Below are positions 1 to 64,000 of a DNA stretch of 64,000 nt, one piece after another. The stretch comes from Chitinophaga pinensis (GTDB taxonomy: Bacteria > Bacteroidota > Bacteroidia > B-17B0 > Aurantibacillaceae): contig CAMCZO010000001.1 of the NCBI GenBank assembly GCA_945887955.1, positions 50,472 through 114,471 on the forward strand. The letters run 5' to 3'. A model generated the notes under the pieces. That model saw nothing but the letters and a program-made list of their open reading frames with translations, searched no databases and was not told where the DNA came from. Positions within the stretch are counted from its first letter, which is position 1. Each line of letters opens with the position of its first letter. Position numbers and translations under genes: made by a program.

Positions 1-1029
1 AATAACATTCTAGGTTTACATGATGCAGAAGCTATCAGAGCCACACGTGATTATTCAGAAATAGGAAATATAAATCCTCACATAAGAAGTTTGATTGCCT
101 ACAATACTGATAATCTTATCGTGCCAACCGTTAAAACAAATGGTATTTTATACACACAAGCTACCCCTCGCGAAGGATTAATTAGTGGCTCTTCTTCAAT
201 TATGGCGCTTGAAGGATGGAATTGGGAAGATGCTGTTTTAAAAGCTGATGATGGAATTCATCTGAATTACCCGAAGATGAATTACAAAAAATGGAGCGAA
301 GAAGATGGACTCACAAATTCATCCAATAAAAAATATACCGAAGAATTAAACTATCTCTCTCGTTTTTTTGAAGATGCCAAATTTTATTGTAACGAAACTT
401 TACACACTGAAAAAAATATTCGTTTTGAAGCAATGCGAAATGTATTTAATGGCCAATCTAATTTATATATTCACCTGGATAAAGCAAAAGATATTTTAAG
501 TGCTATTAATTTCATCAATCAACACAAAATTAAATATCCTGTTATTGTAGGCGGAAAAGAAAGTTATAAAATAAGTAAAGAACTTAAAAAAAACTCTATT
601 CCGGTTATGCTTAATCGAATAAACGATTTACCAGATTATGCTGATGAAGATGTTGATATTGTTTACAGATTACCATATCTTTTACAAAAAGATAGTGTTT
701 TATTTTGCTTACAACTTGAAGGAGATATGGAAGCAATGCAAAGTAGAAATTTACCATTTAATGCTGGGGCTGCAGTTGCTTATGGCTTATCAAAAGAAGA
801 TGCATTAGCAAGCATTAGTCTTAACGCCGCAAAAATTCTTAGAATAGAAAGTCTTATCGGAAGCCTTGAAGTTGGAAAAAAAGCATCTTTAGTGATTAGT
901 TCAGGCGATATTTTAGACATAAAAACTAACCAAGTTGAAATGGCTTTTATTTCAGGAAAACCAGTTGATCTAAAAAATAAACAAACAGAACTTTATATAA
1001 AATATAAAACAAAATACGGTATCAAATAA
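1..1029 (+). CDS. Amidohydrolase family protein (imidazolonepropionase-like), 5' truncated by window edge
   Basis: Frame is open from base 1 (NNILGLHDAEAIRATRDYSEIGNINPHIRSLIAYN...), so the TTG at 91 is not the true start; C-terminal NAGAAVAYGLSKEDALASISLNAAKILRIESLIGSLEVGKKASLVI is amidohydrolase-like. Confidence 0.85.
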   Translation, partial: NNILGLHDAEAIRATRDYSEIGNINPHIRSLIAYNTDNLIVPTVKTNGILYTQATPREGLISGSSSIMALEGWNWEDAVLKADDGIHLNYPKMNYKKWSEEDGLTNSSNKKYTEELNYLSRFFEDAKFYCNETLHTEKNIRFEAMRNVFNGQSNLYIHLDKAKDILSAINFINQHKIKYPVIVGGKESYKISKELKKNSIPVMLNRINDLPDYADEDVDIVYRLPYLLQKDSVLFCLQLEGDMEAMQSRNLPFNAGAAVAYGLSKEDALASISLNAAKILRIESLIGSLEVGKKASLVISSGDILDIKTNQVEMAFISGKPVDLKNKQTELYIKYKTKYGIK

Positions 1030-1037
1030 TTTTATTT

Positions 1038-2090
1038 ATGATTGATAATAAAATAATAATAGGGATTTCTCAAGGAGATGTTAACGGCATAGGATTAGAA
1101 GTTATTCTTAAAACTTTAATGGAACCCGCAATTAGCGAAATATGCACCCCTATCCTATTCAGTTCTCAAAAAACCGTTTCTTATTACCGAAAAACTTTAG
1201 GATTAGAAGAATTTAATTTTAATCCCATACGAGAATTTAGTCAAATAAGTCATAAAAAATCAAACGTCTTTATTTGTTATGAGGAAGAAATAAATATCGA
1301 AATGGGAAAATCTACCGAAGTGGCTGGTAAATATGCTCTTCTGTCGCTTGAAAAAGCAACTCAAGCATTAATAAACAATAATATTGATGCCCTAGTAACA
1401 GCTCCAATTAACAAAAGTAATATTCAATCTGAGGAATTTAAATTTATCGGCCACACCGAATACCTCGGCGCAAAATTAAATGGAAAGCCTCTTATGCTAT
1501 TGTGTAATAATAATGGGTTAAGAGTTGCCCTAGCTACTGGTCATATTCCATTAAAAGATGTTGCTTCAGCAATTTCTATCGAAAATATTTCTGAAAAAAT
1601 AAATCAACTTCATCTATCATTAATAAAAGATTTCGGAGTTAGAAAACCAAAAATAGCTGTATTAGCTTTAAATCCTCATGCTGGAGATAACGGAGCTATC
1701 GGAAATGAAGAAAAAGAAATCATCATACCTGCTATCGAAAAAACAAAAATAAATGGTTTAATCTTTGGTCCGTATTCTGCCGATGGTTTTTTTGGAAACG
1801 ATACTTATAAAAAGTTTGATGGCATTCTTGCCATGTATCACGATCAAGGTCTTATCCCTTTTAAATCGTTAGCTTTTATTGAAGGTGTAAATTTTACTGC
1901 AGGCTTAAATGCTGTTCGAACAAGTCCAGATCATGGAACCGCATACGATATTGCAGGTAAAAATATTGCTAATGAACAATCATTTAAACAAGCTATCTAT
2001 ACCGCAATTGATGTTTATAAAAATCGAAATCTTTTTAAAGAAATCAGCGCAAATCCTCTAGCTGCTTCAACTATTCGTAAAGAAAGATAA
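1038..2090 (+). CDS. pdxA: 4-hydroxythreonine-4-phosphate dehydrogenase PdxA
   Basis: GISQGDVNGIGLEV, TAPINK, GHTEYLG, MYHDQGLIPFK and TSPDHGTAYDIAGK motifs. Confidence 0.95.
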   Translation: MIDNKIIIGISQGDVNGIGLEVILKTLMEPAISEICTPILFSSQKTVSYYRKTLGLEEFNFNPIREFSQISHKKSNVFICYEEEINIEMGKSTEVAGKYALLSLEKATQALINNNIDALVTAPINKSNIQSEEFKFIGHTEYLGAKLNGKPLMLLCNNNGLRVALATGHIPLKDVASAISIENISEKINQLHLSLIKDFGVRKPKIAVLALNPHAGDNGAIGNEEKEIIIPAIEKTKINGLIFGPYSADGFFGNDTYKKFDGILAMYHDQGLIPFKSLAFIEGVNFTAGLNAVRTSPDHGTAYDIAGKNIANEQSFKQAIYTAIDVYKNRNLFKEISANPLAASTIRKER

Positions 2091-2175
2091 TTTTATTTAA
2101 CTATTTTATTATTTTTTATCATTTGACTTAACAAATTTTAACTCGCTTAAAAATAGCCTTAAGCCCTATCAATAC

Positions 2176-2183
2176 TATATTTG
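2176..2183 (+). promoter_or_regulatory. Candidate Bacteroidota -7 element TATATTTG upstream of moxR
   Basis: Exact match to TAnnTTTG, 24 nt before ATG at 2208; no clear -33 box. Confidence 0.5.
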
Positions 2184-2207
2184 CTTCTTATCTTAAAAAT
2201 ATATTTT

Positions 2208-3197
2208 ATGGTAGATATTAAAGAAATTAACGAACGTATTCAACGCGAAAGTGCATTTATTGAAATGCTGACTATCGAAATGGACAAGGTAATTATTGGC
2301 CAAAAAAGCATGGTCGAACGTTTATTGATTGGCTTATTAAGCAACGGTCATATTTTATTAGAAGGTGTGCCGGGTTTGGCTAAAACATTAGCAATTAATA
2401 CTCTTGCTAAATGTATAGATGGTCAATTTAGCAGAATTCAATTTACACCAGACCTCTTACCAGCCGATGTTATTGGAACACAAATTTATAACCAAAAACA
2501 AGAATCATTTTCAATTCGTAAAGGCCCCATTTTTGCAAATTTTGTATTAGCCGATGAGATTAATCGTGCCCCTGCAAAAGTTCAATCGGCATTATTAGAA
2601 GCCATGCAAGAAAAACAAGTAACAATTGGCGACCAAACATTTAAATTACCAAACCCATTTTTAGTTTTAGCTACTCAAAATCCTATCGATCAAGAAGGCA
2701 CCTATCCTTTACCTGAAGCTCAAATGGATCGCTTTATGCTAAAAATAGTAGTTGGTTACCCAAATAAAGAAGAAGAACGTAAAATTATTTTATCAAATAT
2801 TCAACCCACCGGAATGCCAATTCCTAATAGCGTTCTTAAACCTGAAGATATTATCAATGCAAGAGCCGTTGTTAAAGATGTTTATATGGACGAAAAAATA
2901 GAACGATATATTGTTGATATTGTTTTTGCTTCTCGTTTTCCAAAAGATTACAAATTACAAAAATTTGAAGGCCTAATTTCATATGGCGGCTCACCACGAG
3001 CTAGTATTAACCTAGCTTTAGCAGCAAAAGCCTATGCTTTTATAAAAAGAAGAGGTTATGTAATTCCAGAAGATGTAAGAGCAATTTGTACTGATGTTAT
3101 GCGACATAGAATTGGATTAACTTACGAAGCTGAAGCAGAAAACATCACTTCAGAAAATATAATTACCGAAATTTTAAATACCGTTGAAGTTCCTTAG
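2208..3197 (+). CDS. MoxR family AAA+ ATPase
   Basis: GVPGLAKT Walker A, LADEINRAPAKVQSALLEAMQE, ATQNPIDQEGTYPLPEAQMDRF; ATG at 2208 preferred over TTG at 2181. Confidence 0.93.
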   Translation: MVDIKEINERIQRESAFIEMLTIEMDKVIIGQKSMVERLLIGLLSNGHILLEGVPGLAKTLAINTLAKCIDGQFSRIQFTPDLLPADVIGTQIYNQKQESFSIRKGPIFANFVLADEINRAPAKVQSALLEAMQEKQVTIGDQTFKLPNPFLVLATQNPIDQEGTYPLPEAQMDRFMLKIVVGYPNKEEERKIILSNIQPTGMPIPNSVLKPEDIINARAVVKDVYMDEKIERYIVDIVFASRFPKDYKLQKFEGLISYGGSPRASINLALAAKAYAFIKRRGYVIPEDVRAICTDVMRHRIGLTYEAEAENITSENIITEILNTVEVP

Positions 3198-3259
3198 TGA
3201 TTTAAACCAAAGATGAAAATTATTTATTTATCATCTTATCGATTAAACCCTATAACAAA

Positions 3260-4126
3260 ATGGAAACATCAGAACTTTTAAAAAAAGTAAGAAAAATCGA
3301 AATTAAGTCGAGAGGACTTAGTAATCAGATTTTTTCAGGAGAATACCATAGTGCTTTTAAAGGCCGTGGAATGGCGTTTTCAGAGGTTCGAGAATATACT
3401 CCTGGCGATGACGTTAGAACAATTGATTGGAATGTTACTGCTAGATTTAATTCTCCTTTTGTAAAGGTTTTCGAAGAAGATCGAGAACTTAGCGTAGTAT
3501 TATTAGTAGATATTAGTGCAAGCGGTGCGTTTGGAACTTCTAATCAATTTAAACAAGATGTAATTACAGAAATCTGTGCCGTAATTGCTTTCTCTGCCTC
3601 TCAAAATAATGACAAAATTGGAATTATATTTTTTACCGATAAAATCGAAAAATTTATTCCACCAAAAAAAGGTAAAACTCATATATTAAGAATTATACGA
3701 GAGTTAATCGAATTTAAACCTGAAAATAAAAAAACTAATATCGAATTAGCCCTCAAATACCTTACCAATGTTATAAAAAAGAAAAGTATCGTATTTTTAA
3801 TTAGCGATTTCTTATCCAATCATGATTATAAAGACGCCATTAAAATTGCAAACAAAAAACACGATTTAGTTGCGCTTAGAATAATTGACAAAACCGAAAT
3901 GGATATTCCGCAAGTAGGTTTAATGAAATTAAAAGATAACGAAAGTGGTAATATATTATGGATTGATACCAACGATAAATTATTCAGAAAACAATTTGCA
4001 ACTAATAAAATAAATTTTGAATCGAATCTAAAAGAAATTTTTAATAGAGCCGGAATAGATTCAGCAAATATAAATACCAACGAAAGCTATATCAAACCAT
4101 TAATGAATTTATTTAAAAAACGTTAA
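3260..4126 (+). CDS. DUF58 domain-containing protein
   Basis: YHSAFKGRGMAFSEVREYTPGDDVRTIDWNVTAR, characteristic of DUF58. Confidence 0.93.
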   Translation: METSELLKKVRKIEIKSRGLSNQIFSGEYHSAFKGRGMAFSEVREYTPGDDVRTIDWNVTARFNSPFVKVFEEDRELSVVLLVDISASGAFGTSNQFKQDVITEICAVIAFSASQNNDKIGIIFFTDKIEKFIPPKKGKTHILRIIRELIEFKPENKKTNIELALKYLTNVIKKKSIVFLISDFLSNHDYKDAIKIANKKHDLVALRIIDKTEMDIPQVGLMKLKDNESGNILWIDTNDKLFRKQFATNKINFESNLKEIFNRAGIDSANINTNESYIKPLMNLFKKR

Positions 4127-4132
4127 TCATTA

Positions 4133-5131
4133 ATGCTAAAGAAATCACATATTACTTTTTTTATATTCTTGCTGTTTTTTCTGCTTTTTAAAATTAGCAT
4201 CGGCCAAAAAATAAATATAAGTGCGGCACTCGATTCTACAAAAATTCGTATTGGCGAACAAGTAAAACTAGATTTATATGTCACTTACTCTGCTAAACAA
4301 AATAATTTAAAAATACAATGGCCAAATATAGCAGATACAATTACTGATAAAATTGAAGTGATTTCTGTATCTGTTATCGATACAACTAGCCCAGATAAGT
4401 CTAATCCAGATATTATTCAGCAACATCAACAAATTACTATAAGTGCATACGATAGTGGTTATTTTGCTATACCAGGATTTAAATTTTTCATAAATAATGA
4501 TAGTACTACCGCATTTTATTCTCAATCTCTTTTTCTAGAAGTTCATACTGTTCCTACAGATTCAAGTATTACAAAAACAAAAGATATAAAACCACCCTTT
4601 GCCGAAGCATTTAATTGGAAATGGTATTCTAAATATTTTTATTGGGGGTTTTCCCTTTTAGTTATAATCATACTAATTGTTCTAATCACAATCTATTTTA
4701 CCAAAAAAAATAAAATAGTTGTTCTTAAATCAGAAAAACCAAAAATTCCCGCTCATATCATTGCTCTTCAATCTCTCGAAAAAATAAAAAATGAACAAAT
4801 CTGGAAAGAAGAAAAAACTAAAGAATATTACTCGTCAATATCTGATACTATCCGACTTTATATTGAAGAACGTTTTAAAGTTAACGCACTAGAAAGTACA
4901 ACTGCCGAAATAATGAAAGCTTTTAGATCTCAAGTTGTCGATAAAGAAAGTAAAGATAAATTACAACAACTTTTAATGCTTAGCGACTTAGTTAAATTTG
5001 CTAAACAATTTCCAATTATATCAGAACATACGTTCACTCTTCAAAACGCATTTGATTTCGTAAATGAAACCAAGCGCGAAGAAAAGACAATAATCAAAAA
5101 TGATCAGCAAATTAATTCTACTAATTCGTGA
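4133..5131 (+). CDS. Bat-operon membrane protein of unassigned function (signal peptide, extracytoplasmic domain, one TM, cytoplasmic tail)
   Basis: Position between DUF58 and BatA genes; hydrophobic N-terminus and TM WGFSLLVIIILIVLITIYF. Confidence 0.7.
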   Translation: MLKKSHITFFIFLLFFLLFKISIGQKINISAALDSTKIRIGEQVKLDLYVTYSAKQNNLKIQWPNIADTITDKIEVISVSVIDTTSPDKSNPDIIQQHQQITISAYDSGYFAIPGFKFFINNDSTTAFYSQSLFLEVHTVPTDSSITKTKDIKPPFAEAFNWKWYSKYFYWGFSLLVIIILIVLITIYFTKKNKIVVLKSEKPKIPAHIIALQSLEKIKNEQIWKEEKTKEYYSSISDTIRLYIEERFKVNALESTTAEIMKAFRSQVVDKESKDKLQQLLMLSDLVKFAKQFPIISEHTFTLQNAFDFVNETKREEKTIIKNDQQINSTNS

Positions 5132-6138
5132 TAAATTATTTTAACGACATACAGTTTTCAGAAAAAAATTGGTTTTGGCTAATGGGCTTGATTCCATTTA
5201 TAGTTTTCTACTATTTCTGGAGACTAAAAAAAAATGAAGGGGAATTTAATTTTTCATCTTTTTCAATTTTTGAAGGTATCAAATCTTCTTATAAAGCTAA
5301 ATTAAGACATAGTCTTTTTGCTTTAAGACTTTTCTCTATTGTTTTATTGATTTTTGCTTTAGCCAGACCTCAATCAAGAAGTAGCTGGAAAAATTTAAAA
5401 ACAGAAGGAATTGATATTATAATTAGTATGGATGTTTCCTTATCTATGCTTGCTAAAGATTTTAAACCGAACCGAATAGAAGTCGCTAAAGATGTTATTT
5501 TAGACTTTATCGATGCTCGTCCGAATGATAGAATAGGTTTAGTTATTTTTGGTGGCGAGGCTTTTACTCAGTGTCCTTTAACTTCTGATCATAAAGTTTT
5601 AAAAAACATGTTCCCTCAAATTAATGCTGGAATGCTCAATCAAGGAACTGCAATAGGCCTTGGATTAGCAGGTGCTGTTGCTCGAATTAAAGAAAGTAAA
5701 GCAAAAAGTAAAGTTATTATTTTTATTAGTGATGGGGTAAATAATGTAGGAGAAATTGCACCCATTACTGCTGGGGAATTAGCAAATACTTATGACATTA
5801 GAGTATATTGTATAGGGGTTGGATCTAAAGGGAAAGCCCTTCAACCAGTTGCGATGTATGCACAAGGTCAATACGAATATGATTATGTAGACGTTGAGAT
5901 TGATGAAAAAATAATGTCTGATATTTCAAACCTTACCGGCGGAAAATATTTTAGAGCAACTAATAAAGAAAGTTTAATAAATATATATCAGGAAATTGAT
6001 AAAATGGAAAAAACTATTGTAAGTGAAAAAAACTTTACCAATAAAGCCGAACACTTTTTACCTTTTGCTATTACTGCAGCATTAATATTATTGCTCGAAT
6101 TCATATTACGTTTAACATTATTCAAATCAATTCCGTAA
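5128..6138 (+). CDS. batA: VWA domain-containing protein, BatA-like
   Basis: VWA MIDAS DVSLSMLAKDF, TM segments at both ends; GTG start overlapping previous stop (GTGA). Confidence 0.88.
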   Translation: MINYFNDIQFSEKNWFWLMGLIPFIVFYYFWRLKKNEGEFNFSSFSIFEGIKSSYKAKLRHSLFALRLFSIVLLIFALARPQSRSSWKNLKTEGIDIIISMDVSLSMLAKDFKPNRIEVAKDVILDFIDARPNDRIGLVIFGGEAFTQCPLTSDHKVLKNMFPQINAGMLNQGTAIGLGLAGAVARIKESKAKSKVIIFISDGVNNVGEIAPITAGELANTYDIRVYCIGVGSKGKALQPVAMYAQGQYEYDYVDVEIDEKIMSDISNLTGGKYFRATNKESLINIYQEIDKMEKTIVSEKNFTNKAEHFLPFAITAALILLLEFILRLTLFKSIP

Positions 6139-7178
6139 TGTTTAAATTTGAAAATCCCATATTTTTTTATGCATTTGCATTTATCCCTTTAATGATGATG
6201 CTATCAATTTGGTATTTTATTTATAGAAAAAAGAAACTAAATTCAATTGGTAGTTCAACTTTAATTAATCAATTAATTCCTTACTCTAGTCAAAGAAAAA
6301 GAATAATTAAAACCATTCTTTTTTTACTAAGTTTTTCTAGTCTAATTTTAGCTATATGCAATTTACAAACTGGCAGTAAATTAACCGAGGTTAAAAGAGA
6401 GGGTGCCGATATCATAGTATGTTTAGACGTAAGTAATAGTATGCTTGCTCAAGATCTAAATCCTAATAGATTAACCAGAGCTAAATATGCATTAGAAAAA
6501 ATGATTGATTTACTCGAAGGGGATCGATTAGGTCTTGTCATTTTTGCTGGCGAAGCATACGTTCAATTACCAATTACAACTGATTACAATTCTGCAAAAA
6601 TGTTTTTAAGTTCAATCGAACCCGGGATGGTGTCAGTTCAAGGAACAAATTTAGCCGAAGCCATAAAAAAAGCTACAGAATCTTTTAGTAATGACGAAAG
6701 CAAAAATAAATCTATCATTCTTATTACCGATGGAGAAAATCATGAGCCTGAAGCAATAGAAGCTGCCGAAGAAGCTAATAAAAAAGGGATAATGATAAAC
6801 ACCATCGGTATTGGATCTCAAAACGGTGTGCCAATTCCATATACTGAAAATGGCTTAGTTAAAGGTTATAGAAAAGATAAAGATGGTCAAACAATTGTCA
6901 CTAAATTAAATGCAGAATTACTAAAAACAATTGCTGATAAAACTAATGGTGTTTTTGTTCAAGCAACTCAGTCCGATTTAGGTTTAAGTTCAATACTAGA
7001 TAAAATATCAGAATTAGATAAATCAAAAATAGAATCAAAAATTTATAGCGATTACGAAAATCAATTTCAATGGTTTATTGCCATTGCACTATTTTTTTTA
7101 TTAGTAGAATTTATTATCAGTGAAAGAGTAAGCGAGTGGTTTAAAAAAATTAATTTATTTAGCAATGAAATTAAATAA
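6138..7178 (+). CDS. batB: VWA domain-containing protein, BatB-like
   Basis: VWA MIDAS DVSNSMLAQDL, TMs at both ends; 1-nt overlap with batA. Confidence 0.88.
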   Translation: MFKFENPIFFYAFAFIPLMMMLSIWYFIYRKKKLNSIGSSTLINQLIPYSSQRKRIIKTILFLLSFSSLILAICNLQTGSKLTEVKREGADIIVCLDVSNSMLAQDLNPNRLTRAKYALEKMIDLLEGDRLGLVIFAGEAYVQLPITTDYNSAKMFLSSIEPGMVSVQGTNLAEAIKKATESFSNDESKNKSIILITDGENHEPEAIEAAEEANKKGIMINTIGIGSQNGVPIPYTENGLVKGYRKDKDGQTIVTKLNAELLKTIADKTNGVFVQATQSDLGLSSILDKISELDKSKIESKIYSDYENQFQWFIAIALFFLLVEFIISERVSEWFKKINLFSNEIK

Positions 7179-7896
7179 ATATATACTGCTAACCTGTTTA
7201 GGAATTATATTTAATAATTCTATCTTAATTTCTCAAGAGGACGCCCATGAAATATACGATGGTAATAAATTATATTTTTCAGGGAAAATTTCAGAGTCTA
7301 TTTTAAAATATTCTAAGGCTCTCGAATTAAATCCAATAAACAAAAAGGCAAACTTTAATTTAGCGAACTCTTTATACAAAAACGCTTTACTTATTAAAAA
7401 TAAATCAATAAAAATACCTTCTGACTCTAAAATTACTCCCGATTCTCTCTCAAAATTAATGTTAGATCAGGCTGCACAAAACTTTGCCGTTGTAGCTAAT
7501 TCGATATCTAATAAAGATACATTGCATCAAGCATGGCATAATATTGGGAACTGTTATTTACAAAAAAAAGATTTTCAGCAAGCTGTTGATGCATATAAAA
7601 AATCCCTTAAATATAATCCAAAAGATGAGGATACAAGATATAATCTAGCTTATGCCTTAAAAAATATGCCAAAAGATAAAAAAAATGGCGGGGGCAATAA
7701 ACAAAAACAACAAAATAAAAAAGAAGATTCTAAAAATGATAAAGACAAAAAAGCTCAACCTCAACAAAATAAAATGAGTAAAGAACAAGCTGATCAACTT
7801 TTAAAAGCTCTAATGAATTCAGAAAAAAAACTACAAGATAAACGAAAACAAAAGCAAGAAGATGGTGCTAACCCAAATATAGAAAAAGACTGGTAA
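7165..7896 (+). CDS. batC: TPR protein, BatC-like
   Basis: TPR repeats and K/Q/N-rich tail; overlaps batB end. Confidence 0.85.
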   Translation: MKLNKYILLTCLGIIFNNSILISQEDAHEIYDGNKLYFSGKISESILKYSKALELNPINKKANFNLANSLYKNALLIKNKSIKIPSDSKITPDSLSKLMLDQAAQNFAVVANSISNKDTLHQAWHNIGNCYLQKKDFQQAVDAYKKSLKYNPKDEDTRYNLAYALKNMPKDKKNGGGNKQKQQNKKEDSKNDKDKKAQPQQNKMSKEQADQLLKALMNSEKKLQDKRKQKQEDGANPNIEKDW

Positions 7897-7957
7897 GTCT
7901 TGTTAAATAAATTTAATTAATTCGATGACCTTTAACAAATTTGTACCTTGCATAGTA

Positions 7958-9736
7958 ATGAATAAAATTAAATACATTATAGCTATTTTATTTCCGCTGT
8001 TTTTATTTATTAATATCAGCCAAGCACAAAACTTTTATTCTCAAGTTAGTTCAAAAAAAGTACAAGTCGGTGTCCCTTTCGAATATTCTGTAGTATTTAC
8101 AATCAATACAGGTAATTACACCCCTCCTAATTTTAAAGATTTTGATGTTATTAGTGGTCCAAATCAAAGTAGTAGTTACCAAAATGTGAATGGGGTTGGA
8201 AGTCAACAAATCATAATTTCATATGGTTTAGTTGCAAAACGCGAAGGGAAATTCACTATTGGTCCATCTTCTACAATGTCAGGTTCACAAAAATTAGAAA
8301 CAGCTGCAATTAATGTAGAAGTTGTAAAAGGAAATATAAATTCTAATGACAATGAAACTCAAAATACCTCGAAAAATTCTTCAGGAGATTTATTTATAAA
8401 AACCTCCGCCAATAAAAACAAATGCTACGTTGGCGAACAAATTACTATTCTTCAAAAAGTTTATAGCAGATCTCAAATTGTTGGCTTTCAAAAATTTTCA
8501 CAGCCTACTTATGAGGGTTTTTATTCTCAAGCTCAAGAATCTTCTAGTAAAGGTCAAGTTGCAATAGAAAATATAGATGGTGTTAGTTATTATACCTTTG
8601 AATTGTTTCGTACAATAGCTATCGCCAATAAATCAGGCAAAACTATATTAAACTCAATTCAAGGAGATATTGTTATTAGAAAACAAACTACAGCTAAACC
8701 TAAAAATATTTTTGAACAGTTTTTTGGAGCAAGTTCATATGAAGATATTCCGATTAATACTAAAAGCAAATCAATAGCCATAGAAATTCTTCCTTTGCCT
8801 GAAATAGGAAAGCCTGAATCTTTTATCGGAGCAGTAGGAGACTTTAATTACAAAGTTGATGTTACAAGAAATGAACTAAAAGCCAATGATGCCTTTAATT
8901 TAAAAATGATTATCACCGGTAATGGTAATTTAAAATTAATCAATGCGCCTACTTTAAAATTACCCGATGGGTTTGAGAGTTATGACCCAAAAATAACAGA
9001 ATCTAATAATTCTAAAATGTTCGATTTTTTAATTATTCCTCGAAAGGAAGGTGTTTTTACTTTGAATAATTTAGATTTTTCTTATTTTGATTTAAATTCA
9101 AAAAAATACATTACAAAATCAGCCAAAATAATAAAAATTAATGTTCTAGCCCCAGCTGAAAATAGCAATGAAGCAAAAATATTCTCATCTCAAACTAAAA
9201 TTAAAGAAACCGAAAACGATATAAGATATATTAAAAAAGAAGATTTTATTCTCATAAAAAGCGAAAATGAATTTTTCAACTCTTTTACTCACATTCTATT
9301 TTTAGTTTTTCCTTTGATTGCTTTAGCAACAGGTTTGTTCTTAAGAAAAAATCACATTAAAAATAATAGTAATATAATTTTAGTGAAAGAACGTAAAGCC
9401 GCTAAATTGGCAAAAAAACAATTAATAACCGCTGAAAAATTAATGAAAGAACAAAAGAAAGATGAATTTTATACCGAAGTATTAATGGCTTTAACAAATT
9501 ATTTAGGAAACAAATTAAATATTCCTAAAGCTGAGCTCTCAAAAGAATCTATCACTAAATCATTACAATTAAAAAATATTAACCATTTAACCATACAGAA
9601 TTTAACAAACACAATTGATACAAGCGAATTTGCAAAGTACGCTCCTGGTTCCGTTAGTGGTAATCTTCAAGAAGTTTACAATAACACTGTAGAACTTATA
9701 GCAAATTTAGAACAACAAATTAATAAAAAAATTTAA
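7958..9736 (+). CDS. batD: BatD family protein
   Basis: Signal peptide, VPFEYSVVFTINTGNYTPPNF...DFDVISGPNQSSSYQ; ATG 7958 preferred over 7925. Confidence 0.88.
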   Translation: MNKIKYIIAILFPLFLFINISQAQNFYSQVSSKKVQVGVPFEYSVVFTINTGNYTPPNFKDFDVISGPNQSSSYQNVNGVGSQQIIISYGLVAKREGKFTIGPSSTMSGSQKLETAAINVEVVKGNINSNDNETQNTSKNSSGDLFIKTSANKNKCYVGEQITILQKVYSRSQIVGFQKFSQPTYEGFYSQAQESSSKGQVAIENIDGVSYYTFELFRTIAIANKSGKTILNSIQGDIVIRKQTTAKPKNIFEQFFGASSYEDIPINTKSKSIAIEILPLPEIGKPESFIGAVGDFNYKVDVTRNELKANDAFNLKMIITGNGNLKLINAPTLKLPDGFESYDPKITESNNSKMFDFLIIPRKEGVFTLNNLDFSYFDLNSKKYITKSAKIIKINVLAPAENSNEAKIFSSQTKIKETENDIRYIKKEDFILIKSENEFFNSFTHILFLVFPLIALATGLFLRKNHIKNNSNIILVKERKAAKLAKKQLITAEKLMKEQKKDEFYTEVLMALTNYLGNKLNIPKAELSKESITKSLQLKNINHLTIQNLTNTIDTSEFAKYAPGSVSGNLQEVYNNTVELIANLEQQINKKI

Positions 9737-10483
9737 ATGAAAAAGTCAACTATATTATTAATTTTTTTATTTTACTTTAGTAGTAATATCTTTTGTAACG
9801 ATTTAAAAGATGCTGAAAAAGCATACGATTCTAAAAATTTCAAAATCTCAATTCAGCATTATCAAAAATTAATAAACGAGGGCTATAAATCATACCAATT
9901 GTATTTTAATTTAGGAAATTCATATTATCGAAATAACGAATTAGGAAAAGCAATTTATTATTATGAATTAGCAAGTAAATCAAATCCTACCGACGACGAT
10001 ATTAAAATTAATCTTGCTATTGCCACTTCCAAAACAATTGATAAAGTAAATTCGAAAGAAAACTTTTTTATCACTGCAATTAAAACAAATATTCTGTCAT
10101 CTTTTTCAACATTCACTTGGAGTATTTTTACAATCTCATTTATTAGTCTTGCTTCAATATTGTTTTTTATTTTTATAAACTCTAATAACATTCTGATTAA
10201 AAGGATTTCATTTATTGGAACCTGTTTTTGTTTTATATTATTCACCTTAAGCTACTTTCTAGGATATACTTCTCTAAAATCTAAATCTGAAAATAAGTTT
10301 GCAATTATTACCTCAAAAGAAATAAAAATTTTAAACGAACCAACCATTTCAGGCATATCAAAATTTAACTTACACGAAGGAACTAAAATAAGAGTAGTCG
10401 AAAATAAAGGTGAATGGATTCTAATTAAATTGGATAATGGCAATGAAGGTTGGATAAAAACAACAGATGTTGGAATTATTTAG
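9737..10483 (+). CDS. batE: TPR + SH3-like protein, BatE-like
   Basis: N-terminal TPR (AEKAYDSKNFKISIQHY...), TMs, C-terminal SH3b-like GTKIRVVENKGEWILIKLDNGNEGWIKTTDV. Confidence 0.85.
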   Translation: MKKSTILLIFLFYFSSNIFCNDLKDAEKAYDSKNFKISIQHYQKLINEGYKSYQLYFNLGNSYYRNNELGKAIYYYELASKSNPTDDDIKINLAIATSKTIDKVNSKENFFITAIKTNILSSFSTFTWSIFTISFISLASILFFIFINSNNILIKRISFIGTCFCFILFTLSYFLGYTSLKSKSENKFAIITSKEIKILNEPTISGISKFNLHEGTKIRVVENKGEWILIKLDNGNEGWIKTTDVGII

Positions 10484-10484
10484 C

Positions 10485-11114
10485 TTAGTTTTCACTCGAA
10501 CTTTGAAAACCTAAATTTACTTTTTTAGGGTCAAACGTTATTTCAATAAAATCATCGCCACCTTTATAATAATTTAAAACTAATGGCGATGTCTTATCCC
10601 AATCCTCAATTGGGTCTTTTGTCATATCAGTTATCCCTTTCATACATGACGAAATAGTTCTTTGCTTCCACATAGATTTATTAGTTTTAGTATTCCACCT
10701 TACAAAAAATAATTTTGTTTCTTTTCCAGATTCACACTTTGGATTATTAGTTAAAGGCTTACTAAATGCATCTACATATATTAAAACATAAACAGTATCA
10801 GCTTTTTTTTCTTGAAATAATAGTTTAAACACTTCTGGATCACGACAGATTGAATCATTCATACAATAATTCAAAACAGTATCATTAGTTATTAGATTAA
10901 AACACAACTTAATCCGTTCTGTATTATTTTTAGCTTTTTTTGTGTATACCAAAAACTGGCGAGGAATTTTCAACTCTTTTATTGCAAGTTTAGTCGAATC
11001 AGAAGCAAGCGAATCAACTTCTATAGATTCAACCTTTGGCTTTTTTGTTTTTCTTGTCTGAGCATTCGCAAATGATACAAACATCATTAAGGCGATTATT
11101 ATAAATTTATACAT
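10485..11114 (-). CDS. Hypothetical secreted protein
   Basis: Signal peptide MYKFIIIALMMFVSFANAQ; no family recognised. Confidence 0.65.
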   Translation of the reverse strand: MYKFIIIALMMFVSFANAQTRKTKKPKVESIEVDSLASDSTKLAIKELKIPRQFLVYTKKAKNNTERIKLCFNLITNDTVLNYCMNDSICRDPEVFKLLFQEKKADTVYVLIYVDAFSKPLTNNPKCESGKETKLFFVRWNTKTNKSMWKQRTISSCMKGITDMTKDPIEDWDKTSPLVLNYYKGGDDFIEITFDPKKVNLGFQSSSEN

Positions 11115-11118
11115 AAAG

Positions 11119-11126
11119 CAAATTTA
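11119..11126 (-). promoter_or_regulatory. Candidate -7 element TAAATTTG, only 4 nt from ATG
   Basis: TAnnTTTG on minus strand immediately upstream of start at 11114. Confidence 0.4.
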
Positions 11127-11210
11127 TAAAAAAAACTGATTTTTTTAGGAATATTCTTGCCTTTTATCCTATACTTTTTAACAGGCTATTTATATAATTA
11201 AATAAATTCA

Positions 11211-11855
11211 TTAAAACCTACCCGCCTCAATCAATTTAACAGCTCTTTCTATCATCAAATCTTCTATATTGGCGTCATATTCAACTTTCATATTATGCCC
11301 GAATAATCTAGCTACCGATTGATATAAAACTGCCTGAAAACCACCACGAAATTGTTTTACTATTTCATAAGTTGTTTTTCCCGATTCTCGGGCAATTAAT
11401 TTCATCAATACTTTTCCTTGATTTATCGATAAATTTTTTAAATCTGTTTCAAATTGAATCCTTAAATCTTTTTCACAAGTTTTAATAAATTCTTTTCTTA
11501 ATCCACTATCATTTATCTTTTCTAATGCTTTATCATATTCCTTAAGCTTGGCTGCAGCTAAAATAGCATATGGATAAACTATCTTTACATTATATTTTAC
11601 TTTAGTCCATTGCTCTAACTGTTTTTTATTTTTAAAAACAAAATCAGTATAAACAAAATATGTTGATAAATCGACAACCGGAAAAGTGTCGCCATTAATT
11701 ATTTCTGCCCTACACCAGAATCCATTTTTAGGTAAAATAGTAAAATCTTGGTTATTGTTTTGAGAACTAATTCCATAATTTATAAATAAAAAAAAACAAC
11801 AAAGAATTTCTTTGATTAAATAACCGCTTTTAATTAAATAATTATATTGGCTCAT
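11211..11855 (-). CDS. DUF4294 domain-containing protein
   Basis: NGDTFPVVDLSTYFVYTDFVFKNKKQLEQWTKVKYNVKIVYPYAILAAAKLKEY pattern. Confidence 0.75.
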   Translation of the reverse strand: MSQYNYLIKSGYLIKEILCCFFLFINYGISSQNNNQDFTILPKNGFWCRAEIINGDTFPVVDLSTYFVYTDFVFKNKKQLEQWTKVKYNVKIVYPYAILAAAKLKEYDKALEKINDSGLRKEFIKTCEKDLRIQFETDLKNLSINQGKVLMKLIARESGKTTYEIVKQFRGGFQAVLYQSVARLFGHNMKVEYDANIEDLMIERAVKLIEAGRF

Positions 11856-11902
11856 CTAATTATTAATTATCAGAAACACATAAGGTAACCCATAATCAAA
11901 AA

Positions 11903-13387
11903 TTAATTTAATCTTTTATTCTTCCAATTACTTTTTTTAAAAGATTGTTCAGGTAATTCATTAATTGATTGCGTTTTATTTTGAAATATAATTGAGCTTG
12001 CTAATGCAGCAATTTCTATAAATTCAGGGGCATTTGATTTTAATAGTTCAGGGGCAAAAAAATTATTAATAAATCCAGTGTCAAACTTCCCACTAATAAA
12101 TGCATTATGCTTCAAAACAAATTTGCAAAAATCAAGTGTTGTTTCTACTCCCACAATTTTATAATCATCAATTGCTCGTAACATTTTTTCTATGGCTTCC
12201 GTTCTATCTTTTCCATGTACAATTAACTTAGAAATCATTGGATCATAATAAATAGGAATATCCATACCTTCCTCAAAGCCATCATCTATTCTAACTCCAG
12301 GTCCACTAGGCGTTTTATAAACTAGTAACTTACCAATATCAGGTAAAAAGTTATTTAACGGGTCTTCAGCACATACTCTTACTTCAATAGCATGGCCATT
12401 TATTTTTAAATTATCTTGTGTAAAATTTAATTTTTCATTTCTAGCGACTTTAATTTGTTCCTTAACTAAATCTATGCCAGTAATCATTTCCGAAACAGGA
12501 TGCTCTACCTGCAAACGAGTGTTCATTTCTAAAAAATAAAAATTCATCTGATCATCCAACAAAAACTCAACAGTACCCGCTCCACTATAATTACATGCTT
12601 TGGCTACATCCACTGCACATTCCCCCATCTTTTTTCGTAATTCAGGACTTAAAACACTGCTAGGAGCTTCTTCAATTAATTTTTGATGCCTGCGTTGAAT
12701 ACTACATTCACGCTCAAATAAATAAACACAATTTCCATGATTATCAGCCAATAATTGAATTTCAATATGTCGGGGGCAGCTAGCATAACGCTCAATAAAA
12801 ACAGCCCCATTACCGAAAGCAGAAATAGCTTCACTTACAGCCAAATTCATTTGCTCTTCAATCTCATCCTCTTTTTCTACTAAACGCATTCCTTTTCCGC
12901 CTCCTCCCGCACTCGCCTTAATTAATAACGGAAATCCAATTTCTTTAGCTATTTTAATCGCGTCTTTTAAATCACTAATAGCACCCTCCGATCCCGGAAT
13001 CATAGGAACATTATACTTTTTAGCAGTTGCCTTTGCGCTTAATTTATCCCCCATCATATCCATACTCTCGGCACTTGGTCCAATAAATGTAATGCCAGCA
13101 GCTTTAACTTTTCGAGCAAAATCTGCATTTTCACTTAAAAATCCATACCCTGGATGAATTCCATCAACTCCTAATTGCTTACTAATTTCAATAATTTTAT
13201 CTCCTTGCAAATAGGATTGTGAACTTGGAGGGGGACCAATACATACTGCTTCATCAGCATATCTTACAAAAAGAGCATTTCTGTCCGCTTCAGAAAAAAT
13301 AGCCACAGTCTTTATTCCCATTTCTCTAACACTTCGCATTATTCGCAAGGCTATTTCTCCTCTATTGGCAATTAATATTTTCTTCAT
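11903..13387 (-). CDS. accC: Biotin carboxylase (acetyl/propionyl-CoA carboxylase subunit)
   Basis: KILIANRGEIALRI, GGGGKGMR, LLDDQMNFYFLEMNTRLQVEHPVSEMITG. Confidence 0.95.
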   Translation of the reverse strand: MKKILIANRGEIALRIMRSVREMGIKTVAIFSEADRNALFVRYADEAVCIGPPPSSQSYLQGDKIIEISKQLGVDGIHPGYGFLSENADFARKVKAAGITFIGPSAESMDMMGDKLSAKATAKKYNVPMIPGSEGAISDLKDAIKIAKEIGFPLLIKASAGGGGKGMRLVEKEDEIEEQMNLAVSEAISAFGNGAVFIERYASCPRHIEIQLLADNHGNCVYLFERECSIQRRHQKLIEEAPSSVLSPELRKKMGECAVDVAKACNYSGAGTVEFLLDDQMNFYFLEMNTRLQVEHPVSEMITGIDLVKEQIKVARNEKLNFTQDNLKINGHAIEVRVCAEDPLNNFLPDIGKLLVYKTPSGPGVRIDDGFEEGMDIPIYYDPMISKLIVHGKDRTEAIEKMLRAIDDYKIVGVETTLDFCKFVLKHNAFISGKFDTGFINNFFAPELLKSNAPEFIEIAALASSIIFQNKTQSINELPEQSFKKSNWKNKRLN

Positions 13388-13538
13388 AAAACTTTTAAAT
13401 CATTGTAATCTAAGTTAAAGATAATAATTAGATTGTATAGTTTTAAAATACAGCTTCTCTCTTTTTGAGATTTTATCAAAAGAATAAAAAAATAATTATA
13501 ATATCTTAATCAATTTCTTTTTACTATTTTCGAGTATT

Positions 13539-14306
13539 ATGTTTTTTGTTTTATCTAAAATTTTAGATTTTCTTTTTTCTCCCTTAGTTTGGGTTTTTAT
13601 TTTATTAATCTATTCTTTTCTCACTAAAATAGAATCCAAATCTAAAAAATTACGAATTTTTGGATTTACTCTTCTTTATATTTGCTCAAACTCTTTTATT
13701 ATTGATGAATGCTACAGAGTTTGGGAGCCAGTTAATAATGACTTCGAAATAAAAAAAAATAAAATTGAAGGTGCAATAGTACTTGGTGGAATTGGAGAAG
13801 TAGATTTAAGTTTAAATAAAATTAATTTTAGTCGAAGTGCCGATCGTCTTTTTCAAACGTTACCATTATTTCATAAAGGTAGAATTAAACACATTATCTT
13901 TACAGGAGGATCGGGTAGCATTGAATTTCCTGAAAAAAAAGAAGCCCTTTATGTAAAAAAATACTTAAAGAGCATCAATTTTCCTGATAGCGCATTAATT
14001 GTAGAATCCGAAAGTAAAAACACCTATGAAAATGCTCTATTCACAAAAAAAATAATTGATAGCTTAAATTTAAATGGTTCGTTTATTCTTGTTACATCTG
14101 CTATTCATATGCCAAGAGCCATGGCTGTGTTTAAAAAAGTAGGTTTCAAAAACTTAATTCCATTTACTACCAATAAAGTAAGCGGTATCAGACGATACAC
14201 GTTCGATCATTTATTTATACCAAACTCTTCTGCAATTAGTAATTTAAATTCACTAATTCATGAATGGATTGGTTATATCACATACAAAATTAAAGGATAT
14301 GCCTGA
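13539..14306 (+). CDS. YdcF/ElyC/SanA family (DUF218) membrane protein
   Basis: IEGAIVLGGIG...HIIFTGGSG...ESESKNTYENALFTKK...LVTSAIHMPRAMAVFKKVG. Confidence 0.88.
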   Translation: MFFVLSKILDFLFSPLVWVFILLIYSFLTKIESKSKKLRIFGFTLLYICSNSFIIDECYRVWEPVNNDFEIKKNKIEGAIVLGGIGEVDLSLNKINFSRSADRLFQTLPLFHKGRIKHIIFTGGSGSIEFPEKKEALYVKKYLKSINFPDSALIVESESKNTYENALFTKKIIDSLNLNGSFILVTSAIHMPRAMAVFKKVGFKNLIPFTTNKVSGIRRYTFDHLFIPNSSAISNLNSLIHEWIGYITYKIKGYA

Positions 14307-15579
14307 TTTTAATGAAGATTTACTTCAGCTAATCTGGCAAAATAAACTATTTAAACCCATTCCTTTAATTACAAAGTCTGGTATAGAAATTCAAATTTTA
14401 AAACCCGGAGATCTTAATAAAGATTCAGGACCAGATTTTTTCAATGCCAAAATTCGAATTGATGATTTAATTTTGGTTGGAAATATTGAAATTCATATTA
14501 AAACAAGCGATTGGCTAAAACATAAACATCAAAATGATAAAGCCTATGACAATATTATATTACATGCCGTATATGAGCACGATAAAGAGATTATTCAAAA
14601 CACAAAGAATCACGTAGAAATTTTAGAATTAAAACCATTAATATCCGAAAAAACAATTGAAACATACCGAAAATTAGTTTTTACAAAAGAAAAATTACCT
14701 TGCCATGGTCAACTTAAAACAATTACTAATTTAAAATTTATAAGTTGGATTGATAGAATGGCGATTGAACGTTTAGAAATAAAAACCAAAAGAATTGAGC
14801 ATATATTTAATTCATATCATCATGATTATACACAAACTTTTTTTACAATATTAATCCGAAACTTTGGATTTAAAGTGAATGCGGTGCCATTTGAATTAAT
14901 TGCCAAACAATTGCCAGTTCATTGTTTACTTAAGCATGCCGATAATTTATTACAGCTCGAAGCAATACTTTTGGGAATATCAGGACTATTAGATGCGCAA
15001 TCTAAAAATAAATATATCCAATCTTTACAAAACGAATTTGAATTTTTAAAAAATAAATATAATTTAATTCCTTTAAATCATAGTATTTTTAAATTCTCTA
15101 GACTACGCCCAGCTAACTTTCCAACCATTAGACTGATTCAATTAGCTAAATTAATTTATACAAATTCAGATTTATTAATTGCACCGCAAAAATTAAAAAC
15201 ATACAATCAAATTAAAAAGGCGCTCCAAATAAATTTATCTGGATATTGGTTAAACCATTATACTTTAACTGGTGATGCCGTGAATAAAGAACTTGGCTTT
15301 GGCAAAGACTCAATAGAAAATATAATCATTAATTCCTTTGCTCCATTTTATTTTTTTTATTCAAAAAAATTATCTAAACCTGAATTTGGGATTTATGCTA
15401 TAGAATTATTAAACAATTGCTCATTCGAGATAAACTCTAAAACTAAACTATATAGCGATAAAAAAAACATCTTAAAAACCGCTTCTGATAGTCAAGCTCT
15501 TATTAATTTATATGATGATTATTGTAGTAAAAAAAAATGTTTGAATTGTGCTATTGCTAGCGAATTATTAAAAAGCTAA
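14299..15579 (+). CDS. DUF2851 family protein
   Basis: LLQLIWQNKLF...GIEIQILKPGDLNKDSGPDFFNAKIRIDD...VGNIEIHIKTSDW; ATG 14299 preferred (short overlap with previous gene). Confidence 0.85.
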   Translation: MPDFNEDLLQLIWQNKLFKPIPLITKSGIEIQILKPGDLNKDSGPDFFNAKIRIDDLILVGNIEIHIKTSDWLKHKHQNDKAYDNIILHAVYEHDKEIIQNTKNHVEILELKPLISEKTIETYRKLVFTKEKLPCHGQLKTITNLKFISWIDRMAIERLEIKTKRIEHIFNSYHHDYTQTFFTILIRNFGFKVNAVPFELIAKQLPVHCLLKHADNLLQLEAILLGISGLLDAQSKNKYIQSLQNEFEFLKNKYNLIPLNHSIFKFSRLRPANFPTIRLIQLAKLIYTNSDLLIAPQKLKTYNQIKKALQINLSGYWLNHYTLTGDAVNKELGFGKDSIENIIINSFAPFYFFYSKKLSKPEFGIYAIELLNNCSFEINSKTKLYSDKKNILKTASDSQALINLYDDYCSKKKCLNCAIASELLKS

Positions 15580-15641
15580 TAATCCTTATTTCAAAAACCT
15601 AATTAACCTTTTTATTTTTTTTTAAAACTATTCGTTTTTTA

Positions 15642-15649
15642 TATCTTTG
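15642..15649 (+). promoter_or_regulatory. Candidate -7 element TATCTTTG, 5 nt before ATG (possible leaderless mRNA)
   Basis: Exact TAnnTTTG just upstream of 15655 start. Confidence 0.45.
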
Positions 15650-15654
15650 TATTT

Positions 15655-15891
15655 ATGATAAATAAAATTCGACATTGGTTTGAAAGTAAAGCCTTTGGAG
15701 TTTGCGATTGGTTTGGAAATCGGCTAGGCATAAAAAGTAATACAATTAGAATGTATTTTATTTATTTATCTTTTTTTACTTTCGGAAGCCCAATTATTAT
15801 TTATTTTATGATGGCTTTTATACTAGAACATAAAAAGTATTTTAAACCTTTTTATTTTCGAAAAAGACCAAGCTTTTGGGATATCGATTAA
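15655..15891 (+). CDS. PspC domain-containing protein
   Basis: FGVCDWFGNRLGIKSNTIRMYFIYLSFFTFGSPIIIYFMMAFIL. Confidence 0.8.
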   Translation: MINKIRHWFESKAFGVCDWFGNRLGIKSNTIRMYFIYLSFFTFGSPIIIYFMMAFILEHKKYFKPFYFRKRPSFWDID

Positions 15892-15970
15892 GTATAATTT
15901 ATATAATTATAAATTTACTTTAAGAAATTATTGTCCAAATTTATAAATCAACTAAATAATATTTAAACAA

Positions 15971-15999
15971 AAAACCCTAAGTTTATATCTTAGGGTTTT
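15971..15999. terminator. Bidirectional intrinsic terminator
   Basis: Perfect 11-bp stem AAAACCCTAAG-TTTATAT-CTTAGGGTTTT between convergent genes. Confidence 0.85.
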
Positions 16000-16022
16000 G
16001 ATTTATAAAAATAAACTAAAAA

Positions 16023-16466
16023 TTAATTTCCAGCGGGTGTTTGTGGCTTTAATTTAATTTCGCCTTTTATTCGGATTTTTTTAGAAGAAAACTTTGAATT
16101 AGATGTTACGGTAACATTCTTTTCAAATCGACCTTCCCGTTTAGTATCATACTTCACCTTAATTACGCCACCTTTTCCTGGCAAAATTGGTTCTTGAGGC
16201 CAACCTGGCTTACCATCAATAGTTGTTGCAGTACAGCCACATTCTCCAGTAACAGATGTTATTGTTAATGGGGATTTTCCAATATTTGTAAATTTAAATT
16301 CACGTAAACCATTGGCATCATAATCTATAGTTCCATAATCTAATAACTCTGTTTCAAATTTAAGATCAGGTGCATTTGGATCTATACTCGGTATTACAGA
16401 TTCTTGCGCAAAAAATCGAAAGGAAAAACAAAAAGATAATAATACAAATAAAAATATTTTTTTCAT
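16023..16466 (-). CDS. DUF1573 domain-containing protein
   Basis: FTNIGKSPLTITSVTGECGCTATT...EPILPGKGGVIKVKYDTKREGRFEKNVTVTSN. Confidence 0.88.
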   Translation of the reverse strand: MKKIFLFVLLSFCFSFRFFAQESVIPSIDPNAPDLKFETELLDYGTIDYDANGLREFKFTNIGKSPLTITSVTGECGCTATTIDGKPGWPQEPILPGKGGVIKVKYDTKREGRFEKNVTVTSNSKFSSKKIRIKGEIKLKPQTPAGN

Positions 16467-16468
16467 AA

Positions 16469-16966
16469 TTATTGTCCTTTCTTTTCAACCGGAGCTCCAG
16501 CTGGAGTTGGATTTTGAGGAAATGCCTCATCTACTGGTTTTGGCTCTACCTCACCTTTAATAGTTAAAACCACATTGCCACTTTTAGCATTTGAAGTTAC
16601 AGTAACAGTTTTATAAATACCTCCTGGACGATTTGTATCATATTTAACTTTTATAACACTATTCTTTCCTGGTAAAATTGGTTCCTTTGGGCATTGAGGA
16701 ACCGTACAACCACAACTTCCTTGACAATTAGTAATGACTAATGGCTCTTTTCCGTTATTTGTAAACTTAAATTCACACTCTCCATTACCTCCAAAAGGCA
16801 CTTTGCCATAATCATGAATTAATTTATCCATTTTGATGTCTGCTAAACTTGTGCTAGCAGCAGGCGCATCATGACCATGCCCATCTGTTGAACTATGTGT
16901 GTCTTGAGCAATTGTTAAAGCAGAAATTCCTGCTAAAAAACCTAAAGTAAAAATTATTTTTTTCAT
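16469..16966 (-). CDS. DUF1573 domain-containing protein (tandem paralog, His-rich N-terminus)
   Basis: FTNNGKEPLVITNCQGSCGCTVPQCPKEPILPGKNSVIKVKYDTNRPG. Confidence 0.88.
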   Translation of the reverse strand: MKKIIFTLGFLAGISALTIAQDTHSSTDGHGHDAPAASTSLADIKMDKLIHDYGKVPFGGNGECEFKFTNNGKEPLVITNCQGSCGCTVPQCPKEPILPGKNSVIKVKYDTNRPGGIYKTVTVTSNAKSGNVVLTIKGEVEPKPVDEAFPQNPTPAGAPVEKKGQ

Positions 16967-17076
16967 GACTTTTTTTGTTTTTTTTTATTAATGATAAAAT
17001 CCTACCATAAAGATATTATAATCACTCGTTTCTTTTGAATAATTTTACGAAATTTAACAAAATATTTTGAATTAAC

Positions 17077-19743
17077 ATGGAAATTGGAAAAACTTATAAT
17101 CCTAGTGAAGCTGAAGCGAAATGGTATCCTTTTTGGATAAAGAATAATTTTTTTAAATCAACACCCGATCATCGTCAACCATATACTATTGTTATGCCAC
17201 CACCAAATGTAACTGGAGTTTTACATATGGGGCATATGCTTAACTATACTATTCAAGATGTTTTAATTAGACGAGCAAGAATGCTTGGCTTTAATGCTTG
17301 CTGGGTTCCTGGGACAGATCATGCCAGTATCGCTACTGAGACAAAAGTGGTTGCTTTACTAAAAGAAAAAGGTATTAATAAAACTGATTTAAGTCGCGAA
17401 GAATTTTTAAAACATGCTTGGGGATGGAAAGAAAAATATGGTGGTATTATTTTAGAACAATTAAAAAAATTAGGCGCATCATGTGATTGGGATAGAACCC
17501 GCTTTACAATGGATGAAGATTTAAGCGAAGCTGTAATTGACACATTTATAGACTTATATAATAAAGGGCATATTTATCGTGGCGTTAGAATGGTTAACTG
17601 GGATCCACAGAGTTTAACAGCCGTTAGTGATGAAGAGGTAATTTACAAAGAAGCTCAAAGTAAATTAGTATATGTAAAATATCAAATAGAAGGGTCTGAT
17701 GAGTTTATGACAGTGGCAACTACTCGTCCTGAAACCATTATGGGAGATACTGCAATTTGTATAAATCCAACAGATGAGCGTTATTCTCATTTAAAAGGAA
17801 AGCAGGTTATTGTTCCAATCGTTAATCGCTTGGTTCCAATTATTTTTGACGAATATGTTGATAAAGAATTTGGAACAGGCACTTTAAAAGTTACTCCTGC
17901 ACATGATATTAATGACTTTAATTTAGGACAAAAACATAAATTACAAAGTATTGATGTTTTAACTCCAGAAGGAAAAATATCTGAAGCTGCTGGCGCATAC
18001 ATTGGCTTAGATCGTTTTGCATGTCGCAAACAAATAATTAAAGATTTAGAAGAACTAGGATTAGTTTCTAAAATTGAGGATATCAAAAACAAAGTTGGAT
18101 ATAGTGAACGGACTAATGCAGTTATTGAGCCACGTTTAAGTATGCAATGGTTTTTAAAGATGGAAGATATTAGTAAACCAGCTTTAGAAAATGTATTGAA
18201 TGGTGAAATAAAATTAATTCCTGAAAAGTTTATTAATACCTACAAACACTGGATGGAAAACGTGCACGATTGGTGCATAAGTCGTCAGTTATCTTGGGGG
18301 CAACGAATTCCTGCTTGGTATGATGGACAAGGAAATACAGTTGCAGCAAAAACAAAAGAAGAAGCAATTGTTTTACTGAAATCGAAAAACTCAGAACTAA
18401 ACACTGAAAATGTTAAGCAAGATGAAGATGTTTTAGATACTTGGTTCTCATCCTGGCTATGGCCAATTACTGTATTTGATCCTGCTGTTATTAGAAATGG
18501 AAAAGCTAATGCCAATGAAGATTTAAACTATTATTACCCAACTAACGATTTAGTAACTGCGCCAGAAATTTTATTTTTTTGGGTAGCGCGTATGGCAATT
18601 GCAGGTTACGAATGGATGCAAGAAAAACCTTTCAGGAATGTGTATTTAACTGGTATAGTAAGGGACAAATTGGGGCGCAAGATGAGTAAAAGTTTAGGTA
18701 ATTCGCCTGAACCTTTAGACTTGATATTAAAATATGGTGCCGACGGAGTTCGGGTTGGGATGTTATTATGTTCGCCTGCAGGAAATGATTTAATGTTTGA
18801 TGAAAGCTATTGCGAACAAGGAAGAAATTTTGCTAATAAAATATGGAATGCATTCAGATTAATCAAAGGCTTTGAAGTTGATTTACTTAAATTAAACGAT
18901 AACGAAATACAACAACCGAATTCATCAAAAACAGCTATTACTTGGTTCGAAAATAAACTAAGCGAACAATTAGAAATTATTAATGTACATTATAATAAGC
19001 ATCGCATGAGTGATGCCTTAATGGCGACCTATAAATTAGTGTGGGATGATTTTTGCGCCTGGTATTTAGAAGCTATTAAACCTGATTTTGTAGATGGAAA
19101 ATCTTTACCAATTGATAAAACAACTTTTGATGCCACCATCAACTTCTTAGAATCGTTGTTAAAAATAATTCATCCTTGGATGCCATTTATTACTGAAGAA
19201 ATTTGGCATTTAATAAAAAACCGAGAAGAAAAAGATTGCATCATTATTGCTGAATGGCCAACTATAAAAAATAATTTTGATAAAAAACAATTAGCAGAAT
19301 TTGAAATTTCAAAAGAATTAATTACCATGGTAAGAAATGTAAGAGCTCAAAAACTATTATCTCCAAAAGAAAAACTAGATTTGATTGAAAAAACATCAGA
19401 TAATAATTCTTCTAACTTAAATTCTACAATTATAAAATTAGCAAACCTTAATAGCTATAGTTATTCTAAAAACAAAATAGATGGCGCTTATGGTTTTGTA
19501 ATTAAAAACTCTGAATTTTATATTCCTTTAACCCATAATTTAAATGCTGATGATGAACTTAAACGTTTAAATAAAGAATTAGATTATTATAAAGGTTTTT
19601 TAAAGTCTGTTCTGATCAAATTATCAAACGAAAAATTTGTTTCTAATGCTAAATCAGAAGTTATTTCGGCCGAGCGTAAAAAAGAAAGCGACACATTAAA
19701 TAAAATTAATTCAATAGAAGAACAAATTAATAGTTTAAAATAA
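17077..19743 (+). CDS. valS: Valine--tRNA ligase
   Basis: PPPNVTGVLHMGHM (HIGH) and GRKMSKSLGNSPEPLD (KMSKS); C-terminal coiled coil. Confidence 0.97.
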   Translation: MEIGKTYNPSEAEAKWYPFWIKNNFFKSTPDHRQPYTIVMPPPNVTGVLHMGHMLNYTIQDVLIRRARMLGFNACWVPGTDHASIATETKVVALLKEKGINKTDLSREEFLKHAWGWKEKYGGIILEQLKKLGASCDWDRTRFTMDEDLSEAVIDTFIDLYNKGHIYRGVRMVNWDPQSLTAVSDEEVIYKEAQSKLVYVKYQIEGSDEFMTVATTRPETIMGDTAICINPTDERYSHLKGKQVIVPIVNRLVPIIFDEYVDKEFGTGTLKVTPAHDINDFNLGQKHKLQSIDVLTPEGKISEAAGAYIGLDRFACRKQIIKDLEELGLVSKIEDIKNKVGYSERTNAVIEPRLSMQWFLKMEDISKPALENVLNGEIKLIPEKFINTYKHWMENVHDWCISRQLSWGQRIPAWYDGQGNTVAAKTKEEAIVLLKSKNSELNTENVKQDEDVLDTWFSSWLWPITVFDPAVIRNGKANANEDLNYYYPTNDLVTAPEILFFWVARMAIAGYEWMQEKPFRNVYLTGIVRDKLGRKMSKSLGNSPEPLDLILKYGADGVRVGMLLCSPAGNDLMFDESYCEQGRNFANKIWNAFRLIKGFEVDLLKLNDNEIQQPNSSKTAITWFENKLSEQLEIINVHYNKHRMSDALMATYKLVWDDFCAWYLEAIKPDFVDGKSLPIDKTTFDATINFLESLLKIIHPWMPFITEEIWHLIKNREEKDCIIIAEWPTIKNNFDKKQLAEFEISKELITMVRNVRAQKLLSPKEKLDLIEKTSDNNSSNLNSTIIKLANLNSYSYSKNKIDGAYGFVIKNSEFYIPLTHNLNADDELKRLNKELDYYKGFLKSVLIKLSNEKFVSNAKSEVISAERKKESDTLNKINSIEEQINSLK

Positions 19744-19775
19744 CTTGAAATCTAATTTTAAGATTTATTTTTTAA

Positions 19776-20639
19776 TTAAAAAATGTGTTTTTCTGCATGA
19801 TAAGAGGATCGAACTAAAGGCCCACTTTCAACAAATTTAAAACCCTTATTTAAGGCGTAATCTTTATACTTTTTAAAATCATCCGGATGAACAAATCTAT
19901 CTACCGGCAAATGTTTAGGCGTTGGCTGAAGATATTGTCCCATCGTAATTACATCACATTTTACAAAGGCTAAATCATCAATGGTTTCGAGAATTTCTTG
20001 TTCAGTTTCACCAAGCCCCAACATGATCCCACTTTTTGTTTTAACCCCAGCCTCATCTAATCGCTTTAGAACCTCTATACTTCTATCATATTTTGCTTGA
20101 ATTCTAACTTGGGCGGTTAATCTTCTCACTGTTTCGATATTATGAGAAACGATATCAGGCTTAACATCAATAATTCGCTGCAAATTATCCCATTTACCTG
20201 CAAAATCTGGTATTAAACATTCAAATTTTGTTTCAGGACTTATTGCTCTAATTTCTTTAATGGTTTCTGCCCAAATAATTGAACCTCCATCTTTTAAATC
20301 ATCGCGGTCAACACTTGTAATCACGCAATGTTTTACATTCATTAATTTAACTGATTCAGCAATTCGTTTGGGCTCATCCCAATCGGCAGGATTAGGCTTT
20401 CCAGTAGCAACAGCACAAAAACCACAACTGCGCGTACAAATGTTTCCTAAAATCATAAACGTTGCTGTTCCAACACCCCAGCATTCTCCCATATTTGGGC
20501 AATTACCACTTTCACAAATAGTATTTAATTTATGTTTGCTAACAATACCTCTAACTTTAATATAGTTTTCGCCAGTTGGTAATTTTACTCGAAGCCAATC
20601 GGGTTTTTTTATTTTTTCTATTTCTTTTATAAGCTCCAT
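19776..20639 (-). CDS. lipA: Lipoyl synthase
   Basis: [13 protein letters not shown] and [15 protein letters not shown] cysteine clusters; ATG at 20639 preferred. Confidence 0.96.
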
Positions 20640-20640
20640 A

Positions 20641-21405
20641 TTAAAACCATTTTTTTCCAAACACTAAACCAACATGTAAAGTAAATATTAAATTCTCTGC
20701 AGGATTTCTTGCCATAATTGGAAGTGCTTTTGGAAAATAGTCAATCGATATTCCTGTTTCAATAGCTCTTATTAAATTTGTATAAGGAGCGTATTCAAAA
20801 CTTAAATTAAATTTAGCTGTTAATGCAGGGTATAAAACTATCTCATCCATACCATATAATAATCCTCCACGTCCAATAATAGAATCTATTGTAAATTTTT
20901 CTGAGTCAAACTTAACTATTTCAGATTGTTTAATGATTGGTGAAACTGATGGCCTAAAAACTTGAACATAATAAGGTTTTGCAAAAGCAAGTGTTGGTCC
21001 AAAAGAAAAACTATATCTCACTTCCACAGCATTAATACTGGCTTTAGAAAAAATTACATTTTGAACACCTAAAGCTCCTCTTAAAAGAAGGATACTATTT
21101 ATTTTACCGAATACAAAACTATTTTTTGTTTCTGCAGCCCCATCTGAACTTACTTCTTTAAAAGAGTTTAAAGTTTGAATGTCAAATTCATAAAATGATC
21201 TTGTTTTAATTGTCTGGTGTTTGCACCTTCGAAAAAGCAAACCAAAGCCTCTTGTGTTTACAAAAGCCTTTATACTTTGGTCATTTCTATATAATACATT
21301 TAAATTAGTACCTTCTTCATCGTAAAATTCCGTAGCTGTTTCTTGCGCATTCAATAAAAATGAGCACAATACAAGATAAAGTGAGAAAAAACACTTTTTA
21401 AACAT
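20641..21405 (-). CDS. Putative outer-membrane/secreted protein of unknown function
   Basis: Signal peptide [21 protein letters not shown]; beta-rich, ends ...[11 protein letters not shown]. Confidence 0.7.
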
Positions 21406-21461
21406 TGAAAACAAAATTAATTAATTACGAGGTATTATCCTATTTTTACATAAAAAACAAA

Positions 21462-21878
21462 ATGATTACAAGTACAGTCAAATATATTGGCAAGCTAAGA
21501 ACTGAATCTGTTCATGAACTTTCTCAATCAATCATTTTCACTGATGCCCCTAAAGATAATCATGGAAAAGGAGAAGCTTTTTCGCCAACTGATTTAGTTG
21601 CTACGGCCTTAGCAAGCTGTATGCTTTCGGTGATGGGAATTGTGGCTTTAAAAGAAAATATAACGCCTATTGACGGAACAACTGTAGACGTAACTAAAAT
21701 AATGAATCAAGAACCAAGAAGAATTGGAGAGATTCATATAAAAATAACATTTCCTTTAAATAACTATTCCGAAAAAGAAAAAATTATGTATGAACGTGCC
21801 GCACATACCTGCCCTGTTTCAAAAAGTTTACATCCAGACTTAAAACAAATAGTTGAATTTATTTGGCAAAAAATATAA
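21462..21878 (+). CDS. OsmC family protein
   Basis: GKGEAFSPTDLVATALASCMLSVMGI...AAHTCPVSKSLHPDL. Confidence 0.88.
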   Translation: MITSTVKYIGKLRTESVHELSQSIIFTDAPKDNHGKGEAFSPTDLVATALASCMLSVMGIVALKENITPIDGTTVDVTKIMNQEPRRIGEIHIKITFPLNNYSEKEKIMYERAAHTCPVSKSLHPDLKQIVEFIWQKI

Positions 21879-21904
21879 GGCTTTTTACTTACTTTATATT
21901 ACAA

Positions 21905-23149
21905 ATGTTTAAAAACATTATTCATAGTATATTTACCAAAGGCATTGTAGCTTTAATTAATTTTTTCATATTAATTATTACTTCTCATTATTTTGGAATT
22001 AGTACTCGAGGAGAAATAAGTATTTTTATTTTAAACATTACCATTATTCAACTAATAAATGAAACGTATACTGGCTATAGTTTAGTTTATTTTATACCAA
22101 AATTTAATCTTAAAAAAATATTCATTATTGGTATAATTTATACATTAATATTTACCTCATTAAGCAATTTAATAATTGTATTTATTAATAAACAAATAAT
22201 TGGCTTTGAATGGATGGGATATATAATTTCATTAATCATTATTATTAATTCATTTAACAGTGTTCTTATTTTAGGAAAAGAAAAAGTTAAATTATATAAC
22301 TTTTTAAATTTCTTACAGCCTTTTTTATTGCTGCTTGGCGTTTTAATTTATATTTTTATTTTAAATGATAATTCAATTAGTGCTTTTGTTTTCCCTTTAT
22401 TTTTTTCGTTTGCAATTTCATTTGTAATTTCATTTGTTTACGCTCAAAAATTAGTGTTTTTTGATTTAAGCTTTACTAATTATGAATTTAAACCAATCAT
22501 TATCAATGGAATAATTTGCCAAGCCAGTACACTTATGTTTATTCTTGGAAATCGATACAGCTATTATTTATTACCAAGTACTTCTAAAATTGGATTATAT
22601 TCAACCGCATCGTCCTTAATTGAATCTATCTTAATAATTTCTAATGGTATCTCCCCTATTCTATTGGCTAGAGTTGCAAATCTAGGCGATACAAAACAAA
22701 GCTCAAAAATAACTTTAAGCTTAAGTAAAATCAGCTTAATTATAAGTTCAATTGCAGTTATTATAATTTTTATAATTCCAGAAACACTTTATTTAAAAAT
22801 ACTGGGTAATGAATTTATTGGCATTAAAGAATTGATGATGCTTTATGCGCCAGGCATTTTAATGATTAGTTTTTTCGGAATTATTAGCAATTATTTTTCG
22901 GCAATTGGGCAACTAAAAACAGTTTTATTAAGTAATAGCCTCGGATTTTTTTTCACTTTAATTTTAGCTCCACTTTTAATTAAAAAATATGATCTCGCAG
23001 GTGCTGCATATACTGCAAATATTACTTATTTGATAATTGCATTATCAATTTTTATACTATTTTTTAAAATTAATAAATTACCAATTAATAACTTATTTTC
23101 ATTTAAATCAGATTTTATTAATCTGAAAAAGTTACTATTTAATAAATAA
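21905..23149 (+). CDS. Oligosaccharide flippase family (Wzx/MATE-like) membrane protein
   Basis: Highly hydrophobic polytopic protein; FFILIITSHYFGISTRGEISIFILNITIIQLI...; ATG 21905 avoids overlap with OsmC gene. Confidence 0.75.
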   Translation: MFKNIIHSIFTKGIVALINFFILIITSHYFGISTRGEISIFILNITIIQLINETYTGYSLVYFIPKFNLKKIFIIGIIYTLIFTSLSNLIIVFINKQIIGFEWMGYIISLIIIINSFNSVLILGKEKVKLYNFLNFLQPFLLLLGVLIYIFILNDNSISAFVFPLFFSFAISFVISFVYAQKLVFFDLSFTNYEFKPIIINGIICQASTLMFILGNRYSYYLLPSTSKIGLYSTASSLIESILIISNGISPILLARVANLGDTKQSSKITLSLSKISLIISSIAVIIIFIIPETLYLKILGNEFIGIKELMMLYAPGILMISFFGIISNYFSAIGQLKTVLLSNSLGFFFTLILAPLLIKKYDLAGAAYTANITYLIIALSIFILFFKINKLPINNLFSFKSDFINLKKLLFNK

Positions 23150-23167
23150 AATATTGTTTTCGATTAA

Positions 23168-24106
23168 TTATTTAAACTCCCCAAGTTTTTTTTCGATTAA
23201 ATAGCTTGGTCTATTTCTTGAGGCTTCTAAACCTCTCCAAACATATTCTCCAATAATGCCAAGAGCAATCATTTGGAATGAAGAAACAAATAATATTACA
23301 ACCATCATACTAGACCAACCAGTTGAGTCAACAAATCCAAAAACTTTTCCGAAAATAACAATTAAGCCATAAATGAAAGCTAAAATACCCAAAATTAAAC
23401 CTGATACTGAAATCAATCGAATGGGAAAAAAAGAAAAAGCAACAAAGGAATCGACAAAAGCTTTAATTTTTTTTGATAAAGTATAAGTAGAAGTTCCTAA
23501 TTCTCTTTTTCGACGAACATATGGAATGCTAACAAATTCATAACCCAACCACATTAATAAGAAAGGGAAAAAAGTGTTTTTTTCATCCATTTTTATAAGA
23601 ATATCTTTAATTTCAACATCAAATAAATTCATATCGAAGCCTCCATTTGGCAAATTTTTCAAACCAAATTTTTGAACTAATTTATGAGTTGTATTTGAAA
23701 CAAATTTTTGTAAAAAAGGTTCTTCTCGATTTGTTCGATTGGCTAAAACTAACTTAAATCCTTTTTGCCAGTTTTCATACATTTTTAAAATTAGTTCTGG
23801 TGGGTCTTGCAAATCAGCAGATATTACAACATTACAATCACCAGTTGAATACGGTAAGGATGAAAAAACAGCATTTGTACTTCCAAAATTACGAACAAGT
23901 TTAATAATTTTTACTTTTTCAGGGTATAAAATTTGAAACTTTACCATTTCATTCCAGGTTCCATCTTTGGATCCATCATCAATTAATAAATATTCAAAGG
24001 TAACGTCAGTAGGGAATATTTTTTCATTCTCAATCATGCGATTGGCATAATCAGGAATATTTAATTCGTTAAAGTAACAAGGTGTAATTACCGTTATTTT
24101 TGGCAT
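23168..24106 (-). CDS. Glycosyltransferase family 2, polyprenyl-phosphate-type with C-terminal TMs
   Basis: ITVITPCYFNELNIPDY...LLIDDGSKDGTW...VISADLQDPPELI. Confidence 0.93.
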   Translation of the reverse strand: MPKITVITPCYFNELNIPDYANRMIENEKIFPTDVTFEYLLIDDGSKDGTWNEMVKFQILYPEKVKIIKLVRNFGSTNAVFSSLPYSTGDCNVVISADLQDPPELILKMYENWQKGFKLVLANRTNREEPFLQKFVSNTTHKLVQKFGLKNLPNGGFDMNLFDVEIKDILIKMDEKNTFFPFLLMWLGYEFVSIPYVRRKRELGTSTYTLSKKIKAFVDSFVAFSFFPIRLISVSGLILGILAFIYGLIVIFGKVFGFVDSTGWSSMMVVILFVSSFQMIALGIIGEYVWRGLEASRNRPSYLIEKKLGEFK

Positions 24107-24109
24107 AAT

Positions 24110-24844
24110 TTATTTTGTTGCTACTAACCCAATATTAGCCATTAAATTTTTTGGCATAATTGGCGAAATTTTATTTAGAGCTATTACTAATTCTTTTGAA
24201 TATCCTAACATCATTGAATTTGGCAAAGTCTTTAGAAAGAAGCCATATGTTTCAATAACTTTTAAACCTGAATCAATTGTATCCTTACTTAATGTCTCAA
24301 TTGAATAAACTCGCTGATGACCAACCAATTTATCTCTTGCACCTAATGTGTCTAACTCGGGCTGAAGATTCATTAAAACCGCTAACTGGCGATGTAGAGA
24401 TTCTTTATTAGGAACAATAATAATAATTTTTCCATGTTCAGTTATCCAGTTTTTCATTTCTTTTAAAAGAACTACCGGATCATCAACATGCTCTAACACA
24501 TGAGTTGCTAAAACACAATCAAATTTTTGAGTTGGCCTATATTCTTCAAACAAAGCACTAGCTACATCAACTTTATCTCCATGTAATTGTTTTGCTTTCT
24601 CTAACAAAACATCTGAACCATCTAATATAGTAGGCTTAAAATTTCTTTTAACGAGCTCTTCGGTAAAATTTCCTTCACCATAACCCATTTCTAAAACAGT
24701 TTTACAGCCTTTCATATTTTCAAAAACCCAATTATATGTATAAAATTGGCATTCGTCTTCTATAAATTTATCTTTCATCAAATCTTGTTCATGATATTCA
24801 TGAGCAATTTTATCAAGTTCTTCTTTTGTAACTGCCATAATCAA
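24110..24844 (-). CDS. Class I SAM-dependent methyltransferase
   Basis: VLEMGYGEGNFTEEL, DCVLATHVLEHVDDPVVLLKEM. Confidence 0.88.
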   Translation of the reverse strand: MIMAVTKEELDKIAHEYHEQDLMKDKFIEDECQFYTYNWVFENMKGCKTVLEMGYGEGNFTEELVKRNFKPTILDGSDVLLEKAKQLHGDKVDVASALFEEYRPTQKFDCVLATHVLEHVDDPVVLLKEMKNWITEHGKIIIIVPNKESLHRQLAVLMNLQPELDTLGARDKLVGHQRVYSIETLSKDTIDSGLKVIETYGFFLKTLPNSMMLGYSKELVIALNKISPIMPKNLMANIGLVATK

Positions 24845-26247
24845 TTATATTTTTGTCCTATTTTTAAACCTTGTATTATCTGATCATTAAAAGAAGTTGA
24901 AACAAAACCTGAGGCTGGTCCAATTAATTCAATTCCAGATAATTTAGTTTGCGTTATATTTAACAACCTTTCGAAATTAATCAAATTATTTGAAGTTGGC
25001 ATATTAACAGCATTTTTTAATGATTTAAATGATACATTTTTTATTTCTAATGAATTATTTAAAATATTATTTTTTAATAAAAAATGATTTAAGTACTCTA
25101 ATATTTTTTCATTCGTTTCTAATCCAAATTCATTTAAAACGTCTAAATTAAATTCGAAAATAAGCCTAACTTTTTCAGGATTATTTATTTTAGCAGAATA
25201 CTCTTGATTAGTTATTCTATATAGGGGCCCATTGTCAGAAATATAAAGAGAGGAAAATTGTCTTTTAATGTTGTTAAACTCAGTAGAACAAAAAACAACA
25301 GACACTGATGCTTTTTCCATAGTAATATCTGATGTGTCAATATGAGCAACTTGAAGTAAACTTTGTAAATCGTTACACCATATCAACTTATTTGTGTTTA
25401 CTTTTTTATCTTCAAAATTAAACTCATAGCTATCTGTTTTTATTAAACTTTCTGGCTTTTGAGAAATTATAGTCACATTTGAACTCATTTTTATTTTATG
25501 AAAAATAGATTCGGTTATCGCAGAGAAATTACCTTTTTTGGGATAATGAAAAAGGGTTGGGTTTAAATCTACTATTCCATTAATTCCATTTAATAACGTT
25601 TCTGGATAATATAAAGGCGTCCATGCTATTCGATGTAATAAAGCGGGACAGTCTTTTGAAGACATATTAAATGTTTTTTTACAAAAAGGCTCTATTAATA
25701 AGTCATGAAATGTTTTACCATGGTTTGCCATAGATACATCGAAATAACTAGAATTTAAAAACAATTTCTCATTTAATTTCTTTTGAGAAGCATGCAAAGA
25801 TTTATCGCCATTTTTAATTATTTCTTCTAATTCTGATTTTATTTTAGAGACTAAGTCGTTAGGTAATTTTTTAAAAATATCTAATGAATTTGCCATAATA
25901 ATATCTTCTGCAAATACTCCATTTGCAAACACTTCAATTTTATCTACTAAAACTGTTTCAATTTGATCACAAATATATTTTTGTACTAAATCAAAAAATC
26001 TAGCCGAATCGTTTCTTCTTGTTGAATCGTAACTTAATAAATCACTATTCTTTTTATGAAAAGTAGTAAATTCAAAAAAATTCATCCCAATATCAAAATT
26101 TGTTTCATTTATAGTTATGCCGGCAAAATGAGCTCCCCAATTAGGTGCAGGATTAATTATTGCAATTTTATTTTTTTTTGATAATTCATGTGCACTAACC
26201 AATGCAGCCGTATTATTTCCGTATACTATATAATCATAAGTAGTCAT
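24841..26247 (-). CDS. NAD(P)/FAD-binding oxidoreductase-like protein (degenerate Rossmann motif; UDP-galactopyranose mutase/amine-oxidase-like architecture possible)
   Basis: N-terminal YDYIVYGNNTAALVSAHELSKKNKIAIIN; degenerate glycine motif. Confidence 0.6.
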   Translation of the reverse strand: MTTYDYIVYGNNTAALVSAHELSKKNKIAIINPAPNWGAHFAGITINETNFDIGMNFFEFTTFHKKNSDLLSYDSTRRNDSARFFDLVQKYICDQIETVLVDKIEVFANGVFAEDIIMANSLDIFKKLPNDLVSKIKSELEEIIKNGDKSLHASQKKLNEKLFLNSSYFDVSMANHGKTFHDLLIEPFCKKTFNMSSKDCPALLHRIAWTPLYYPETLLNGINGIVDLNPTLFHYPKKGNFSAITESIFHKIKMSSNVTIISQKPESLIKTDSYEFNFEDKKVNTNKLIWCNDLQSLLQVAHIDTSDITMEKASVSVVFCSTEFNNIKRQFSSLYISDNGPLYRITNQEYSAKINNPEKVRLIFEFNLDVLNEFGLETNEKILEYLNHFLLKNNILNNSLEIKNVSFKSLKNAVNMPTSNNLINFERLLNITQTKLSGIELIGPASGFVSTSFNDQIIQGLKIGQKYN

Positions 26248-26251
26248 AATA

Positions 26252-27001
26252 TCACTTTTTTGTTTTTTTTATATTCACAAAGATTTCCGATCCTAAATTT
26301 GGTAAATATCTTTCCATTTTATAAAATCCATTTATAATTTGTTCGGTTATTAAACCGGCATTTATCATGTCTTGCATTTGCTGATGAGTAAATGGTTTAA
26401 AAGAGTAAGAACCACTTTCTATAACAGTAAATCCATTATTTTCAACGGTTTGTTTTAAAAGATCAATATTAAAATTCGTATGTTGCTGAAATTGAATATT
26501 GCTATCAGACTTTTGAAATTCTGATTTTATTATGCCCATTTCTACTGCCAATAATCGATGAAATGAACTTGCATTTGGAACATTAAAATGAATAATTGTG
26601 TCTTCTGAAGCAATATCGTAAAGGGCTTTAAAAAAAACAGACTGCTCAGGAATTTCATGTAATAATGAACTCACTAAAATAAAATTAAATTTTTTATCTT
26701 TTATTTGTGGTAAAGAATTTTCTAATAGTTCTTTAATTACTGTTACATTTTTATTTTTTGCTTTATCAATATCTTCTATCGCTTTATTGTAAAACATTTC
26801 AGCGGGTTCAATTACAGTTATGCTATCGTATGAACTAAAATCTAAAAAAATTGATTCTAATCCACATCCAACTTCTAAAATATTTTGATGATTATACTTA
26901 TTTAATAACTCAATCAACTTCATTTTTCTAAACGAAACCTGATATTTTTCGTAAGGTTGATTTGAATATTGTTCTTGATAATCTGATAAGTTTCTATTCA
27001 T
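26252..27001 (-). CDS. Class I SAM-dependent methyltransferase
   Basis: NILEVGCGLESIFLDF...FILVSSLLHEIPE. Confidence 0.85.
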   Translation of the reverse strand: MNRNLSDYQEQYSNQPYEKYQVSFRKMKLIELLNKYNHQNILEVGCGLESIFLDFSSYDSITVIEPAEMFYNKAIEDIDKAKNKNVTVIKELLENSLPQIKDKKFNFILVSSLLHEIPEQSVFFKALYDIASEDTIIHFNVPNASSFHRLLAVEMGIIKSEFQKSDSNIQFQQHTNFNIDLLKQTVENNGFTVIESGSYSFKPFTHQQMQDMINAGLITEQIINGFYKMERYLPNLGSEIFVNIKKTKK

Positions 27002-27923
27002 ATACTTTTTTATATGTAAGTTTTGGAGAAATAGTAAATCCCAAATTCTCCTTAAAAGTTGCTACACCAAAATTTTGAATGCCTTTTAATGAAGATGTTC
27101 CTGCGTCAATTAATTTAAATTGTTTTTGTTGAGCAAAATTATATATGCCATTTGCTAAAAATACAACAGGACTATATTGTTCAAAACCTTGCTTATCTCC
27201 CCAATAAAACACATATAAAACATTATTGTTTAATTTGATACAAACACATGCTGCTAAGCACTTTCCGTGTTGAGTAGATTTAAAAAAATAAACACTTTCT
27301 TCAAAAACATTATACATTTCTAAAATTTGTTCTAAGGTCATCGAAACTTTATACCCTTTTCCTTCACGATTTTCTTTTATAGTTTGATAAACCTCTTCAA
27401 TATCTGGTTTAGAAAAAACCTGCTCAAATACAAAATTTTCTCTTTCACATTTATTCAACCGTTTCTTATTATTACGCATCATTTTTTCAACTAATGGCTT
27501 ACTATCAACTATTAATGAATGATTAATCTCTTGATTGATAATAATAAAACCTTCATTTAAATAAATATTCAATAAAGATGATTCATCATGAATATGATGA
27601 GAAAAAGGTCTTGAAATAATTTCAATTTTTTTTGCATTTAAATTTTCAAAGTAGATAAGGATCTCCTTAACACAGTTGTTTTTTATTTTTAAATCTAAAT
27701 CGTCTTTAAAACTAATGTTACCATAAGTTCCTCGAAAAGGAGACCGATAATAGCCTGGCTCAATTTCAGTAAAATGACAAACACCAATTAATTTATCTTC
27801 AAATAATAATGAAAAATATAATGAAGTGCCTGTTTTATATAAGTTATAAAATTCTGGCTGATTGAAAAAATCACACCAATTAGGAATTTCATCTGGAATT
27901 AAAGGCTGAACACTTATACTCAT
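26994..27923 (-). CDS. GNAT/FemAB-like acyltransferase
   Basis: RNNKKRLNKCERENFVFEQV...YYWGDKQGFEQYSPVVFLANGIYNFAQQKQFKLIDAGTSS-type C-terminal fold. Confidence 0.7.
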   Translation of the reverse strand: MSISVQPLIPDEIPNWCDFFNQPEFYNLYKTGTSLYFSLLFEDKLIGVCHFTEIEPGYYRSPFRGTYGNISFKDDLDLKIKNNCVKEILIYFENLNAKKIEIISRPFSHHIHDESSLLNIYLNEGFIIINQEINHSLIVDSKPLVEKMMRNNKKRLNKCERENFVFEQVFSKPDIEEVYQTIKENREGKGYKVSMTLEQILEMYNVFEESVYFFKSTQHGKCLAACVCIKLNNNVLYVFYWGDKQGFEQYSPVVFLANGIYNFAQQKQFKLIDAGTSSLKGIQNFGVATFKENLGFTISPKLTYKKVYE

Positions 27924-28324
27924 TTTGGATAAACCTCTTTGAATTTATCATAATTTCTTATATAATCTTCTTCATTATAAGCAGTGCTTGCGAATACTAA
28001 TTGAACTGATGAATGAGAATACTGCATAGTATGCCAACAATTTGGAGGAACATACAATCCAATGTTTGGCCTATCTAAAGTATAAATCTGATTTTCTCCA
28101 TTTGGCAATTCTATATTTACAACTATTCTCCCGGCAACAGCAATTAATACTTGCTCGGTTTTATAATGCGCGTGCCTTCCTCTAACTACTTCTTCGGGTG
28201 TATAATAGGTCCAAAATACACGCTCAGCTTTAAAGGGGACATAATTAATTCCTTCATTAACCGAAATGTATCCTATGTCACTAGCCCCAAGCTTTTTAAA
28301 ATCAATTATATATGGCTTTATCAT
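27920..28324 (-). CDS. FdtA/QdtA/WxcM-like cupin (sugar 3,4-ketoisomerase family)
   Basis: VFWTYYTPEEVVRGRHAHYKTEQVLIAVAGRIVVNI...NIGLYVPPNCWHTMQYS. Confidence 0.88.
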   Translation of the reverse strand: MIKPYIIDFKKLGASDIGYISVNEGINYVPFKAERVFWTYYTPEEVVRGRHAHYKTEQVLIAVAGRIVVNIELPNGENQIYTLDRPNIGLYVPPNCWHTMQYSHSSVQLVFASTAYNEEDYIRNYDKFKEVYPK

Positions 28325-28423
28325 TTATTTATATTTTATAAAATTAAATAAAAAAAATTAAGAATAAACTAAACTATTATTTTTTAAGCGCTTTTATGGT
28401 TTTTTATAAAATCAAATCGATTC

Positions 28424-30070
28424 TTAATTTTGCTTTTTAACCGTTTTTAAATTTAATAAATTCATCGAATTATTTCCTAAACCCTTTATTTTATTACTAA
28501 CTAACCTGACTACCTCATCATAATATAATGGAATAATTACCGCATCATCTATTATTAATTGATCCATTTTTTGATACAAATTTATTTTTTTTAATTCATC
28601 ATTCTCCTTTAACGCAATTTCATACAAACTATCAAATCTCTCATTATGATAATGAAAAAAATTAACCCCTTGAGGTGAGAAATTTTTACTATAAAATAAA
28701 CTCATAAAGTTTTCTTCATCAGCATAATCACTATACCAAGATTTTTTAAATAAATTATACTCAGAATTATTTACGGCCTGCCTTAATACTGACGACTTTT
28801 CTATACTTATTTGAATCCGAATATTATTCTCAGCTAATTGCGATTGTATAAACTCAGCCTGCTCCTTATAAACATCTGTGGTATGCATCACTAATTCTGG
28901 CAAACCTACTCCATCCTTATATCCCGCTTCAGCAAGTAATTTCTGAACCATTTCTGGATTATAATCATATCCCTTTACCAAATTTGGATTATAACTTTTT
29001 AATCCTTTGGGAATAAATCCGGCATGTGCGGCTTCTCCAATATTATTTCTTAAATACTTGACTAATTTATTACGATCAAATGCATAATTAATAGCTTTTC
29101 GAATTGCTTTTAATTTTAAGGGTGAATTTATAACTATAGGGTTTTTTTCATCTACCAATATTCCAATATAATCTGTTTTCAAAAAAGTTTGTTTTTGAAG
29201 GTAAAATTTCTTCTTATATAATTCTCTTAGTTCACCTTGTTTATCCAAAACTTCATTAGTATTAAATGCATCGGCTCCACTCAACATATCAAACTTTCCA
29301 TTCAATAATTCCATAAAAGATGTTTCTCGATCTTTTATAAATGATACTGTTAAAGCATCCAAATATGGTAAACGATTTTGATTAGAATCACGCTCAAAAT
29401 AATTTTGATTTTTTAGTAATATTAGTTTTGTCCCTTCATCCCAAGCCTTAAAAGTAAAAGCTCCTGTACCAACAGGATTTTTTCTAAAATCTTGAGCATA
29501 CATCTCAATCGCTTCGCGCGGAATCACACTAAAAAATTTCATCGTCAAAATACTTAAAAAAGAACTAAATGGTTTTTTTAAATAAATTTTTAGTAGGGTA
29601 TCATTTATTGCGATAAATCCTTTATAACTTGATTTTTCACTTCGATCAATAACTTCCAATAAGCTAATAGCACTGCTCACTTTACTGTCGAATAACCTTT
29701 CAAAACTAAATACAAAATCTTTGGCTATTACTTTTCTGCCTTTACCTTTTTCGAAACATAAATTATCATGAAAATAAACATCATTTCTTAAGTAAAAACT
29801 ATATTCTAAACCATCTTCACTTAAACTATAACTTTTAGCAATACATGGTCTAATAACCATGCTGTCATCTAATTGAACCAATCCATTAAATATCTGATTA
29901 ACTGGCCATATGTTTTCGAAATTACTTGCCGCGGCTGGGTCTAAAGACGATAACCCATTCATTTCATTATAATTAAAAATGGTGCGGTCATCCTTAATTT
30001 TGTCGTCGTTGTTACACGAAAACAAAAAGAAAAATAAGATTGAAACTAACCAAAATCTTATAGTAATCAT
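28424..30070 (-). CDS. ABC transporter substrate-binding lipoprotein (oligopeptide/dipeptide-type, SBP family 5)
   Basis: Lipobox SILFFFLFSCNN; LSEDGLEYSFYLRNDVYFHDN; RKAINYAFDRNKLV; start at 30070 preferred. Confidence 0.9.
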   Translation of the reverse strand: MITIRFWLVSILFFFLFSCNNDDKIKDDRTIFNYNEMNGLSSLDPAAASNFENIWPVNQIFNGLVQLDDSMVIRPCIAKSYSLSEDGLEYSFYLRNDVYFHDNLCFEKGKGRKVIAKDFVFSFERLFDSKVSSAISLLEVIDRSEKSSYKGFIAINDTLLKIYLKKPFSSFLSILTMKFFSVIPREAIEMYAQDFRKNPVGTGAFTFKAWDEGTKLILLKNQNYFERDSNQNRLPYLDALTVSFIKDRETSFMELLNGKFDMLSGADAFNTNEVLDKQGELRELYKKKFYLQKQTFLKTDYIGILVDEKNPIVINSPLKLKAIRKAINYAFDRNKLVKYLRNNIGEAAHAGFIPKGLKSYNPNLVKGYDYNPEMVQKLLAEAGYKDGVGLPELVMHTTDVYKEQAEFIQSQLAENNIRIQISIEKSSVLRQAVNNSEYNLFKKSWYSDYADEENFMSLFYSKNFSPQGVNFFHYHNERFDSLYEIALKENDELKKINLYQKMDQLIIDDAVIIPLYYDEVVRLVSNKIKGLGNNSMNLLNLKTVKKQN

Positions 30071-30145
30071 ATTACAAATATGCAACTACTTAAAACTTAA
30101 AATACCGAAAATGAAATCAATTATACACAAAAAGATGTGAGGTAT

Positions 30146-31396
30146 TTATGGACTAACGCCTTCTTTTTCTGTTACTTTATCTACTGGGTCAAAATTAAAA
30201 CTTAAAGTTATTCGCCAAGTATTCTGTAAGGGATTTTGTAAACTTGTTGGGATTAAATATGACCCATCAATATTTATAACCTTAAACTTAAACCCTATTC
30301 CCATTGTAAAAAATTGTCGGCTTCCTTTTGTAATTGATTCATGGAAATAACCAGCTCTTACAAAAAAAGTTTTATCGTAGGCATACTCTAATCCTGAGGA
30401 AACATTTATTTCTTTCATTTCCTCCGAAAATCCTCCCGGAGCATCATTAAACGATTGCAAAATAGCTGTAGCAACTCCAACGTTTGGATCTTTTCCTAAA
30501 GCGATTTTTTGTTTTCCTGTAATTGGGTCAATCACAATTTCTTTTTGCCCTGAAGATGTAATGGTGGTTTGGTAAATTGGGGGTGTAGGAACTAATAATT
30601 TATTAAAATCTAAATAAACTCCAAAACTATTATAATCATCAATGTCTGTTTTCAATCCACCGCCTAATCTAATATTCATCGGAATAAAGTTTTGATCATT
30701 TGAATATTTTATTTTAGCCCCAACATTAGTTATAGCTAATCCTAAGGTTGCCACTGCTTTTTTATCTGATAAATTAAATTTTTCACTTTTAAAAAACATA
30801 CTTAAATCTACAGCAAAAGTACTTGCAGACGCCCCAGAACCTCCATTAAATGGCACTTTACTTATGCCGGAATTTATAAATCGAGAAGCTACACCCAATG
30901 CAAAATATTTTGATAACTTTTGAGTAAAAGCAAAATCAAGAGCAAATTCATTCGGTCTAAAATCACTCGTTTTTTGTCCAGAACTATTAGTTAATTCAAT
31001 GTTTCCTAAACTAAAATAACGCAATGATCCTCCAATAGTTTGTTTTGTATTTAATTTAATGTATCCTGCCAAATAAGACATGTTAATGTCCGGAACTAAT
31101 AACCTTAACCAAGGGGTAACTGTAAAGCCAAGCCCAAACTTCTTATCAGAAAAAGCCAATTTACTGCCATTCCAATGTATAGAATTTATATCTGGGTCAG
31201 TGGCTACTCCTACATCGCCCATAGCACCTTGTTTACTATCTGGACTGATCATTAAAAATGGAACAGCAGTAGTAATTGGGTTTATTGTACCCGAAAATCC
31301 ACTTAATTGACCTGAATTAATTGATTGTGAATGCAAAAAATTAAAACTTGATCCTAAAATGATAACTCCAATTACAAAATATCTTTTCATTGACAT
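30146..31396 (-). CDS. porV: Type IX secretion outer membrane protein PorV (LptO)
   Basis: ITTAVPFLMISPDSKQGAMGDVGVATDPDINSIHWNGSKLAF; adjacent to porU. Confidence 0.92.
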   Translation of the reverse strand: MSMKRYFVIGVIILGSSFNFLHSQSINSGQLSGFSGTINPITTAVPFLMISPDSKQGAMGDVGVATDPDINSIHWNGSKLAFSDKKFGLGFTVTPWLRLLVPDINMSYLAGYIKLNTKQTIGGSLRYFSLGNIELTNSSGQKTSDFRPNEFALDFAFTQKLSKYFALGVASRFINSGISKVPFNGGSGASASTFAVDLSMFFKSEKFNLSDKKAVATLGLAITNVGAKIKYSNDQNFIPMNIRLGGGLKTDIDDYNSFGVYLDFNKLLVPTPPIYQTTITSSGQKEIVIDPITGKQKIALGKDPNVGVATAILQSFNDAPGGFSEEMKEINVSSGLEYAYDKTFFVRAGYFHESITKGSRQFFTMGIGFKFKVINIDGSYLIPTSLQNPLQNTWRITLSFNFDPVDKVTEKEGVSP

Positions 31397-31433
31397 CTAA
31401 CTAATAAACATAAGTTTAAAAAAATTATAACGG

Positions 31434-31441
31434 CAAATTTA
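31434..31441 (-). promoter_or_regulatory. Candidate -7 element TAAATTTG between porU and porV
   Basis: TAnnTTTG on minus strand in the short porU-porV gap, 37 nt before porV start. Confidence 0.35.
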
Positions 31442-34400
31442 CTAATTTAGTATCACTAATTTTTCAATTTTCTCGACTTTTTGATTTTCAGAATCTGAAA
31501 TAGATAATTTATATAAATAAACTCCTCGTCCTAACTTATCATTAAAATCATCCTTTCCATCCCATTCTATTCCTTCATTTTTAAACCCCTGACAAGTCAC
31601 TTGTTCTTGAATAGTTTTTACTAACTTTCCTGTAATAGTATATATCTGAATTACCAATTTTAATGGATTGCATGCCTGATTATGCTCAAACATAAATGTG
31701 GTATGGTTGGTAAACGGATTAGGATAATTTAACACATGATCTAAGGCTAGTTTAGCACTTTTTGCAACTACAAAATCAGTATAAACTGTATTAGAATTAT
31801 TCTGAATATCCCATACTTTTAAACTTAGCCGATGGTTGCCTTCACTTAAATCTGAAAATGGATATTTTACTCTTCCTATTTGATATGAATTTAAATTAGC
31901 TTCATAGTAGTCGTTTAATATAATTGGCTTATTTCCAGCCTCATCTAATACCAATGATAAATCATGCCCAATTCCACTTCCTAATGTATTTACGCCACTC
32001 GAATCAGAAATTTCTGCATATAAAATCGGTTTTTCATTAGTAATACTCCCATTTATAAAGCTTTTATCATTTAAATATAAATTCACTTTTGGCCCCTCTG
32101 TATCAATCACAATGTTCTTAGAATCTCCTCCAACCACAACTTTATTATAATATCCACTTGCATCAATTAATCCATTGGTGGCATAGTAACTAATTCTTCC
32201 TGGTCCAGTAGCAAAACTAATATCCTTAGGTACTAAAAATGTAAAACTAAATTCTCCATTAACTACTTGAGATTTTCCACGATATAAAATGTTTTTTTGC
32301 AATTTAAATTTGAATGGATTGCCTATCACACTATCATACGATGATGGATTATTTAATAAACAAATTACATTTTGTTCCTTATCAAAAACAGTTGAATAAA
32401 TTATCCCGTTAAAATTATTTATTTTTATACCAGCTGTATCCGAAATATATCCTGAAAAAGTGACTTTTTCTAATGCCGACAAGGTATCTGAACTACTATT
32501 GCTAACAAGAACTTGATTTATTTTTGAAGTAATTACTTTTTGTTCTGGATATGCTAAAGGCATAGCCGGGTCGCCCAGTAAATGAAAATTAGCGTATTGA
32601 ACATTTTGAGCTAAATCATTTTTAGTCTGCTTAACCACATCTCCCATAGTTGGATATTTTCCCTTAGCTGTTTTTTTAAATAATTTATCTAATACTTTTT
32701 TATTTAAATTTTCGTTAAAATTTGAATAAGCAACTCTACAAGTTGTTAATAGCGCAATTGCACCACCATTTGGATTTAATAAACATAATTCTCCAGCAGA
32801 TGTCCTTGCAGGATCATCATATCGACTAAATTCACAAGTAGCTGTAATAAATAATGGCAACTTATTAAAATTATCAAAAGCATTAATAGTTGTCAAATCT
32901 AAAATCCTTTCTTCTGTCAATCCTACTTCTCCTCCATGACCTGTGTAATTAAAAATCAAAACTCCTTTTTTTATTCGTTTAACTAAATCTTGAGCCGCAT
33001 CAGGATATCGATATCCTCCAGGAGTACTATATCTTTGATAAGAATCTAAATTTATTTGGTCCGAATTATAATTAGTTGCCGATTGTTTAACTTGCATCGC
33101 TAATCCATTTGAACTTATCATATGAGTAGATTGATCTCCGTCATCGGCTAAAAACAACAAATTATTTCTCCAATCTCCCATCGGACTGTCTCCTGATATA
33201 TTACAATTTTGAGAATTGTTTGAGTTTATTTGAAAATTTAAATCTTTCTTATAATAATTTTCTATTTTTTGAATTACAGCGTTTACCTCATTGACTGTTC
33301 GGCAAGGGAATCTTCCTACCCCAATATCTATTGCACCATATCCTTCAGCATTTTCTCCTTCCAAATTATCCATTAAACCATAAAAATCATCAGTTGCTGT
33401 GCTTTGAGTAGAAGAAAGTGAATTTATAGATTGATAAGTTGGCACGAAATTACTATTATTTAGTAACCCTCGCGACCGATTATTATAAGATCCATCACCT
33501 ATTAAAAGTAAATACTTTACCTTTTTATCATCAGTAGAATTTCTAGAATATAACATCCTAACAAAATCTCTAATAGCAGAAACATCTTGCCTGCCACTAC
33601 TAAATTCATTATATATTTGATCTGTTGTGGCAACGGCAAAGGTTAAACCTTCCTTTTGCTGATGCAATAAAGCAATTCGCTTAGCTTGATTTAAAAATAA
33701 TGGATGAGCTACAACCACATAATCCGCTTGCTGTATAGCATGCAAATTCTGATTTGAAATTTTTGAAACAAAAACTGCCGAAAAATAATCGTTAGCTGGA
33801 GCAACGCAAAATTCGTTAAGAGTATCGGCCATTGCTCTAAAAGAAATTAAATTTCCATCCGTATTGTAAGGTTGAATAATTGGCTTTAATGGATCGCTCA
33901 CATTCCACAATTGAATTGCATTTCCACTTGTATTAGTTAAAAAATAATCGCAAACTTTATTTATTCCAATGCTTCTAGTATCTCTAAAATTAAACTGCTT
34001 GGCATTAATAATTAATTTTCTTCTGGCATTTATTGTCAATCTGTCTAACCAACCTATTCCTTTGTATGTTATTTTACTTACTGTTAAATTTATATTATCA
34101 CTTCTAGGATTTAATCCCTTTTTATATTTTAAGGTTTGTGATGCATGATCAGCCAAATAATATGCTGTGTTAATTGCCGAGGTTGTTAAATTGAAATTGA
34201 CCCCACCTCCACTAACTATAAATTGCGTAGTATCATTATTTAATCCTGCAATAGAAGCTTCAATATAATTTGTATCGTTGACAACAAAATCTCCATCATT
34301 CCAATTAAATGTGTAGGAATTAACTATATCAAAAAATTCGCCTAACCAATATCTTCCACTCTTAGCCAAATTAACTAAATCTAATTCATGGGTATTGAAA

Positions 34401-35356
34401 TAATCATAACTATTCGAAATAACATTAGATGGTGTTGTTACTGATGACTGAGTATTTGCCCTCTTTCTAGATGATACCTCCGAATTTAAAGTGATGAAAT
34501 AGAAGCTAGTGTCGCTATATAAATTTTTAATTGGTTTAAACTTTAATCCTGTTACTGAATTGTTTTTTTTCCAATCGTTCGGTCCTGTGGCATAAAACAA
34601 AACATAATCAGAATTATCAAATTTACCATCATCTTCACCAAAAACTAAAATAGAATTTTCAATCAAATCATCCTGTCTAAAAGCAGCATTTTTTTCGGGC
34701 AACATTTTACCTCCATTGCCATAAATTCTAATTTTTTTTGGGTCTAAATTAGTTGTGTTGATCCCAATATTAGTTAGAAAATCTTTATTAATTTTATAAA
34801 TGCCAGTTTGTGTTACTGCAATTTTATACCAGTCACCATTTGACAAAACAGATGAGTTTGAAAAGGTTGCTCCATTTTTGTTTAATGATAAATTTGGAAC
34901 AGATTGCCATTGTATTTCATAATCAATTAGTTCTTCTACCTGGCCAGAGCTATTCAATCTAAGAGGATAAAGTAAAAATTGATTTAAATTTTCTAACCTT
35001 GCGAAACCTGGTTTTGAAATAAATTCAAAATTAGACGTTAAGTACGTTCCCAAAACTTTTTTTAAACTTGATGAAGTAGCCCCAGAAAGTAGTATGGTTT
35101 TTTTTAAAATCAATTTAGGAATTAAATTTTCATTCAAGTTTGATGGCTTTGAAACAATAAAAAATGGGAAATTATTTCTCAATACGTCATAACTTGCATT
35201 TTTCATCTGAAATTTAAGAAAAACCGTATCGGTTAAGTCTATTTTAATTATATTGGATTTGAACTCAGTTGAAAAATTTGATTGAGAATTGAGCTTACCA
35301 ATATATAATAATAAAAACCCTAAAAAAAAATTAGAAAAATTCTTAAAAAACAGCAT
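31442..35356 (-). CDS. porU: Type IX secretion system sortase PorU (C25-family peptidase)
   Basis: Catalytic FNYTGHGGEVGLTEERIL and LFITATCEFSRYDDP; C-terminal T9SS CTD (PNPF...GVYLYKLSIS...KLVILN); ATG 35356 gives a signal peptide. Confidence 0.93.
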   Translation of the reverse strand: MLFFKNFSNFFLGFLLLYIGKLNSQSNFSTEFKSNIIKIDLTDTVFLKFQMKNASYDVLRNNFPFFIVSKPSNLNENLIPKLILKKTILLSGATSSSLKKVLGTYLTSNFEFISKPGFARLENLNQFLLYPLRLNSSGQVEELIDYEIQWQSVPNLSLNKNGATFSNSSVLSNGDWYKIAVTQTGIYKINKDFLTNIGINTTNLDPKKIRIYGNGGKMLPEKNAAFRQDDLIENSILVFGEDDGKFDNSDYVLFYATGPNDWKKNNSVTGLKFKPIKNLYSDTSFYFITLNSEVSSRKRANTQSSVTTPSNVISNSYDYFNTHELDLVNLAKSGRYWLGEFFDIVNSYTFNWNDGDFVVNDTNYIEASIAGLNNDTTQFIVSGGGVNFNLTTSAINTAYYLADHASQTLKYKKGLNPRSDNINLTVSKITYKGIGWLDRLTINARRKLIINAKQFNFRDTRSIGINKVCDYFLTNTSGNAIQLWNVSDPLKPIIQPYNTDGNLISFRAMADTLNEFCVAPANDYFSAVFVSKISNQNLHAIQQADYVVVAHPLFLNQAKRIALLHQQKEGLTFAVATTDQIYNEFSSGRQDVSAIRDFVRMLYSRNSTDDKKVKYLLLIGDGSYNNRSRGLLNNSNFVPTYQSINSLSSTQSTATDDFYGLMDNLEGENAEGYGAIDIGVGRFPCRTVNEVNAVIQKIENYYKKDLNFQINSNNSQNCNISGDSPMGDWRNNLLFLADDGDQSTHMISSNGLAMQVKQSATNYNSDQINLDSYQRYSTPGGYRYPDAAQDLVKRIKKGVLIFNYTGHGGEVGLTEERILDLTTINAFDNFNKLPLFITATCEFSRYDDPARTSAGELCLLNPNGGAIALLTTCRVAYSNFNENLNKKVLDKLFKKTAKGKYPTMGDVVKQTKNDLAQNVQYANFHLLGDPAMPLAYPEQKVITSKINQVLVSNSSSDTLSALEKVTFSGYISDTAGIKINNFNGIIYSTVFDKEQNVICLLNNPSSYDSVIGNPFKFKLQKNILYRGKSQVVNGEFSFTFLVPKDISFATGPGRISYYATNGLIDASGYYNKVVVGGDSKNIVIDTEGPKVNLYLNDKSFINGSITNEKPILYAEISDSSGVNTLGSGIGHDLSLVLDEAGNKPIILNDYYEANLNSYQIGRVKYPFSDLSEGNHRLSLKVWDIQNNSNTVYTDFVVAKSAKLALDHVLNYPNPFTNHTTFMFEHNQACNPLKLVIQIYTITGKLVKTIQEQVTCQGFKNEGIEWDGKDDFNDKLGRGVYLYKLSISDSENQKVEKIEKLVILN

Positions 35357-35423
35357 ACAAACTTTACAAATAATAAAAACTAACAACAAAGTAACGATTT
35401 GTATCTTAATTTATTGTTATTTC

Positions 35424-35454
35424 TTTGTTTTTAAAAATCTATTAATTATATTTG
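35424..35454 (+). promoter_or_regulatory. Bacteroidota housekeeping promoter (TTTG-19bp-TATATTTG) for PorP/SprF-like gene
   Basis: -33 TTTG at 35424-35427, -7 TATATTTG at 35447-35454, 19-bp spacing. Confidence 0.65.
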
Positions 35455-35487
35455 TAAAAATAGAATTGTCAAAACTAAGTCTAAACG

Positions 35488-36435
35488 ATGAGAATTCCTG
35501 TTATATTTAAAGTGTTATTCTTTACTTTTATTTTTATTGAAATAAAAGCTCAAGATCCACAGTTTACTCAATTTTATGCTAATCCATTATATTTAAATCC
35601 AGCTTTTGCTGGTTCTGCTCGCTGTCCGAGAATAAGCATGAACTATCGAAATCAATGGCCAAGTCTATCTGGGCGTTATGTAACTTATTCCGCCTCTTAC
35701 GACATGCATGTTGATGCTTTTGGAGGAGGAATTGGAGCAATTATTACTACAGATGACCAAGCTATCAATACTCTTAAAACAACAAATGCGAGCTTATTAT
35801 ACTCCTACTTAGCTCCAATTACAAGAGATTTTTCTTTAAAATTTGGTTTGCAAGCCACTTATTTTCAAAAAAGTATTGATACAAAAGGATTAACTTTTGG
35901 TGATATGATTGATGCTAGAAGAGGTTTTGTATGGAATACTGCTGAAAATATTCCAACAGCAAAAAAAACAAATGTAGATTTTTCAGCCGGATTACTTGGA
36001 TATAGTAAAAATTATTTTTTTGGTACTGCTGTTCATCATATTAATCAGCCTGATGAAGGACTTGTCGGACCATCCAAATTACCAACAAAATTAACAATTC
36101 ATGGTGGTGCAATAATTCCCCTTGAAAAAGATGGAGAAAGTTCTTTATCGCCCAATATCTTATTTCAATCGCAGCAATCTTTTACACAAGTTAATATTGG
36201 TTTATATTACAAAAAAAGTGGATTTGTTGCAGGATTATGGTACAGATATGGTGATGCCTTTATAGCTTTATTAGGAATTCAAAATAATAATTTTAAATTT
36301 GGTTATAGTTACGATATAACAACTTCGGGCCTTTCTGGAAATACAGCCGGTTCTCACGAAATTTCAATTCAAATTCAATTTGAATGCGGTACACATACAA
36401 AACATTATAATACAGCTAATTGTCCATCTTTTTAA
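35488..36435 (+). CDS. PorP/SprF family type IX secretion system membrane protein
   Basis: AQDPQFTQFYANPLYLNPAFAGSARCPRISMNYRNQWPSL. Confidence 0.93.
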   Translation: MRIPVIFKVLFFTFIFIEIKAQDPQFTQFYANPLYLNPAFAGSARCPRISMNYRNQWPSLSGRYVTYSASYDMHVDAFGGGIGAIITTDDQAINTLKTTNASLLYSYLAPITRDFSLKFGLQATYFQKSIDTKGLTFGDMIDARRGFVWNTAENIPTAKKTNVDFSAGLLGYSKNYFFGTAVHHINQPDEGLVGPSKLPTKLTIHGGAIIPLEKDGESSLSPNILFQSQQSFTQVNIGLYYKKSGFVAGLWYRYGDAFIALLGIQNNNFKFGYSYDITTSGLSGNTAGSHEISIQIQFECGTHTKHYNTANCPSF

Positions 36436-36436
36436 C

Positions 36437-36444
36437 TATATTTG
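36437..36444 (+). promoter_or_regulatory. Candidate -7 element TATATTTG upstream of gldJ
   Basis: Exact TAnnTTTG directly after stop codon of PorP gene, 50 nt before gldJ ATG. Confidence 0.45.
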
Positions 36445-36494
36445 TAACCTTATTTGATTTATTACGTTATACCTTTAATTTATTGATAATTATT

Positions 36495-38168
36495 ATGAAT
36501 TTAAAATGGATAAAAAACCAAAAATCAATGGCCTTTGTTTTAGCGGCTGTTTTGGTTTCATGCTCGCAAGAACGTTCTCCAATAACAGGATGGGCTTATA
36601 ACCAACCGGAAAATGGTGGATTTGAAAAACCGCCTTATGAAGAACAAGAAACAGGACCAGGATTGGTTCTTATTGAAGGAGGGTCCTTTTCAATGGGTCG
36701 TACAGAAAATGATGTTACTTATGAATGGAATAACCTGGCTCGAAAAGTAACAATGTCTTCCTTTTATATGGACGAAACTGAGGTTAGTAATTTATCATTT
36801 ATTGAATATTTATATTGGACAAGCAAAGTTTTTGGTCCTACATTTCCAGATATATATTATAAAGCTCTCCCTGACACCCTAGTTTGGAGAGAGAAATTAG
36901 CATATAACGAGCCTTTTGTAGAGAATTATTTACGTCACCCTGCTTATCGAGATTACCCTGTTGTTGGAGTTAATTGGTTGCAAGCTAACGACTTTTGCGC
37001 TTGGAGAACCGATCGAGTAAATGAATTTATACTAATTAGAGAGGGCTTACTTGAACACAGCCAATCTCCAACTGATCAAGATTATTTTAGTACAGAAGCT
37101 TATCTTTCTGGAAAATGGCAAGGGCAACTTAAAACAAAATTACCGGCTTATGATGGTCAAAACCCTGAACGTGATGTGAAAATGGAAGATGGTATTTTTT
37201 TACCTAAATATCGTTTACCAACAGAAGCTGAATGGGAATATGCTGCCTATGGTTTAATTGGCAATACTATTGGTGAACGTATTACCGATAGAAGAATTTA
37301 TCCTTGGAATGGACACGGTGTTCGTAATGCAAGTGAAAAGCAATTAGGACAAATAAATGCCAATTTCGTTCGTGGAGCTGGAGATTATATGGGAATTGCT
37401 GGAGCTTTAAATGATAATGCCGACGTTACAGCTCCAGTTTATAGCTATTGGCCAAACGACTATGGCCTTTATAATATGGCAGGCAACGTTTCTGAGTGGG
37501 TTATGGACGTTTATCGCCCCAACACTTTGCAAGATGCAGACGAATTTAGACCTTTCCGTGGTAATGTATTTAATACTCAAAAACGAGATACTACAACTTT
37601 AATTGGTGGTCTTGGAGGTGAAATTTTAACCAATGTGGATGGGCCGGTATATCAAAAATTTAAACACAAATTATATAAACAAGAAGCCAATGGTAAGGTA
37701 AATGATGAACCAGTTGAAGTGGAAGACAGTGTTTTAACCGTTTTAACTAAAAGTGCTGATAATAATAATAATAATGCTACTCCCGAAGGTAAATCAGATA
37801 TTCCTGGTCGCGTGCAATGGAGAGAAGTTTCAAGTGCCGTATCTACCGATAATTTAGATGAACGCAGAAATTACAAAATGGCAGATTATATTAATTATTT
37901 AGATGGCGATGTTAATTCAAGTATAATGTTTTCTCAAGGAGAAGAGGCATACACTCTTGGTGCTGAGAAAATTATGTACGAATATGCTAAAACTTCATTA
38001 ATAAACGACAAATCCAGAGTATATAAAGGTGGTAGCTGGAAAGACCGCGCCTACTTTTTAAGTCCTGGTGTTAGAAGATATTTAGATCAACGCCAAGCTA
38101 GTTCATGGCTAGGTTTCAGATGTGCTATGACTCGTGTAGGAAGCCCAAAAGGTTTAGGTGGTAAATAA
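36495..38168 (+). CDS. gldJ: Gliding motility lipoprotein GldJ (SUMF/formylglycine-generating-enzyme-like)
   Basis: Lipobox AAVLVSCSQ; GGSFSMGRTENDVTYEWNNLARKVTMSSFYMDETEVSN; YRLPTEAEWEYAAYG; ATG 36495 preferred; adjacency to porU/porV. Confidence 0.93.
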   Translation: MNLKWIKNQKSMAFVLAAVLVSCSQERSPITGWAYNQPENGGFEKPPYEEQETGPGLVLIEGGSFSMGRTENDVTYEWNNLARKVTMSSFYMDETEVSNLSFIEYLYWTSKVFGPTFPDIYYKALPDTLVWREKLAYNEPFVENYLRHPAYRDYPVVGVNWLQANDFCAWRTDRVNEFILIREGLLEHSQSPTDQDYFSTEAYLSGKWQGQLKTKLPAYDGQNPERDVKMEDGIFLPKYRLPTEAEWEYAAYGLIGNTIGERITDRRIYPWNGHGVRNASEKQLGQINANFVRGAGDYMGIAGALNDNADVTAPVYSYWPNDYGLYNMAGNVSEWVMDVYRPNTLQDADEFRPFRGNVFNTQKRDTTTLIGGLGGEILTNVDGPVYQKFKHKLYKQEANGKVNDEPVEVEDSVLTVLTKSADNNNNNATPEGKSDIPGRVQWREVSSAVSTDNLDERRNYKMADYINYLDGDVNSSIMFSQGEEAYTLGAEKIMYEYAKTSLINDKSRVYKGGSWKDRAYFLSPGVRRYLDQRQASSWLGFRCAMTRVGSPKGLGGK

Positions 38169-38189
38169 TAAACTTGTTAATAACTATAC

Positions 38190-38226
38190 AAAACCCTTGA
38201 GTATTTTACTTAAGGGTTTTTTTATT
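38190..38226 (+). terminator. Intrinsic terminator after gldJ
   Basis: AAACCCTTGAGTA-TTT-TACTTAAGGGTTTTTTTA hairpin with T-tract. Confidence 0.8.
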
Positions 38227-38233
38227 TTGTATC

Positions 38234-39553
38234 ATGCATAATTTTATTTCTATTACAAACTTATATTCTCTTTTTTTAAAAACGAATCAATCTATTTGTA
38301 CCGATACTAGAAATTTAATTCCAAATTCAATATTTTTTGCACTAAAAGGAACTAATTTTGATGCAAATGAATTTGCTGAAAATGCTATTAATTTAGGTTG
38401 TGCTTATTCGATTGTTGACAATCCAAATTATTTAAATCATCCAAATATCTTTTTAGTAGAAAATGTGCTAATAGCACTACAAGAATTAGCAAATTATCAT
38501 CGAAAACAATTAACAATTCCTGTTTTAGCAATCACAGGAAGTAATGGAAAAACAACAAGCAAAGAACTTATCTATTGTGTTTTATCTAAAAAATATAAAA
38601 CACATGCTACATTTGGAAATTTAAATAATCATATTGGCGTTCCGTTAACCCTTCTTGGCATAAATAATACGCACCAATTTGCTATAATAGAAATGGGAGC
38701 AAATCATCAAGGAGAGATTGAACTTTTATGCAAAATAGCTGAACCAAGCTTTGGCCTCATTACCAATATAGGCAAAGCTCATTTAGAAGGGTTTGGTGGA
38801 ATTGAAGGGGTAAAAAAAGGCAAAAGCGAATTGTATAAATACATAAAATCCAAAAATGGAAAAATATTTATCAATGGCGATGATCCTGTTCTAATCTCCT
38901 TAGCAATTGATATAGAAAAAATAAGTTACGGCTTAAAACAAACAAATAACATAATTGGCATTAATAATACCAAATCTGAAATGGTAAGTCTAACATTTAG
39001 GTCAGAAATTGAAAAAAATGAAAAGAATCAAACCACAGCAATAAACACAAATATCATAGGAACATACAATTTTATTAATTGTTTGGCAGCTGTTTGCGTA
39101 GGAAAGCACTTTATGATTAATGATGAGTTAATTAAACAAGCTTTAGAAAATTATTTTCCAAACAATAATCGATCACAATTAATTAAAACCCAAAATAATA
39201 CCATCATATTAGATGCCTATAATGCAAATCCCAACAGCATAAAAGTAGCTCTCGAAAACTTTAGTCAATATAAAAACCAAAACCATTTAATTCTATTGGG
39301 AGACATGTTTGAGTTAGGAATATATAGTAAAGATGAGCATCAAAAAGTTTTAAACTTATTAAATGAATTAAATTTTTCTGAAGCAATTTTAGTTGGTGAA
39401 GAGTTTTACAAATTAGATGTCGGTCCTTTTATTAAATTCAAAACAACTAATGAATGTAAAGATTATTTGATAAATAATAAAAAATCTGATTATATTGTTC
39501 TAATCAAAGGATCAAGAGGCATGAGAATGGAAACGCTGCAAGAAATTTTATAA
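38234..39553 (+). CDS. murF: UDP-N-acetylmuramoyl-tripeptide--D-alanyl-D-alanine ligase
   Basis: ITGSNGKTTSKELI, TFGNLNNHIGVPLTLL, EMGANHQGEI, DAYNANPNS. Confidence 0.96.
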   Translation: MHNFISITNLYSLFLKTNQSICTDTRNLIPNSIFFALKGTNFDANEFAENAINLGCAYSIVDNPNYLNHPNIFLVENVLIALQELANYHRKQLTIPVLAITGSNGKTTSKELIYCVLSKKYKTHATFGNLNNHIGVPLTLLGINNTHQFAIIEMGANHQGEIELLCKIAEPSFGLITNIGKAHLEGFGGIEGVKKGKSELYKYIKSKNGKIFINGDDPVLISLAIDIEKISYGLKQTNNIIGINNTKSEMVSLTFRSEIEKNEKNQTTAINTNIIGTYNFINCLAAVCVGKHFMINDELIKQALENYFPNNNRSQLIKTQNNTIILDAYNANPNSIKVALENFSQYKNQNHLILLGDMFELGIYSKDEHQKVLNLLNELNFSEAILVGEEFYKLDVGPFIKFKTTNECKDYLINNKKSDYIVLIKGSRGMRMETLQEIL

Positions 39554-39555
39554 AA

Positions 39556-40893
39556 ATGAACTACTTTAAAAAAAATAAATTAATCAGTTTTATTTTAATT
39601 GCAATGATTTTAGGCCTTTTAATTGGCTTTGGCATAAATAAATACATTACTAATAATAAATTTGTTTATGATAAATCAAAATTAGAATCAATCTCCAATC
39701 TTGTAATAAAAAAAGAAGCCGAGAAATCTATTAAAACATATGAAGAAAAATTATTTAAAGCTCAAAAAAAAGAGGTCGCTTCATACTTTTCTATATTAAG
39801 CGATATTTTTTTGCATTTAATTAAAATGATAATAGCTCCATTAGTTCTTGCTGTTTTGGTTATTGGGGTTGCAAAAGTTGGAGATTTTAAAAGTGTTGGG
39901 CGAATAGGACTTAAAACATTAATATACTTTACAAGCGCAACAATAATAGCCTTAGCTCTAGGATTAGTTATTGTAAATATTTTTGAACCTGGCAAAGTTA
40001 TGCATCTTGATTTACCAGATAATAAAATTGAAACTGGAATACAAAACAATTCTCAAACATCTAAAAATTTTATTGATCATGTTATACCCGAAAGTCTTAT
40101 TAGATCGATGGCAGCTAACGACATATTACCAATTGTTGTTTTTGCTTTATTTTTTGGTGTAGCTGCATCAGGCGTTGGAGAGCATGGCAAACCAATTATT
40201 AAAGCCTTCGAAAGTTTAAGTCATGTGATGTTTAAAGTAACTAATTTCGTTATGAACTTTGCGCCTATTGGAGTATTTGGTGCCATTACAGCCGTTGTTA
40301 TTCAGCAAGGATTAGATGTTTTAGGAGGGTATTTATATTTAATCCTCTGTTTTTTTGGAGGACTATTTATTTTTGTTTTTGTTATTCTTTTAATTATTTG
40401 TTATGCCTTTAAAATAAATTACATAAAATTATTGAAAGACATTAAAGAACCTATTTTATTAGCATTTAGCACCGCAAGCAGCGAAAGTGCAATGCCAAAA
40501 ACTATTGAAGCATTGGAAAAACATGGAATAAGTAATCGAATTGTGAGTTTTGTGTTGCCTTTAGGTTATTCTTTTAATTTAGACGGAAGCATTATGTATA
40601 TGACATTTGCCACCGTATTTATTGCTCAAAGTTATGGTATAGATATTAGTATGGCTGATCAGATAAAAATGATGTTAATTTTACTTATTACCAGTAAAGG
40701 CATGGCTGGTGTGCCAAGAGCCTCCTTGGTTGTTATAGCTGGAATGTTGACTATGTTTAAAATTCCAGCCGAGGGCCTGCTTCTTTTACTTGCAGTTGAC
40801 CAATTGTTAGATATGGGAAGAAGCGCTACAAATGTTGTTGGAAATGCTGTAGCAAGTGCAGTAGTGGCTAGATTAGAAGGTGAAAAATTCTAA
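39556..40893 (+). CDS. Dicarboxylate/amino acid:cation symporter
   Basis: FIHLIKMIIAPLVLAVLVIGV-type region, AFSTASSESAMPKTIEALEKHG, LPLGYSFNLDGSIMYMT. Confidence 0.94.
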   Translation: MNYFKKNKLISFILIAMILGLLIGFGINKYITNNKFVYDKSKLESISNLVIKKEAEKSIKTYEEKLFKAQKKEVASYFSILSDIFLHLIKMIIAPLVLAVLVIGVAKVGDFKSVGRIGLKTLIYFTSATIIALALGLVIVNIFEPGKVMHLDLPDNKIETGIQNNSQTSKNFIDHVIPESLIRSMAANDILPIVVFALFFGVAASGVGEHGKPIIKAFESLSHVMFKVTNFVMNFAPIGVFGAITAVVIQQGLDVLGGYLYLILCFFGGLFIFVFVILLIICYAFKINYIKLLKDIKEPILLAFSTASSESAMPKTIEALEKHGISNRIVSFVLPLGYSFNLDGSIMYMTFATVFIAQSYGIDISMADQIKMMLILLITSKGMAGVPRASLVVIAGMLTMFKIPAEGLLLLLAVDQLLDMGRSATNVVGNAVASAVVARLEGEKF

Positions 40894-40978
40894 TAAGCTT
40901 GTAATCTTATAGCTTAAATACTTTCTTTTTTTTACACTTAAATAAATGCTAAATTTACGCCTTTAATACTAAAAAATT

Positions 40979-42865
40979 GTGGATAAGAATTCGTTAATAG
41001 GTTTAGGCATTATTGCCATTATAATGGGCGGTTGGTTATATATGAGTGGCCCCTCTAAAGAACAGATTGCTCGTAACAATAAAATTAAAGATTCAATAAG
41101 CTTAGTTCAAAAAAAACTTGAAATTATTGAAGCCACAAAAATTGCGGCAGCTGAATCTCAAAAAGATTCTGTTAAATCCACTCCCAATATTGTAATTTCT
41201 GATTCTGCAAAAAAAAATGAAATTGTAAGTCGTTACAAAGACTTTTCTGTTTCTGTAAATGGAACTTTAGAAAACTTTTGCATCGAAAATGAAAATGTAA
41301 AAGTTATCATTTCAAATAAAGGCGCACAAGTTGAACAAGTTGATTTAAAAAAATATCACCGTTCAGGAAAATCAGAAAACTTAACTTTATTTGATAAAGA
41401 TTCTAGCCGTTTTGCTTTAAAATTAAATGCATATAACCAATCAAGTATATTTTTTACAGATGAATTTTATTTTAAAGTAGTAAAAAAAACTGCGTCAAGT
41501 ATTGTTCTTAAACTAGAAACCTCTATACCTGGAAGCTACATAGAATTCTCTTATTCTATTAAACCAGATAAATATATTGTTGATTCAGAAATACGTTTTG
41601 TAGGAATGCAAAATATTATTTCAAATACTGAAGATCAACTTCAAATAACTTGGAGTATGCTATACCCCAGTCAAGAAAAATATATTATTAAAGAAAAAGA
41701 GGCTGCTACAATATATTACAAACAAGAGCTTAATGATCCGGACTACATAAATCCAATGAACGATGAAGAAAAAGAATTAAGCGATGCAGATATAAAATGG
41801 ATTAGCTTTAAACAACAATTTTTTAACTCAACTATTATTGCCGATCGAGTTTTTATAAAAAGTGGAAGTTTTATTAAGCTAGCTCAACGCACAAATTCTG
41901 AAAACTATGTTAAATCTGTAAATAGTGAGTTAGGGATTCCTTTTAATCATAGCCCTAACGAAAAATTTTCTTATAAATTTTACTTTGGTCCCAACGATTA
42001 CAATACATTAAAAGCCTGTGGTAACGAAATGGATAAAATTGTTCCGACTGGCTGGAGTGTGTTTAGTTATATTAATAAATGGTTAGTTATTCCTTTATTT
42101 AATTGGTTTGGTTATTTAAATATGGGTTTAGTAATTTTAATTCTCACGGTTATTTTAAAAATTGTTTTATTACCAATTGCTTATAAAACATATATGAGTG
42201 GGGCAAAAATGAGAGTTTTAAAGCCTGAAACAGATGCCTTAACTGCAAAATTTGAAAAAAATCCTGACCCGATGAAAAAACAACAAGAGCAAATGGCTCT
42301 TTATCGAAAAGCAGGGGCTAATCCGCTTTCGGGATGTTTACCATTATTACTTCAGTTTCCGATATTAATTGCACTTTTTGCTTTTATTCCTGCTTCTATA
42401 GAATTACGTCAAAAGGGTTTTTTATGGGCAGACGATTTAAGCACCTACGATACCATTTTAAATTTTGGAAATCTACCATTTATTAGTTGGGCATATGGAG
42501 ACCACGTAAGTTTATTTGCATTATTGATGTTTGTAAGTACAATTATTTATACCTATTTGAATAGTAGTATGATGCCTCAACAAGGAAGTACACAAATGCC
42601 TGGTATGAAATTTATGATGTATTTTATGCCTGTAATCTTTTTAGCAGTGATGAATAAATATGCTGCTGGATTAAGTTGGTATTACTTTTTGGCTAATATG
42701 TTTACTTTTTTACAAAATTTTATTATTAAAAAAATTGTTAGCGATGCTAAAATTAGATTACAAATAGAAGACAATATGAAAAAACCAGTAAAGGTTTCTA
42801 ATTTTCAAAAAAGATTACAAGAGATGGCAAAACAGAGGCAGCAGCTTCCTGCTAAGAAAAAATAA
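40979..42865 (+). CDS. yidC: Membrane protein insertase YidC
   Basis: MDKNSLIGLGIIAIIMGGWLYM start; GANPLSGCLPLLLQFPILIALFAFIP; GTG start codon. Confidence 0.96.
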   Translation: MDKNSLIGLGIIAIIMGGWLYMSGPSKEQIARNNKIKDSISLVQKKLEIIEATKIAAAESQKDSVKSTPNIVISDSAKKNEIVSRYKDFSVSVNGTLENFCIENENVKVIISNKGAQVEQVDLKKYHRSGKSENLTLFDKDSSRFALKLNAYNQSSIFFTDEFYFKVVKKTASSIVLKLETSIPGSYIEFSYSIKPDKYIVDSEIRFVGMQNIISNTEDQLQITWSMLYPSQEKYIIKEKEAATIYYKQELNDPDYINPMNDEEKELSDADIKWISFKQQFFNSTIIADRVFIKSGSFIKLAQRTNSENYVKSVNSELGIPFNHSPNEKFSYKFYFGPNDYNTLKACGNEMDKIVPTGWSVFSYINKWLVIPLFNWFGYLNMGLVILILTVILKIVLLPIAYKTYMSGAKMRVLKPETDALTAKFEKNPDPMKKQQEQMALYRKAGANPLSGCLPLLLQFPILIALFAFIPASIELRQKGFLWADDLSTYDTILNFGNLPFISWAYGDHVSLFALLMFVSTIIYTYLNSSMMPQQGSTQMPGMKFMMYFMPVIFLAVMNKYAAGLSWYYFLANMFTFLQNFIIKKIVSDAKIRLQIEDNMKKPVKVSNFQKRLQEMAKQRQQLPAKKK

Positions 42866-43819
42866 TTAATTATTTATTTTTTTATTATACCATTCTTCTA
42901 TTTCATATTGATTTAATTCTAGATAGTCTACTTTTCTAAGTACGATTCCGTTATTTAAATAGTAAATTCTTGGTAAACGAAAAGAAGCTAATTTTACAAA
43001 TGTTTTTCCTAAACAAAAGCTATATGGTATATTATCAGCTTTTGTTTCTTCAATAAAATTAGAATAGTCAGATTTTTGACCATTTAAAATAAAGTAAATT
43101 GATATCTGTGGATTATTCTTTTTAATTAATCTGAATTTTTTAGCGGCAATTTTACAATGAGGGCATTTTAAGCTAAGAAAAGCAACTACATGGTTTCCTT
43201 TTCTTATATCAACTTTCGGAATCTCTACTTTTGAAGAATCTTCTGGCTGAAATAATAAATTTAATGCTAATGGATAGTTTACTTTTTCATCTAAATTATT
43301 AGAGGTATAATTATAATCAATAGGGTTAATAATAAAAGGAGTTAAAATTAATGTAACTCCAACAAAACTTAGTAGCAAAGAATTATATTTTATTTTCCAA
43401 CCTTCGTAAATAAAATATACTATAAATAATAATCCAAACATTATCGCATTTTTAATAATTGCCTGAAGAGGTGTCATTTTTAAATGCTCACCAAAACAAC
43501 CACAATTTCCATTATTACCACTAACAAAAATTTGAATAATGAGATAAATAGTGAAAAACGAAAGAAGAATAATCGTAATCGGAATAGTTATTTTTTTAAG
43601 TTGATAATTTAAAATTAACAAACATCCTACAAAAAACTCTAATCCTAAAAATAATCTTGCTATAAATGGAGCAGTATACCAATTAGCAATTCCAAGTTCA
43701 ACAAATGTAAATTCAAAAGTCTCAATTACAGGAAATAATTTAGTATAACCTGAGTAAATAAAAATTGAACCTACAATAATTGAAAGTGTAATTGCAATTA
43801 TGCGTTTTAACATCTTCAT
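42866..43819 (-). CDS. MauE/DoxX-like membrane protein fused to thioredoxin-like domain
   Basis: N-terminal SGYTKLFPVIETFEF...GNCGCFGEHL; C-terminal HVVAFLSLKCPHCKIAAKKF (CPHC). Confidence 0.82.
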   Translation of the reverse strand: MKMLKRIIAITLSIIVGSIFIYSGYTKLFPVIETFEFTFVELGIANWYTAPFIARLFLGLEFFVGCLLILNYQLKKITIPITIILLSFFTIYLIIQIFVSGNNGNCGCFGEHLKMTPLQAIIKNAIMFGLLFIVYFIYEGWKIKYNSLLLSFVGVTLILTPFIINPIDYNYTSNNLDEKVNYPLALNLLFQPEDSSKVEIPKVDIRKGNHVVAFLSLKCPHCKIAAKKFRLIKKNNPQISIYFILNGQKSDYSNFIEETKADNIPYSFCLGKTFVKLASFRLPRIYYLNNGIVLRKVDYLELNQYEIEEWYNKKINN

Positions 43820-43869
43820 TTTTGTTTATTAAGCAAATCTAAAAAAATCTAATTGATATAAAATCACAA

Positions 43870-43905
43870 AAAAACCCTTTATAAATTTAATTTATAAAGG
43901 GTTTA
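43870..43905 (-). terminator. Intrinsic terminator downstream of dnaK
   Basis: Long hairpin AAACCCTTTATAAAT...ATTTATAAAGGGTTT with T-tract on minus strand. Confidence 0.8.
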
Positions 43906-43921
43906 AATTATTAAAAAAAAA

Positions 43922-45829
43922 TTATTTTACTTCTTCAAAATCAACATCTGTTACATTATCTGTATTAGCAGAATTTGGTTTTTGCTCGGCATTATTTTGA
44001 GCAGCATCCTCTTGATTAGGTTTTTCTTGATTGGCTTTATACATATCTTCGCTAGCCGCTGTCCATGCTGCATTAATTGCAGCTAAAGCAGAGTCAATTT
44101 TTGAAATTTCTTTAGAAGCGTGAGCAGCTTTTAATTCAGTTAATGCATTTTCAATAACTACTTTTTTTTCTGCAGGTATTTTATCACCGTATTCTTTTAA
44201 TTGTTTTTCTGTTTGAAAAACCATAGTATCTGCTTCATTTAATTTTTCTACTTCTTCTTTAGCTTTTTTATCAGCATCCGCATTCATTTCAGCCTCACGT
44301 TTCATGCGATCAATTTCTTCTTTGCTCAAACCGCTTTTTGCTTCAATGCGAATGTTATGCGATTTACCAGTCGCTTTATCTTTTGCACTTACATTTAATA
44401 TACCATTAGCATCAATATCTAAAGTAACTTCAATTTGAGGCACACCTCTTTGTGCAGGAGGAATTCCATCTAAATTAAATTCGCCTAACTTTCTATTATC
44501 TTTTGCCATTGGTCGCTCACCTTGATAAACAACAATTTGAACAGAAGGCTGATTATCGGCAGCGGTACTAAAATCTTGTGATTTTTTTGTTGGAATAGTT
44601 GTATTTGATTCTATTAATTTGGTGAATACCCCACCCATTGTTTCAATACCTAAAGATAAAGGCGTAACATCTAATAACAATACATCTTTTACATCGCCAG
44701 ATAATACGCCTCCCTGAATTGCGGCACCTAAGGCTACAACTTCATCTGGATTCACGCTTTTATTTGGTGCTTTACCGAAAAATTTTTCAACTGCTGCTTG
44801 AATGGCTGGAATTCTTGTTGATCCGCCAACTAAAATAATTTCATCAATATCAGAAGTTGATAAACCTGCGTTTTTTAAAGCAGATTTACAGGGTTCGATT
44901 GTACGTTTAATCAAACTATCTGATAATTGTTCGAATTTAGCACGAGTAAGGGTTTTAACTAAGTGCTTTGGTATACCATTTACAGGCATTATATACGGTA
45001 AATTGATTTCGGTACTAGTAGAATTAGATAATTCAACTTTTGCTTTTTCGGCTCCTTCCTTTAATCGTTGCAAAGACATTGGGTCGTGACGCAAATCTAA
45101 ACCTTCTTCTTTTTTAAATTCATCGGCTAACCAATCAATAATTACCTGATCAAAATCATCTCCTCCTAAATGAGTATCTCCATCGGTACTTTTAACTTCA
45201 AATACGCCATCGCCTAGTTCAAGAACAGAAACGTCGTGAGTTCCACCTCCGCAATCGAACACAACAATTTTCATTTCTTTGCCTTTCTTATCCATGCCAT
45301 ATGCAAGAGCTGCAGCTGTAGGCTCATTAATGATTCGTTTCACTTTTAAACCTGCAATTTCACCTGCCTCTTTAGTAGCCTGACGCTGAGAATCGTTAAA
45401 GTAAGCAGGAACAGTAATAACAGCTTCAGTTACTTCGGTTCCTAAATATTCTTCGGCTGTTTTTTTCATTTTTTGTAAAATGATAGCCGAAATTTCTTGA
45501 GGAGTATATTTTCTGTCTTCAATTTGTACACGTGGGCTATTGTTTTCACCTTTCACGATTAAATAAGGAACTTTAGAAATTTCCTTTACAATCTCATCGT
45601 AAGTGTGGCCCATAAAACGTTTAATTGAATAAACTGTTTTTTTAGGATTAGTAATTGATTGTCGTTTTGCTGGATCACCAACCTTACGTTCACCACCTTC
45701 TACAAAAGCAACTACTGAAGGCGTGGTGCGTTTTCCTTCATTATTAGCAATAACCACTGGTTCATTGCCTTCCATAACCGAAACACAACTATTTGTTGTT
45801 CCTAAGTCTATTCCTATTATTTTTCCCAT
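43922..45829 (-). CDS. dnaK: Molecular chaperone DnaK
   Basis: [16 protein letters not shown]; full-length HSP70. Confidence 0.98.
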
Positions 45830-45862
45830 TTAATTAAAATATAAAAATTATATTAAACCCAT

Positions 45863-45878
45863 TTCAATTAATATGCCA
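45863..45878 (-). promoter_or_regulatory. Sigma-54-like -24/-12 element TGGCATATTAATTGAA upstream of dnaK
   Basis: GG-N10-GA spacing; compare TGGCAC-N5-TTGCW; about 35 nt before dnaK ATG. Confidence 0.35.
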
Positions 45879-45898
45879 AATGAAAATAGAATTGAATT

Positions 45899-45915
45899 AA
45901 TGACATAGTGTCATT
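45899..45915. repeat. Inverted repeat AATGACA-TAG-TGTCATT upstream of dnaK (possible operator)
   Basis: Perfect 7-bp arms, 3-nt spacer. Confidence 0.6.
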
Positions 45916-45978
45916 TTATGAAGAAGATAATATTAAAAATGGCGTTAAATTAGCCTCTTTACAAGAAATAAAGTCATT

Positions 45979-47064
45979 TTAAGGGCAGCCTTGTCGAGTT
46001 TGGTCTGCATTATAAAAGCGATAATTACATGTAAATGAATTACGCTGAAACTGAGTAATAAAGTCATTAGCCACTCCTTTTGATACAGAACATCTAGATC
46101 TAAAAGTAAAAATTCCAATGGCTCCTTTTCCGGAAAACGGACCATAATTATCATCAAAATTACTATACAAATTATTTGATTGGGCGATATTCAAAGAAGG
46201 TGCTGAAATTTTTAAATAATCAGAATACTCTTGTGTTGCTGAATAAACAAAATACTGAATTTTATAAAGTTTTCTCGGGTAATTTAAATTTAAATTCTTT
46301 TTAGATAAAGCAATACCAAGGGCGCCAAATAAATCACTTCCTCTAAATTCAGAAACTAAAAATGAAAAAGCGCCAATGGTTGTTAGATTAGTTAAGTCTT
46401 TATTGGTAAAAGAATAATCAACAAAGTTTGAGATATTTCCAGAACTAAAATACTCGAGAAAATGAAATCGCATGGCTACTTGAAAAATTTTTCCTTTTTC
46501 TTTATTACATTCTACATTAATTTTAAACAACTTAGTTTGTTCGCTATAATCAATATATTTTAATGGGTCTTCATTAAGGCTGTAAGGATAATAAGGGGGA
46601 GTAAGAGAGCCATTATTCATAGGATTAATACTATCTAATGCATAACTCTTTGCTGTATAGACATTGCCAGTTTTATTGTTTTTTACGGTAAGGGTATAAA
46701 TTCCTGAAGTTGCTAATTTTTGAGAGCAAACATATACTCTTTGGTTTACATTAAAAGCGCCTTCACTTGCAATAATCATCGAATCTCTAAACATAATGTC
46801 ATTTGTGTTAACAGAATGTTTTAAAGAGATTGTTAAATCACCAGGTTGATAATTTATAGAATCTGAAATTTTAGCCATTTGATTTGCATCTCCATCACCT
46901 AAAAAGACTTTATTTACTCTTATTATTTGAATAGTTTCTTGCGGATTTAAAACTGCGTAAATACTTGGGATTTCTTTGTAAGGCGCATTTATTTTTAATT
47001 CATTTTTACATGAAAAAAAAGCAATAATTAATACTAAAAAAAATATGAAATTTATAATTTTCAT
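45979..47064 (-). CDS. DUF4249-like lipoprotein
   Basis: Lipobox IIAFFSCKNE; PSIYAVLNPQETIQIIRVNKVFLGDG...VYTAKSY. Confidence 0.8.
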   Translation of the reverse strand: MKIINFIFFLVLIIAFFSCKNELKINAPYKEIPSIYAVLNPQETIQIIRVNKVFLGDGDANQMAKISDSINYQPGDLTISLKHSVNTNDIMFRDSMIIASEGAFNVNQRVYVCSQKLATSGIYTLTVKNNKTGNVYTAKSYALDSINPMNNGSLTPPYYPYSLNEDPLKYIDYSEQTKLFKINVECNKEKGKIFQVAMRFHFLEYFSSGNISNFVDYSFTNKDLTNLTTIGAFSFLVSEFRGSDLFGALGIALSKKNLNLNYPRKLYKIQYFVYSATQEYSDYLKISAPSLNIAQSNNLYSNFDDNYGPFSGKGAIGIFTFRSRCSVSKGVANDFITQFQRNSFTCNYRFYNADQTRQGCP

Positions 47065-47069
47065 AAATA

Positions 47070-47077
47070 CAAAGATA
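47070..47077 (-). promoter_or_regulatory. Candidate -7 element TATCTTTG upstream of DUF4249 gene
   Basis: TAnnTTTG on minus strand, 5 nt before ATG (47064). Confidence 0.4.
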
Positions 47078-47093
47078 AACCAATTTAGATATT

Positions 47094-48458
47094 TTATATC
47101 TTCTTTAAAATCAAATGTAATTTTTTATATAAATCTCCAAATTCTTTGTATAAATGATTATAAAAACTACGTTCGTGAAATACCGTAATAAAATAACCGC
47201 CTGCATTTTTTACTTCAGTAGCTAATTTTTGCATAGACAAAAGCGCCTCATCAGCAGACTTATTTTGATAAACAGAATAAGCGCCATCCATTGCACAAAA
47301 AGGTACAAATAAAAGAGACTGTTCTTTTTCTTCAACAAAATCATAATAAAAAAAGGGGTTAGAAGTGCCAGCTCTAAAGCCGGGAACAGTAGCAAATCCC
47401 ATTGTAAAATCGGCTAAAACTCCTAGTTTTATTAATAATTTAGGGGTTATATTAATATCAAACCTCAAATAATGCTGTCTAGAAACTATATTTTTTTGAT
47501 TGGAGCTTGTTAAAAAATCTTTAAACTCATTAACCATTAATTCTGGCTGATAAGTTGAATCATAAGAAGGATGAAGCCCAACACTAGCATTTTTATTTTT
47601 AATTAAACTAAACACTTTTTTATATGCACTAGATTTGGGATTAACTGTGCGATCATACTTAGTGTTAGTTTTAAAAAGAAAAAAATAAAATAATGGTATT
47701 TTGTTTTCAGAGCAAAATTCTGAAATAGATTCATAAATATCAAATGGATCTTTTTTGAGATTCATTAAAACCAATAAACGATATTTTAATTGATAAATAT
47801 CAAACTTTAAAACATCTTTAATGCTTGCACCAATGATTCTAAATATATTTTTATTTTTAAACGCATAAAGATTATCAACATCTATAGTACTAATTATTTC
47901 AAATTTCTTATCGGGTATTTGAATAGTTGGGTAAAGATGTTTAAGTTTATTTTTTAGCTCTAAAATCCAATAATCAACAACTGGCTTTAAATGAAAATTA
48001 TACTTAAAAAGTATGCTCGAAGATGCTTCAAATCTGAAATGTTGATCGGGCTCAAAGTTTTGCCATTCTTCATAACGAGATATAAAATAAAAAACGGCAG
48101 AAAATAAATCAAAGCCCAATTCGCCTTTCTTATCTTCAAAAAAATAGATTAAATTATTTTTATAAAAAGGCAGAGGTTTAATTTGAGTAATTTCAGATTC
48201 ATTTAATAAGCCATTTGGTATTATTTGTAAAGATTGATTAATTAATTGTTGAGAATAATTGATTTTAAATCCATTAATAGCTTTAAACTCTTCTATATCA
48301 TTCATTATAGAGAAATTAATTCCTAATACCCGATTAAAAAGAAAGCCCAGTGTATAATTAAGGCGTGTAGTGTTTCTTTCTGAAAATATAAAAATACAAG
48401 TTTGGTTTCCCTGAAGATTAATATTAAAACTATTAAACGGCATTGATTGATTATGCAT
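47094..48458 (-). CDS. Polysaccharide deacetylase-like (DUF7033-type) protein
   Basis: DLFSAVFYFISRYEEW, ISTIDVDNLYAFKNK, VGLHPSYDST, FVPFCAMDGAY. Confidence 0.75.
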   Translation of the reverse strand: MHNQSMPFNSFNINLQGNQTCIFIFSERNTTRLNYTLGFLFNRVLGINFSIMNDIEEFKAINGFKINYSQQLINQSLQIIPNGLLNESEITQIKPLPFYKNNLIYFFEDKKGELGFDLFSAVFYFISRYEEWQNFEPDQHFRFEASSSILFKYNFHLKPVVDYWILELKNKLKHLYPTIQIPDKKFEIISTIDVDNLYAFKNKNIFRIIGASIKDVLKFDIYQLKYRLLVLMNLKKDPFDIYESISEFCSENKIPLFYFFLFKTNTKYDRTVNPKSSAYKKVFSLIKNKNASVGLHPSYDSTYQPELMVNEFKDFLTSSNQKNIVSRQHYLRFDINITPKLLIKLGVLADFTMGFATVPGFRAGTSNPFFYYDFVEEKEQSLLFVPFCAMDGAYSVYQNKSADEALLSMQKLATEVKNAGGYFITVFHERSFYNHLYKEFGDLYKKLHLILKKI

Positions 48459-48502
48459 TTAATAAAATTATTAATTTAGTTTGAAGTACAAAATTGGAAA
48501 GA

Positions 48503-49894
48503 CTACTCTTTTTTATATTTAATAAAACTTAAATTTAATTTAGGTTTTAATGATGATTTATTTACCCCTGCTAAAACAACTCTTTCAGAATAATTATCTC
48601 TTCTATACATTAAATGTTTAACTCCATTTAAATAGTAGTTATAGGAATCATTAATGTTTGAAACTGCTAAAATAAACCCATTGTTTTTTATTTTATTATT
48701 AAAAATAGCTTGAATGTGACGAGCAATATTAAACACATATCGAGAATTTTCCTTGTCATAATAACCATCATATCTACCCGCATCAATAGCTGTTTGGTAA
48801 TCAAAGGGAATTGTATCAATCCCTGATTGATCTATTGGAATTAATACCAAGCAAGGTGGGGCATTATATTTTCCTGAACTTGTAATAAAAGTTGGATCAA
48901 TATTAAAAACAACCTCTGCTCTATTAACAGCTACTTTGAATGAATCAGTATAATTCTTTAAAAACGGAATATTTACTTTGATTTTTGTTGCTCCGAGTCC
49001 TTTTAAAAATAAATTCTCGGCTCCTATAGATGTATCCCCTTCTAATTGTTTAGTTAATAAATATGAGGCGCCTTGATTAGCCTGATATTTAACGGTATTA
49101 AACCTTACCGCTTCAGTTCCTTTAAAACTGAACTTAAAAGAATTAGTATCTGCAGCTGAACCTATTTTATAGCGAAGATAAAATCCAGATAAGTCATGGT
49201 CCATGTCAAACTTAGTAATAATACCTTGGTTACTTATTGGATTAAGATTTGTTCCCTCAGAGGTTATATAAAAACCCTTATGTTTTTTTTGAAAAACATC
49301 ATTGCTTTGTAAATCAACAGTATTTGTAAAAATAGCTTTAGCAAAATCTGAATTTACAGGGATGCGTAAAACTATTTCTTTTCCTAAGGTACTGTAACTT
49401 CCGGTAAAAACAGCAATCAGTTCGTTAATATTATATAGCTTTTTAGTATTTGAATAATATCCTTTAGATGGGATTAAAGTGGAATCTATTGCAAAAACTG
49501 AATAAGTTAAATTACTAGAGGCTTCTCCCAAATAATCATAACTATTATCTTCACGAAAACCTACACGTAAAATAATTTCAGAATATAATAAAGAAGCGGT
49601 GGATCCAAAATTAACATTAGAAGTGGGCATGTTGATATTAAAATATAAGCCTACATCAGTTCTTCCAAAAATAGGATCTTGATTGCTCCCCAGGAACTTA
49701 TAATTACTATTTAATGAAGCAATTGAATCATAAACTAAAGTGTGTGCGTTTATTCTCGATGTATCGCAAAAAGTTGAATTAAGCTCATCTTCAGTTGGCT
49801 GATTATCAGACCCCAATATTCTATTATCTTTTTTACAAAATGAAAAAAAAACTATTAATATAATTAAACAAAATATTCTTTTAATATTATTCAT
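48503..49894 (-). CDS. DUF4270 family lipoprotein
   Basis: Signal/lipobox IVFFSFCKKD; size, composition and position next to GT5/panC genes. Confidence 0.75.
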   Translation of the reverse strand: MNNIKRIFCLIILIVFFSFCKKDNRILGSDNQPTEDELNSTFCDTSRINAHTLVYDSIASLNSNYKFLGSNQDPIFGRTDVGLYFNINMPTSNVNFGSTASLLYSEIILRVGFREDNSYDYLGEASSNLTYSVFAIDSTLIPSKGYYSNTKKLYNINELIAVFTGSYSTLGKEIVLRIPVNSDFAKAIFTNTVDLQSNDVFQKKHKGFYITSEGTNLNPISNQGIITKFDMDHDLSGFYLRYKIGSAADTNSFKFSFKGTEAVRFNTVKYQANQGASYLLTKQLEGDTSIGAENLFLKGLGATKIKVNIPFLKNYTDSFKVAVNRAEVVFNIDPTFITSSGKYNAPPCLVLIPIDQSGIDTIPFDYQTAIDAGRYDGYYDKENSRYVFNIARHIQAIFNNKIKNNGFILAVSNINDSYNYYLNGVKHLMYRRDNYSERVVLAGVNKSSLKPKLNLSFIKYKKE

Positions 49895-49956
49895 TAAATT
49901 TTAATTGATTTTGATTATTTAATTTTAATTCTTTGAAAATTTGATTGAAAAAACTA

Positions 49957-49998
49957 AAAAAAACCCGTTTTAATATGAAATCAAAACGGGGTTTTATT
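49957..49998 (-). terminator. Intrinsic terminator downstream of GT5-like gene
   Basis: CCCGTTTT...AAAACGGG hairpin with flanking A/T tracts. Confidence 0.75.
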
Positions 49999-50010
49999 TT
50001 ATAATGAATA

Positions 50011-50841
50011 TTAACTTAAAACATTAGCTTCTTCTAACATTTCGTCATAAAACAGATTAAAAGCATCCAAATATTCTAATTCATTTTTATAAGTTAAAAA
50101 AGGCTTCCCTGATTTTTTTATAAACTTTTCAATTTCTGGATTTATTTTTTCTGCGCCTTGAATAATTCCATCAGCAAACTCAATAGATTGCTTAATCATA
50201 TTAAGATAACTAGGCTCTTCTGCCAAATGTTTTAGGTCTTTTTTAGTAAAACCATCAAAACTCAGTTTATCTATGAATTTTTTATTCAAATTCTTTGGAA
50301 ATTCATCGTCATATAATGAGACAATGATTTTTGTGTCTGCAAAAAGTGGGTCGTCTGAATAATGCTTTTTAATATAAAGTGGCATTAAAGATGTGAACCA
50401 ACCATGACAATGAATAATATCTGGCTGCCAACCCAATTTTTTTACTGTTTCAGCAACGCCTCTAACAAAAAACATTGCTCGTTCATCATTATCATCAAAG
50501 TATTTACCACTAGTTTTATCAGTTAATGAGGCTTTTCGAATAAAATACTCTTCATTATCAATAAAATAAACTTGCATCCTCGCTGATGGGATACTAGCAA
50601 CTTTAATTATTAATGGGTGATCAACGTCATTTATCACCATATTCATTCCCGAAAGTCTAATTACTTCGTGCAATTGATGGCGACGTTCGTTAATATTTCC
50701 ATACCTTGGCATAAAGGTGCGAATTTCTTTTCCGCGTTCTTGAATACCTTGAGGAAGTTTTCTGGCAATTTTACCTACAAATGTCTCGTCTAAATAAGGT
50801 GTTATATCTTGAGAAACAAAAAGGACTTTGGCTTTCTTCAT
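50011..50841 (-). CDS. Half-length glycogen/starch synthase-like (GT5 N-terminal domain only)
   Basis: AKVLFVSQDITPYLDETFVGKIARKLPQGIQERGKEIRTFMPRYGNI...WQPDIIHCHGWFTSLMPLYIK; ends at 276 aa. Confidence 0.82.
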   Translation of the reverse strand: MKKAKVLFVSQDITPYLDETFVGKIARKLPQGIQERGKEIRTFMPRYGNINERRHQLHEVIRLSGMNMVINDVDHPLIIKVASIPSARMQVYFIDNEEYFIRKASLTDKTSGKYFDDNDERAMFFVRGVAETVKKLGWQPDIIHCHGWFTSLMPLYIKKHYSDDPLFADTKIIVSLYDDEFPKNLNKKFIDKLSFDGFTKKDLKHLAEEPSYLNMIKQSIEFADGIIQGAEKINPEIEKFIKKSGKPFLTYKNELEYLDAFNLFYDEMLEEANVLS

Positions 50842-50870
50842 ACTTTTATAACTCCTTTAAATTTATTATA

Positions 50871-50902
50871 CAAAAGTAATAAAAAATAAACCAATTTTCA
50901 AA
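50871..50902 (-). promoter_or_regulatory. Promoter TTTG-20bp-TACTTTTG for GT5-like gene
   Basis: Minus-strand -33 TTTG (50902-50899) and -7 TACTTTTG (50878-50871), 20-bp spacer. Confidence 0.55.
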
Positions 50903-50930
50903 GTAAATTGTAGCTTTATAATTTGATTTG

Positions 50931-51773
50931 ATGTTAATTTTCAATAAAACTAAAGATTTACAGGCTTATATCGGCTTTCATAAAAGTAAAGGAAAAACCA
51001 TTGGATTTGTCCCTACTATGGGCGCATTACACCTGGGGCATCTTTCTTTAATAGATTCATCTCAAAAAAAATGTGACATTACTATTTGTAGCATTTTTGT
51101 TAATCCTACTCAATTTAACCATAAAAAAGACCTAGAATGTTAACCGCGCACAATTGAAAAAGATACGGCTATGTTAGAAAAAAAAGGGTGCCATGTCCTT
51201 TTCATTCCTTTAGCAGAAGAAGTTTATCCAAAAAAAACTAAAGAAATTTTTGATTTTGGGATTTTGAACAAGGTGTTAGAGGGTAAATTTAGACCTGGCC
51301 ATTTTAATGGCGTTGCGCAAGTAGTTAAACGTTTTTTTGAAAACATAAAGCCTGACTTTGCCTTTTTTGGAAGTAAAGATTATCAACAAATATTAATTAT
51401 TAAAGAATTAGTAGATCAATTACAACTTTCAATTAAAATTGTTTCGTGCCCAATTTATAGAGAACCCAAAGGTTTAGCGATGAGTTCGCGAAATATGTTA
51501 CTATCTAAAGAAGAGAAGCAATTAGCAAATATTATTCCTATATTAATGCAAGAAGCTATTAAAATTGCTAAAAAAACAAGTATAGAAAAAGCTAAACAAT
51601 TTATAGAAAATACTATTCTAAATAAACCAACCATGAAATTAGAGTATTTTGAGTTTTGTAATGCCCAAAATCTAGAATCAATTTCAAAAATTGAAAAACA
51701 TAATGAAATAATCGTTCTAATTGCAGTTTTTATAGGAAAAATAAGGCTGATTGATAATGTTATAATCAATTAG
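50931..51773 (+). pseudogene. panC: Pantothenate synthetase interrupted by one in-frame TAA (51141-51143): pseudogene, recoded, or sequence error
   Basis: [16 protein letters not shown] ... [31 protein letters not shown] ... FGSKDYQQ ... MSSRNMLLS; both halves in the same frame. Confidence 0.92.
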
Positions 51774-51788
51774 TTTAACTTAAAATAC

Positions 51789-51796
51789 TATTTTTG
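51789..51796 (+). promoter_or_regulatory. Candidate -7 element TATTTTTG upstream of glycyl-tRNA synthetase
   Basis: Exact TAnnTTTG 36 nt before ATG 51833. Confidence 0.4.
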
Positions 51797-51832
51797 ATTT
51801 TTAAATTATAAATTAAATTATTAAATAAAAAC

Positions 51833-53377
51833 ATGAGTAATATTAAACCAGAAGATTTTTTTAAAAATATCATTTCTCACAGTAAAGAATACGGGTTTAT
51901 TTTTCAAAGTAGCGAAATTTATGATGGCTTAAGTGCTGTATATGATTATGGTCAAATGGGGGTTGAGCTAAAGAAAAATATTCGTGATTACTGGTGGAAA
52001 TCTATGGTTCAAATGCATGAAAACATTGTTGGAATAGACACAGCTATTTTTATGCATCCTACGACTTGGAAAGCAAGTGGACATATAGATGCTTTTAATG
52101 ATCCATTAATAGATAATAAAGACAGCAAAAAAAGATACAGAGCAGATGTTTTAATTGAAGAACATGTATCAAAAATTGAAGATAAAATAAATAAAGAAAT
52201 TGAAAAAGCAGCTGGTCGTTTCGAGAATTTTGATAGAACTTTATTTCGCTCAACTAATGGAAGAGTTAAAGAATATCAAGAAAAAATTGATATAATTAAT
52301 GCACGTTTTAAAACTGCATTAAATAATAATGATTTAGAAGAAATTAAAAAAATTATTATTGATTTAGAAATTGTTTGTCCAATAAGTGGTAGCAGAAATT
52401 GGACAGATGTTCGGCAGTTTAATTTAATGTTTAGCACCTCAATAGGTTCTGTTTCTGAAGAAGCAAATACCATTTATCTTAGACCAGAAACCGCTCAAGG
52501 TATTTTTGTAAATTATTTAAATGTTCAAAAAACAGGGCGCATGAAAATTCCCTTTGGGATTGCTCAAACTGGCAAAGCTTTTAGAAATGAAATTGTTGCG
52601 CGGCAGTTTATTTTTAGAATGCGTGAATTTGAACAAATGGAAATGCAGTTTTTTATTAAACCTGGCACAGAGATGGAATGGTATGAGCATTGGAAAAAAA
52701 TAAGATTAAGCTGGCATTTATCATTAGGATTAGGTAAGGAAAAATATCGTTTTCATGATCACTTAAAATTAGCTCACTATGCTAACGCTGCATGTGATAT
52801 TGAATTTGAGTTTCCATTTGGATATAAAGAATTAGAAGGTATACATTCGCGAACCGATTTTGACTTAAAACAACATGAACAATTTTCTGGCAAAAAATTA
52901 CAATATTTTGATCCTGAACTAAATCAAAGTTACGTGCCTTTCGTTATTGAAACTTCAGTTGGTTTAGATAGATTATTTTTATCTATATTGTCTTCTGCCT
53001 TTAAAATAGAAAAATTAGAAGGAGATGAAACTCGAACTGTTATGAGTTTACCTGCAGCTTTAGCTCCTTATAAAGCGGCCATTTTTCCTTTACTAAAAAA
53101 AGATGGGTTACCAGAGCTATCAGAAAGCATTATGAATTCTTTAAAGTTTGATTTCAACTTGGCTTATGACGAAAAAGATACTATTGGAAAAAGATATCGC
53201 AGACATGATGCAATAGGCACCCCCTTCTGTATTACTGTTGACCATCAAAGCATAGAAGATAAAACTGTTACTATTCGAGATAGAGACACTATGAAGCAGT
53301 CGCGAATTAAAATAGATGAGTTGAAATCGTTTTTAGACCAACATGTTGGCATCCAAAATTTATTAAAAAATTTGTAG
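51833..53377 (+). CDS. glyS: Glycine--tRNA ligase (single-chain type)
   Basis: NIVGIDTAIFMHPTTWKASGHIDAFNDPL; RPETAQGIFVNYLNVQKTGRMKIPFGIAQTGKAFRNEI. Confidence 0.96.
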   Translation: MSNIKPEDFFKNIISHSKEYGFIFQSSEIYDGLSAVYDYGQMGVELKKNIRDYWWKSMVQMHENIVGIDTAIFMHPTTWKASGHIDAFNDPLIDNKDSKKRYRADVLIEEHVSKIEDKINKEIEKAAGRFENFDRTLFRSTNGRVKEYQEKIDIINARFKTALNNNDLEEIKKIIIDLEIVCPISGSRNWTDVRQFNLMFSTSIGSVSEEANTIYLRPETAQGIFVNYLNVQKTGRMKIPFGIAQTGKAFRNEIVARQFIFRMREFEQMEMQFFIKPGTEMEWYEHWKKIRLSWHLSLGLGKEKYRFHDHLKLAHYANAACDIEFEFPFGYKELEGIHSRTDFDLKQHEQFSGKKLQYFDPELNQSYVPFVIETSVGLDRLFLSILSSAFKIEKLEGDETRTVMSLPAALAPYKAAIFPLLKKDGLPELSESIMNSLKFDFNLAYDEKDTIGKRYRRHDAIGTPFCITVDHQSIEDKTVTIRDRDTMKQSRIKIDELKSFLDQHVGIQNLLKNL

Positions 53378-53402
53378 CCTTTATGTATTTAAAAATAAAA
53401 TA

Positions 53403-53819
53403 TTAATTGCTATTTGATGGAATGTTTAAACGAATAGCTGAAGCAATTTGTTCGAATTCTTGATGAGTTAATTTTAATTTTTCTTTAGAAAAATCAGCGT
53501 CACTTGTGGTGTTTATCGGAATTAAATGGACGTGAGCATGAGGTACTTCTAAACCTATAACATGCATTGATATTCGCTTACAGGTAACTGTTTTTTTTAT
53601 TGCAAGAGCCACTTCTCTAGAAAATTTCATTAAACCAAGATATTCTTCAGATTCTAAATCAAAAATATAATCAACTTCTTTTTTGGGAATCACTAATACG
53701 TGTCCTTTTTTTAAAGGAAATACATCTAAAAAGGCTAAATAATTTTTGTTCTCTGCTATTTTATAACTTGGTATTTGATTAGATGCAATTTTTGAAAAAA
53801 TGCTTGACATAATTATCAA
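53403..53819 (-). CDS. HIT family protein
   Basis: GLEVPHAHVHLIPI histidine triad. Confidence 0.94.
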   Translation of the reverse strand: MIIMSSIFSKIASNQIPSYKIAENKNYLAFLDVFPLKKGHVLVIPKKEVDYIFDLESEEYLGLMKFSREVALAIKKTVTCKRISMHVIGLEVPHAHVHLIPINTTSDADFSKEKLKLTHQEFEQIASAIRLNIPSNSN

Positions 53820-54292
53820 ATAGTTATTTCAATAACTTCAAAAGTAACTTTTCCAACAGGAACTATTACATCCACCTTGTCGGAGACTTTTTTTCCAAGT
53901 AATGCTCTGCCAATTGGAGAATCGACTGATATTTTACCATTTTTTAATTCGGCTTCATTTTCAGCAACTATGGTATATTTCATGATGGCTCCGTTATTTA
54001 AATTTTTAATTTTTACCGTAGTTAAAATACTGACTTTACTTAAATCAATTTTTGATTCATCAACTATTCTTGCGTTAGCAATAACCACTTCTAATTTAGC
54101 GATACGAAATTCTAATAATGCTTGCGCTTCTCTAGCAGCATCGTATTCGGCATTTTCACTTAAATCACCCTTATCTCTTGCGTCTACAATTGCCTGAGTA
54201 GCTGCTTTACGTTCTTTAGTTCTTAAAAGATGTAATTCATCTTTTAATTTTTGTAAGCCTTCTTCAGTGTAATAACCAATTTGTTGTGCCAT
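53816..54292 (-). CDS. greA: Transcription elongation factor GreA
   Basis: YYTEEGLQKLKDELHLLR, DKGDLSENAEYDAAREAQ, SPIGRALLGKKVSD. Confidence 0.96.
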   Translation of the reverse strand: MAQQIGYYTEEGLQKLKDELHLLRTKERKAATQAIVDARDKGDLSENAEYDAAREAQALLEFRIAKLEVVIANARIVDESKIDLSKVSILTTVKIKNLNNGAIMKYTIVAENEAELKNGKISVDSPIGRALLGKKVSDKVDVIVPVGKVTFEVIEITI

Positions 54293-54318
54293 ATTTGCTT
54301 AAAATTTAAAAAAAAGAA

Positions 54319-54336
54319 TCCCGAAAAAAATCGGGA
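54319..54336 (-). terminator. Intrinsic terminator downstream of PorV-family gene
   Basis: TCCCGA-TTTTTT-TCGGGA stem followed by T-run on minus strand. Confidence 0.75.
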
Positions 54337-54365
54337 CACATTCTGTAAAACAAAAATAAAACTAT

Positions 54366-55436
54366 TTATAGATTTAATCTAAATCCAAATGTATGAGAAC
54401 CTCCAAAAGGATTTGTTAATCTATAAGAATAATCAAAACCAAAAGTTGATTTTTTTTCATTTATAGGAACTTCAAAAGTTGCTCCTAATGCTGGTCCTGT
54501 AAAAGCCGTTCTTCTTGTTTCTTGATTCATGATATCTTTTTCAAAATAATATCCTGCTCTAATCATTAACATTTCTCTCCATGCATATTCTATACCAGAT
54601 AAAAAATTATCATAGGTAAAAGAATTAGAAGTATAAGTACCATTTAGTGAGATTCTGTTTTGTTTGGAAACGCCAGAACTATCTTTAGTTAAATAAAAAT
54701 CGTAAGACCCACCAATATTAACTAGGGCAGGCAATTCAAAAGAACCCGAACGATTATTTACAGTAAGTTCATAACTATTACTAATAGAAGTGATGTTAGC
54801 TTGTCTGCTTAAACCATCTCCAACATAACTCATTTTTGGGCCCCAATTTTTTAAAGAAATTCCAAAATGAATTTGATCATATTTTCCAGTATGATATTGA
54901 ATTCCTGCATCGATTCCTAATCCTCTGGCTGAAGCGTTTGGAATTTGTTCGCTAATTATTTTAAAATTAATACCCCCATAAATATTATCAGAAAATATTT
55001 TCGCATAAGAAAGATTAATATTATAAAAAGTTGGATTATATGATCCTAAGCCACCCTCAGGCTGCTCTTCGGTGGTAATATCGATTTTACCAGCATTAAT
55101 AGAAGTTACACCAAATCCTATTGTACCAGTTTCTCCAATACCCTGAGTTAAACCAAAACTATTAATAAAAATATCAGTGCCTTGTAACCAATTAGATCGG
55201 TTAAATAATACTTCTGTTTTACGAGTATAAGCCGTACCAGCAACATTTAAAAATTGAGCTTCTAATCCTCTAACCTTTGCAGAATTTGAACCAACCATTC
55301 CCGAATTGCGAGAATAAGGATTAATTAACAACTGACTTGCTCCGGCTTGACCAATTCGTTCAGGATTTCCTGAATAGCAATACAATGAGAAAGTCAATGC
55401 TGCCATGAGGCCAAAATATTTTAAATTTTTAATCAT
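54366..55436 (-). CDS. PorV/PorQ family outer membrane protein (second copy in window)
   Basis: GASQLLINPYSRNSGMVGSNSAKVRGLEAQFLNVAGTAYTRKTEVLFNRSNWL. Confidence 0.85.
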   Translation of the reverse strand: MIKNLKYFGLMAALTFSLYCYSGNPERIGQAGASQLLINPYSRNSGMVGSNSAKVRGLEAQFLNVAGTAYTRKTEVLFNRSNWLQGTDIFINSFGLTQGIGETGTIGFGVTSINAGKIDITTEEQPEGGLGSYNPTFYNINLSYAKIFSDNIYGGINFKIISEQIPNASARGLGIDAGIQYHTGKYDQIHFGISLKNWGPKMSYVGDGLSRQANITSISNSYELTVNNRSGSFELPALVNIGGSYDFYLTKDSSGVSKQNRISLNGTYTSNSFTYDNFLSGIEYAWREMLMIRAGYYFEKDIMNQETRRTAFTGPALGATFEVPINEKKSTFGFDYSYRLTNPFGGSHTFGFRLNL

Positions 55437-55454
55437 CTTATTTTTTTTTATTGA

Positions 55455-58400
55455 CTAATAGCTTTGAACATCTAGTGGACGCATTATACCGAACCATTTT
55501 ACAATCTTCTCGCCTAATCCTTCTGCATCGATATAAAAAATATACAAACCACTTGCAACAGAAATATTATTTTGATTTTTTAAGTCCCAATCCGTATAAC
55601 TAATCTGTTTTGTTTGTTTAATATCTGATCCAGTTCCGTTAGAACCAGTATAAATATCTTCCTGACCACTAACGTCTCTTTTAATTGTTCGAATCAAAGT
55701 TCCATTCATTGAAAATATTTTGATAGTGCATTTGTTTGGTAAATTTGTAATTCTAACTCGATTATCTACCCTACCTGTTTCGTATGCTGATGAACCATAA
55801 TATGGATTTGGAACAACACGAATTAAGTCTAAGGCATTTTTAGCGGTTTCTGAATCATTAGTTTTAGTAGCAATATCACTTGTATTAAATGAGTACAAAG
55901 GGAAATTATTGTTCTCTGGGCTTGCTTTAATATTTGTTGTAAGCAAAGAAGGGTTATTTACACTAATTAATTTATTTAAAGTAGCGTATTGCTGATTTCC
56001 TGATTGTATTTTAGCAATCCCTGAAAATCCATATCTATATGGCTTAGCAACATTTATTTGAAATCTCACATCCGAAGGCATATTATCTGGGCTAAGAAAG
56101 TTATAACCTGATTTAGGTATTGGAATAGATACCCACATGATATCACGTTCTAAAGCGCTAAAAGGAGCTAAATTATTACCACTCATATCAGTAGAAAAAA
56201 CAGAGGGCTTAAAATAGTTTTGTAGAATCTCAATTATTCTTTTGCCATAATCGTATCTTCCTGAATAAGCCTCTTTTCCTGCTAAATCAGTTTCCCATTC
56301 AAAAATAGTTCCTGGGGTTAAATTAAATTTTGAATTAGTAGTATTACCTCCAAAAACATAAACAAAATGTTTACCACCCATTGCATATTGATAAGGACTA
56401 TTCATACTTGATGTTGGATTCCAAATCATATCATCTCCATTATTTTCTTTTTGGAAGCTATCTTCACCAAAAGCCATATTTAATCGTTCACCAGTTTCGA
56501 TATTTATGGCGTAGCCTGGAAACCATCCCATTCCTGAAGCGCTAATATAATCTGCATCATTAGGATCGTCGGTTACAATACCATTACCAATTTTACCATT
56601 TTTATCAACAGAAGCATGATTTCTTGGGCCAAAGAAAAATGCATTTCCTTGACTTAATTGTGACTTTTCTTGCATTTCTAGAACTGCACATCGAGTCCAT
56701 TTTGATTGATCTTTGGTAAATACAATCAAAGAGCTACTCATTTTTCTTAAATCTGTATTACCATTATTAGGTGAAGAAGATGTCATTTGTTGTTTATTAT
56801 ACTTTTCTACAAACCTCGGGTCTTCTTTCCACGAATTTCCATTAAAACCTGGTCCACAGAAAATTCTTGCAGAAGAAATACGATAATAAGAGGCGCATAA
56901 AGGATAAGGTGCCCAAGTCCCTTTTAAAATTTTACCAAATTGTTTTTGTGGATCATAAAAAGCAAAGTCTGAACCTGTTTTCTTATAATATGCATCTTCA
57001 AAACCAGCAGTTTTATTAGTACCTGAAAGTATCCAATTAAAAGGATTTTCTCCATCTTGATCTTCTAAAGAACCTAACCAATTGTTGGTGCCATTAACAT
57101 AAGAAATATTTGCGCCAATAAAAGAACCTGGATTTGGGCCTAAATAAGAAGCATCTTTTGTTGTGAAATCTGAAAATTTATTAACATCCTCTCCTGGATC
57201 TGCGACCTGATTTATTTTAATAGAGAAACCTAATTCAGGAAAATAGAATTCGTTGCCAACATTAATTGCTTGAAATAAAGTGTCTTTATAACTAGCATTA
57301 GTAATAATTGTTGATGGAGTGGGCTCATTTGGATGATATATTTTTTTAGAAATAATATCTTTTAATTCCCAACTAGTATTGTTAGCATTTATAGTGGCAA
57401 GAGTTCCAGTATAAGTTTTGGAAGCAAGCGATGATGATTGTGCTGATTGTAGCATTAAATTTATGGAATCTGCTGGAGTTTTTGCAACAAAAGGAACCTG
57501 TCCTTTTTTATCAATAGAATTCTGAATAAATCTAAATTCAAACTTCGAATCTACTAAATTTAAGGGGTCAACCACTTTTATATTTATAGGACCCTGTCCA
57601 TATTCATATTCAATATTTTCAACAAATGAATTAGGCGAATTTAAAATTGCAAGTTCTGATTCGTTAGTTAAGGTCATGAGATTTCCGCCATTTCCTTGAC
57701 CTTCTTTTCTGGTGATTTTTGGGCCAAATCCATAAACTGACTGGGCAATTGTGCCCCCTTTTTCGGCGTCTATATTGTGAGGAATTCCTGCAGCGCGTTT
57801 TAATTTACGCCCCTCTAAATAAGGTTTCTTCTGCCCCATTAAATTTGCTGAAGAACTAATTGAAACAGGAACATCGGGCGCATAAGTTAAATACTCATTG
57901 TGAGCATAGGCAACCGTAACAAAATAATAGGTTTTATTATTTACTAATTTTCGATTTTCTAAAGTAGAAAAAGCATCATCGGTAATTTTAAATGTTGATG
58001 AAATTCCTTTATTAGCTCCATCTACTTTTACCTTTGGCACATATCCACCAACATTATTATCAATTTCATAATTCACTAATCTACTATAGTTATTTGCCAC
58101 ATCGCATTGAAAAATTGGAATTGCTTTTGTTCTGTCGCTTAAATCTGTAGAAGTTACTCCATCATTTTTAACTTGATAAACAATATACCCTTCAAATCTA
58201 TAATTCTTATCCGGATTACTTAAAGCTGTTATGGTAGAAGTTGGGTCAGATACAATTGAAATATCTTCTTCTTCATAATCATTATTATATCTTTTAAAAT
58301 TATTTGATTTACCTTTTTCGTTTGTTAGATAAAAAATTAATTCGTTATTCATTTCTTGAATAGTCAAATTAGGTGCTTCGGGACCATCTAATAATTTAAA

Positions 58401-59927
58401 GCAATTATCAAATAATGCTTGTGCTTTATCATCAGCACTAAACAATAATTCTAATGATTGCATATTGCCGCCTTTACTTGGACTTTGAGCCCATGGCATT
58501 CCAAAAGTAATTTCATTAACAGCTCCTGGCTTTAAAGTAAAAGGGCCAGCAGATTGTAAGAAACGACGATCGCCAGGTAAATTACCAGATGCTTTTTCTG
58601 TCCAGCCAGTGTTTTTTACAGGATTACCATCGTAAACATAAGTTGCCGGAGAGGTTCCGCCATATGCATTGCCACCGATAGTAAAATTAGAGCCGTCTTT
58701 CCAAAAACCAGTCATGTAATTGTAATAATGAATGGCTATATCTGGATTTGTAGTTTGAGGAGGAAAAGCTCCAATATTATTATTATAATAAGTAAACCTC
58801 GACATTTGAATAGTTTCTCCTGCCTCATCAGTAATTCCATCTTGATCATTATCAATTTTGTCTCCAATATCAGCTAAAGGTCCTTTAAAGAAATCGCAAC
58901 CTAAAGATGGAGGATAATCTTGATAGCCATTAACTCCACTAGCGGATTCGTCAAATGGATCTGCGTTGTAGATATAACCTAAGCCTCTTTTTACGTCACA
59001 ACCAACATAGTCATCTAAATAATATCCCAAATCAGCATCGTTCCAAATAGTAAAGTATGTTGAGTTTAATTGAAAAGAAGAGCGATTAAACACCTCGTAA
59101 CTATAAAAGGTCATATTATTTATCTCATCGTTTGTTTTAAAACCAAAAGCTTGAGCTCTAACCTCAACACCAATTGGTACACCTTGAGTTTCGGTATGAA
59201 TACCCCCTTTATCATTAAAAATCCAAAACAAAGTATTATCTCCAAATAATTTAGTTTTACAAAATCCTAATTCATTTTTTTCTGCTAAATTTTGTATATC
59301 ATAGGCTGGATAATCTCCTCCGGTTGGATCATATAATCCATCGCTATTTACATCTATAAAAGGAGCAATTCTTCGACCTTGTTGTTTACTTACATCGCCA
59401 TTACCTGGCCAATTTAATATTCCTGGAGTAATTGGGCCGCCGGCAACAAAATTATCTACTTCATTTCTTGAAACGGTATAAACTTGATCGTACTTTGAAC
59501 ATTCAGTCGGATCAGCTGAAGCATTTATGGTATCTAATGGGCCAGGCCAAAAATCAATTCCATTTTGGCGGTAAGTCATTGCGGCTACTTTTAATTGTCC
59601 ACCTGCATCTAAACCACCTAACCAAATAGATCCAGCAAAACTTGAAGATATTCCATTATTTCTATTTTGAACTGCAGGAATGTAGTAATAAGCATTAGTA
59701 TTTCCATCTCTATCCCACCACATATCTCCGCCTGTAAATATAATTGTTCTTACATTATTAACCCAAAATTCTTTACTCGCTTTAGGAGCGGCACAATTAG
59801 CTAATACTCTTTGATTTATTTTTATTGAAGAGCTTTCTTCGCCCGGAGCCTTTTCTTTAGCTAATAAGGATATGCTTGTAAATGATACTAATAATATTAT
59901 AACTTTTTTCATACTAATTTTCTTCAT
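55455..59927 (-). CDS. Large secreted protein with T9SS C-terminal sorting domain
   Basis: Signal peptide; C-terminal VVPNPYYGSSAYETGRVDNRVRITNLPNKCTIKIFSMNGTLIRTIKRD...GLYIFYIDA; IDNDQDGITDEAGE Ca-loop-like motif. Confidence 0.88.
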   Translation of the reverse strand: MKKISMKKVIILLVSFTSISLLAKEKAPGEESSSIKINQRVLANCAAPKASKEFWVNNVRTIIFTGGDMWWDRDGNTNAYYYIPAVQNRNNGISSSFAGSIWLGGLDAGGQLKVAAMTYRQNGIDFWPGPLDTINASADPTECSKYDQVYTVSRNEVDNFVAGGPITPGILNWPGNGDVSKQQGRRIAPFIDVNSDGLYDPTGGDYPAYDIQNLAEKNELGFCKTKLFGDNTLFWIFNDKGGIHTETQGVPIGVEVRAQAFGFKTNDEINNMTFYSYEVFNRSSFQLNSTYFTIWNDADLGYYLDDYVGCDVKRGLGYIYNADPFDESASGVNGYQDYPPSLGCDFFKGPLADIGDKIDNDQDGITDEAGETIQMSRFTYYNNNIGAFPPQTTNPDIAIHYYNYMTGFWKDGSNFTIGGNAYGGTSPATYVYDGNPVKNTGWTEKASGNLPGDRRFLQSAGPFTLKPGAVNEITFGMPWAQSPSKGGNMQSLELLFSADDKAQALFDNCFKLLDGPEAPNLTIQEMNNELIFYLTNEKGKSNNFKRYNNDYEEEDISIVSDPTSTITALSNPDKNYRFEGYIVYQVKNDGVTSTDLSDRTKAIPIFQCDVANNYSRLVNYEIDNNVGGYVPKVKVDGANKGISSTFKITDDAFSTLENRKLVNNKTYYFVTVAYAHNEYLTYAPDVPVSISSSANLMGQKKPYLEGRKLKRAAGIPHNIDAEKGGTIAQSVYGFGPKITRKEGQGNGGNLMTLTNESELAILNSPNSFVENIEYEYGQGPINIKVVDPLNLVDSKFEFRFIQNSIDKKGQVPFVAKTPADSINLMLQSAQSSSLASKTYTGTLATINANNTSWELKDIISKKIYHPNEPTPSTIITNASYKDTLFQAINVGNEFYFPELGFSIKINQVADPGEDVNKFSDFTTKDASYLGPNPGSFIGANISYVNGTNNWLGSLEDQDGENPFNWILSGTNKTAGFEDAYYKKTGSDFAFYDPQKQFGKILKGTWAPYPLCASYYRISSARIFCGPGFNGNSWKEDPRFVEKYNKQQMTSSSPNNGNTDLRKMSSSLIVFTKDQSKWTRCAVLEMQEKSQLSQGNAFFFGPRNHASVDKNGKIGNGIVTDDPNDADYISASGMGWFPGYAINIETGERLNMAFGEDSFQKENNGDDMIWNPTSSMNSPYQYAMGGKHFVYVFGGNTTNSKFNLTPGTIFEWETDLAGKEAYSGRYDYGKRIIEILQNYFKPSVFSTDMSGNNLAPFSALERDIMWVSIPIPKSGYNFLSPDNMPSDVRFQINVAKPYRYGFSGIAKIQSGNQQYATLNKLISVNNPSLLTTNIKASPENNNFPLYSFNTSDIATKTNDSETAKNALDLIRVVPNPYYGSSAYETGRVDNRVRITNLPNKCTIKIFSMNGTLIRTIKRDVSGQEDIYTGSNGTGSDIKQTKQISYTDWDLKNQNNISVASGLYIFYIDAEGLGEKIVKWFGIMRPLDVQSY

Positions 59928-59936
59928 TTCAAAAAA

Positions 59937-62900
59937 TTAAAAACTAAATAATAAGCCCAAACGAATTTGACGAGGCAGACTGTAATTGCCAGGTGCATTC
60001 ATTCGAATTGAATACATATTACTATAAGCAACTGCACTATTAGCTTGAGCCAAGGCAGCTTGAGCTTGTGTTGAACTTAAGTAACCATCATCGTCAGGTG
60101 CACCAGTGTAATTAAATACATTTAATATATTTTGAGTATTAAATAAATTTAAAACCTGGAGGTATATGTTTATGTTAGCTGATTTTTCTCCATCAGGTCC
60201 ATCTTTACCCCAAGTTAAATTAATGTTTTTATCTAAACGTAAATTTGCTCTAAAATTCCAAGGTTTTGACGAGCCGTTTATTTGCCCAACAATACTTGAA
60301 CGTCCGTTTCCGCCTTGTGTAGGGACTGCTGTACTCCATCGAGTATATGGATTACCTGAATTAAGTAAGAATGATAAATTAAAGCCAATATCTTGAAAAA
60401 GACGAATACTTTTATCTGATTTAGTTTTAAATGATGGCCCTTTATAATCTTTTTTATTCCCAAAACGGTAATCATAACTTAATACAAAATTATGACGGGT
60501 ATCAAAATCTAAAGGTTGAAGTATTCTTAAATTAGGTTGGCCTGTTGAAGCTAAATTTGCTCCAGAATTAGCATTAGAACCAGAACCATCAGCAAATTGT
60601 AAAGTGTAATTTAAATTAATTCTAGAGCCGCCTGTTCTTCTAAAATCAAAAATACAAGAAATACCTTTTACAGTTGAAAAATCAATATTATCATACATGA
60701 TATAATTTTTCGGAAAAGCTCCAACAACAACACGTTGATTTATTTGACCTCTTATTTCTTTGTAAAAAGATGTAATAGTTAATGATGCATTTTTACGTTC
60801 ATTTAATACCTGTTGAAAACCTAACTCATAATCAACTGTTCTTTGTGGTTGTTGATTAGGATTTGTAATTAATGGTGTTGATCCCGAAGCGTTCATATAA
60901 TAATATTCTAAAGGCAATAGTTGACTTCCGGTAGGTCGTTGTGATAAAACATCATAGTGCGCAAAAAAATTAGCCACATCAGAAATTGGGAAAGAAAATG
61001 CTAAGCGAGGTTGAGGAATAATTGCTGCAACATAATTTGTAAAAGCAAGTGCTGACATTTTTTTGTCATAATCGGCGTTATCTTTAAAAAGAGGAATTGG
61101 TCTAGCATCAGAAGAAGCAATTAAGTTTGGATCAGAAATTTCATTTCCTTCACTATTGTACCATTTGTCTCCATCTCTATAACCCTTGATTGAAATTGGA
61201 GATTTTCCACCGCTGGGATTTTGAGCAACATAAATAGCTGCGTTTTGCGAAATATTTTTTGGGATATTATCTGTAAATCCTGCTGGTAAATTACCTATAG
61301 AACCCAAATCTCCAACATGAGCTAATTCATGAAGTGCATATTTATCTTTTAACACTTGCTGATTAGCGTCATATCTATCAATACGCAAACCAACATTAAA
61401 CTTAATGTCTTTAAAATCGAAATGATCCATAAGATATATAGAAGAATAAATAGGACGAAACGAACCAATTGGTAAAAGTAATTTACCATTAGAGGAAGTT
61501 TCAGTTAAAAATTTATTAATATCTGTTTTTTCATTTGTTTTAATACCATCATGAGTATAACCATTGTAAGAAACAATATTATTATCACTTGTATTTCCTA
61601 ACAAATCTTCAGCACTAAACATATTTATATTAAATATAGAGGGGTCTAAGGCATCCGTATTAATAAAACCTGTATAGTTTTTATCTAATCCCATTTTTAC
61701 TAAAAGTTTCTCCGAAAATTGAGTTTGTTTATCTTCTTCGTATAAATAATTAAAAGAATAATAAGGAACTAAGCCTGAAAAATCTGGGTTTAATATGGGG
61801 TTCGATTTATCTAGTTGCTCTGTATGTTGATTTACTATTTGCCTCATTCGAGTCCAAAGTGCTGAAGCATTTAACCCATAATTGCTAAAAGTACGTTGAT
61901 CAAATTCTAAACCTACAGTTACAGCATGATCTTTAATATCAGTATTAAAACTAGTTGCTACTCTTACTTGTTCTTGATTAGAGAAAGAATATCCCCCCGG
62001 ATAGGCTCCGAAATTGTTATATAAACTATAAACACTCTGTGGGTTATCGCCATTTCTTAAACCATTATTACCAGCAATATAATCTAAACTAATAAAAGGT
62101 GTTCTTGAATTATTAATCAAATAACTTGTATAAAGAGCTGCATCAGGATTAAGGGTGCCAGGTGTAAATTTTACAGGAAGTTCAGACCTACCAGAATATA
62201 CGTAGGCATTAACGGTTTGTCCGTTAATTAAAAAATCAGGCGAATAATTATAAGTAATTGCATTATCTTGAGCAAAATAACTTCGCTCAAATTTACCCAC
62301 ATAGCCATAATTAAACAAATTATCTTTATGAATTTGGCTTTGATTTTTAGACATGCCATTTTCATAACTCACTAAAAATTTAAAAAACGAATTTGAAATA
62401 AGAGATTGTGATTTTTCTTTGTTTATCTGCGAATTACCGAATTTTTGGGTAATTGATAAATTGCCTCGAATGGTACGGCCAATGTTTTGAGAATTATTTA
62501 CTGAATTAAATATTTGATTACCTCCTTGACCACCAGAATTGTTATCTGAATAATCATAAAAACCTCCCAAAGTAATATTAGTGTTAGAACTTGGTTGAAA
62601 ATCTATTTTGCCATTAATTGAAATTGATCTGGCTATATTATTAGGACGAATAACATTATCATACATATCGTCTTTTGTTACATACTCTGAATTACGAATA
62701 AAACCAGTTCCTGACCTTGATGGTATTAATGGTTTAGCTTTTAATTCTGCAAGTTTATTATCATTTAAAACCCAAATAGGTACGAAAGACGGTGAAGTTT
62801 CTCTGACATAATTTCCTTGCCCTGATAAAAAGAAACCTAATACAGTTCTTCTTGTAGAATCTTTCTTTTTGTATAATGGCCCACCTAAACTATAACCTAA

Positions 62901-63653
62901 AGAATTATAACCATAAGGATCAGTTAATTCGGAAGAAATTACTTCTATTCCACCAAAATATTTAGACTGAGGGCCACGAGTAGATATTGAAATAGCTCCA
63001 GAAGTTAAATCACCATAATTAGCTGGAACACCACCAGTAATCACATTTAATTGCTCTATAGATTGTTGAGGCAAATTAGGATTACCAAAAACTTTTACAC
63101 CATCAACAAAATAGGTTGTTTGTCCTGAACGGCCACCTCTTACATTAAGTGCTTTTCCTTCATCGGCTTGAAAAACTCCAGCTGTAGTTGCGGCAACTGA
63201 ATTAATATCCTTAGTAGCTAAATTTTGGTAATCTTCGCGAGTAACTGTTTGTCCTGATTTTGTATCAGGATCAATTAAGGGGACCTGATAGGTTGAAACT
63301 ATAATTTCTTCTAAGACAACACCATCACCATTTGATAAGCCAAGTGTTATATTAATGGTTTTACCTTCTCCAACTAAAACATCGTTTATTTGCTGCGTTT
63401 GATATCCTACATAAACTCCTTTAACCGTGTATTTACCGGGCGATAATGGTTTAATAACAGCTTCTCCATCCATATTTGTTGTTCCAACACCAACCTGAAC
63501 ACCGTCTTTAAATGCAACCACATTAGCAAAAGGGATAGCCTCTTTTGTGGCCCTATCCTCTAACTTTATTTTAATAGCTCCATTATCGTTTTGTGAAAAC
63601 GATGTTAAACCAATGAAAATTATAAAAATAGCTGCTAAATAAATCTTATTCAT
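59937..63653 (-). CDS. TonB-dependent receptor with carboxypeptidase-like regulatory N-terminal domain
   Basis: IKIKLEDRATKEAIPFANVVAFKDGVQVGVGTTNMDGEAVIKPLSPGKYTVKGVYVGYQT; plug YFVDGVKVFGNPNLPQQSIEQLNVITGGVPANYGDLTSGAISISTRG. Confidence 0.94.
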   Translation of the reverse strand: MNKIYLAAIFIIFIGLTSFSQNDNGAIKIKLEDRATKEAIPFANVVAFKDGVQVGVGTTNMDGEAVIKPLSPGKYTVKGVYVGYQTQQINDVLVGEGKTINITLGLSNGDGVVLEEIIVSTYQVPLIDPDTKSGQTVTREDYQNLATKDINSVAATTAGVFQADEGKALNVRGGRSGQTTYFVDGVKVFGNPNLPQQSIEQLNVITGGVPANYGDLTSGAISISTRGPQSKYFGGIEVISSELTDPYGYNSLGYSLGGPLYKKKDSTRRTVLGFFLSGQGNYVRETSPSFVPIWVLNDNKLAELKAKPLIPSRSGTGFIRNSEYVTKDDMYDNVIRPNNIARSISINGKIDFQPSSNTNITLGGFYDYSDNNSGGQGGNQIFNSVNNSQNIGRTIRGNLSITQKFGNSQINKEKSQSLISNSFFKFLVSYENGMSKNQSQIHKDNLFNYGYVGKFERSYFAQDNAITYNYSPDFLINGQTVNAYVYSGRSELPVKFTPGTLNPDAALYTSYLINNSRTPFISLDYIAGNNGLRNGDNPQSVYSLYNNFGAYPGGYSFSNQEQVRVATSFNTDIKDHAVTVGLEFDQRTFSNYGLNASALWTRMRQIVNQHTEQLDKSNPILNPDFSGLVPYYSFNYLYEEDKQTQFSEKLLVKMGLDKNYTGFINTDALDPSIFNINMFSAEDLLGNTSDNNIVSYNGYTHDGIKTNEKTDINKFLTETSSNGKLLLPIGSFRPIYSSIYLMDHFDFKDIKFNVGLRIDRYDANQQVLKDKYALHELAHVGDLGSIGNLPAGFTDNIPKNISQNAAIYVAQNPSGGKSPISIKGYRDGDKWYNSEGNEISDPNLIASSDARPIPLFKDNADYDKKMSALAFTNYVAAIIPQPRLAFSFPISDVANFFAHYDVLSQRPTGSQLLPLEYYYMNASGSTPLITNPNQQPQRTVDYELGFQQVLNERKNASLTITSFYKEIRGQINQRVVVGAFPKNYIMYDNIDFSTVKGISCIFDFRRTGGSRINLNYTLQFADGSGSNANSGANLASTGQPNLRILQPLDFDTRHNFVLSYDYRFGNKKDYKGPSFKTKSDKSIRLFQDIGFNLSFLLNSGNPYTRWSTAVPTQGGNGRSSIVGQINGSSKPWNFRANLRLDKNINLTWGKDGPDGEKSANINIYLQVLNLFNTQNILNVFNYTGAPDDDGYLSSTQAQAALAQANSAVAYSNMYSIRMNAPGNYSLPRQIRLGLLFSF

Positions 63654-63837
63654 ATTGTTAAATTAACTTAATGATTCTATATCTAAAGCCTTAAATTTAT
63701 ATACGCTTAATTAATTTTACAAGTAAAAAAATAGCATATTTATTAAAAGCCTGTATTTCAGTTAATTAAACTTTCACAAGGAATTAACATAAAATTTAAA
63801 TTAATTAATAAAATTAAACCAATGATTTGTGAGTTTT

Positions 63838-64000
63838 TTAATGTTTTTTAAACCATTTTTTTACAAAAAACTCAGATTTATTTTCATTATGTCTATTTGC
63901 TAACTTTCTACTCTCCCTCATCCGCTTCCGAACTTTTTTTGTTTGAATACGTTTATGATGTTTTTTGACGGCTTTTTTTTCTGCGCGTTCTTTTCTTTTT
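63838..64000 (-). CDS. C-terminal part of a very basic protein, truncated by right window edge
   Basis: Minus-strand open frame to the edge: ...KRKERAEKKAVKKHHKRIQTKKVRKRMRESRKLANRHNENKSEFFVKKWFKKH*; absent from supplied ORF track. Confidence 0.5.
   Translation of the reverse strand, partial: KRKERAEKKAVKKHHKRIQTKKVRKRMRESRKLANRHNENKSEFFVKKWFKKH

Follow-up and report, generated by a model that had tools for sequence, protein, structure and literature searches.

Three adjoining genes, encoding a TonB-dependent transporter (TBDR), a 1490-residue cargo protein of the T9SS and a PorV-family barrel that we call PV3, are kept in this order across the phylum Bacteroidota, a pattern suggestive of a surface machine that has yet to be named. 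It appears very probable that they act as one functional unit, and we give about even weight to the whole mechanism developed below, in which the cargo, docked on PV3, would serve the TBDR within one outer-membrane complex. Every element of the set has a known relative (PorZ–PorQ, type B substrates with PorP, and SusCD), and no description of the combination itself was found: searches of the open literature on PorV paralogues, PorV2/PorU2 and cognate carriers, with subscription papers and preprints outside their scope, returned no account of the trio.

Organization of the locus

The window, i.e., the whole stretch of 64,000 nucleotides that was analysed, belongs to an assembly of 2.5 Mb in 102 contigs that is 93% complete. 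ORF calling recovered, at the same coordinates, the layout described in a first-pass annotation of this DNA, with the co-directional genes running from TBDR through cargo to PV3 and separated by gaps of 9 and 18 bp (Table 1). That annotation had also placed a terminator after the last gene; a 7-bp stem followed by a T run does lie 3' of PV3, but matches of this kind are not enriched over shuffled sequence (3 found, 6.1 expected), and its role as a terminator, although likely, rests on position and quality rather than on statistics. Cargo and PV3 share a reading frame, with one TAG stop and six codons between them (window 55437-55460); since seven relatives have the same shared frame and others lack it, it is probably due to chance.

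Table 1. Features of the trio locus and of the genes used for context and comparison (window coordinates).
Feature	Coordinates	Strand	Length	Basis
TBDR, first trio gene	59937..63653	-	1238 aa	ORF and Pfam
T9SS cargo, middle trio gene	55455..59927	-	1490 aa	ORF, alignments, AF2
Cargo CTD (residues ~1366-1490), type A-like beta-strand region	55458..55832	-		matches to the PorZ CTD and to TIGR04183; strands from the co-folding model
Cargo C-terminal tail WFGIMRPLDVQSY after K1477	55458..55496	-	13 residues	alignments, tail-length comparison
PV3, PorV-family outer-membrane barrel, last trio gene	54366..55436	-	356 aa	ORF, NCBIfam, tree, PDB matches
Terminator-like hairpin and T run 3' of PV3	54318..54337	-		hairpin scan
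greA-like gene (context, outside module)	53816..54292	-		sequence inspection, no family search
HIT-family-like gene (context, outside module)	53403..53819	-		sequence inspection
Canonical PorV (comparison, outside module)	30146..31396	-		NF033710
Canonical PorU sortase (comparison, outside module)	31442..35389	-		NF033707

The first gene product is a TonB-dependent transporter with a plug domain ahead of a barrel that is expected from its family. Pfam detects a CarboxypepD_reg domain (PF13620, 1.2e-9) and the TonB plug (PF07715, 2.5e-8; 34.8 bits, over the cut-off of 23.9), and a signal peptide and a TonB-box-like LEEIIVS motif were read by eye. Orthologues of this TBDR lie directly upstream of the cargo in other loci. 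The SusC/RagA model TIGR04056 gave no match at E<=1 for the window protein and 84 of the 368 bits required for one distant trio TBDR, and no solved homologue was found at E<=1e-10.

Conservation of the trio across Bacteroidota

A cargo-based collection scan yielded 42 loci, and almost every one with sufficient length for an assessment shows the order TBDR-cargo-PV3-greA-HIT. Their labels, including those of metagenome-assembled genomes (MAGs), which were taken as given, comprise Bacteroidales (including rumen genomes), Crocinitomicaceae, Hymenobacteraceae, Spirosoma, Sediminibacterium, Fluviicola, Brumimicrobium and others, such that the trio beside greA-HIT recurs in genomes of Bacteroidales, Flavobacteriales, Cytophagales and Chitinophagales type. 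Other classes of the phylum also carry the trio, often in multiple copies; the greA-HIT neighbours are confined to the class Bacteroidia, and the context differs elsewhere.

In a phylum-wide sample of 297 genomes, 152 of which match the cargo profile, the same trio was present in 17 of 20 neighbourhoods. The three exceptions are a locus with no detected PV3 ORF (L086), where a genome search nonetheless places PV3 (G073:C1:487966-488958), one left unresolved by a crude gene caller (L089) and one without an upstream TBDR (L092). PV3 lies on the same strand and 3' of the cargo at 61 of the 68 best cargo places in this sample, several of the others being on different contigs, and cargo plus TBDR stand directly upstream of 67 of 79 non-identical PV3-type genes, a count that includes the cargo-fetched loci. 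Two genomes outside Bacteroidia encode 18 and 21 PorV-family genes, many of them in divergent trio copies. The absence of conserved linkage in other genomes, which the first-pass annotation had named as an outcome that would speak against its proposal, is therefore not what is observed.

Incomplete arrangements also occur. A PV3-like gene directly follows a TBDR, without a cargo, at L172, L177 and L194 (contigs of G272, G066 and G078, respectively), which makes these loci two-gene versions of the module, and a cargo, or a fragment comprising its N-terminal half or CTD only, lacks TBDR and PV3 neighbours at L038:7899-12491, where the cargo stands alone, L045:7485-8396 and L043:7011-9773; two of these latter three loci are in Flavobacteriales MAGs. 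Module decay or domain shuffling are possible origins of such solitary cargos and fragments.

PV3 as a separate PorV-family barrel

PV3 scores 137.9 bits on the PorV/PorQ family model NF033709 (cut-off 90) and falls below each of the specific equivalog models, with 66.9 of 220 bits for PorQ (NF033711, the highest-scoring specific NCBIfam model), 55.9 of 250 for PorV (NF033710) and 45.8 of 325 for PorV2 (NF052325). Its best solved homologue is PorV (3.5e-15), and its model folds as a barrel whose best PDB matches are PorV chains of the T9SS translocon (8gl6_F, 6h3i_F). In an IQ-TREE phylogeny of 81 PorV-family proteins, PV3 (100/100), PorV (100/99), PorQ (100/100) and PorV2 (99/97) form separate clades; a wider clade (99/90), which joins PV3 to PV3-like paralogues that come mostly from paralogous trios, is sister to PorV2 with moderate support (97/91).

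The assembly holds four PorV-family genes. The canonical PorV of the window, which the first-pass annotation had paired with porU, is a true PorV (452 bits on NF033710) directly downstream of PorU (1233 bits on NF033707), PorQ is encoded on contig C34 and PorV2 on contig C43 (446.6 bits on NF052325). As PorV, PorQ and PorV2 are all present separately, PV3 is classed as a fourth PorV-family kind in this genome and not as a spare PorV. An identity of PV3 as PorQ or PorV2 was ruled out, both being encoded elsewhere in the genome and PV3 lying outside both clades. The earlier description of PV3 as a PorV paralogue calls for one correction, in that PV3 represents an ancient subfamily of its own rather than a recent offshoot of PorV.

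Around these other genes, it was observed that PorQ (L048:6-1055) adjoins a SurA-like chaperone gene and that PorV2 (L049:4464-5540), a putative T9SS sorting protein, stands alone between ArfB-like and hemB-like genes. Two further genomes encode a second, divergent PorV that groups with canonical PorV in the tree and lies apart from PorU (L142:4970-6175 in G064; L139:5061-5981 in G158).

The barrel itself allows another account, in which the cargo is an ordinary T9SS substrate that happens to be encoded in an uptake operon, is exported and processed by PorV/PorU, and has no cognate contact with PV3, the latter being a FadL-type channel for a hydrophobic solute alongside the TBDR. The fold matches of PV3 do include FadL channels, and the genome has a full PorV/PorU system together with matches to the type A CTD model at about 102 places. 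The FadL-family NPA motif (PV3 residues ~64-67) is also retained as NPAG in most PV3 proteins from outside Bacteroidia; in nearly all Bacteroidia PV3 it is N[VI]AG instead, a change that counts against this account, and the motif is likewise lost in most Bacteroidia PorV. Gene adjacency also argues against it. When genes were fetched via the PorV family rather than via the cargo and sorted by best model, the cargo was directly upstream of 17 of 27 PV3-type genes (with the TBDR alone in 3 more) and of 0 of 26 PorV, PorQ or PorV2 genes, the order being fixed with PV3 3' of the cargo. Furthermore, PV3 and cargo share one presence-absence pattern within the class Bacteroidia, the PV3-positive and full-length-cargo-positive genomes being identical (8 of ~74 sampled). 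Together with the CTD features described below, these observations make an ordinary cargo unlikely, though it stays the most probable of the alternatives to a dedicated carrier.

The cargo and its CTD

The cargo consists of a signal peptide, a conserved N-terminal half (~45-690), a middle region specific to Bacteroidia (~700-1230) and the C-terminal CTD. Its relatives are full-length in the class Bacteroidia and about 1000-1270 aa long in other classes, where they match the N-terminal half and the CTD. On the cargo, none of the Pfam or NCBIfam models reached its cut-off, no solved homologue was found, and neither a ligand nor a catalytic motif nor a known fold was recognized. An AF2 model of residues 24-700 is confident (pLDDT 84.8, pTM 0.81) and has no global Foldseek match in the PDB; the local matches are weak and confined to carbohydrate-active enzymes, the best being to glycoside hydrolases and phosphorylases, with TM-scores by query length of mostly 0.14-0.25, and no function was assigned from them.

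The T9SS CTD that the first-pass annotation assigned to the cargo was the least secure of its features, as the window protein alone scores 14.5 bits on the type A model TIGR04183, below the cut-off of 23. Two cargos that occupy the same place in distant trios pass this model (31.6 and 28 bits). A search of the whole genome aligned the window CTD with the end of the PorZ model that represents its CTD (E 4.9e-7 for one genome), and the PorZ CTD was also matched by cargos of distant trios at E 5e-9 to 7e-5, their best matches being mostly to that domain. On the strength of the TIGR04183 passes in homologues and the PorZ-CTD match, the CTD of the window cargo is judged to be real though divergent, in a region that resembles the CTDs of PorZ and PorU. 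The cargo as a PorZ was ruled out: it scores 28.6 of 260 bits on NF052228, in the CTD part only and with no PorZ match elsewhere in the protein, and the true PorZ is on contig C79 (520.7 bits). Likewise, the type B model (CHU_C/TIGR04131) gave no match on the cargo, nor did the PorP/SprF model on PV3.

Type A CTDs carry a conserved lysine near the C terminus (PMC10994853), and the corresponding motif-E lysine, K1477, is invariant in the cargo alignment. The length beyond it is what sets the core cargos apart. Exactly 13 residues follow K1477 in nearly every member, and 48 of 59 trio cargos end 30-32 residues beyond GxY. Of 30 ordinary type A proteins drawn from seven of these genomes, 28 end after 21-23; the core cargos thus extend about 9 residues, at a fixed length, beyond ordinary type A CTDs. 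Judged from these alignments, the extended tail is a mark of the core cargo family. Cargos of paralogous trios have CTDs of ordinary length without the tail, which is therefore not required for the general arrangement; in the core family it possibly serves PV3 binding or protection from PorU. An atypical CTD with a fixed extension also fits poorly with a cargo that PorV/PorU would export and process like any other.

The nearness of the CTD to those of PorZ and PorU can be read in another way, namely that the cargo performs envelope housekeeping, handling LPS, a glycan or a similar molecule at the surface as PorZ does in A-LPS delivery, with the TBDR energizing movement and without nutrient uptake. 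A single copy fixed beside greA in Bacteroidia lineages as distant as rumen Bacteroidales and Crocinitomicaceae would suit such a role, as would the likeness of the N-terminal half to regions of carbohydrate-active enzymes; that likeness, however, is weak and local, at a TM-score of 0.25 or less by query length. The cargo has, moreover, been lost from most sampled Bacteroidia genomes with a T9SS, so that it is not essential there, and the divergent multicopy paralogues of other classes suggest varied substrates. We regard a housekeeping role as rather improbable.

Association with the T9SS and co-diversification

Every cargo-positive genome of the 297 gives a strong PorU match (152/152). Because weak cargo matches may be plain CTD matches, stricter thresholds matter here, and the association persists under them (141/141 at E<=1e-10; 69/69 at 1e-40). 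PorU occurs without the cargo in 56 genomes and neither occurs in 100 (Fisher p 1e-38, relatedness ignored). By class totals counted by hand, the cargo is present in about 133 of 142 PorU genomes outside the class Bacteroidia and in 8 of ~55 within it, in four families. PorU and cargo are both absent from the listed genomes of one family (f18), which measure 2.1-2.8 Mb and possibly belong to Chlorobia.

Pairwise distance matrices taken from the PV3, cargo and TBDR trees correlate at 0.954-0.962 over 60 full trios. Linkage and vertical descent alone can yield congruent trees, a caveat that is weakened by the paralogues: among 15 paralogous trios from three genomes, with shuffling within genomes, the correlations are 0.757 for PV3-cargo, 0.897 for PV3-TBDR and 0.917 for cargo-TBDR (each p 0.0005). 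The three genes thus duplicate and diverge together, and the comparison of PorV-paralogue and cargo trees that had been suggested for this locus comes out congruent, including for paralogous trios within one genome.

Two further alternatives bear on this covariation. The first holds that the three outer-membrane genes stay together by operon inertia without joint function, physical linkage alone being enough to make their trees congruent; the order nevertheless persists from class to class, although the greA-HIT surroundings do not, and has survived several duplications of the whole set, and this explanation retains very little probability. The second has the TBDR serve export, so that the giant cargo, or its ligand, would cross or leave the outer membrane with the transporter's help; the TBDR Oar of Myxococcus reportedly takes part in PopC export. 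The TBDR is indeed the most constant partner, with the tightest covariation with the cargo (r 0.96; 0.92 among paralogues), but its plug domain is normal and the cargo, which carries a T9SS CTD and is found in no genome without PorU, already has a dedicated exporter. Such an export role is very improbable.

Proposed mechanism

In the favoured reading, TBDR, cargo and PV3 would assemble into a single outer-membrane complex. The T9SS would export the cargo through its type A-like CTD; rather than being passed to PorU for CTD removal, the cargo would retain this domain and, through it and the family-specific tail, dock on its own PorV-family barrel, PV3. Held at the membrane, it may act as a surface receptor or lid for the adjacent TBDR, with a role in uptake, and the cargo-TBDR pair would parallel SusD on SusC, with the T9SS as the delivery route. 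A SusCD-like capture of ligand by the cargo for the TBDR is suggested by the gene arrangement and by co-diversification.

The docking step is modelled on PorZ, which stays on PorQ, and on type B substrates, which stay on PorP/SprF-type barrels. PorZ keeps its CTD and is held on PorQ, type B genes cluster with those of PorP/SprF carriers, and it has been proposed that cognate PorV-like barrels shield CTDs from cleavage (PMC10202324); PorV carries type A CTDs, and alternative carriers receive type B substrates and anchor them (PMC10994853). The trio fits the scheme of PMC10202324, with a type A-like CTD and an added TonB transporter. For co-folding of CTD and PV3, both genes were taken in one frame across the 18-nt gap with the stop codon read as glutamine; in the resulting model PV3 forms a barrel of ~14 strands and the CTD a beta-sandwich (pTM 0.67; CTD pLDDT mostly 40-78; no error matrix), values at which the model gives no evidence for docking. 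The suggestion in the first-pass annotation of a cargo-dedicated PorV with a receptor is partly supported, linkage, the separate PV3 clade and co-diversification favouring a single module of receptor, cargo and PV3; in that module PV3 would carry or hold the cargo.

A broader interpretation, which we put forward tentatively and hold to be possible rather than probable, is that the trio descends from the ancestor of Bacteroidota as a machine for transport at the outer membrane, one that would join SusCD and plain TBDRs as a third general layout. The transporter would here be fitted with a huge lid or receptor delivered by the T9SS and locked in place by its own PorV-family carrier, bypassing PorU; outside Bacteroidia the machine would have been duplicated into many substrate-specific versions, and within Bacteroidia either fixed as one copy by greA or lost.

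Significance

Should the proposed mechanism be correct, T9SS substrates with type A-like CTDs could have private carriers, the T9SS would populate the surface with stable machines besides sorted or released proteins, and there would be a TonB-coupled system whose surface partner arrives by secretion and not as a lipoprotein. Carrier specificity has been raised as a question in a review of the T9SS (PMC10202324), and the co-diversifying trios offer natural matched and mismatched CTD-carrier pairs with which to study it.

Comparison with known systems

With canonical PorV/PorU the trio shares the fold of its barrel, for which PorV chains of the translocon are the best PDB match; that pair, however, is encoded elsewhere in the window (30146-35389), and PV3 falls outside the PorV clade (100/99). 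PorU2/PorV2 (NF052324, NF052325), a putative T9SS sorting pair, likewise adds a PorV-family protein to the canonical PorV, and PorV2 is the nearest sister clade of PV3, yet the same genome has a separate PorV2 gene (C43).

BamG of the Bacteroidota BAM complex is a 14-strand barrel of the FadL type with a surface protein held on it (PMC12578637), and BAM-complex chains are among the fold matches of PV3. These rank below PorV, the trio has neither BamA nor BamH, and PV3 belongs to the PorV family by sequence. The trio was accordingly rejected as part of the BAM complex, no described subunit (BamG, BamH, BamM, BamP) being a PorV-family/T9SS-CTD pair (PMC12611786, PMC12578637) and PorV being the better fit to PV3.

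Type B substrates with PorP/SprF barrels (SprB/SprF, PG1035) resemble the trio in that the substrate gene clusters with that of its own PorV-like carrier, anchoring being a type B feature (PMC10202324, PMC10994853). They differ in that the cargo CTD is type A-like, with no CHU_C match, and in that PV3 is in the PorV/PorQ family.

The likeness to PorZ-PorQ lies in the pairing of a dedicated PorV-family barrel with a protein that leaves through the T9SS by a type A-like CTD, CTD retention and binding being reported for PorZ (PMC10202324) and presumed for the cargo; trio cargo CTDs match that of PorZ, and PorQ is the best specific model for PV3. PorZ (C79) and PorQ (C34) are, however, separate genes in this genome, the trio adds a TBDR, and PV3 forms another clade.

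SusC-SusD, finally, offers the parallel of a TBDR whose gene adjoins that of a large surface-exposed partner and which is multicopy in some genomes. In the trio, this partner is a T9SS-CTD protein without a SusD match rather than a SusD lipoprotein, and a PorV-family barrel joins the pair.
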